From: Actinomycetota bacterium
GTDB lineage: Bacteria > Actinomycetota > Actinomycetes > JACCUZ01
NCBI GenBank assembly: GCA_030841025.1
Contig: JAVEDJ010000179.1
Coordinates: forward strand, 1 to 35,584
Direction: 5' to 3'
Length of the DNA stretch: 35,584 nt
Under the pieces are notes generated by a model. It saw nothing but the letters and a program-made list of their open reading frames with translations. It had not been told where the DNA came from and ran no database searches. Shown here piece by piece: positions 1 through 35,584 of the stretch. Within the stretch, counting starts at the first letter, position 1; the number at the start of each line of letters is the position of its first letter. The position numbers were made by a program, and so were the translations under genes.

Positions 1-831
1 GAGGCCGTCGAGGACGCGTTCGTCGCCTTCAGCAAGCGGGTGGCGCCGACCGGGTTCCTGGTCACGTGCGCGGACGACGACGGCGCGCGCCGGCTCGCCC
101 GCTCGGCCCGTGACCGCGGCATCGCCGTGCACACCTACGGCGAGAGCGAGGACGCCGATGTTCGCGTCGCCGACCTGTCGATGACGGGCAGCACGTCGAC
201 CTTCGAGCTCGTCGCCCGCGGCCGCCGGCTCGGTCCGGTGACCCTGCAGATCCCCGGACGGCACAACGCCTTGAACGCCGCCGCGGCGATCGCGGCCGGC
301 CTCGGGCTGGGCTACCCGATCGTGGGGCTGCGGGCCGGGATCGAGGCTTTCAGCGGAACCCGGCGGCGCTTCGAGCTCAAGGGCGTTGCTGGTGACATCC
401 GCGTCTACGACAGTTATGCCCACCACCCGACCGAGGTGCGGGCCGACCTGACCGCAGCTCGTGAGGTGGCTAGGCCCGGTCGTGTCGTGGCGGTGTTCCA
501 GCCCCACCTCTACAGCCGCACCAAGGCGTTCGCCACCGAGTTCGGGCAGGCGCTCGGGCTCGCGGACGACGTCATCGTGATGGAGGTGTTCGCTGCCCGG
601 GAGGATCCGATGCCCGGCGTGACAGGTGCGAGTGTCGCGGCCGCGGTGCCGCTGGACCGCGACCACGTGCTCTTCGAGCCGTCGTGGTCGGCCGTGGCCG
701 CACAGCTGGTCGCGCGGGCGCGCCCCGGCGACATCGTCATCACCCTCGGCGCGGGCGACGTCACGATGATCGGTCCCGAGGTGCTCGCGCTTCTCGCGCG
801 CCCCGCAGCGGAAACCGGGACCGGGTCATGA
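1..831 (+). CDS. murC: UDP-N-acetylmuramate--L-alanine ligase, C-terminal part (5' end outside window)
   Basis: Cytoplasmic ATP-dependent ligase that adds L-alanine to UDP-MurNAc, the first step of the peptidoglycan stem peptide. The reading frame is open from base 1, so the gene is truncated by the window edge; the ORF-track start at 40 is an internal GTG. About 276 residues remain, covering the end of the central domain and the whole C-terminal domain. Visible Mur-ligase signatures are HNALNAAAAIA (central-domain end), DSYAHHPTEVRADL (C-terminal domain, MurC-specific AHHP) and QPHLYSRTKAF. The stop TGA overlaps the ATG of ftsQ (ATGA), so the two are translationally coupled. Placing murC straight before ftsQ, without murB between, fits many non-streptomycete actinobacteria. 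Identity is secure. Confidence 0.96.
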   Translation, partial: EAVEDAFVAFSKRVAPTGFLVTCADDDGARRLARSARDRGIAVHTYGESEDADVRVADLSMTGSTSTFELVARGRRLGPVTLQIPGRHNALNAAAAIAAGLGLGYPIVGLRAGIEAFSGTRRRFELKGVAGDIRVYDSYAHHPTEVRADLTAAREVARPGRVVAVFQPHLYSRTKAFATEFGQALGLADDVIVMEVFAAREDPMPGVTGASVAAAVPLDRDHVLFEPSWSAVAAQLVARARPGDIVITLGAGDVTMIGPEVLALLARPAAETGTGS

Positions 832-1562
832 CCGCGTCGGCCACCACCGGCCGTCTCGTCGACCGCCGGGCCGGTGCCCCCCGTGCCCGGCGCTGGTCGC
901 GACTGCGGGTGATCGTCGTGCTCGGTCTGCTGCTCGCGCTCGTGGGCACGGCCGGCTGGGTGGTGCTCGAGTCCACGCTGCTCTCGGTCAGGTCCGTGCA
1001 GGTCGCCGGCGCCTCCCGGGTGACGCCGGCCCAGGTGCTGGCCGTGGCCGACGTCGCGCCGGCAACCCCGTTGGCCCGGGTGGACACCGGCGCGGTCGCC
1101 CGGCGGGTCGGCGCGCTGGCCGCCGTACGCAGCGTCTCGGTCTCGCGGCAGTGGCCGCGGTCGGTGCGCATCGTGGTGCACGAGCGGGTCCCCGCCGCCG
1201 TGCAGCGCAGCGGCCCGGCGTACCTGCTCGTCGACCCGACCGGGGTCGCGTTCGCCACGGTGAGCAGGCGGCCGAAGGGTCTGCCTCTGGTCACCGCTCC
1301 GGTGGCCGCGGGGGAGCCGGCCCTGCGCGCTGCACTGGCCGTGCTCACCTCCGTGCCGGACGCCGTCCGCCGCCAGCTGGTCGAGGTGCGCGCCGCCTCG
1401 CCCGAGCAGGTGACCCTGCGGCTCACCCGCGACCGCACGGTCATGTGGGGGAGCCCCGAGCGGGGTGACCGCAAGGCCGCGGTGCTGACGGCCCTGATGT
1501 CGCAGCGCGCCACGGTGTACGACGTGAGCGCACCGGACTCGCCGACGACCCGTCAGCACTGA
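828..1562 (+). CDS. ftsQ: cell division protein FtsQ
   Basis: Bitopic divisome protein that links cytoplasmic ring components with septal peptidoglycan synthases through FtsB/FtsL. The 244-aa protein has a basic cytoplasmic tail (about residues 1-25), one transmembrane helix (VIVVLGLLLALVGTAGWVV, about 27-46), a POTRA domain starting SVRSVQVAGASRVTPAQVL, and the FtsQ beta domain ending with the family-typical YDVSAPDSPTT. I chose ATG 828, overlapping the murC stop, over the longer ORF-track start at 684, which would add an arginine-rich shadow of murC. Length is normal for actinobacterial FtsQ. It is the last gene before an inverted repeat and the separately promoted ftsZ. Confidence 0.93.
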   Translation: MTASATTGRLVDRRAGAPRARRWSRLRVIVVLGLLLALVGTAGWVVLESTLLSVRSVQVAGASRVTPAQVLAVADVAPATPLARVDTGAVARRVGALAAVRSVSVSRQWPRSVRIVVHERVPAAVQRSGPAYLLVDPTGVAFATVSRRPKGLPLVTAPVAAGEPALRAALAVLTSVPDAVRRQLVEVRAASPEQVTLRLTRDRTVMWGSPERGDRKAAVLTALMSQRATVYDVSAPDSPTTRQH

Positions 1563-1566
1563 CGAC

Positions 1567-1610
1567 TTGTCAGACTCTCGCCCCCTGCCCGCGCCACGAG
1601 AGTCTGACAA
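1567..1610. repeat. perfect 14-bp inverted repeat downstream of ftsQ
   Basis: Arms TTGTCAGACTCTCG (1567-1580) and CGAGAGTCTGACAA (1597-1610) are perfect reverse complements, separated by a C-rich 16-nt loop. It starts 4 bases after the ftsQ stop. It has no U-tract, so it could be a non-canonical terminator, an mRNA-stabilising hairpin or a dispersed palindrome. It is unrelated in sequence to the repeats at 32290-32406. Confidence 0.8.
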
Positions 1611-1693
1611 CCGTGGGGGCATTGCGACACGCCCGGCACGCGGGCCCGACCCGCCGGTCGTTGAATCAGGTGCGGTCGAGACCTACCGTCCTG

Positions 1694-1735
1694 CTCAACC
1701 TCGAAGTTGACATAACTATAAGGCTCAACTTGAGG
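1694..1735 (+). promoter_or_regulatory. putative ftsZ promoter with repeated TCAAC/GTTGA half-sites
   Basis: This AT-richer patch sits 50-90 bases before ftsZ. It holds TATAAG (1717-1722) as a -10 candidate and TTGACA (1707-1712), which has only a poor -10 at normal spacing. Half-sites TCAAC (1694), GTTGA (1706) and TCAAC (1725) alternate in orientation, and AAGTTGA/TCAACTT form a 7-bp inverted repeat over the TATAAG. A regulated promoter is inferred; the start site is not known. Confidence 0.5.
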
Positions 1736-1784
1736 GTGAGGGTTCCGGGCACGGCCAGGCGAGACCACAACGAGAGGCACCGAC

Positions 1785-3047
1785 GTGGCAGCACCGCAGA
1801 ACTACCTCGCGGTCATCAAGGTCGTCGGCATCGGCGGCGGCGGCGTCAATGCCGTCAACCGGATGATCGAGGTCGGCCTGAAGGGCGTCGAGTTCATCGC
1901 GATCAACACCGATGCGCAGGCGCTGCTGATGTCGGACGCCGACGTGAAGCTGGACGTCGGTCGCGAGCTGACGCGGGGACTCGGCGCCGGCGCCGACCCC
2001 GAGGTGGGCCGCCGGGCCGCTGAGGACCACGCCGAGGAGATCGAAGAGGTGCTCAAGGGCGCCGACATGGTCTTCGTCACAGCCGGCGAGGGCGGCGGCA
2101 CCGGCACCGGCGGTGCGCCGGTCGTGGCCAAGATTGCGCGCTCCCTGGGCGCCCTGACCATCGGCGTCGTGACCCGTCCCTTCGGCTTCGAGGGCAAGCG
2201 GCGCGCCACGTCGGCCGAGACCGGCATCGACGAGCTGCGCGAAGAAGTCGACACGCTGATCGTGATCCCCAACGACCGGCTGCTGTCGATATCGGACCGG
2301 GGCATCAGCATGCTGGACGCCTTCAAGTCCGCCGACCAGGTGCTGCTGCAGGGCGTCTCCGGCATCACCGACCTGATCACGACGCCCGGCCTGATCAACC
2401 TGGACTTCGCCGACGTCAAGTCCGTGATGTCCGGTGCCGGCTCGGCCCTCATGGGCATCGGCTCCTCGCGCGGCGACAACCGCGCCGTGGAGGCAGCCGA
2501 GATGGCCATCTCCAGCCCGTTGCTCGAAGCCTCCATCGACGGGGCCCACGGCGTGCTGCTGTCCATCTCGGGTGGCTCGGACCTGGGCCTGTTCGAGATC
2601 AACGAGGCCGCTCAGCTGGTCGCCGAGGCGGCGCACACCGAGGCCAACATCATCTTCGGAGCGGTCATCGACGACGCGCTCGGTGACGAGGTGCGCGTGA
2701 CGGTCATCGCCGCCGGGTTCGACGGCGGCATGCCCAAGCGCACGGCCCCCACCACGGCGCGGCGTCCGGAGGTGGCCGCTGCCGCCGCCGCGCAAGCCGG
2801 GCGGCCGGAGGACCGCCAGGCAGGGCGCCCGGAGGATCGGGCGGTGCCGGCGAGCCGGCGTACCGACGACGCCGAGGTGCCACGCGTGCCCGAGCCGGCC
2901 ATGGCGAGCGCCAACGGTCACTCCTCGCAGATCGACCTGAACCGCGAACGTGACCGGGAGCAGGCGGCCGCCCGCACTCCGCGGCCCTCGCGCACGATCG
3001 TGTTCGACGACAGCGACGACCTGGACGTGCCGGACTTCCTCAAGTAG
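1785..3047 (+). CDS. ftsZ: cell division protein FtsZ
   Basis: Tubulin-like GTPase that polymerises into the Z ring. The 420-aa protein starts at GTG 1785 with SD-like GAGAGG 7 nt upstream. It has the N-terminal [16 protein letters not shown] nucleotide-binding segment, the tubulin signature [10 protein letters not shown] (about residues 103-112), the T7 synergy loop [11 protein letters not shown] that supplies catalytic aspartates, and the beta domain ending [12 protein letters not shown] disordered linker of about 100 residues, rich in Ala, Arg and Glu with GRPEDRQ-type repeats, leads to the conserved C-terminal peptide [10 protein letters not shown], the docking tail for SepF and other partners. 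It has its own upstream region and a hairpin after the stop, and lies 1.7 kb before sepF. Confidence 0.98.
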
Positions 3048-3057
3048 CAGCGAACTG

Positions 3058-3092
3058 CCACAGCCGCGGCGCCGGGGGGCCCGCGGCTGTGG
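3058..3092 (+). terminator. hairpin after ftsZ
   Basis: A perfect 12-bp inverted repeat (CCACAGCCGCGG ... CCGCGGCTGTGG) with an 11-nt loop begins 10 bases after the ftsZ stop. There is no U-run, as is common for actinobacterial terminator-like hairpins. It may terminate ftsZ transcripts or only attenuate read-through into pgeF. Confidence 0.6.
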
Positions 3093-3125
3093 CTTGCCCG
3101 CCCTCGGCCGGCGGCGGTGTCTGCA

Positions 3126-3161
3126 GGGCCCGGGGTGTCGACAGGGCCTGGGGTGTCGACA
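3126..3161 (+). repeat. two tandem 18-bp direct repeats before pgeF
   Basis: Two adjacent 18-bp copies of GGGCCYGGGGTGTCGACA (3126-3143 and 3144-3161) differ at one base. They end directly at the pgeF Shine-Dalgarno AGGAAGGA. They may be recent slippage or part of the pgeF leader; no function is evident. Confidence 0.75.
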
Positions 3162-3175
3162 GGAAGGATGAGCGC

Positions 3176-3952
3176 ATGTTCCTCACCACGGGCTCGGTCG
3201 CTGGGGCCCAGCTCGTGATCACCGACCGGGTCGGCGGGGTCAGCAGCGGTCGCTACGACTCGCTCAACCTGGGCGACCACGTCGGCGACGACCACGATGC
3301 CGTGGGTCAGAACCGGCATCGGGTCGCCGCCGCCCTCGACCCGTCGGCCGGCCCGTTGGCCCTCATGCGGCAGGTGCACGGCGCCGTCGTCGCCGTGATC
3401 GACGGCCCTGGCGACGCCGGCCAGCCCGTTGCGCGCCGGCCGGTCCAGGCGCCCGAGGCCGACGCGATGGTCAGCACGGCGCGCGGGCTCGCCCTCGCGG
3501 TGCTGGTGGCGGACTGCGTGCCGGTGCTGTTCGCGTCGGCCGAGCCCGAGGTCATCGCGGTCGCGCACGCCGGCCGCCGTGGCGTGCAGGAGGGCGTCGT
3601 CGCGGCGACCGTCGCAGCAATGCAGTGCGCGGGCGCGCGGCCCGCCAGCATCCAGACGCGGGTGGGGCCGGCCATCTGCGGGCGCTGCTACGAGGTGTCC
3701 CCGCAGGTGCAGGCAGAAGTCGTGCGCACGGTCCCCGAGGCGCGGTCCACGACGCGGGCGGGTACGCCGGGCCTGGACATCCGTGCCGGAGTGCGTGCCC
3801 AGCTCGAGGCCTGCGGGGTCGGCTCCGTCGAGATGGACCCGCACTGCACCGCCGAGCACGGCGCGCTCTACTCCTACCGTCGCGACGGCGTCACCGGCCG
3901 GTTCGCGGGGATCGTCTGGCTGCCGCAGGGCACCGATGCAGCAAATGCCTGA
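3176..3952 (+). CDS. pgeF: PgeF/YfiH (DUF152) multicopper-like, peptidoglycan editing factor
   Basis: A 258-aa protein of the YfiH/DUF152 family. Members are described as purine nucleoside phosphorylase/adenosine deaminase or laccase-like enzymes, and E. coli PgeF prevents L-Ser misincorporation into muropeptides. Family signatures are TDRVGGVSSGRYDSLNLG, MRQVHG (metal-ligand His), VADCVPVLF (ligand Cys), VAVAHAGRRGVQEG (ligand His), VGPAICGRCYEV and the C-terminal FAGIVWL. The ATG at 3176 has SD AGGAAGGA at good spacing, so the ORF-track extension to 3089 is rejected. Its last 17 bases overlap yggS. Position beside ftsZ and yggS is conserved in actinobacteria and fits a cell-wall quality-control role; the exact substrate here is inferred. 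Confidence 0.92.
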   Translation: MFLTTGSVAGAQLVITDRVGGVSSGRYDSLNLGDHVGDDHDAVGQNRHRVAAALDPSAGPLALMRQVHGAVVAVIDGPGDAGQPVARRPVQAPEADAMVSTARGLALAVLVADCVPVLFASAEPEVIAVAHAGRRGVQEGVVAATVAAMQCAGARPASIQTRVGPAICGRCYEVSPQVQAEVVRTVPEARSTTRAGTPGLDIRAGVRAQLEACGVGSVEMDPHCTAEHGALYSYRRDGVTGRFAGIVWLPQGTDAANA

Positions 3953-4673
3953 CCCGGCGGCGGGCCGGCGGGCCGTGCTGGCCGCCCAGCTGGAGCAGCT
4001 GGAGGCACGGGTCGCCACGGCGTGCGCGGCTGCCGGACGGGACCGCGCGGACATCACGATCATCGCTGTCACCAAGACGTTCCCGGCGACCGACGTGCAG
4101 CTGCTCTGCGAGCTGGGGCTGACCGACTTCGGTGAGAACCGCGACCAGGAGGCCGCGAGCAAGGTCGCCGAGTGCGCGGGGATGGGCGTCACGGGACTGC
4201 GATGGCACTTCGTCGGCCAGCTGCAGACCAACAAGTCCCGCTCGGTCGCCGGCTATGCCGACGTCGTGCACTCCGTGGACCGGGTCCGTCTCGTGGGCGC
4301 GCTGGACCGAGCGGCCGGCGAGCACGGCCGCCGGCTCGACTGCCTGGTACAGATCGACCTGGCAGAAGGCCGTTCGGACCGTGCCGGCCGGGGAGGCGCG
4401 CTCCCGGCCGAGGCCGATCAGGTCTGCGCCGCCCTGGCGGAAGCCGAACAGCTACGCCTGGCCGGCGTCATGGCCGTGGCCCCCCAGGGCGTCGCTGCCA
4501 CCGACGCCTTCGCCCGGCTTGCCGACCTGCACGGCCGGCTGCGGTCGTCGTACCCCTCGATGACCGTCGTGTCGGCGGGGATGAGTGGTGACCTCGAGGC
4601 GGCCATCGCGCACGGCGCGACACACCTGCGTGTCGGGCGCGCGTTGCTCGGTTCGCGCCCGCCGCTCCGGTAG
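3936..4673 (+). CDS. yggS: YggS-family pyridoxal phosphate homeostasis protein (PLPBP)
   Basis: A PLP-binding single-domain TIM-barrel protein with no known catalytic reaction; it buffers pyridoxal phosphate and affects amino-acid and keto-acid pools. The 245-aa product carries the PLP-lysine motif IIAVTKTFPATD, GENRDQEA, WHFVGQLQTNKSR and the phosphate-binding end SAGMSGDLEAAIAHGATHLRVG. ATG 3936 overlaps pgeF by 17 bases and has GCAGGG just upstream; a second in-frame ATG at 3945 is nearly as good. The ORF track runs the frame back to 3429, but that part is an arginine-rich shadow of pgeF. It forms the pgeF-yggS-sepF string of the division cluster. Confidence 0.93.
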   Translation: MQQMPDPAAGRRAVLAAQLEQLEARVATACAAAGRDRADITIIAVTKTFPATDVQLLCELGLTDFGENRDQEAASKVAECAGMGVTGLRWHFVGQLQTNKSRSVAGYADVVHSVDRVRLVGALDRAAGEHGRRLDCLVQIDLAEGRSDRAGRGGALPAEADQVCAALAEAEQLRLAGVMAVAPQGVAATDAFARLADLHGRLRSSYPSMTVVSAGMSGDLEAAIAHGATHLRVGRALLGSRPPLR

Positions 4674-4735
4674 CGTCGCTCGCAAGCAAGCACGATCGGA
4701 GCAGCGATCGTCCAGCACGACCGGAGGGGTCAGGC

Positions 4736-5257
4736 ATGGCCGGCGGGATGCGTAAGGCGATGGTCTACCTCGGCCTCGTGGAGGACGAGGAACGCTACGA
4801 CTACGACGAGTACGACCAGTACGACCAGGGCGGGCCGGACGCTGACGGCGACCGCCGGGACGGGCGCTCGGGGGCCGCGGGTCCCGCGGGAGCGCGCACG
4901 CTGGCTCCGCTGCGCGAGGACCCGCGATCGTCGGTCGCCACCATGCCGGAGCGGCGCCCCTCCGCCAGCTCCCGGGCGTTCGACCGGATCACGACGATCC
5001 ACCCGCGCACGTACAACGAGGCCAAGCAGATCGGTGAGAGCTTCCGCGACAGCACGCCGGTCATCATGAACCTCTCGGACATGGACGACTCGGACGCCAA
5101 GCGGCTCGTCGACTTCGCGGCCGGGCTTGTGTTCGGACTCCGTGGCACGATTGAGCGGGTGACCAACAAGGTGTTCCTGCTCTCACCAGCCAATGTGACG
5201 GTGACGGCCGAGGACAAGGCGCGAATGGCCGAGAGTGGATTTTTCAACCAGAGCTGA
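4736..5257 (+). CDS. sepF: cell division protein SepF
   Basis: Cytoplasmic FtsZ-binding protein; in FtsA-lacking actinobacteria SepF is the membrane anchor of the Z ring. The 173-aa product starts with an amphipathic membrane-targeting helix (MAGGMRKAMVYLGLVED), then an acidic Asp/Tyr-rich linker (YDYDEYDQYDQ) and a Gly/Ala-rich spacer. The C-terminal DUF552 core begins near residue 85: TIHPRTYNEAKQIGESFRD, VIMNLSDMDDSDAKRLVDFAAGL, and ends AESGFFNQS. ATG 4736 has a GGAGGGG SD. The 62-base gap after yggS has only a short GATCG/CGATC repeat, so co-transcription with yggS is likely. Confidence 0.95.
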   Translation: MAGGMRKAMVYLGLVEDEERYDYDEYDQYDQGGPDADGDRRDGRSGAAGPAGARTLAPLREDPRSSVATMPERRPSASSRAFDRITTIHPRTYNEAKQIGESFRDSTPVIMNLSDMDDSDAKRLVDFAAGLVFGLRGTIERVTNKVFLLSPANVTVTAEDKARMAESGFFNQS

Positions 5258-5293
5258 TGGTGTCCCGGACCCGGGACCGGGCCGGCGGTCGCG

Positions 5294-5578
5294 ATGAGCG
5301 CCGTGGGGTCGTTCCTGGTCTTCCTGCTGCAGATCTTCTTCTTTCTGCTGATCGCGCGGCTGGTGCTGGACTACGTCCAGATGTTCGCTCGCTCCTGGCG
5401 ACCGCGGGGGATCGTGCTGGTGATCGCCGAGATCGTCTACACGATCACCGACCCGCCGCTGCGGGCACTCCGCAAGGTGATCCCGCCATTGCGGCTGGGC
5501 GGCATCTCGCTGGACCTGTCGTTCCTGGTCCTCATCGTTATCGTGCAGATCTTGAGCTACTTCGCGGCCCGACTGTGA
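5294..5578 (+). CDS. YggT-family integral membrane protein
   Basis: A 94-aa protein with two hydrophobic helices (SFLVFLLQIFFFLLIARLVLDYVQ, about residues 5-28, and ISLDLSFLVLIVIVQILSYFAA, about 70-91). Between them lies the YggT signature around ITDPPLRALRKVIPPLR. YggT proteins sit between sepF and divIVA in many Gram-positive bacteria. Their biochemical function is unknown; a role in division-site or membrane organisation is inferred from context. ATG 5294 is 36 bases after sepF with no strong SD visible. The overlapping ORF 5257-5715 in another frame is a shadow. Confidence 0.9.
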   Translation: MSAVGSFLVFLLQIFFFLLIARLVLDYVQMFARSWRPRGIVLVIAEIVYTITDPPLRALRKVIPPLRLGGISLDLSFLVLIVIVQILSYFAARL

Positions 5579-5705
5579 GCGGTACCGTGCCGTGTAACAC
5601 AATGGTGCCGCCTACCGGCACCGGTCGCTGCAGCGTGCGCGCTGCAGGGACCCCCGTGCAGGACCGTCGAGCACCATCTACCGAGGAGACTCCAGAGGTG
5701 ACGCC

Positions 5706-6587
5706 ATGCCGCTGACCCCCGAGGACGTGGCCAACAAGCAGTTCACCAGCACGCGGCTGAAGCCGGGCTACGACGAGACCGAGGTGGACGAGTTCCTCGA
5801 CGAGGTCGAGGCCGAGCTGACCCGGCTCTACCGCGAGAACGACGAGCTGCGCAGCAAGCTGGCCCAGGCCGAGCGCGCCCAGGCCGACGGCGGTGACCGG
5901 GGGGCCACGCAGCAGATCGTGCCGCCCGCTCCCCAGCCCGAGCCGCAGCCGACGCCTCCTCCGGCACCGACACCTGCGCCGGCGGCCGCCGCGGCCGGTG
6001 CGGGCAACTCGACCGAGACCGCCACCGGCATCCTGGCGCTGGCTCAGCGCACCGCCGACGAGCACATCGCCGAGGCGCGCACCCAGGCCGACCGCATGAT
6101 CGGGGAGGCCCGCAGCCGGGCCGACCAGCTCCGGCGCGAGGCAGACGACACGCACCGGCAGATGATCGGCTCGCTCGAGAGCGAGCGGGTGCACCTCGAG
6201 CGTGAGGTCGAGAAGCTGCGTGCCTTCGAGCGTGAGTACCGCACGCGCCTGAAGTCCTACCTCGAGGGTCAGCTGCGCGAGCTCGAGGGCCACGGCAGCC
6301 AGGCCCCGGCGGCCCGGCCCGGCGGGCAGCCCCCGCCGGGTGGCGGACAGCAGCAGGCCGGCGGACAGCAGCAGGCCGGCGGCGCGCCGCAGGGCGGGCC
6401 CCAGCAGGGTGGCGCGCCGCAGGGCGGGTCCCAGCCGGGTGAGGGCGGCGTCGGCCAGTCGGCACCCCGCAGTCCGTTCTCACCCGGCGCACCGGTCGGC
6501 GGCGCGGGCAGCAACAGCCCGAGCGGCCCGCCGCAGCAGGCGCAGAGCGGCTTCGCCCTCGAGGACGGCCGCGAGCCGCGCGGCTAG
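5706..6587 (+). CDS. divIVA: DivIVA/Wag31 polar growth protein
   Basis: Coiled-coil protein that binds curved membrane at poles and septa and recruits the apical growth machinery. The 293-aa protein has the N-terminal membrane-binding domain (MPLTPEDVANKQFTSTRLKPGYDETEVDEFLDEV as consecutive motifs), a first coiled coil (LTRLYRENDELRSKLAQAERAQ), a Pro/Ala-rich linker near residues 75-105, a long second coiled coil (about 110-195) and a disordered Gln/Gly/Pro tail. The tail contains tandem DNA duplications (see the repeat feature) and so is probably length-variable. ATG 5706 follows SD AGAGGTG. The 127-base upstream gap has a palindrome (CTGCAGCG/CGCTGCAG) and may contain its own promoter. A strong hairpin follows. 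Confidence 0.95.
   Translation: MPLTPEDVANKQFTSTRLKPGYDETEVDEFLDEVEAELTRLYRENDELRSKLAQAERAQADGGDRGATQQIVPPAPQPEPQPTPPPAPTPAPAAAAAGAGNSTETATGILALAQRTADEHIAEARTQADRMIGEARSRADQLRREADDTHRQMIGSLESERVHLEREVEKLRAFEREYRTRLKSYLEGQLRELEGHGSQAPAARPGGQPPPGGGQQQAGGQQQAGGAPQGGPQQGGAPQGGSQPGEGGVGQSAPRSPFSPGAPVGGAGSNSPSGPPQQAQSGFALEDGREPRG
6342..6437 (+). repeat. tandem repeats inside the divIVA tail
   Basis: Two perfect 18-bp copies of GGCGGACAGCAGCAGGCC (6342-6359, 6360-6377) are followed by two 30-bp near-identical units starting GGYGGCGCGCCGCAGGGCGG (6378-6407, 6408-6437). They encode GGQQQA and GGAPQGGxQQ blocks. All units are multiples of three, so changes in copy number would keep the frame. Confidence 0.85.
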
Positions 6588-6597
6588 GCAGCACGCA

Positions 6598-6650
6598 ACG
6601 ACGGACGCCGGTGGGCCTGGGGGAGGCTCACCGGCGTTCGTCGTCTTGTT
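6598..6650. terminator. strong hairpin between convergent divIVA and the 159-aa gene
   Basis: Arms ACGACGGACGCCGGTG (6598-6613) and CACCGGCGTTCGTCGT (6629-6644) pair over 16 bp with one G-U, with GCCT/AGGC extending the stem. CTTGTT follows on the plus strand. It lies between two convergent genes and probably terminates divIVA, perhaps in both directions. Confidence 0.75.
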
Positions 6651-6680
6651 CCCGGGGGACGGGACGGGGGAACGGGCAGA

Positions 6681-7160
6681 TCAGCCGGGCGCCATGCGCC
6701 GGAACGGGTCCCGGGGCGGCGGGACCGGCATCGAGATGCGGTTGCCGTCGGCGTCGATGCCCGACAGGGCCAGTACCTGGGTCATCACCGAGAGCACCGA
6801 CTCGCCGGCGTCGATGCCGGCCTGAGTCACCATGACGCGGTAGATGGTCACGTAGTGCTTGGTGGGGGTGTCGTAGCTCCAGTCCACCGAGCCGAGGTGT
6901 CGAGCGCTGCCGTGCGTCCCGCTGGGCCCGTCGAACGGGCCGCTCCACAGCTGGATACCGGCCGGTCCGGCGGCGAACCGCCCGCCGGACCCCACGTCCT
7001 GGCGCCCGGCCGCAGCCAGCAGCTCGCGGGTCTCCCGCTCGGCGAGCACCAGCGCGGGGCGAACCTGGCTGGCGAGCGCGGGGACAGCGACGACGCCGTC
7101 CTTGAGCTGCAGCCCGTGCGTCCCGGAGCGGACGGGCCGTACGACGGTCAGAGTCGTCAC
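6681..7160 (-). CDS. conserved-looking protein of unknown function, 159 aa
   Basis: I do not recognise a family. The 159-aa product starts at GTG 7160 with an excellent AGGAGG SD 5 bases upstream, which supports it as a real gene. It has no signal peptide or membrane helix. The N-terminus is VVRPVRSGTHGLQLKDGVVAVPAL. The middle holds VRPALVLAERETRELLAAAGRQD, and later WSYDTPTKHYVTIYRVMVTQAGIDAGESVLSV suggests an alpha/beta protein. The C-terminus is Pro/Arg-rich. It reads leftward, downstream of ileS by about 200 bases, and converges on divIVA. Codon use is like its neighbours. Confidence 0.75.
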   Translation of the reverse strand: MTTLTVVRPVRSGTHGLQLKDGVVAVPALASQVRPALVLAERETRELLAAAGRQDVGSGGRFAAGPAGIQLWSGPFDGPSGTHGSARHLGSVDWSYDTPTKHYVTIYRVMVTQAGIDAGESVLSVMTQVLALSGIDADGNRISMPVPPPRDPFRRMAPG

Positions 7161-7218
7161 CGCTACCTCCTGGGCTACCAGCGGCCGGTCATCCGCAGGC
7201 CCGGTTGCCCGCGGACGG

Positions 7219-7249
7219 CACCGGCCGTCAGAAAAAGTATCGGCCGGTG
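7219..7249. other. 9-bp perfect inverted repeat with A-rich loop, upstream of the 159-aa gene
   Basis: CACCGGCCG and CGGCCGGTG flank the unusually AT-rich loop TCAGAAAAAGTAT. On the minus strand the loop contains GATACT, a possible -10 for the 159-aa gene, so this may be a promoter with an operator-like palindrome. It could equally be the end of an ileS transcript. Confidence 0.45.
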
Positions 7250-7285
7250 ACCCCTGCCTTGCTCAGTACGCCAACCGGGTGAGAG

Positions 7286-7307
7286 GCCGTTCCGCCGCCC
7301 GAACGGC
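7286..7307 (-). terminator. short hairpin downstream of ileS
   Basis: GCCGTTC and GAACGGC form a perfect 7-bp stem with an 8-nt loop, 50 bases after the ileS stop in the direction of transcription. There is no U-run. It is a weak terminator candidate. Confidence 0.4.
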
Positions 7308-7357
7308 GCACCGAGAAAGCAGGAGCAGAGCGCCCCATGGGCGAACCTTTACGGGGC

Positions 7358-10300
7358 TCACTGCGCCGACCGGGTGACCGAGAAGGCCAGGCCGAGCCCC
7401 TCGTCCCTCGTCACGCCGCCGTCCGCGCCGTCCAGCACCGCCGCGTCGACCCGGTCGACCGACACCGCGAGCACCTCGTCGGCGATGCTCGCCTGGTGCT
7501 CCTCGAGTGCGGACGCCGTCTCGCCGTCGGCTGCCCACACCAGCGTGACGCGGTCGGTGACGTCGAAGCCGGAGGCCTTGCGCGCCTCCTGCACCAGCCG
7601 CACGACCTCGCGGGCCAGGCCGGCCCGGCGCAGCTCCGGGGTGATCGTCAGGTCGAGGGCCACCGTGAGACCCGGCTCGCTGGCCACCGCCCAGCCCTCG
7701 CGGGGGGTCGCTGTCACCGTGAAGTCGTCGGCCTGCAGCGGCACCGGCGCACCGTCGAGCTGCACCGACTGGCTCTCGAGCAGCTCGTCGATGTCCGCGC
7801 GCACGATGGCCTCGGCCACCCGGGGGGTGTCCTTGCCCCACCGCTTGCCCAGCTCCCGGTAGTTGGCCTTGGCGGACCGGTCGATGACGTGGACGACCTC
7901 GTTGAGCACGGCCTCGCCCTGGACGTTCAGCTCGTCACGAGCGATGGCGCGGACGTCCTCGGGCAGCTCGTGCCATGCGTTGTTGAAGACCACGAGGTCC
8001 TGCAGCGGCTGGCGGCCGCGCACCTTGGACTCGGCGCGAGCGGCGCGGCCCAGCTCGACAACGCGCCGCACCAGGGCGACCTGGCGGGACAGCTCGTCGT
8101 CGACCAGGTCCGCGGCCACCTCGGGCCAGCCCGCCAGGTGGACCGAGTCGGGCTGCTCCGGGCTGACCGGCCGTACGACGTCCTGCCACACCCGCTCGGT
8201 GACGAACGGCACGATGGGGGCCATCAGGAGGGTGAGCGTCTGCAGGCACTCGTGCAGCGTCGCGAGGGCGGCCGGGTCGCCTTCCCAGAACCGTCGCCGC
8301 GAGCGGCGTACGTACCAGTTGGACAGGTCGTCGACGTATGCCGCCAGCAACCGCCCCACCCGCTGCGTGTCGAACGCCTCGTAGGCCGACGTGACGTCGG
8401 CCACCAGGCCGTTCAGCTCGGACAGCGCCCACCGGTCCAGCAGCGCCCGGTCGGCGACCGGCGGTGCGGTGGCCTCGCCCGGCGCCCAGTCGTTGGCGCC
8501 GGCGTACAGCGTGAGGAAGGAGGCGGTGTTCCAGTAGGTCAGCAGGGTCTTGCGGACGATCTCCTGCAGGGCGGTGTGCCCGACGCGGCGCATCTGCCAC
8601 GGCGAGCCGCTGGCCGCCATGAACCAGCGCAGGGAGTCGGCGCCGTGCTGCTCCATGAGCGGGATCGGCTCGAGGATGTTGCCGAGGTGCTTGCTCATCT
8701 TGCGGCCGTCCTCGGCCAGGATGTGGCCCAGGCAGACGACGTTCTCGTACGACGACCGGCCGTGCACGATCGTGTTGACGGCCATCAACGTGTAGAACCA
8801 GCCCCGCGTCTGGTCGATCGCCTCGGAGATGAACTGCGCCGGGAAGGCCCGCTCGAACTGCTCGACGCTGCCCGGAGCGTGGGGGTAGCCCCACTGGGCG
8901 AACGGCATGGAGCCGGAGTCGTACCAGCCGTCGATGACCTCCGGCACCCGCCGGAAGGTGCCCGGCACGCCGGGCTTGGTGAAGGTGATGTCGTCGACGA
9001 AGGGCCGGTGCGGGTCGGTGCCGGTCAGGTCACGCCCGGCCAGCTCGCCGAGCTCGGTGAGCGACCCGACGGCCACCAGTTGCGAGGGGTCCTCGTCGTT
9101 GACCCAGATGGGCAGCGGCGTACCCCAGTAGCGCGAGCGCGACAGCGCCCAGTCGATGTTGTTGTGCAGCCAGTCGCCGTAGCGTCCCCACTTGATGTTC
9201 TCGGGCACCCAGTTGGTCTTCTCGTTCTCGGCCAGCAGGGCGTCCTTGACCTGGGTCGTGCGGATGTACCACGACGGCTGCGCGTAGTAGAGCAGCGCCG
9301 TGTGGCAGCGCCAGCAGTGCGGATAGGCGTGCTCGTAGGGCACGTTGCGGAACAGCAGCCCGCGCTGGTCGAGGTCGTGCACCAGGTGCTTGTCGGCGGC
9401 CTTGAAGAACGTGCCGCCGACCAGCCGAACGCTGTCGGCGAAGTGCCCGTCCGGGCGCACGGGGTTGACGACCGGCAGCCCGTAGGCCCGGCCCACGGCG
9501 AGGTCCTCGGCGCCGAACGCCGGTGCCTGGTGCACGAGTCCGGTGCCGTCCTCGGTGGTGACGTAGTCGGCCAAGACGACGAAGTGCCCCGGCTCGCCGC
9601 GCGGCCAGTCGACCAGCTCGAAGGGACGCTCGTAGGCCCAGTGCTCCATGTCGGATCCGGGGAACCGGTCCGCGACGGTCCAGCCCTCGCCGAGCGCCTG
9701 CTCGACCAGCGCCTCGGCGACCACCAGCGTCTCCTCGCCGTTGGTTGCGGTCACGTAGGTCACGTCGGGGCGGACGGCCACCGCGGTGTTGGACACCAGC
9801 GTCCAGGGCGTGGTCGTCCAGACGAGCAGCGCGGCGTTCCCGGCGTACGGCCCACCGGTCAGCGCGAAGCGCACGTAGACCGAGGGGTCGACCACCGTCT
9901 CGTAGCCCTGCGCGAGCTCGTGGTCGGACAGCCCGGTGCCGCAGCGCGGGCAGTAGGGGGCGACGCGGTGGTCCTGGACCAGCAGCCCCTGGTCGAAGAT
10001 CTGCTTGAGGGACCACCAGACGCTCTCGACGTACGACGGGTCCATCGTGCGGTAGGCCTGGGACATGTCGACCCAGTAGGCCATCCGCTCGGTCATCGCC
10101 TCGAACTCGCCGACATGGCGTTCCACGGACTCGCGACACCGGGCGTTGAACTCGGCGACGCCGTAGGCCTCGATGTCGCCCTTGCCGCTGAAGCCGAGCT
10201 CCTTCTCGACGGCGATCTCCACCGGCAGCCCGTGGCAGTCCCAGCCCGCCTTGCGCACGACGTAGCGGCCCTGCATCGTCCGGAACCGGGGAAAGACGTC

Positions 10301-10534
10301 CTTGAAGACCCGTGCCTCGACGTGGTGGACGCCCGGGGTGCCGTTGGCGGTGGGCGGGCCCTCGTAGAAGGTCCACGGCTCGTTGCCCTCGGTCCGGGCC
10401 AGGCTCCGGGCGAAGGTGTCGTTCTCGCGCCAGAACGCGAGGATGTCGCGCTCCATCGCCGGCAGGTCGACCTGCGGCGGCACCGTCGTGTACCGGGCGT
10501 GGTCCGGGTGCGGCGGCCGCTCTTGCTCTGACAC
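7358..10534 (-). CDS. ileS: isoleucyl-tRNA synthetase, type 2, with GxHH in place of HIGH
   Basis: Charges tRNA-Ile and edits Val-tRNA-Ile. The start is GTG 10534, preceded by GAAGGAG 4 bases away; the ORF-track extension to 10657 runs into the T-box leader and is rejected, giving 1058 aa. The class I signature reads PPTANGTPGVHHVEA, so the HIGH site is GVHH (about residues 68-71). KMSKH lies near residue 610. The CP1 editing domain is recognisable by HQAPAFGAEDL. The C-terminal anticodon-binding domain begins after SYEAFDTQRVGRLL. The whole protein resembles the eukaryote-like IleRS2 of Streptomyces. Expression should be controlled by the translational T-box leader upstream. IleRS2 is generally linked with mupirocin tolerance; resistance here is inference only. 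Confidence 0.97.
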   Translation of the reverse strand: MSEQERPPHPDHARYTTVPPQVDLPAMERDILAFWRENDTFARSLARTEGNEPWTFYEGPPTANGTPGVHHVEARVFKDVFPRFRTMQGRYVVRKAGWDCHGLPVEIAVEKELGFSGKGDIEAYGVAEFNARCRESVERHVGEFEAMTERMAYWVDMSQAYRTMDPSYVESVWWSLKQIFDQGLLVQDHRVAPYCPRCGTGLSDHELAQGYETVVDPSVYVRFALTGGPYAGNAALLVWTTTPWTLVSNTAVAVRPDVTYVTATNGEETLVVAEALVEQALGEGWTVADRFPGSDMEHWAYERPFELVDWPRGEPGHFVVLADYVTTEDGTGLVHQAPAFGAEDLAVGRAYGLPVVNPVRPDGHFADSVRLVGGTFFKAADKHLVHDLDQRGLLFRNVPYEHAYPHCWRCHTALLYYAQPSWYIRTTQVKDALLAENEKTNWVPENIKWGRYGDWLHNNIDWALSRSRYWGTPLPIWVNDEDPSQLVAVGSLTELGELAGRDLTGTDPHRPFVDDITFTKPGVPGTFRRVPEVIDGWYDSGSMPFAQWGYPHAPGSVEQFERAFPAQFISEAIDQTRGWFYTLMAVNTIVHGRSSYENVVCLGHILAEDGRKMSKHLGNILEPIPLMEQHGADSLRWFMAASGSPWQMRRVGHTALQEIVRKTLLTYWNTASFLTLYAGANDWAPGEATAPPVADRALLDRWALSELNGLVADVTSAYEAFDTQRVGRLLAAYVDDLSNWYVRRSRRRFWEGDPAALATLHECLQTLTLLMAPIVPFVTERVWQDVVRPVSPEQPDSVHLAGWPEVAADLVDDELSRQVALVRRVVELGRAARAESKVRGRQPLQDLVVFNNAWHELPEDVRAIARDELNVQGEAVLNEVVHVIDRSAKANYRELGKRWGKDTPRVAEAIVRADIDELLESQSVQLDGAPVPLQADDFTVTATPREGWAVASEPGLTVALDLTITPELRRAGLAREVVRLVQEARKASGFDVTDRVTLVWAADGETASALEEHQASIADEVLAVSVDRVDAAVLDGADGGVTRDEGLGLAFSVTRSAQ

Positions 10535-10540
10535 GGTGCT

Positions 10541-10579
10541 CCTTCGTCGGTCTGGCTGTGACCAGCACTCCAACGAAGG
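10541..10579 (-). promoter_or_regulatory. Shine-Dalgarno-sequestering hairpin of the ileS leader
   Basis: On the minus strand CCTTCGTTGG (10579-10570) pairs with CCGACGAAGG (10550-10541) over ten positions with one G-U pair. The second arm contains the GAAGG of the ileS SD. Forming this hairpin would block ribosome entry, so it is the expected off-state of a translational T-box. Confidence 0.75.
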
Positions 10580-10591
10580 GACGAAGCAGGC

Positions 10592-10622
10592 GTACGACGG
10601 CGGGCCTGCCCGACCGTCGTAC
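10592..10622 (-). other. hairpin between T-box bulge and sequestrator
   Basis: GTACGACGG and CCGTCGTAC form a 9-bp stem enclosing GGGC/GCCC. It follows the conserved T-box sequence directly and is probably part of the leader fold. No U-tract follows, so it is not a classical intrinsic terminator. Confidence 0.6.
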
Positions 10623-10859
10623 CGCGTGCCCCGCGGTACCACCCTCCTTGGCCCCACCCGGCGGACGCCGGGCGTAGCCCACTCGTTCGCGCCCTGCTGC
10701 CGGTTCTACTGGGCCGGGACTGGCCGTTCTTCCGGCGACTCCGAGGTGATGGCCTCATCGCTGCCGTGCCGGTGCGCCGTATGAGCCTAACGCGTCGATG
10801 GGATGGCCGCTTGGGCCGCATTGCGGGTGATCTGGGGGTGCCTGGCGCGGCGCGCCGGT

Positions 10860-10888
10860 TTGTCGGGCGGGGAAGGGCGACCTATCCT
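10860..10888 (+). promoter_or_regulatory. sigma-70-type promoter for the DksA/TraR-like gene
   Basis: TTGTCG (10860-10865) and TATCCT (10883-10888) are spaced by exactly 17 bp. The start site would be near 10895, leaving a leader of about 70 bases before ATG 10966. Confidence 0.6.
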
Positions 10889-10965
10889 GCGGCTCACATT
10901 GTGACCTTGGTCGCCCAGCCCACAGGGGCCGCCGGGTCCTCGCCCACGCAAGGGGGCTCGGGAAG

Positions 10966-12059
<1,094 letters not shown>

Positions 12060-12063
<4 letters not shown>

Positions 12064-12611
12064 GCGAGTCAGACCGCGCACGGCGCCCCCGGCTGCCGCT
12101 GCTGCTGGCCGTGGCCGGTGCCGTGCTGGCGCTGGACATCGGCTCCAAGCACCTCGTGGTCGACCGGCTCTCGGGCCGCGACCCGATCGAGGTCATCGAC
12201 GGCCTGCTCACGCTGCGCCTGGTGCGCAACCCAGGCGCCGCGTTCGGTCTGGCCTCCGGCCTGACCGTCGTCCTGACCGTGGTGGCGGTCGTCGTGGTCG
12301 TCGTCATCCTGCGTGCCGCGCGCCGGCTGCGCAGCACCGGCTGGGCGGTGGCGCTGGGTCTGGTGCTCGGCGGCGCCGTGGGCAACCTGGTGGATCGCGT
12401 GTTCCGCGACCCGGCCCCGTTGCGCGGCCGGGTCATCGACTTCATCGCGCTGCCGCACTGGCCGGTGTTCAACCTCGCCGACTCGGCCATCGTGAGCGGG
12501 GGAGCGCTGCTCGTGCTGCTGTCCCTGCGCGGTGTGCAGTACGACGGGCGGCGTGCGGGCGACCCCGGGCCGCAGGACCCTGATCACACCCCGGCCGGCC
12601 CAGCCAGCTGA
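12060..12611 (+). CDS. lspA: lipoprotein signal peptidase, apparent CTG start
   Basis: Integral membrane aspartic protease that cleaves prolipoprotein signal peptides after lipidation. From CTG 12060 the product is 183 aa with four hydrophobic helices ([65 protein letters not shown]). The family motifs are [18 protein letters not shown] with catalytic D112, and FNLADSAI with catalytic D141. I chose CTG because GAGGAG lies 5 bases upstream and the codon overlaps the preceding stop as CTGA, mirroring the usual ATGA/GTGA. The ORF-track GTG at 12027 would be 11 aa longer and lacks a clear SD. The family call is certain; the start codon is an inference. Confidence 0.93.
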
Positions 12612-12716
12612 CCTGCCGCCCGCGAGGTCAGGTCAACTCGTCCGAACCCCCGTGCCCGCGGCTGCGTCCTTGCCTCCGTGGTGATCAACCCAGGCACCGG
12701 CGGGCCGTACCCCAAT

Positions 12717-12745
12717 GTGACGAACAGATCTCACTCCGCTACGCT
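12717..12745 (+). promoter_or_regulatory. promoter before the glycosylphosphotransferase gene
   Basis: GTGACG (12717-12722) and TACGCT (12740-12745) are spaced by 17 bp. The predicted start is near 12752, 66 bases before ATG 12818. The rest of the 206-base gap after lspA shows nothing else recognisable. Confidence 0.55.
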
Positions 12746-12817
12746 GCTGACGCCCCGTGGTCGAACCTTCCTACTCACCTGCGTTCAGACCGACCGCAAC
12801 GAGGGAGGGGGACAGGG

Positions 12818-14332
12818 ATGACGGTTGCGCCCGAGCGGGCACGCCGATCCGGCGTCGCGACAGCGCTGCGCCCCGACCTCGCGGTTGCCACCCGCGGCGT
12901 ACGCACCACGGCCTGGCTGCCCAGGCTGGCCCGCCGCCTGTCCGTCCTCGACTTCGTGCTGGTCACGGTGGCCATCAGCACCTCCGCGGTCGCGCGCTTC
13001 GGGCTCGACTTTCCGATGGCTCAGGTCACGGGCACGCTCGACGTCCTGCCGGTGACGTCCTACCTCGCCCTGTGCAGTGCACTGATCGCGGCCTGGCTGG
13101 TCCTGCTCTACGTCGCGCGCACCTACGACGCCCGCGTCATCGGGGTCGGGGCCGACGAGTACAAGCGCGTGGTGCGCAGCAGCCTCTGGCTGTGGGGCAC
13201 CGTCGCCATCGTGTGTTACCTGGGCCGCATCGAGGTGGCCCGCACCTTCTTCGCGCTCGCCTTCCCGCTGGGCATGCTCCTGCTGCTGCTTGGCCGCTGG
13301 GGGGCGCGCAAGGCGCTGCACCGGGCCCGGCTGCACTCGCAGGACTGGTCGCACCGGGTGCTCGTCGTCGGCGGCACCAAGGAGGTCGACGAGCTGGTCG
13401 CGGAGTTCGCGCGCGAGCCGTACGCCGGGCTGCACGTCGTGGGCGCCTGCGTCCCCGGTGAGTACGACGGCGCCGTCCCCTGCGTCCCCGTGGTCGGCAG
13501 CCTGACCACCGTGGTCGAGGCCGTGGCCCACACCGGAGCCGACACCGTCGCGGTGACCGCCTCCCACGGCGTGACCAGCAGCGTGCTCAAGCGACTCGGC
13601 TGGGAGCTCGAGGACGCGGGCGTCGACATCGTCGTGGCGCCCGCGCTGACCGACGTGGCCGGTCCGCGCGTGCACGTCCGCCCCGTCTCGGGCCTCTCGC
13701 TGCTCTACGTCGAGCAGCCGGAGTTCTCCGGCCCCAGCCGCTTCGTCAAGGAGGTCTTCGACCGCCTCGCCGCGGGTGTCGGCCTGCTCCTGACCCTGCC
13801 GCTCTTCCTGCTCATCGCCGTGATGATCAAGGCGACCAGCCCAGGGCCGGTCATCTTCCGCCAGGTGCGGGTCGGTCGCGAGGGCAAGAGCTTCACCGTC
13901 TACAAGTTCCGCTCGATGGTCGCCGACGCCGAGGACCGCCTGCACAGCCTGCGGGCGATCAACGACAGCGACGGCGCGCTGTTCAAGCTGCGCCAGGACC
14001 CGCGGATCACCAGCGTGGGCCGCTGGCTACGGCGCTGCAGCCTCGACGAGCTGCCTCAGCTGGTCAACGTGCTCCGCGGCGAGATGAGCCTGGTCGGCCC
14101 GCGCCCGGCGCTGCCGAGCGAGACCGAGGAGTACGGCCGGTCGGTGCGCCGCCGGCTGCTCGTCAAGCCCGGCATCACCGGCCTGTGGCAGGTGAGCGGC
14201 CGCTCCGACCTCTCCTGGGAGGACAGCGTCCGGCTCGACCTGTACTACGTCGAGAACTGGTCGTTCACGGGAGACATCCAGATCCTCTGGAAGACGGTCT
14301 ACGCCGTGACCACCAGCCGCGGTGCCTACTGA
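12818..14332 (+). CDS. exopolysaccharide polyprenyl glycosylphosphotransferase (WbaP/WcaJ type)
   Basis: Transfers a sugar-1-phosphate from a nucleotide sugar to undecaprenyl phosphate at the inner membrane face, starting exopolysaccharide or glycan-repeat synthesis. The 504-aa protein has four N-terminal membrane helices (about residues 40-165), a Rossmann/CoA-binding-like middle domain (VLVVGGTKEVDELVAEF, about 185-300), a re-entrant or fifth helix (GVGLLLTLPLFLLIAVMIKA, about 325-345) and the bacterial sugar transferase domain. Hallmarks are VIFRQVRVGREGKSFTVYKFRSM, the catalytic DE in SLDELPQLVNVL, MSLVGPRPALP and KPGITGLWQVSGRSDLSW. ATG 12818 has GGAGGGGG upstream. No glycosyltransferase cluster is next to it, so the sugar and product are unknown. 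Confidence 0.93.
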   Translation: MTVAPERARRSGVATALRPDLAVATRGVRTTAWLPRLARRLSVLDFVLVTVAISTSAVARFGLDFPMAQVTGTLDVLPVTSYLALCSALIAAWLVLLYVARTYDARVIGVGADEYKRVVRSSLWLWGTVAIVCYLGRIEVARTFFALAFPLGMLLLLLGRWGARKALHRARLHSQDWSHRVLVVGGTKEVDELVAEFAREPYAGLHVVGACVPGEYDGAVPCVPVVGSLTTVVEAVAHTGADTVAVTASHGVTSSVLKRLGWELEDAGVDIVVAPALTDVAGPRVHVRPVSGLSLLYVEQPEFSGPSRFVKEVFDRLAAGVGLLLTLPLFLLIAVMIKATSPGPVIFRQVRVGREGKSFTVYKFRSMVADAEDRLHSLRAINDSDGALFKLRQDPRITSVGRWLRRCSLDELPQLVNVLRGEMSLVGPRPALPSETEEYGRSVRRRLLVKPGITGLWQVSGRSDLSWEDSVRLDLYYVENWSFTGDIQILWKTVYAVTTSRGAY

Positions 14333-14381
14333 CCGGTGCTGACCGGCCCGACCGGTCGCGCAGCGGCCGCGCCCGGACCGG

Positions 14382-14387
14382 CATACT
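14382..14387 (+). promoter_or_regulatory. -10 element for leaderless rluD
   Basis: CATACT lies exactly 6 nt before GTG 14394 and no SD is present, so transcription probably starts at the start codon. No good -35 is visible. Confidence 0.5.
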
Positions 14388-14393
14388 CGACAA

Positions 14394-15323
14394 GTGAGTG
14401 ACCACCGCACCCTGCCCGTCCCGGACGGCCTCGCCGGCGAGCGTCTCGACGCCGCCCTGGCCCGGCTCTTCGGCTTCTCCCGCACGAAGGCCGCCGAGCT
14501 GGTGGCCAGCGGTGCGGTGCTGCTCGACGGGGCGGAGGCGGCCAAGTCCGACCGGGTGAGCGCCGGCGCCTGGCTCGAGGTCGACCTTCCCGCGGCCCGG
14601 GCGGCGCCGCAGATCGTGGCCGAGCCCGTGCCCGGCATGCGGGTGCTGCACGACGACGACCACATCGTCGTCGTCGACAAGCCGGTCGGTGTCGCGGCGC
14701 ACCCGAGTCCCGGCTGGACCGGTACGACCGTCGTGGGCGGCCTCGCCGCGGCCGGGTTCCGCGTCTCCACCAGCGGAGCCGCCGAGCGCCAAGGCGTCGT
14801 GCACCGCCTGGACGTCGGCACCAGCGGCGTGATGGTCGTGGCGAAGTCCGAGCGTGCCTACACCGTGCTCAAGCGGGCCTTCAAGGAGCGGACGGTCGAC
14901 AAGATCTACCACGCCATGGTGCAGGGCCATCCCGACCCGCTGCGGGGGACCGTCGACGCCCCGATCGACCGGCATCCCACCGCCGACTGGAAGTGGGCCG
15001 TGGTCGCCGACGGCAAGCCCAGCGTGACCCACTACGACACGTTGGAGGCGCACCGGGCGGCCAGCCTGCTCGAGGTCCGCCTGGAGACCGGCCGCACCCA
15101 TCAGATCCGGGTGCACATGGCCGCGCTGCACCATCCCTGCGTCGGCGACCTGACCTATGGCGCCGACCCGAGCCTCGCCGCCCGCCTCGGCCTGACCCGG
15201 CAGTGGCTGCACGCCGTACGGCTCGGGTTCGACCACCCCGACAGCGGCGAGCGTGTCGAGTTCACCAGCGGCTATCCGGAGGACCTCACCGGCGCGCTCC
15301 AGGCACTGCGGGGCCCGGCGTGA
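14394..15323 (+). CDS. rluD: RluA-family (RluD-like) 23S rRNA pseudouridine synthase
   Basis: Isomerises uridines in 23S rRNA, by family most likely in helix 69. The 309-aa protein has an S4 RNA-binding domain (about residues 10-65: [31 protein letters not shown]) and a catalytic domain with [15 protein letters not shown], whose D140 is the catalytic aspartate. Later motifs are [28 protein letters not shown] and the C-terminal H-P-L-like [11 protein letters not shown] 14394 is used without an SD (see the leaderless -10). Its usual lspA neighbour in actinobacteria is separated here by the glycosylphosphotransferase. The stop overlaps the next gene (GTGA). Confidence 0.93.
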
Positions 15324-15781
15324 CCGACATCAGGCTGGCCGGGACGCCGGCGGAGGTCCTGCTCGCCTACGCCGTACGGATCGAGGTGTTCGTCGACGAA
15401 CAGGGTGTGCCGCGGGACCTCGAGATCGACGAGCTCGACGACTCGGCCGATCACTTCGTCGCGTACGACGACGCGGGGGTGCCCGTGGGTGCCGCGCGGC
15501 TGGTGGTGGAGCCGGCCGGCTTCGAGGGCGCCCCCTCGTCCACCGCTCCCGTCGGACATCTCGGGAGGCTGGCCGTGCTCGAGCCGGCGCGGGGGACCGG
15601 CCTTGGCGTGCAGCTCGTGCAGGCGATCGAGCGCCGCGCGGCCTCGCAGGGGCTCGACCTGATCGCCCTGTCGGCACAGACCCAGGCGCTGGGCTTCTAC
15701 CAGCGGCTCGGCTACGTCGCGCACGGACCGGAGTTCGACGACGCCGGTCTGCCGCACCGGTGGATGACCCGCCCCCTCTAG
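15320..15781 (+). CDS. ElaA-like GNAT family N-acetyltransferase
   Basis: A 153-aa single-domain acetyltransferase. The N-terminal [30 protein letters not shown] matches the ElaA/YjcF subgroup. The acetyl-CoA site is seen in [25 protein letters not shown], and [25 protein letters not shown] ends the fold. GTG 15320 overlaps the rluD stop, so the two are coupled. The ORF-track start at 14993 is rejected because it shadows rluD. The acceptor substrate is unknown. It is the last gene of this transcription unit. Confidence 0.9.
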
Positions 15782-15870
15782 GACCCGTGCGGCCATTGCG
15801 CGCGTTCCGCGCCGCTGACCGGCCCGAGTGGGGCAGCATCGGAGGCGTACCCGACCGGGGGAGCTTTTCC

Positions 15871-16971
15871 GTGCACCACCACCGCGCGCCGCTCGCTGCG
15901 GCCGTCTCCGCCGTGCTCGTGACGACGCTGCTCGCACTGGCCCCGGGCGCCAGGGCCGCCACGGCCGGCACCGAGCCGGTCGCCGGGCAGCGGCGAAGCG
16001 GTGGCGACATCTCCTGGCCCAACTGCCCGAAGGGCATGGGCATCGCGAGCCGGCGCAGCCAGGGCATGCCGCTGCCGCTGGGCTCGGCCTCGTTCGTCGT
16101 GGTCGGGCTGACCAACGGCCCCGGCTTCGTGCCCAATCCCTGCCTCGCCGACCAGGTCACCTGGGCCCGCAGCCGCGCCGTCTGGACGGCGGCCTACGCG
16201 ATGACGACGTACCCCACGTCCGCGCAACGCGCAGCCTTCGCCGCCAGCGGACCGTGGAGCGCCCTGACGGCGGCCGGGCAGCTGCGCAACGCCGGCTACC
16301 AGCAGGCCCTGTCCAACGTCGCCTCCATGCGCGCCACCGGCCTCGACGTGCCGCTGGTCTGGGTCGATGTCGAGCCCTACCCCACACATCCATGGCCGGC
16401 GAACCGGGCGCGCAACCGCGACGTCGTCCGCGGTGTCGTGCGCGGTTACGAGGACAGCGGCTACCGGGTCGGCTTCTATTCGTACGACGGCGGCTGGCGC
16501 GCCGTGGTCGGGGCGTGGCGGCAACCGGCGTACCCGACGTGGGTCCCCGTCGGCGGCGGTGCCGGTGGTTGGACGCGGGCGTCGCGGGCCTGCGGCGGCG
16601 CCAGCTTCTCCGGCGGGCCGGTGATGATGGCGCAATGGGTCGAGGGCGGGCGTGACCGCGACATCACCTGCGCCGCGCTGCACGGACGTGCCGCCGCGTG
16701 GCACCCGCTGACCAACCTGCTCGCCCGCCGCCTGCAGCTCGGGTCGCGCGGGACCGCCGTGATCCGGCTGCAGCGGGCGCTGGGCATGACGGGGCGTCAG
16801 GTGGACGGACGCTTCGGGGCACGTACCCGGCGGTGGCTGATCTCCTTCCAGAACCGCCACGGCCTGGCTCCCACCGGCATCACCGGGCAGGACACGTGGC
16901 GCGCGCTCGGCGCGGGGCAGCGGCTGCCGGAGCGGCCGTCACGGCTGGCCGAGGCTTTCCGGGCGTACTGA
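15871..16971 (+). CDS. secreted GH25/DUF1906-like protein with C-terminal peptidoglycan-binding domain
   Basis: A 366-aa exported protein, probably acting on the cell wall. GTG 15871 follows GGGGAG and gives a clean signal peptide (VHHHRAPLAAAVSAVLVTTLLALAPGARAA, cleavage near 30). The main domain (about residues 45-280) begins GGDISWPNCPKGMG. It has VPLVWVDVEPYP, which resembles the D-x-E active site of GH25 lysozymes and DUF1906 barrels, then GYRVGFYSYDGGW and GPVMMAQWVEGG. The C-terminal PG_binding_1 repeat (about 292-350) is LQLGSRGTAVIRLQRALG ... VDGRFGARTRRWLISFQNRHGL. Six or so cysteines suggest disulfides outside the cell. Catalysis is not proven. It converges on the protease gene with only 27 bases between. 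Confidence 0.8.
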   Translation: MHHHRAPLAAAVSAVLVTTLLALAPGARAATAGTEPVAGQRRSGGDISWPNCPKGMGIASRRSQGMPLPLGSASFVVVGLTNGPGFVPNPCLADQVTWARSRAVWTAAYAMTTYPTSAQRAAFAASGPWSALTAAGQLRNAGYQQALSNVASMRATGLDVPLVWVDVEPYPTHPWPANRARNRDVVRGVVRGYEDSGYRVGFYSYDGGWRAVVGAWRQPAYPTWVPVGGGAGGWTRASRACGGASFSGGPVMMAQWVEGGRDRDITCAALHGRAAAWHPLTNLLARRLQLGSRGTAVIRLQRALGMTGRQVDGRFGARTRRWLISFQNRHGLAPTGITGQDTWRALGAGQRLPERPSRLAEAFRAY

Positions 16972-16998
16972 CAGGGGCTTGCGGTGCCGGCCTGCCGG

Positions 16999-19479
16999 TC
17001 AGGCGCGGCGGACGGTCAGCCGCGCGTTCGTGCAGGTCGCGGCCAGTGTCGCCAGCTGGCGCTTCTCGGCGGCGTCAACGGTCAGGCCCCAGCGGACCTT
17101 CACTGCGACCCACTGCGCGACGTACTGGCAGCGTGCGGCCTTGACGGGCAGCCACCGCGTCGGATCCTGGCTGCCGCGGGCCCTGGCCACCTTCGTGCTG
17201 ACCGCGACGAGGGTGCGGGGGTCGGAGAGGTCGTTGGCGAAGGCCAGCCGTCGCGCCGCGGACCAGGACCGAGCACCCGACTCCCACGCCTCGCGCAGCG
17301 GCACGGTGGCGGTCACCGTCACACCCGAGGCCGCCTTGATGTTCGTGCGGTCGAGGTAGGAGAACCAGTCGCCGGTCCGGACCGTGCATCGTCGAGAGCC
17401 TGTGAAGGCCGCGGACCGGCGGGTCTCGGACACGAGGACCTCCGTGCGCGTGCTCTGGCAGTCGCGGTCGGCGTCCACCAGCGGGAAGCGCCTGGCCGAG
17501 TAGCCGGCACGAACCTCGCCGCGCACGGTAAGGGAAGCGACCGCGCTGCGGAGCGTGCCGCCGTAGGTCCGCGGCTGCACGGTGGGGGTCGTCGGGCCGG
17601 GTCCGGGCACGGTGACCGTGGGAGGCGGTACGACGACGACGGGATCGGCCACGACGGGTGGCGGAGCTGTGACCGTCGGCGGATCAGCGACCGCCGGAGG
17701 TTCGCTGGTGGTCACACCAGGCGCCGGGTCGACGCGGAGACTGAGCTGCCTCGTGGCGGCTGCTGCGGTGTCGGGGTTGGTGACCTGCACCGTGACGGGG
17801 GACGAGCCGGCTGACGACGGCGTCCCCGAGATCGTGCCCGTGCCGGAGAGCGTCAGCCCGGCCGGCAGCGAGCCGGAGGCCAGCGCCCAGCTGTAGCTGC
17901 CCGAGCCGCCGACCGCCGTGAGGTCGGCCTGGTAGGCGGCGCCCGACTCGGCGGCCGGCAACGCACTGGTCGCCACGGAGAGCGGGACGACGGTGTCGAC
18001 GACGCCGATGGTGTAGCGCCCGAGGCTCGCGTAGTCGCTGTAGCCGGTGGCCGTGGGACTGCCGGAGCCGACGCCGTCCACCTTCGCGAGGTAGGTGCCA
18101 GGCTCCAGCGTCCGGGTGAGGCCGGCGTTCAGGCCCTTGACGGAGTCGGCCGACTCCTTCGCGGCGGCCGGGTCGTCGGTGCCGAGCGGCGCGCCGGCGG
18201 CGTCGTACAGGTCGAGGCGTGCGTCCAGGTTCCCGCCCACGGTCTGGGGGGTGACCCGCACGGTGACCGGGCGCGCGGCACCGGACACCGTGAAGCTGAA
18301 CCAGTCGGTGTCCTGGCGCGAGGAGATGAGCCCGTCGGTGAGCGTCCCGTCGACCGGCAGCGTGGTCGCGCTGCCCGCGGCGTCCGCGTGGTCGTCGGCC
18401 ACGGGGGCCGCACCGTGGGCCGCGATGACGGCCAGGTCGTCCTCGGTGTTGTTGCTGTTGCTGTACTCGCCCTTGCTCCACTGCGTGACGGGCAGGTAGT
18501 AGCCCACTCCCATGATCGGCGCCCAGGCACCCTGGCCCGCGTAGTAAGGCTTTGTGGTCGTCCCGTCGTGGTTGAGGCCCAGGTTGTGCCCGATCTCGTG
18601 CGAGGCGGCCTCGGCCAGGGACTTCGGCTTGGCCGAGGTGCCGCGCTGGAAGATCAGCGCCGGCTGGTAGTAGGCAGGGCTGGAGGGCCGGTCGAAGACA
18701 CCGATGTAGGCGACACCGCCGCAGGAGCTGTTGCATCCCGCGGGATCGCCGTAGACGACGGTGTCGTTGGTGATGAGCGCGCGGGTGCCGTAGACCTGGT
18801 CGCTCACGCCCGAGCGGGTGATGGCGTCCGCGGCCGGCTCCTGCGTGGTGACGTTCACGTCGAACGGCGCGTAGTCCTCCGCGACCCGCTGCCAGACGCT
18901 GCGGATGGTGTCCTGCTCGGTGGGGCTGAACGACGCGGGCGCTCCATCGGTGTCGAACGGCGCCGCGACGAAGTCGCTGTTGCCGGTGTCCCGGTTCCAG
19001 ACGGTGCCGACGAGCCGTTCGCCGGTGAAGTCGAGGTAGATCGTCCGCTGCGACGCGGGCCGGCTGCTGAGCGCGAACGGGTTACCGCTCGGGTCCAGGC
19101 CGGCGAACTCAGGGGCCCCGGCGTCTGTCGGGGCTCCGGCGGGGTCCGGCTCGGCCGCCGCCGGCTCAGCGCGGATCGGCTCGACGACGACCGTCTCGCC
19201 GCACTCGTCGACCAGCACGGTTTCGTCGGTACGCAGCAGGGTGCGGTACTCGGACGGCGTCATGTCGACGTTGGCGGCCGCGGTCGGCAGGTCCGCGCCC
19301 AGCTCGCGGACGGCCGCAGCGCCGCCCACGGGGTCGGCCACGACGGCCTCGGCGCACGGCCGGGGCCTCGCGGGCTCGGCCTGGCCACCCGCCGCCCACG
19401 CGGGAGCGGACCCCAGCAGCGGACCGAGGAGCGTCGTGGCGGTGGCGAGCGTGGCCAGGCGCCGCGTGCGGGCACGCAT
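16999..19479 (-). CDS. secreted metzincin-like metalloprotease with Ig-like module and degenerate HNH (DUF1524-like) C-terminus
   Basis: An 826-aa exported protein. I chose ATG 19479 because GAGG lies 8 bases upstream and a signal peptide follows ([29 protein letters not shown]). The ORF-track ATG at 19524 lacks an SD. Order: prodomain (30-130); zinc protease domain with [11 protein letters not shown] (H294, E295, H298, H304, the extended metzincin motif); PPC-like beta domain (about 350-490, [11 protein letters not shown]); putative Ig He_PIG module (about 495-585, [19 protein letters not shown]); Pro/Val/Thr linker. The C-terminal 185 residues match the GmrSD/DUF1524 HNH fold ([33 protein letters not shown]), with four cysteines kept. 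Where family members have DHVVPL this protein has TATVPL, so the nuclease is probably dead. Confidence 0.88.
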
Positions 19480-19741
19480 CAGGCCGTCCTCACCCGCACG
19501 CACCCGAGCCCAGCCGAAAGCCATGGTCGGTTCATCGCCTGAGCGGGCCGGGATCTTTAGCCCCTGGGGCTGTGTGCCTGCTCACGCGCCGGCCCAGCGG
19601 TGCGGGCCGGGCCGCCGCGATTGGGCCGACACGCCGGGTGGCCTGCTCGCGGCCACGACACGCCGGGGCTGTCGGTCCGGCCACCTAGACTCAGCACGCC
19701 AAACGGCACCCCGAAACGATCATCAGAGGCACTGCGACCAC
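19480..19741. other. intergenic region between divergent protease and dnaE
   Basis: A 262-base divergent gap. On the minus strand TAAAGA (19559-19554) is a weak -10 candidate for the protease gene, with no good -35. A short palindrome GCCCCTGGGGC sits beside it. On the plus strand TAGACT (19686-19691) is the best -10 candidate for dnaE. Nothing else is recognisable. Confidence 0.4.
19686..19691 (+). promoter_or_regulatory. -10 candidate for dnaE
   Basis: TAGACT is followed by a predicted start near 19698, leaving a 44-base leader with GAGG at 19725-19728. The -35 side is GC-rich and unconvincing. Confidence 0.4.
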
Positions 19742-22700
19742 ATGGGCTCCCGAGACTCCTTCGTGCACCTGCACGTGCACACCGAGTACTCCATGCTCGA
19801 CGGCGCCGCCCGCCTGACCGACCTGTTCCACGAGGCCGGCCGCATGGGGATGCCCGCCCTGGCGATGACTGACCACGGCAACGTCTTCGGCGCCTACGAC
19901 TTCTGGAAGAAGGCCAACGCCGCCGGCGTGAAGCCGATCATCGGCACCGAGGCCTACCTCACGCCGGGCACCCACCGCACCGACCGCAGCCGGGTCCGAT
20001 GGGCCGACGGGGGCGACGACGACGTCTCCGGCGGCGGCGCCTACACCCACATGACGATGTGGGCCGAGAACACCCCGGGCATGCACAACCTGTTCCGGCT
20101 CTCCAGCCTGGCGAGCCTCGAAGGGCAGTACTACAAGCCGCGCATGGACCGCGAGCTGCTGCAGACCTACGCCAAGGGCATCATCGCGACCACCGGCTGC
20201 CCCGGCGGCGAGGTGCAGACGCTGCTGCGCATCGGACGCTACGACGACGCGGTGCGCTCGGCCGCGGAGTTCCGGGACATCTTCGGCAAGGACAACTTCT
20301 TCTGCGAGGTCATGGACCACGGCCTGCCGGTCGAGCAGCGGGTCCGGGCCGACCTGCTGCGGCTGGCCAAGGACCTCGACCTGCCGCTTGTCGCCACCAA
20401 CGACCTGCACTACACCTACGCCAAGGACGCGGAGGCCCACGCGATCCTGCTGTGCGTGCAAGCGGGCCGCACCCTCGCCGACCCCAACCGGTTCAAGTTC
20501 GACGCCGACGACTTCTACCTCAAGACGCCCGAGGAGATGCGGGACGTCTGGCGCGACCTGCCGGAGGCCTGCGACAACACGCTCGCGATCGCCGAGCGCT
20601 GCGACGTGGCCTTCACCGAGGGCGCCAACCTGATGCCGCGCTTCCCGGTGCCCGAGGGCGAGTCCGAGGAGTCGTGGCTGGTCAAGGAGGTCGAGCGCGG
20701 ACTCGTACGCCGGTTCGCCGACCGCGAGGGCGGGGTCCCCGAGGAACACCGCAAGCAGGCCGCGTACGAAGTCGGTGTCATGGTTCAGATGGGCTTCCCG
20801 GGCTACTTCCTGGTGACCGCCGACCTCTGCGGCTACGCGAAGAAGAACGGCATCCGGGTCGGCCCGGGTCGCGGGTCGGCCGCCGGCTCGCTCGTCGCCT
20901 ACGCGCTGGGCATCACCGACCTCGACCCGATCCAGCACGGCCTGCTGTTCGAGCGCTTCCTCAACCCCGAACGCATCTCGATGCCCGACATCGACCTGGA
21001 CTTCGACGAGCGCCGCCGCGGCGACATGATCCGCTACGCCACCGAGCAGTACGGCGAGGACCGCGTCTCGCAGATCATCACCTACGGCACCATCAAGGCC
21101 AAGCAGGCCATCAAGGACTCCGCCCGCGTGCTCGGGTTCCCCTTCGCCATGGGTGACCGCATCACCAAGGTGATGCCACCGGCCGTCATGGGCAAGGAGA
21201 TCCCCCTCGCCGGCATCTTCGACAAGAGCCACGGGCGCTACAAGGAGGCGGGGGAGTTCCGGTCGCTCTACGAGAGCGATCCCGATGTCACCCGCGTCGT
21301 CGACAACGCGCGTGGGCTCGAGGGCCTCAAGCGGCAGTGGGGTGTGCACGCAGCCGGCGTCATCATGTCCAGCGAGCCGCTGCTCGACGTCGTACCGATC
21401 ATGCGCCGGGAGCAGGACGGCGCGATCATCACTCAGTTCGACATGGGTGCGTGCGAGACACTCGGGCTGCTGAAGATGGACTTCCTCGGCCTGCGCAACC
21501 TCACGGTCCTCGACGACTGCCTGGCCAACATCGAGGCCAACCGCGGCGAGACCTTGGTGCTCGAGACCCTGGGGCTCGACGACACGAAGGCCTACGAGCT
21601 GCTCGCTCGAGGCGACACGCTCGGCGTCTTCCAGCTCGACGGTGGACCGATGCGGTCGCTGCTGCGGTCGATGAGGCCCGACAACTTCGAGGACATCTCG
21701 GCAGTCCTGGCGCTCTACCGACCCGGGCCGATGGGCGCCAACGCGCACATCGAGTACGCCGACCGCAAGAACGGCCGCAAGGCCGTCGTCCCCATGCACC
21801 CCGAGCTCGAGCAGGCGCTGTCCGAGATCCTCGGCGACACGCACGGCCTGATCGTCTACCAGGAACAGGTCATGGCGATCGCCCAGCAGCTGGCGGGCTA
21901 CACGCTGGGTCAGGCCGACCTGCTGCGTCGCGCCATGGGCAAGAAGAAGAAGGAGATCCTCGACAAGGAGTACGTCCCCTTCTCCGACGGGATGCGGGCC
22001 AACGGCTACTCCGACGCGGCGATCAAGAAGCTGTGGGACGTGCTCGTCCCCTTCTCTGACTACGCCTTCAACAAGGCCCACACCGCGGGCTACGGCCTGG
22101 TGTCCTACTGGACGGCGTTCCTCAAGGCCAACTACCCGGCCGAGTACATGGCCGCGCTGCTGACCAGCGTTCGCGACGACAAGGACAAGTCCGCCCTCTA
22201 CCTCGGCGAGTGCCGCCGCATGGGCATCAAGGTGCTCCCGCCCGACGTCAACGAGTCCGACTCCAACTACACGCCGCGCGGCACCGACATCCGCTTCGGT
22301 CTCGCCGCGATCCGCAACGTCGGCGAGAACGTCGTTGCCTCGATCGCGGCCACCCGCAGCGTCAAGGGCAACTTCACCGACTTCACCGACTTCCTCGTCA
22401 AGGTCGACCCGGTCGCCTGCAACAAGAAGACCATCGAGTCTCTGGTCAAGGCCGGTGCCTTCGACTCGCTGGGCCACACCCGACGCGGGCTGCTCACCGT
22501 GCACGCCGAGGCGATCGACGCTGTCATGGACACCAAACGGGCCGAGGCCATCGGGCAGTTCGACCTGTTCGGCGCGGACGACGACGGCGGCACGCCGTTC
22601 GGGCTCGATCTCGCGATCCCGGTCGGCGAGTGGGACAAGACGGCGTTGCTGGCCTATGAGCGAGAGATGCTCGGGCTCTACGTCTCCGACCACCCGTTGT

Positions 22701-23266
22701 TCGGCATCGAGCACCTGCTGGCCGCCGCGGTCGACTGCTCGATCGCCACGCTGACCGGCTCCGAGGAGCGACAGGACGGCTCCCAGGTGACGATCGGCGG
22801 CCTGATCACCGGCCTGCAGCGCAAGGTCACGAAGAAGGGTGACGTCTGGGCGATTGCTGCCGTCGAGGACCTCGAGGGCGCCATCGACGTCATGTTCTTC
22901 CCGCAGACCTACCAGCTCTACGCGACCAGCCTCGCCGAGGACGCGGTCGTCGTGATCCGCGGCCGGCTCGACCGGCGCGAGGACGTACCCAAGCTCGTCG
23001 CGATGGAGCTGAGCCTGCCCGACCTGTCCGAGGGGCCCCGCGGCCCGGTCGTGATCTCGCTGCCGGTCGCGCGGTGTACGCCGCCGGTGGTCGAGCGCCT
23101 CAAGGAGGTGCTGGCCACCCACCCCGGCGCCACGGAGGTGCACCTGCGGCTGCAGGCGGCTGCCCGTACGACCGTGCTGCGCATCGACGACGGGTTGCGC
23201 GTCAACGCCACCCCGGCCCTGATGGGCGACCTCAAGCAGCTCCTCGGGCCCGCCTGCCTCAGCTGA
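19742..23266 (+). CDS. dnaE: DNA polymerase III alpha subunit (DnaE1), replicative
   Basis: The chromosomal replicase catalytic subunit. ATG 19742 gives 1174 aa, typical of actinobacterial DnaE1; the ORF-track start at 19241 is a shadow of the protease leader. The N-terminal PHP domain looks intact: [48 protein letters not shown]. This fits the PHP-dependent proofreading known for actinobacterial DnaE1. The palm carries the catalytic [18 protein letters not shown], followed by [11 protein letters not shown] upstream and [15 protein letters not shown] in the fingers. A tandem HhH segment is near [15 protein letters not shown], and the C-terminal OB fold is [19 protein letters not shown]. The nearest SD, GAGG, is 13 bases away, longer than usual. 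Confidence 0.97.
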
Positions 23267-23284
23267 CCCGCCGTCGACTGGGCT

Positions 23285-23303
23285 GTCCGGCGGGGGGCCG
23301 GAC
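23285..23303 (+). terminator. small hairpin after dnaE
   Basis: GTCCGGC and GCCGGAC form a perfect 7-bp stem over a GGGGG loop, 18 bases after the dnaE stop. There is no U-run. It may end the dnaE transcript before the next leaderless promoter. Confidence 0.4.
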
Positions 23304-23310
23304 GGGCTGC

Positions 23311-23316
23311 GAGACT
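23311..23316 (+). promoter_or_regulatory. -10-like hexamer for leaderless DUF2567-like gene
   Basis: GAGACT lies exactly 6 nt before GTG 23323. It is weaker than its counterparts (G at position 1) but has the same spacing, and no SD is present. Confidence 0.35.
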
Positions 23317-23322
23317 GGACGG

Positions 23323-24099
23323 GTGACCTCCGGCGCCCGTTCCGAGCTGCGCACCGGCGCCCTGGTGGCCGCCGCGCTGCTCGTGGCGGGCGTCCCCGTG
23401 GCCGTGGTGTGGCGGCTGATCGCGCCGCTGCCCCGGCTCGTCGTCAACACCGGGGGAGTCTTCTTCGCGGAGCAGAACGCCGAGTACGCCGTCGCCGCGG
23501 ACGGCTGGTTCGCCGTGTGCAGTGCCACGGCTGGGCTGGTCGCTGCGCTCGTCGTCTTCGCCCGCGCCCGCCACTCGCGGGTCGGCGCCCTGGTCGGGCT
23601 GGCAGTCGGCGGGCTGCTCGGTTCGGTCGTGGCCTGGCGGCTCGGCATGATCCTGGGCCCGGGCGACGCGCTGGTGACGGCGAATGGGCTCGACGTCGGC
23701 ACCCGCTTCGACGGACCGCTGCGCCTCTCGGCCTTGGGGGTCCTGTTCGCCTGGCCCATCGCGGCGGTCGTGGCGTGGTTCGCCCTCACGGCGGGGCTGG
23801 AGCCGCCGGAGCAGCCCGGCGCCGACCTCGAGGACGTCACCGGGCCGCCGTTCCCCGTCACGGTGCTGCGGCCCGGCTACGCCATCGACGAGGTCGACGA
23901 GCTGTTCCGTCGCCTGGACGGCGGGGAGCTGAGCGCCGAGGACGCGCGCGCGGTGCGCTTCTCACCGACCAGGCTGCGCCGCGGCTACGACGGCGTGAGC
24001 GTCGACGGGGCGCTCCAGGCGCGGGCCGACGCCCACGACAGGAGCGACCTCAGCCGTCCGGACCCGGCCGGCGGATCGGTGCCACCGTCGCCCCGGTGA
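23323..24099 (+). CDS. DUF2567-like membrane protein with DivIVA-like C-terminal motifs
   Basis: A 258-aa membrane protein. Four helices are visible: LVAAALLVAGVPVAVVWRL, WFAVCSATAGLVAALVVFA, RVGALVGLAVGGLLGSVVAWRLG and LGVLFAWPIAAVVAWFALTAG. The loop FFAEQNAEYAVAADGWF resembles DUF2567 proteins. The cytoplasmic tail has FPVTVLRPGYAIDEVDELFRRL and VRFSPTRLRRGYDGVSVDGAL, two copies of the GYDxxEVD-type motif found in DivIVA-domain proteins and, in this window, at KPGYDETEVDEFL in divIVA. That suggests polar or septal targeting, but this is inference. GTG 23323 replaces the ORF-track start at 23074. Its last 50 bases overlap the convergent ybaK gene. Confidence 0.8.
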   Translation: MTSGARSELRTGALVAAALLVAGVPVAVVWRLIAPLPRLVVNTGGVFFAEQNAEYAVAADGWFAVCSATAGLVAALVVFARARHSRVGALVGLAVGGLLGSVVAWRLGMILGPGDALVTANGLDVGTRFDGPLRLSALGVLFAWPIAAVVAWFALTAGLEPPEQPGADLEDVTGPPFPVTVLRPGYAIDEVDELFRRLDGGELSAEDARAVRFSPTRLRRGYDGVSVDGALQARADAHDRSDLSRPDPAGGSVPPSPR

Positions 24100-24574
24100 C
24101 CCGCACGAGCTCGTCGGGCGCGAGCGAGACCTGCAGGCCGCGCCGGCCCGCGGACACGTAGACGACCGGCTCGTCGCTGACCGTCTCGTCGATCACCGTG
24201 CGCAACCGCGTCCGGCTCCCGACCGGGCTGATGCCACCGACGACGTACCCGGTCGCCCGCTCCGCGTCGGCCGGGTCCGCCATCGCCGCCCGCTTGCCGC
24301 CGGCCGCAGCCGCGAGCGCCTTGAGGTCGAGGCGGGCGCTGACCGGTACCACGGCCACGACAAGTCGCTCGTCGACCCGGGCCAGCAGCGTCTTGAAGAC
24401 CCGGTCCGGGGAGAGGTCCAGCGCGGCGGCGGCCTCGTGGCCGTACGACGGCGCCGCGCCGCGCCCGTCGTGGGGCTGGGTCCGGTAGGTGTGCAGCTCG
24501 AAAGGCACCCCGGCGGCGGTCAGCGCCGTGGTGGCCGCAGTGCCACCGGTGGCGGAGCGGGCGCGCTTGGTCAG
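24050..24574 (-). CDS. ybaK: YbaK-type Cys-tRNA(Pro)/Cys-tRNA(Cys) deacylase, apparent CTG start
   Basis: Trans-editing hydrolase that clears mischarged prolyl-tRNA. From CTG 24574 the product is 174 aa. It has VPFELHTYRTQP, GHEAAAALDLSPDRVFKTLLA (the catalytic-pocket lysine region), DLKALAAAAGGKRAAMADPADAERATGYVVGGISPVGSRTRL and ETVSDEPVVYVSAGRRGLQVSLAPDEL. These are all YbaK signatures. No in-frame ATG or GTG exists near the expected N-terminus; the ORF-track ATG at 24859 would add a 95-residue shadow of the upstream gene. CTG 24574 overlaps the TGA of the Lon-N gene as CTGA, so I take it as the start with coupled translation. An internal GTG at the VPFELH valine is the alternative. It overlaps the convergent gene tail by 50 bases. 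Confidence 0.9.
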   Translation of the reverse strand: MTKRARSATGGTAATTALTAAGVPFELHTYRTQPHDGRGAAPSYGHEAAAALDLSPDRVFKTLLARVDERLVVAVVPVSARLDLKALAAAAGGKRAAMADPADAERATGYVVGGISPVGSRTRLRTVIDETVSDEPVVYVSAGRRGLQVSLAPDELVRVTGATVAPIRRPGPDG

Positions 24575-25254
24575 TTGGGGCTCACCACCGTCCGGGTCAG
24601 ATGGACGGCCGGCAGCGACGGGAGCAGCCGGAGCAGGGCGGCCTCGCGCCGCAGCACCGCGAGCTCGGCGCGCAACCGGGTCGTGGTGTCCGGCGCCTCG
24701 AGCAACCGCTGCTTGTCGGTGAGGTCGAGAATCGCGGAGGCGGCGACCAGGTAGGACAGCACGGCGGGGTCTGCGGGCAGCTCCCGCTCGGGGCCCATCC
24801 CCATCTCGTCGCCGCGGTCCGGGCCAGGTCGGGTCAGCGCCGCCCGGTAGGCGTTCCACACCGAGCGGACGCTGCGGGCCACGATCGGCGCCGCCGCTCC
24901 CTCGGGCTCGTCGAGGAACTCCACCTGGGCCCGCAGGTAGGGGCCGGTCTCGTCCAGCGACCCGACGACGAAGCGGCGGGTCCCCGTCCCCACGACGTCG
25001 AACCGGCCGTCGGCGTACGGCTCGACCTGGCGCAGCCGCGCCAGGCAGCCGACGGCGTGCAGCGCGCGGACGCCGTCGGCACCGACCTCGCGGCCCTCGC
25101 GGATAGCGACCACCCCGAAGACGCGCTCGCCGTCGGGTCCCTCGATCAGGTCACGCATCATGGCGCGGTAGCGGTCCTCGAACACGTGCAGCGGCAGCAG
25201 CAGGCCCGGGAAGAGCACCGTTCCCAGCGGGAAGAGGGGCAGCGGCTGCGACAC
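24571..25254 (-). CDS. Lon N-terminal (substrate-binding) domain protein
   Basis: A 227-aa stand-alone LON-N/PUA-like domain protein without the AAA or protease parts. It begins MSQPLPLFPLGTVLFPGLLLPLHVFEDRYRAMMRD, the classic Lon-N start, with FGVVAIREGREVG and YADGRFDVVGTGTRRFVV following. The C-terminal helices (DPAVLSYLVAASAILDLTDKQRLLEAPDTTTRL) match Lon-N. Such proteins are common in actinobacteria and their function is unknown; substrate recognition for a protease is a guess. GTG 25254 has no SD but has TAGGCT 6 nt upstream, so it is probably leaderless. It is divergent from hisD by 69 bases. Confidence 0.9.
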   Translation of the reverse strand: MSQPLPLFPLGTVLFPGLLLPLHVFEDRYRAMMRDLIEGPDGERVFGVVAIREGREVGADGVRALHAVGCLARLRQVEPYADGRFDVVGTGTRRFVVGSLDETGPYLRAQVEFLDEPEGAAAPIVARSVRSVWNAYRAALTRPGPDRGDEMGMGPERELPADPAVLSYLVAASAILDLTDKQRLLEAPDTTTRLRAELAVLRREAALLRLLPSLPAVHLTRTVVSPN

Positions 25255-25260
25255 CGCGCC

Positions 25261-25266
25261 AGCCTA
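25261..25266 (-). promoter_or_regulatory. -10 element for leaderless Lon-N gene
   Basis: On the minus strand TAGGCT is followed by GGCGCG and then GTG 25254. The spacing is exactly 6 nt, and there is no SD. Confidence 0.55.
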
Positions 25267-25311
25267 CGGTCCGCAGAGCGTGCACCTGCTCGCTCGCAAG
25301 GCCTTGCTCCG

Positions 25312-25317
25312 TAGACT
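25312..25317 (+). promoter_or_regulatory. -10 element for leaderless hisD
   Basis: TAGACT is followed by CGCACC and then GTG 25324, again 6 nt, with no SD. No clear -35 is seen in the short gap shared with the divergent gene. Confidence 0.6.
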
Positions 25318-25323
25318 CGCACC

Positions 25324-26622
25324 GTGATTTCCCGAGTCGACCTGCGCGGCAAGCAGCCGAGCACCGCCGAGCTGCGGCGGGTCCTGCCCCGGGCCGAGCT
25401 GGGCGTCGAGGTCGCGCTCGACGTCGTACGGCCGATCTGCGATGACGTACGGCGTCGCGGCGCCGCCGCCGTGCGCGAGCACACCGCGACCTTCGACCAC
25501 GTCGACGTGCCCACGACCCGCGTGCCCGCCGAGGCGCTGCGGCAAGCTCTCGACGGGCTCGACCCGGACGTCCGCGCCGCCCTCGAGGAGGCGGCCCGCC
25601 GCGCCCGCCAGGTGCACGAGGCGCAGCGCCGTACCGACGCGACGGTGGAGGTGGCCCCGGGGGGTGTCGTGACCGAGCGATGGGTGCCGGTGCGCCGGGT
25701 CGGCCTCTACGTGCCGGGCGGCCTGCTGGCCTATCCCTCCAGCGTCGTGATGAACGTCGTCCCGGCGCAGGTCGCCGGGGTGGGCTCGCTGGCCGTCGCC
25801 AGCCCGCCCCAGGCCGACGGCCGGCCCGACCCGGTGATCCTCGCGGCCTGCGCGCTGCTCGGCGTCGAGGAGGTGCACGCCGTCGGTGGTGCCCAGGCGA
25901 TCGCGATGTTCGCCTACGGCACCGAGGACTGCGAGCCGGCCGACCTGGTGACCGGTCCGGGCAACATCTACGTCGCGTCCGCCAAGCGGCTGCTCAAGGG
26001 CGTCATCGGCACCGACGGCGAGGCCGGGCCGACCGAGATCGGGATCCTCGCCGACGACACGGCCGACCCCGTGTTCGTCGCGGCCGACCTGATCGCCCAG
26101 GCCGAGCACGACGCCAACGCCTCCTGCCTGCTGGTGACCACGAGCCCAGGGCTGCTCGACGAGGTCGACGCCGAGCTGGCGCGCCGGGTGCCCGCCACCC
26201 GGCACACCGAGCGCGTCGCGACCGCCCTGCGCAACCAGTCGGCACACATCCTCGTCGACGACCTCGAGCAGGGACTCGCTGTCGTCGATGAGTGGGCCGC
26301 CGAGCACCTCGAGGTCCTCACCCGCGACGCCTCGTCGTGGGCCGCCCGGGTCACCAATGCCGGCGCCGTGTTCGTCGGTCCCTACGCACCGGTGTCCCTC
26401 GGCGACTACCTGGCCGGGTCCAACCACGTGCTGCCCACGGGTGGCACAGCCCGGCACACGGGCGGCCTGTCGGTGCAGTCCTTCCTGCGCAGCCAGCACG
26501 TCATCGACTACACCCGCGACGCGCTCGCCGATGTGGCTCCGCTCGTCGACGCCCTCGGCGGCAGCGAGGACCTGATCGCCCACGTCGATGCCGTGCGAGC
26601 CCGCATCCCCCGCACGCCGTGA
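25324..26622 (+). CDS. hisD: histidinol dehydrogenase
   Basis: NAD- and zinc-dependent four-electron oxidation of histidinol to histidine, the last pathway step. The 432-aa protein has the family motifs [72 protein letters not shown] (zinc and substrate region), AQAEHDANA and [11 protein letters not shown] 25324 is preceded by the -10 TAGACT and no SD. It heads hisDCB, and its TGA overlaps the hisC GTG. Confidence 0.97.
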
Positions 26623-27707
26623 GCATCAACGACCTGCTGCGCCCCGACCTGCGCGGCCGCACCCCCTACGGCGCGCCGCAGCTGGACGTCGCCGTACGCC
26701 TGAACACCAACGAGAACCCGCACGCGCCCTCGCCGGGCCTGATCGACGACCTCGCCAAGCGCGTCGCCGACGCCGCCCGCCACATGAACCGCTACCCGGA
26801 CCGCGACGCGGTGGCGCTGCGGGCCGAGCTCGCGGCCTACCTCAGCCGCACGACCGGCCAACCGCTCACCGCCGAACAGGTGTGGGCGGCGAACGGCAGC
26901 AACGAGGTCATCCAGCAGCTGCTGCAGGCGTTCGGGGGAGCCGGGCGCACGGCGCTGGGCTTCGAACCGACGTACTCGATGCACGGCTTGATCTGCCAGG
27001 GCACCGGAACCGGCTATGTTCCGGCGGCCCGGCTGCCCGGCTTCCACCTCGAGCCCGACTCCGCGGCGCTGGTCGTGCGCGAGCACGCCCCCGAGGTCGT
27101 GTTCCTCTGCTCGCCGAACAACCCGACGGGCACCGCGTTGGACCTCGAGGTCGTCGAGGCGGTGTACGACGCCGCGGCCGGCATCGTCGTGGTCGACGAG
27201 GCCTACGCCGAGTTCTCGCACCGCCCCTCGGCGATCACGCTGCTGCCGGGCCGCGAGCGGCTGGTCGTCACCCGCACCATGTCCAAGGCGTTCGCGTTCG
27301 CGGCGGCCCGCCTCGGCTACCTCGCCGCCGACCCGGCCGTGGTCGACGCGCTGCAGCTCGTGCGGCTGCCCTACCACTTGTCGGTGCTGTCGCAGGCCGC
27401 CGCACTGGCCGCCCTCGCGCACGCCGACGAGCTGCTCGCGACGGTCGAGGACGTCAAGGAACAGCGCGACCGACTGGTCCGCGAGATCCGGGCGCTCGAC
27501 CTCGAGGTGGTCGAGTCGGACGCCAACTTCGTGCTGTTCGGTGAGTTCGCCGACCAGCGGCTCACCTGGCAGGCCCTGCTCGACCGTGGGGTCCTGGTGC
27601 GCGACGTGGGACTGCCCGGCTGGCTGCGGGTGTCGGCCGGGACCGAGGACGAGACGGGTGCCTTCCTCAAGGCGCTTGCCGATGGGATGAGAGAGGTGCA
27701 CGGATGA
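26619..27707 (+). CDS. hisC: histidinol-phosphate aminotransferase
   Basis: PLP enzyme that converts imidazole-acetol phosphate to histidinol phosphate. GTG 26619 overlaps the hisD stop (GTGA); the ORF-track start at 26292 shadows hisD. The 362-aa fold-type I protein shows [58 protein letters not shown], the PLP-lysine K223 in [15 protein letters not shown], and the phosphate-binding [11 protein letters not shown]. The stop overlaps the hisB ATG (ATGA). Confidence 0.96.
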
Positions 27708-28291
27708 GCCGCAACGCTGTGGTCACGCGGGCGACGAAGGAGTCCGACGTCCACATCGAGCTCGACCTCGACGGCTCCGGCCGGGCCGAGATCGAGACGG
27801 GGGTGCCGTTCTTCGACCACATGCTCGGGCAGCTGGGCAAGCACGGCGGCTTCGACCTGACCGTGCGCACCAAGGGCGACCTCGAGGTCGACGCGCACCA
27901 CACCGTCGAGGACACGTCGCTCGCGCTCGGTCAGGCGCTGCGGGAGGCGCTGGGCGACAAGGTCGGCATCCGGCGCTTCGGTGACGCCCTGGTGCCGCTG
28001 GACGAGTCGCTCGTGCAGGCGGCCGTCGACCTGTCGGGGCGTCCCTACCTGGTGCACGAGGAGCCGCAGATCGTCGAGCTCATCGGCAGCTACGACACGA
28101 CGCTGACCAAGCACATCTGGGAGTCCTTCTCCGCCAGTGCACAGATCTGCCTGCACGTGCGGGTCCTCGGCGGGCGCAACGCGCACCACGTCGTCGAGGC
28201 GCAGTTCAAGGCCGTCGCGCGGGCACTGCGCGACGCGGTCGCCCTCGACGGCCGGGTCGCCGGCGTCCCCTCCACCAAGGGCACGCTGTAA
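27704..28291 (+). CDS. hisB: imidazoleglycerol-phosphate dehydratase
   Basis: Manganese-dependent dehydration of imidazole glycerol phosphate. The 195-aa single-function protein lacks the N-terminal phosphatase seen in E. coli HisB, as usual in actinobacteria. Metal-ligand motifs are [28 protein letters not shown] and [15 protein letters not shown] 27704 overlaps the hisC stop by four bases. Its own stop is TAA in the string CTGTAACC, where the next gene would be expected to start (see the next entry). Confidence 0.97.
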
Positions 28292-29106
28292 CCGAGCAGC
28301 CCAGCACCGTCTCGGTCGAGCCGGACCCCGACCGCCGGTCGGGCCGGCTGCTGGTCATCGACGGCACCCCGCAGTCGCACGTCGACCTCGCGGACCCCAC
28401 CTACCTCTCGTTCGAGTACGTCCGGCGCCTGGCACATGTCGTCGACCTCGTCGCGGAACCCGGCAAGCCACTGACCGTCGTGCACCTGGGGGCCGGGGGA
28501 CTCACCCTCGCGCGGTACGTCGCCGCCACGCGCCCCGGGTCGCGCCAGCGGGCGGTGGAGGTCTCGGCCGAGGTGGCGCAGCTCGTGCGGCAGGAGCTGC
28601 CGTTGCCGCGCGGCACCACGGTGCCGGTGCAGGTGGCCGACGCACGGGAGGCAGTGGGCCGGATGCGTGCGGACAGCGCCGACGTGGTTGTGCTCGACGT
28701 GTTCGCGGGCGCGCGGACGCCGGCGCACCTCACGTCGACCGAGCTGCTGTACGACGTCGCGCGGCTGCTGGTCGCGGGCGGTGTGTTCGCGGCCAACGTC
28801 GCCGACGGGCCGCCGCTGCGGTACGCCCGCAGCCAGGTCGCCGGGGCGACCGAGGTGTTCCCGCACGTGGCCGTGGCGGCCGATCCGGGAGTCTGGCGTG
28901 GGCGCCGGTTCGGCAACCTGGTGCTCGTGGGCTCGGACCAGCCGCTGCCGGTGGCGGCGCTGGCGCGGCGCTGTGCCGGCGACCCGCTGCCGGCCCGGGT
29001 CACCGCCGGCGCCGACCTGCACCGGTTCGTGGCCGGGGCGCCCACGATCACCGATGCGACAGCGCAGGACTCGCCCGCTCCGCCGCCCGAGCTGTTCCGC
29101 CGCTGA
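28288..29106 (+). CDS. spermidine-synthase-like (SAM-methyltransferase fold) protein, start codon unclear
   Basis: A Rossmann-fold protein of the spermidine-synthase-like superfamily common in actinobacteria. It shows [30 protein letters not shown], the nucleotide-binding [21 protein letters not shown], then [16 protein letters not shown] and [11 protein letters not shown]. The polyamine-specific residues were not checked, so the substrate is unknown. The ORF-track start at GTG 28480 would remove the first 64 residues, including conserved motifs. The coding frame clearly runs back to the hisB stop, where a GTGA overlap would be expected but the sequence reads GTAA. There is no ATG, GTG or TTG between; CTG 28348 is possible. 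AAGGG lies 7 bases before the GTA. Coordinates mark the coding frame, not a proven start. Confidence 0.72.
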
Positions 29107-29134
29107 CCGGCCCGCTGCGAACAGGGCCGCTGCG

Positions 29135-29341
29135 TCAGGACATGACGGGCGGTGGGAACAGCACCCAGAGCGCCGTGACCATCAGCAGGACCGTCATCGC
29201 GACGGCGGTGTGGCGCAGCAGCGGGTGACCGGGCGGCAGCTCCGCGGGCGGCAGGGGCTCCAGCGCGACCCGGTGCTGCAGTTCGATGGACTCGGCGAGC
29301 ACCCGACGTCCGATGTCGCGCTCATGCATGAGGCCGCTCAT
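29135..29341 (-). CDS. small single-pass membrane protein of unknown function, 68 aa
   Basis: Not recognised as a named family. ATG 29341 has GGAAGG 6 bases upstream, better than the ORF-track ATG at 29407. The N-terminal half is soluble and acidic-basic (HERDIGRRVLAESIELQHRVALEPLPPAELPP), and one helix (TAVAMTVLLMVTALWVLF) ends the protein with a short PPPVMS tail. It reads leftward between the spermidine-synthase-like gene and hisH, 28 bases from its convergent neighbour. Its TM type and position suggest a tail-anchored protein. Confidence 0.75.
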   Translation of the reverse strand: MSGLMHERDIGRRVLAESIELQHRVALEPLPPAELPPGHPLLRHTAVAMTVLLMVTALWVLFPPPVMS

Positions 29342-29412
29342 GCCTAACCTTCCTACTCCGCCGAGCGGGGGCCCGCCATGACACACCAGGACCATGCGCC
29401 TAGTCACTCCCG

Positions 29413-29418
29413 TAACCT
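29413..29418 (+). promoter_or_regulatory. -10 element for leaderless hisH
   Basis: TAACCT is followed by TGGCGG and GTG 29425, at 6 nt spacing. There is no separate SD at usable distance, so the hisH operon mRNA is predicted to start at the GTG. Confidence 0.55.
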
Positions 29419-29424
29419 TGGCGG

Positions 29425-30060
29425 GTGAACAAACCGCGTGTGGTGGTGCTCGACCACGGCTCGGGCAACCTGCGTTCGGCCGAGCGCGCGCTGTCCGTCG
29501 CCGGGGCCGACACGGTCGTGACGGCCGACCGGGCGGCAGCCGAGGAGGCCGACGGTCTCGTCGTACCGGGCGTCGGTGCCTTCGCCGCCTGCATGGCTGG
29601 GCTGCGCGAGGTCCGCGGGCCGGAGATCATCGGCCGGCGCCTCGCGGGTGGCCGGCCCGTGCTCGGCATCTGTGTCGGCATGCAGGTGCTCTTCGACAGC
29701 GGCAACGAGCACGACGTGCACACCGAGGGGTGCGGCGAGTGGCCCGGCACGGTGGAGCGGCTCAAGGCCCCCGTGCTGCCGCACATGGGCTGGAACACGG
29801 TCGATGTGCCGGAGGGCAGCACGCTGTTCGCCGGCGTCGAGAGGGAGCGCTTCTACTTCGTGCACTCCTACGCCGCCCGGACCTGGGACCTGGACCCTGA
29901 CTCGGCGCTGATCCGCCCGCCGCTGGTGACGTGGGCCGAGCACGGTGAGCCCTTCGTCGCCGCCGTCGAGAACGGCGCCCTCTCGGCCACCCAGTTCCAC
30001 CCCGAGAAGTCCGGCGCGGCCGGGGCGCGGCTGCTGGCCAACTGGGTCGCCGCGCTGTGA
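29425..30060 (+). CDS. hisH: imidazole glycerol phosphate synthase, glutaminase subunit
   Basis: Class I glutamine amidotransferase that supplies ammonia to HisF. The 211-aa protein has [28 protein letters not shown] (oxyanion region), the nucleophile C83 in [25 protein letters not shown], and the H192-x-E194 pair in QFHPEKSG. The catalytic triad is complete. The stop overlaps the next GTG. HisF is two genes downstream, so both subunits are in one operon. Confidence 0.97.
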
Positions 30061-30395
30061 GCAAGGAACGGGCGCGGCGGCGGGCCCTGCGTGAGCAGGA
30101 GGCAGCCGCCCGGCGCGCAGCGGCCCAGCGCCACCAGACCAGGACCGCTCGCCGCCGCGCCGCGGTTGCGACCGTGGGCCAGCGGCTTCCGCGGCGCACC
30201 CGCTGGGGCCGCCACCAGGGGCTGCTGGCCCGACGCCGACGGGTGCAGAACGGCGTGATCCTCTGCGTGCTGCTGGCCTCCCAGCTGGTCGTCTGGCTGA
30301 TCACCCCCGACCCGTGGATCCGGGGCGCGGCCGCCCTGCTCGCCGTGTTCGCGACACCCGTCCTTGTCACCCTCGTTCTCGACCGGAGGCCTTGA
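30057..30395 (+). CDS. small two-helix membrane protein between hisH and priA
   Basis: A 112-aa protein of unknown function. The first 65 residues are strongly basic and coiled ([23 protein letters not shown]), followed by two close helices ([17 protein letters not shown] and [18 protein letters not shown]). GTG 30057 overlaps the hisH stop (GTGA) and its TGA abuts the priA ATG, so it is firmly inside the operon. Small membrane proteins at this place are common in actinobacterial his operons; no role in histidine synthesis is known to me. Confidence 0.85.
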
Positions 30396-31121
30396 ATGCC
30401 CGAGCTCGTCCTGCTACCCGCCGTCGACGTCGCCGACGGGAGAGCGGTCCGGCTGGTCCAGGGCGCCGCGGGCACCGAGACGTCCTACGGTGACCCGCTC
30501 GCGGCAGCCGAGGCGTGGCAGTCCGGCGGGGCCGAGTGGATCCACCTGGTCGACCTCGACGCCGCATTCGGCCGCGGCGAGAACCGCCAGCTGCTGGCGG
30601 ACGTCGTCGGCCGTCTCGACGTGCAGGTCGAGATGTCCGGTGGCATCCGCGACGACGCGACCCTCGAGGCGGCGCTGGCCACGGGCTGCGCCCGGGTCAA
30701 CATCGGCACCGCCGCTCTCGAGGATCCCGAGTGGTGCGCCAAGGCCATCGCGCGGCACGGTGAGCGCATCGCCATCGGCCTGGACGTGCGCGGGACGACG
30801 CTGGCGGCCCGCGGCTGGACCCGGGAGGGCGGCGAGCTGTTCGAGGTGCTCGGCCGGCTGGACTCCGAGGGCTGTGCACGCTACGTCGTCACCGACGTCG
30901 GTCGGGACGGCACCATGACCGGGCCCAACCTCGACCTGCTGCGCGAGGTGTGCGTCGCGACCGACCGGCCCGTCGTCGCGTCCGGGGGGGTGTCCAGCCT
31001 CGAGGACCTGCGGGCCATCGCCGCCCTCGTGCCCGAAGGGGTGGAGGGCGCCATCGTCGGGAAGGCGTTGTACGCAGGGGCCTTCACGCTCGAGGACGCG
31101 CTGGCTGCGGTGCGCGCATGA
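30396..31121 (+). CDS. priA: phosphoribosyl isomerase A (HisA, possibly HisA/TrpF bifunctional)
   Basis: TIM-barrel Amadori isomerase acting on ProFAR, and in many actinobacteria also on PRA of the tryptophan pathway. The 241-aa protein has [18 protein letters not shown] with acid-base D11, [31 protein letters not shown] (first phosphate site), [29 protein letters not shown] with D167, and [13 protein letters not shown] (second phosphate site). TrpF activity cannot be read from the sequence; the proximity of trpE is suggestive only. ATG 30396 abuts the previous stop. Its stop overlaps the RidA-like ATG. Confidence 0.94.
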
Positions 31122-31522
31122 CGCGCAAGGTGTCCAGCGGCGCTCCGTGGGAGGCCGTCGTCGGCTACAGCCGCGCGGTCGCGGCCGGCGACCACGTGTG
31201 GGTCACCGGCTGCACCTCGATCGTCGACGGCGAGGTCGTCCACGAGGGCGACATGGAGGCGCAGACAGCCCAGGCCATCCGCAACGTCGAGTCGGCGCTC
31301 GCCCAGCTCGGGGCCGCGCTCACCGACGTCGTACGCACCCGCCTGTTCGTGCTCGACATCTCCCGCTGGGAGGAGGTCGGCCGCGCGCACGGCGCGGCCT
31401 TCGGCGACGTCATGCCTGCCACGTCGCTGCTGCAGATCTCCGCCCTCATCGACCCGCGGATGCTGGTCGAGGTGGAGGCGGTCGCGTACAAGCCCGGCGT
31501 CGGGGCCGAGGTGTCGCAGTGA
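31118..31522 (+). CDS. RidA/YjgF-family protein inside the his operon
   Basis: A 134-aa chorismate-mutase-like trimeric fold. Characterised RidA enzymes hydrolyse reactive enamine/imine intermediates made by PLP enzymes. Motifs are [52 protein letters not shown] and the C-terminal MLVEVEAVA, where canonical RidA has the catalytic arginine in VEIEAIA-type context (R105-like residue seen as DPRMLVE). Canonical RidA ends IEIEA. ATG 31118 overlaps the priA stop, and its TGA overlaps the hisF GTG. The ORF-track start at 30950 shadows priA. The true subfamily was not resolved. Confidence 0.9.
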
Positions 31523-32289
31523 CTGTGGCGGTCCGGGTCATCCCGTGCCTTGACGTGGACGCCGGCCGGGTGGTCAAGGGGGTCAACTTCACCGACCTGC
31601 GCGACGCCGGTGACCCCGTGGAGATGGCGCGCGTCTACGACGCCGAAGGCGCCGACGAGCTGGTGTTCCTGGACATCACCGCCTCGAGCGGCGCTCGGGA
31701 GACGACGTACGACGTCGTCCGGCGCACCGCCGAGCAGGTGTTCATCCCCCTGACGGTGGGCGGCGGGGTGCGCAGCCCCGAGGACGTCGACCGGCTGCTG
31801 CGCGCGGGCGCCGACAAGGTGGGGGTCAACACCGCCGCGGTCGCCCGGCCCGAGCTGGTGGCCGAGATCGCCGCCCGCTTCGGTGCGCAGGTGCTGGTGC
31901 TGTCGGTCGACGCCCGCCGGTGCGCCCGCGGGACCGTCACCGACTCGGGCTACGAGGTCACGACCCACGGTGGGCGGCGCGGCACGGGCATCGACGCGGT
32001 CGCCTGGGCGGCCCGGTGCGCGGCGATGGGCGCGGGCGAGATCCTGCTCAACTCCATGGACGCGGACGGCACGCGCGCCGGCTACGACCTCGAGATGGTG
32101 CGTGCCGTGCGCGCCGCGGTGACGGTGCCGGTCGTGGCCAGCGGTGGGGCCGGTGCCCTCGAGGACTTCGCACCCGCGGTCGAGGCCGGTGCTGACGCCG
32201 TGCTCGCGGCCAGCGTGTTCCACTTCGGACAGTTTCGGATCGGCGAGGTCAAGGACTCGTTGCGGGCGTCCGGTCACCCCGTCCGCTGA
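31519..32289 (+). CDS. hisF: imidazole glycerol phosphate synthase, cyclase subunit
   Basis: TIM barrel that uses HisH-derived ammonia to form imidazole glycerol phosphate and AICAR. The 256-aa protein begins at GTG 31519, overlapping the RidA-like stop, with GAGGTG upstream. Catalytic D12 ([15 protein letters not shown]) and D131 (LSVDARR) are present, together with [34 protein letters not shown] and the second phosphate site [11 protein letters not shown]. It is the last gene of hisH-priA-hisF and is followed at once by palindromic repeats. Confidence 0.97.
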
Positions 32290-32406
32290 CCAGCGACCTT
32301 TGGCCGGTGACACGCCGGCGTGTCGCAACCGAAGGTCGCTGGCCACCCGGGCGAGCGACCTTTGGCCGGTGACACGCCGGCGTGTCGCAACCGAAGGTCG
32401 CTGGCC
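32290..32406. repeat. two identical 53-bp nested-palindrome repeats (62-bp period)
   Basis: Copies at 32292-32344 and 32354-32406 are identical, separated by ACCCGGGCG. Each has outer arms AGCGACCTTTGG and CCGAAGGTCGCT (one G-U pair) enclosing the perfect 16-bp palindrome GACACGCCGGCGTGTC. The pair lies between convergent hisF and the TIGR03085 gene, ending 7 bases before that gene's stop. Likely a REP-like dispersed element or bidirectional terminator. Confidence 0.9.
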
Positions 32407-32413
32407 GGACGGG

Positions 32414-33073
32414 TCAGACGTCGAGGGAGGCCTGCGCCAGCGCCTCGAGGGCCTCGGGCGATCCGGTGACCTCGACCCGGGCGTGGTCGCGACGCCCGAA
32501 CAGGTAGAGCAACAGCTCGGCCGGCTCACCGGTCAACGTCGCCGTCGGCTCGCCCTCGGATGCGACGTGCGTCTCGCCGTCGGGTCGCGCGAGGGTGACA
32601 CCGAAGTCGGCGCCGCGGAACGACAGGCGCGCCCGGCCCTTGACCGCCGACCACAGCGCGCCCTGGACGGCCACGGGCAGCTCACGCGGCTCCCAGCCCG
32701 GCTGCGCGCGGCGCACGTCCTCGTGGTGCACGAAGAACTCCGTCGCGTTCAGCAACCGGTCCGCGCCGGGCAGCGCAAACCCCGACCACCAGGGCGGGCC
32801 GTCACGCACCAGGCGGACCACCTCGTCGTACGGCCGCTGGGCGTAGGTCGCCTGCACGGATGCCAGATACCCCGCCATCGGTGTGAACGTGATGCCGGCC
32901 GTCGCGTCCATCCGACGTTCCCGTACGGCGAGGTGGGCGGCGAGGTCGCGGGTCAGCCACCCCGTGCAGAGCGTGGGCGCGTCGGGCCCGGCCTGCAGGA
33001 GCAGGTCGGCGAGGGCGCGCCGCTCGTACTGCGCGATGGACGGGTGCGAATCGGTCGTGCCTGGATCGGCCAT
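32414..33073 (-). CDS. TIGR03085-family (DinB/mycothiol maleylpyruvate isomerase-like) metal-binding protein
   Basis: A 219-aa helical protein of the actinobacterial TIGR03085 family, distantly related to mycothiol-dependent enzymes. It shows ERRALADLLLQAGPDAPTLCTGWLTRDLAAHLAVRERRMDATAGI as consecutive motifs, where the His of AAHLAVRE is a probable metal ligand, then FFVHHEDVRRAQPGW with two more histidines. The C-terminal SCP2-like part ends PAELLLYLFGRRDHARVEVTG. The substrate is unknown. ATG 33073 has no SD but has TACGAT 6 nt upstream. It lies 26 bases after the MinD-like gene, so it may also be read from upstream. Confidence 0.85.
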   Translation of the reverse strand: MADPGTTDSHPSIAQYERRALADLLLQAGPDAPTLCTGWLTRDLAAHLAVRERRMDATAGITFTPMAGYLASVQATYAQRPYDEVVRLVRDGPPWWSGFALPGADRLLNATEFFVHHEDVRRAQPGWEPRELPVAVQGALWSAVKGRARLSFRGADFGVTLARPDGETHVASEGEPTATLTGEPAELLLYLFGRRDHARVEVTGSPEALEALAQASLDV

Positions 33074-33079
33074 GGCTTG

Positions 33080-33085
33080 ATCGTA
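33080..33085 (-). promoter_or_regulatory. -10 element for leaderless TIGR03085 gene
   Basis: On the minus strand TACGAT is followed by CAAGCC and ATG 33073, at 6 nt spacing. The element fits in the 26-base gap after the MinD-like gene. Confidence 0.6.
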
Positions 33086-33099
33086 TGGTTGCCGGCCGG

Positions 33100-34536
33100 T
33101 CAGCGCCGTCCGCTGAACGCCTCCCCGACCGCCGCCGCGAGCTCGTGGTAGGCGTCGAGCGTCGAGGGGTCGAGGTCGGCGAGATCGAGCACGCCACCCG
33201 CCTCGAGGTGGGGGTCGTACGGGATCGTCACGACGTTGCGGCAGCGCGCCGCGAAGTGCTCCTCCAGCTGCAGCACGTCGACGAGGCCGCCGCCGGGCCG
33301 GACCGACGAGATGACGACGACGGCGTTCCTCGCCAGGCCGTCGAACCCGTGCGCCTCCAGCCAGTCGAGCGTGGCGCTCGCGCTGCGGGCGCCATCGAGG
33401 CTCGCCGAGCTCACGACCACCAGCGAGCTGGCCAGGCCGAGGATGCCGCGCATCGCATCGTGCAGCAGACCGGTGCCGCAGTCGGTGAGCACCAGGTTGT
33501 AGAACCGCTCGAGGGTCGTGATCGTGTCGCGGTAGTCCTGCTCGCTCAGCGCGGCGGACACCCGCGGGTCGGAGTCGGAGGCCAGCACCTCGAGCCGCGT
33601 GGGTGACTGCGAGGTGAACTCGCGTACGTCGGCGTAGCGGTGCAGCTGGTCACGGGCGTCGAGCAGGTGCCGGACCGTGGCGCCGTTCTCGCGCGGCACC
33701 CGCTCGGCGAGCGTGCCGCGGTCGGGGTTGGCGTCGACAGCGATCACGCGGTCGCCGCGCAGGTCGGCGAACATCGCGCCGAGTGCCGCCGTCGTCGTGG
33801 TCTTGCCCACACCGCCCTTGAGGCTGATGACGGCAAGCCGGTGGCAGCCGCTGACCGGGGTGCGAGCGCGGGTCACCAGCTCGGCACGGTGAAGGTCGGC
33901 TGGTGAGAGACCAAGGTTGATGCGGCCACCGCTCAGCGCGAAGAGGCCCTTGCGCCAGCCCGAGCGTGGGCGCGCCTTGGTGCTTCGCAGGATGGTGGCG
34001 GCCGTCAGCGACTCGGCACCGGACAGGCCGGCGCCGCTCGGCACCGAAGGGATGTCCCAGGTGGGCGCGGCCGGAGGCGCAGCTGGCGGCTCGGGCCGGG
34101 CGGGCGCAACCGGCTGGGCCTGGACGGGTGCGGCGTGGCGGGCTCGACCGTGCTCGGCTGCCTGGTCGAGTCCGGCCTCCCGGGCGAACCCGTTCCCGTT
34201 GGGCGACGCAGCGACCGGCTGCGGCGCCGTCAGGTCGACCACGAAGGAGCCGGTGGTCGGCCCCAGGTCGTAGGAGGGAGTGGCCAGCGTCTGCTCATAG
34301 CCGGTGTCGAGGTCGTGCAGGCCCCCGGGGCGGTACTCGCCGCCGCCGAGCGGGTCGACGCCCAGCGGGTCCACGCCCAGCGGGTCGGCTCCGAACGGGT
34401 CCGCGTCTCGCGGGTCCGCGCCGTCCCGGAGCTCGTCCGTGTCCGCGTGGTCCGTAGGAGCGTCAGGCCAGTTGTCGTGCTCGTCAAACCGAGGGAGACC
34501 GCTGGTTCTTTGCGGGTCGCCATCAGGCAGTGCCAT
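33100..34536 (-). CDS. MinD/ParA-like ATPase of the EspI type
   Basis: A 478-aa P-loop ATPase. The first 190 residues are disordered, acidic, then Pro/Ala-rich, with DPLGV repeats near residues 40-70. A motif region [23 protein letters not shown] precedes the ATPase, as in EspI-like proteins linked with type VII secretion. The ATPase has the deviant Walker [32 protein letters not shown], Walker-B-like [14 protein letters not shown], and a C-terminal [14 protein letters not shown] segment. ATG 34536 has AAGGA 8 bases upstream. No other type VII genes are in the window, so it is an orphan here. Polar positioning or secretion control are possible roles, by family only. Confidence 0.88.
34349..34423 (-). 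repeat. five 15-bp repeats in the MinD-like gene
   Basis: CGGGTC recurs at 34351, 34366, 34381, 34396 and 34411 with exact 15-bp period; the two units nearest 34351 are almost identical. On the coding strand they give [15 protein letters not shown] and diverged units. In-frame expansion is likely. Confidence 0.85.
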
Positions 34537-34723
34537 GGAAATGGTCCTTCCGGGTGCGACGGGTGAGGAAGACGGAACCCATGTGTCGACGACGGATCGT
34601 GACCAGGGTAAGCCAGAGCGTGCTCAAGACCTCACCCACAGCGGTCCAGAAGCCCCTGACCTGCAGCGGTCCGCGAGGCGTCCGTTCCCGCGCGAGCCAG
34701 TCCGAACCGGTCACAATGGGATC
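34537..34723. other. divergent gap between MinD-like gene and hisI
   Basis: 187 bases. On the minus strand TACCCT near 34607 is a weak -10 candidate for the ATPase gene, and AAGGA is its SD. On the plus side is the hisI -10. A CAGCGGTCC string occurs twice (near 34642 and 34664). Nothing else was found. Confidence 0.4.
34712..34717 (+). promoter_or_regulatory. -10 element for leaderless hisI
   Basis: CACAAT is followed by GGGATC and ATG 34724, 6 nt. The surrounding 11 bases GTCACAATGGG are identical to those before trpE. Confidence 0.55.
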
Positions 34724-35107
34724 ATGTCCAACCGCGTCGCCCACAGTGATCTTGACCCTGCCATCGCCGCGCGGCTCAAGCGCGACTCCGACGGCCTCGT
34801 CGCCGCGGTGGTGCAGCAGCACGACACCGGTGAGGTCCTGATGGTGGGCTGGCTGGACGACGAGGCCCTGCACCGCACCCTCACGACGGGCCGCGCGACC
34901 TACTGGAGCCGCAGCCGTCAGCAGTACTGGCGCAAGGGCGACACCTCCGGCCACGTCCAGCACGTCCACGACGTCCGGCTCGACTGTGATGGTGACGCGG
35001 TGTTGATCAAGGTGGACCAGGTCGGCGCCGCCTGCCACACCGGTGACCACACCTGTTTCGACGGCAGCCGGCTCCCGACCCGGGCCGAGACCCCGACGCA
35101 GAACTGA
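34724..35107 (+). CDS. hisI: phosphoribosyl-AMP cyclohydrolase
   Basis: Third step of histidine synthesis: opens the purine ring of PR-AMP, using zinc and magnesium. The 127-aa monofunctional protein lacks a HisE domain. Motifs are [35 protein letters not shown], the metal-binding [13 protein letters not shown] and zinc-binding [15 protein letters not shown] 34724 has no SD; the ORF-track start at 34304 is a shadow of the MinD-like gene. trpE follows 160 bases later. Confidence 0.96.
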
Positions 35108-35254
35108 CGCAGCCGAACCGGACCCAGCGCAACCAACGATCGATCGTCCGCACCCTCACCCGCAGCTGGCCCGGCAGGGGCGTCCGGTGCCGACCTACGA
35201 CCTGGATCGGGAGCGCCGCGACAAGCGGCGTTGGGCCGGGGCGCGGGCACTCGT

Positions 35255-35260
35255 CACAAT
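35255..35260 (+). promoter_or_regulatory. -10 element for trpE
   Basis: CACAAT lies 7 nt before ATG 35268 in the context GTCACAATGGG, shared exactly with hisI. No tryptophan-rich leader peptide or attenuator hairpin is visible in the 160-base gap. Confidence 0.5.
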
Positions 35261-35267
35261 GGGTCGC

Positions 35268-35584
35268 ATGGACCAGCGCACAACCCCGGACCTCGCTACC
35301 TTCCGTGAGCTGGCGCGCACGCGACGAGTCGTCCCGGTCACGCGTCGACTGCTCGCAGACGGCGAGACGCCGGTCGGCGTCTACCGCAAGCTCGCGGCCA
35401 ACCAGCCGGGAACCTTCCTGCTGGAGTCGGCGGAGCACGGGCGCGTCTGGTCGCGCTACTCGTTCATCGGGGCGAAGTCCCGCGCGACGCTGACCGAGCG
35501 CGGCGGTGAGGCGCACTGGCTGGGTGAGCCGCCGACCGGTGTCCCGACGTCCGGCGATCCGCTGCGCGCTCTGCGCGAGACCAT
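35268..35584 (+). CDS. trpE: anthranilate synthase component I, N-terminal part (3' end outside window)
   Basis: First committed enzyme of tryptophan synthesis, making anthranilate from chorismate with TrpG. About 105 residues are present, cut by the window end; the ORF track omits it because it has no stop. The N-terminal domain shows [32 protein letters not shown], the tryptophan-feedback site FLLESAEHG and [17 protein letters not shown] chose ATG 35268 because a -10 lies 7 nt upstream; in-frame ATG 35259 and GTG 35187 would put that -10 inside the gene. The intact LLES motif suggests normal feedback inhibition. Confidence 0.92.

What the first reader, a model, noticed from the sequence alone, without database searches (positions are those of the whole stretch)
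32290..32406. Tandem identical 53-bp nested palindromes between convergent genes
Two perfect copies with a 9-bp spacer, each an outer 12-14-bp inverted repeat around the perfect palindrome GACACGCCGGCGTGTC. Perfect identity of both copies suggests recent duplication or gene conversion, as in REP/BIME elements. The location, just after hisF and up to the tail of the opposing gene, fits a two-way transcription barrier.
Basis: seen in the sequence. Interest (0 to 1): 0.55.

Follow-up and report, generated by a model that had tools for sequence, protein, structure and literature searches.

The report
REP-like palindromes behind actinobacterial genes
The two hairpin repeats after hisF belong to a family of about 35 similar palindromes scattered through this actinobacterial genome, nearly always just behind genes, and related genera carry the same design with different outer arms; it looks like an undescribed actinobacterial counterpart of REP elements, and its function is inferred from position, not shown.

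Summary
The unit is dispersed: about 35 copies in the host's 4.09-Mb draft genome (32 complete, in 27 loci). The same architecture, with genus-specific outer arms around a shared inner CRACACGCC/GGCGTGTYG, occurs in most other genera of the family (Sporichthyaceae-like). A congener lacks it, and at compared sites, hisF included, has element-free spacers. Over 72 loci in seven genomes, elements are enriched between convergent genes (30 seen, 9 expected), depleted between divergent genes (5 seen, 22 expected), and hug the upstream stop codon (median 24 nt). No U-tract follows the hairpins. No RAYT/Y1 transposase, GTAG/CGTC tag or autonomous element with these ends was found. Best reading: a REP-like, RAYT-less palindrome family that turns over fast, is tolerated or favoured at 3' ends, and gives mRNAs of either strand a very stable 3' hairpin. 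'REP/BIME-like' holds by analogy, not by membership. The 'two-way barrier' fits position and symmetry but is untested; the missing U-tract argues against classical intrinsic termination.

The parts
31519..32289 (+). hisF; the palindrome starts 2 nt after its stop codon
   Evidence: TIGR00735, 357 bits over a cut-off of 294.55
32292..32344 (.). palindrome copy 1 (53 bp; 57-nt model match 32288-32344)
   Evidence: identical to copy 2; model R1 60.7 bits on +
32309..32324 (.). inner perfect 16-bp palindrome of copy 1
   Evidence: nine exact sites in the genome
32345..32353 (.). 9-bp spacer ACCCGGGCG
32354..32406 (.). palindrome copy 2 (53 bp; 57-nt model match 32350-32406)
   Evidence: model R1 59.8 bits on +
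32371..32386 (.). inner perfect 16-bp palindrome of copy 2
32414..33073 (-). convergent gene, TIGR03085 family metal-binding protein; its stop lies 7 nt from copy 2
   Evidence: TIGR03085, 239 bits over a cut-off of 138.85

Best explanation
The two units are members of a dispersed, extragenic, two-module palindrome family of Sporichthyaceae-like actinobacteria. SHOWN: about 35 copies in this genome; an outer arm specific to each genus and an inner core shared between genera, with a poorly conserved segment between them; presence/absence turnover between congeners; strong association with stop codons and convergent spacers; no U-tract. INFERRED: the family spreads within genomes as a non-autonomous REP-like element, moved by an unidentified enzyme or by recombination or gene conversion. 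Copies survive mainly right behind stop codons, where they do not break promoters. Transcribed from either side, each copy gives the mRNA a very stable 3' hairpin, which probably blocks 3'-to-5' exonucleases after Rho-dependent or read-through transcription and may pause polymerase. Between hisF and the opposing gene the doubled unit would give both mRNAs a hairpin end and limit antisense read-through.
For: Genome copies. Related families in other genera. Element-free counterpart sites in congener G001, and at hisF also in G003. Context of 72 loci: convergent 30, co-directional 37, divergent 5 against 8.7/41.9/21.5 expected by length, p 5e-15; 33 of 37 co-directional copies closer to the upstream stop; in G000, 14 of 25 loci within 10 nt of a stop. 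Very stable folds on both strands. The same positional habit is reported for REPs (PMC3733652).
Against: No movement, transcript or 3' end has been observed. The gene caller is crude and the null comes from one genome. Avoidance of promoters alone would give part of the positional bias. The middle segments do not pair in G004 and G005, which fits a protein-binding DNA site at least as well as an RNA stem. Some gene ends carry elements in two genera, which may mean old, retained sites rather than recent spread.
Confidence: 0.55

Rival explanations
1. Native two-way transcription terminators: U-less ('I-shaped') hairpin terminators kept by selection at gene ends, homogenised in sequence by gene conversion.
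For: Hairpin within about 60 nt of a stop at 59 of 67 loci, enrichment between convergent genes, near-symmetric stem on both strands. I-shaped terminators are described for mycobacteria within 50 bp of stops (review PMC12288462). A few gene ends carry elements in two genera.
Against: No U-tract (mean 1.7 T per 12 nt, at most 4), and the titles of papers cited in that review show that termination without a U-tract is disputed for mycobacterial polymerase. Congener G001 has no copies and no other repeated hairpin family in 1.0 Mb. Only about 35 copies for some thousands of genes.
Confidence: 0.2
2. DNA sites for a protein (gyrase-, nucleoid- or recombinase-type), placed where convergent transcription piles up supercoils; the two conserved modules are the contacts and the variable middle is a spacer.
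For: Outer and inner modules nearly invariant, middle unconserved and in G004/G005 less paired than random arm pairs. Arms change as a set in each genus, as a site co-evolving with its protein would.
Against: No candidate protein identified; complete absence from the congener argues against a housekeeping role.
Confidence: 0.15
3. The elements are internally deleted ends (MITEs) or palindromic landing sites of an insertion sequence such as an IS30-family element.
For: On a G004 contig a complete IS30-family element (NF033563, 293 bits) sits at the centre of a family palindrome directly behind a second hisF. REP palindromes are known targets of several IS families (PMC1525189), and E. coli IS30 uses a nearly palindromic hot spot (PMC9333248).
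Against: One instance only. The IS30 ends (GGGTTCAG..GTTGCAAC) do not resemble the palindrome arms, and the IS30 fragments found in G000/G006 carry no palindrome halves. Of 54 outer-arm 12-mers in G000, 52 lie in palindromes and 2 are lone arms, so no IS with these terminal repeats was found. This supports a landing site, not an origin.
Confidence: 0.08

Closest known systems
REP elements / BIMEs (GTAG- and CGTC-tagged, RAYT-associated)
   Same: Short extragenic palindromes, multi-copy, sometimes paired, mostly between convergent or co-directional genes and often <20 bp from a stop (PMC3733652), fast turnover
   Different: No GTAG or CGTC end tag, no Y1/RAYT gene, unit of 49-75 bp with two conserved modules; PMC3733652 lists no actinobacterial GTAG or CGTC family
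I-shaped (U-less) intrinsic terminators of mycobacteria
   Same: Stable G+C-rich hairpin close behind stop codons without U-tract
   Different: These are one homologous dispersed sequence family absent from a congener; termination not tested
MITEs
   Same: Small, palindromic, non-coding, multi-copy, probably non-autonomous
   Different: No target-site duplication recognisable and no autonomous partner with the same ends found

Membership tests
REP (GTAG/CGTC, RAYT-associated) | many dispersed extragenic palindromes in one genome | tested here: met
   32 complete copies in 27 loci plus contig-end fragments
REP (GTAG/CGTC, RAYT-associated) | GTAG or CGTC tetranucleotide at one end | tested here: not met
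   unit ends are AGCGACC/GGTCGCT with GACC/GG flanks
REP (GTAG/CGTC, RAYT-associated) | RAYT (Y1_Tnp, PF01797) in the genome; defining for the GTAG type, not for CGTC | tested here: not met
   0 of 8 family genomes, positive controls ring; the genomes are drafts
REP (GTAG/CGTC, RAYT-associated) | unit of 20-40 bp | tested here: not met
   49-50 bp between outer arms in G000, 74-75 bp in G004/G005
REP (GTAG/CGTC, RAYT-associated) | location at gene 3' ends, few between divergent genes | tested here: met
   30/37/5 of 72 loci, p 5e-15
canonical Rho-independent terminator | stable hairpin behind a stop codon | tested here: met
canonical Rho-independent terminator | U-tract after the hairpin | tested here: not met
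   mean 1.7 T per 12 nt in G000, no excess
canonical Rho-independent terminator | RNA 3' ends at the site | not testable with these tools
   no RNA data
MITE | autonomous element with the same terminal repeats | tested here: not met
   52 of 54 arm 12-mers lie in palindromes, two lone arms
MITE | target-site duplication | tested here: inconclusive
   counterpart spacers in G001 are too diverged to read the joints
known RNA family (Rfam 15) | match to a curated model | tested here: not met
   no match in the window at gathering threshold

The most novel reading that the evidence does not exclude
A previously undescribed superfamily of two-module palindromes in actinobacteria: an inner CRACACGCC/GGCGTGTYG core kept across genera (with a similar core in a genome of another family of the class), while the outer arm is exchanged as a set in each genus and members appear or vanish between congeners. 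This would imply an unknown trans-acting enzyme or protein that co-evolves with the arms and spreads the elements behind stop codons without a RAYT.
Probability: 0.35. Interest if true: 0.6.

Novelty: new variant of a known kind. Interest (0 to 1): 0.42.

Why it matters
REP elements are best known from proteobacteria and the GTAG type is tied to RAYT transposases. A family with the same genomic habits but other end signals and no such transposase, in lineages known mostly from metagenomes, gives a natural comparison for whether gene-end palindromes spread as selfish DNA, serve as 3' ends of mRNAs, or both. The congener without any copies is a ready control. Several contigs of this short-read draft end at the hairpin centres, so real copy numbers may be underestimated.

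Tried and rejected
Unique local duplication: rejected, dispersed family. RAYT/REP membership: rejected. IS terminal repeats or an autonomous partner: not found. Insertion into pre-existing hairpins, tested as complementarity of the flanks: none (own 3.38 against swapped 3.67 pairs, p=0.94). Canonical terminator: no U-tract. A replacement hairpin family in congener G001: none in 1.0 Mb. Phage, plasmid or viral carriage: no matches. Rfam: no match. A strict GTDB pattern scan found nothing; a looser one gave 12 stretches from three MAGs. RNAalifold gave no compensatory changes because the arms are too conserved and the loop register was misaligned; own-arm against swapped-arm pairing gave weak support in G000 (p about 0.01; 0.085 with a stricter control) and the opposite sign in G004.

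Full report
OBSERVATION. The sequence is as described. Two identical 53-bp units at 32292-32344 and 32354-32406 are separated by ACCCGGGCG. Each holds an outer 12-bp inverted repeat with one mismatch and the perfect inner palindrome GACACGCCGGCGTGTC. HisF (TIGR00735) stops at 32289; the convergent TIGR03085-family gene ends at 32414. As RNA, one unit folds at -40 kcal/mol (z -6.6) and the pair at -102 kcal/mol (z -12.8), with similar values for the other strand.

FAMILY IN THE HOST GENOME. The host draft genome (4.09 Mb, 433 contigs) holds 32 complete copies plus six places cut by contig ends. Two of the cut places, C84 and C412, are the two sides of one copy, because both align to one spot in the congener. 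The other copies are mostly 79-93% identical to the window unit, so the 100% identity of the window pair marks a recent local duplication or conversion. Pairs also occur at C37, C217, C100 and C138, 62-72 bp apart. The outer-arm 12-mer AGCGACCTTYGG occurs 54 times, 52 of them in these palindromes; the reversed control is 0. The two other sites are lone arms without a partner, so I found no IS with these ends.

RELATIVES. A covariance model (R1) searched in 60 relatives finds families in other genera of the same family. G004 has about 22 elements with arms GATCGTTCGCGACGTT, G007 has 7 and G006 about 5 with AGCGACCTTG, and G005 has at least 11 with GATCGTTTGCGAC. MAG BWSM_131 has TCTGTGCGACGTT, and G003 has GGTTGGGACGTTG. 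Titles in the GTDB scan name one of these MAGs as a Sporichthyaceae bacterium; that the window belongs to this family is an inference from kinship. The inner CRACACGCC/GGCGTGTYG is shared, most loosely in G006/G007. In 297 genomes of the class the exact core pattern is concentrated in this family (G000 10, G005 8, G004 2); elsewhere it appears as single hits in 17 genomes. One genome of another family (G051) has its own small set of palindromes with a different arm and a similar core: nine arm matches, control 0, none in its congener G095. Whether that set is homologous is open.

PRESENCE AND ABSENCE. The congener G001 has no copy by model or pattern. At hisF, the G001 and G003 genes are separated from the convergent gene by only about 16-19 nt. 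At four further G000 sites (L006, L008, L039, L033/L044) the G001 counterpart lacks the element. In 1.0 Mb of G001 I found 13 long hairpins, none repeated. The parsimonious reading at hisF is gain in the window's lineage. Against pure recency, several gene ends carry elements in two genera: G004 L092/G005 L257 and G004 L104/G005 L252 with both flanking genes, and G004 L098/G006 L119, G004 L099/G003 L260, G000 L009/G007 L109 with one flanking gene. By my own rough estimate one to two such coincidences are expected by chance, so this is suggestive of retained or preferred sites, not proof.

POSITION. With a simple codon-usage gene caller I classified 72 loci from seven genomes: 30 convergent, 37 co-directional, 5 divergent. 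Expectation from G001 is 8.7/41.9/21.5 by intergenic length and 11.2/49.6/11.1 by junction count (p 5e-15 and 5e-9). In co-directional gaps 33 of 37 elements lie closer to the upstream stop (median 24 against 134 nt). Of 67 loci with a gene 3' end, 59 lie within 60 nt of a stop; in G000, 14 of 25 loci lie within 10 nt. This is the distribution reported for REPs (PMC3733652). The caller is crude, the null comes from one genome, and selection against insertion in promoters would give part of the same pattern.

ANATOMY. Outer and inner modules are nearly invariant within G000, G004 and G005; the segment between them is not. In G004 and G005 the two middles of an element match less than random arm pairs do (G004 0.388 against 0.486, P 0.006; G005 P 0.05), so the stem carries an internal loop. 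In G000 pairing is slightly above control (p 0.009, p 0.085). The flanks are not complementary. No U-tract follows: mean 1.7 T per 12 nt in G000, at most 4.

MECHANISM. Shown: a dispersed, fast-turning-over, stop-codon-hugging palindrome family with sequence-specific modules. Inferred: its transcripts end in a very stable hairpin on either strand, which most likely acts as a 3' boundary against exonucleases after Rho-dependent or read-through transcription, as REPs are thought to do, rather than as a classical terminator. U-less termination in mycobacteria is disputed in papers listed by the review PMC12288462, and Streptomyces terminators typically still have 3-4 U (PMC12207403). A DNA-protein role for the two conserved modules is not excluded. 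Elements this close to a stop might also touch the terminating ribosome, as reported for E. coli REPs (cited in PMC12306157). How the family spreads is unknown: no Y1_Tnp gene in eight family genomes, no tagged ends, no autonomous partner.

SIDE FINDING. On a G004 contig the palindrome behind a second hisF copy is split at its centre by a complete IS30-family element. REPs are known IS targets for other IS families (PMC1525189), and E. coli IS30 prefers a nearly palindromic hot spot (PMC9333248). With one case this points to landing sites, not to the origin of the palindromes.

VERDICT. The REP/BIME analogy is right in habits but not in membership. The transcription barrier is plausible and untested. 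The paper searches found no description of this family, but only an open-access library could be searched.

Noticed in passing
L067 (G004:C150) 1-1300: A complete IS30-family element interrupts a family palindrome at its centre, directly behind a hisF gene.
   Followed up: partly
G004:C19 (L059) and G004:C150 (L067): G004 holds two hisF genes (84% and 78% identical to the window's), one with an element of the G005 arm type; the bin may be mixed.
   Followed up: no
L266-L272 (G051): A genome of another family of the class has its own dispersed palindromes with arm GATCATGAGG..TCAGG around a GACACGCC core, absent from its congener G095.
   Followed up: partly
G000 contigs C84, C412, C200, C294, C307, C63: Contig ends fall at the centres of palindromes, so the hairpins probably break the short-read assembly.
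   Followed up: partly
window 28480-29106 (+): A spermidine-synthase-like gene (NF037959) lies between hisB and hisH.
   Followed up: no
window 31118-31522 (+): A RidA-like gene (Rid family, below the curated cut-off of TIGR00004) sits between hisA and hisF.
   Followed up: no
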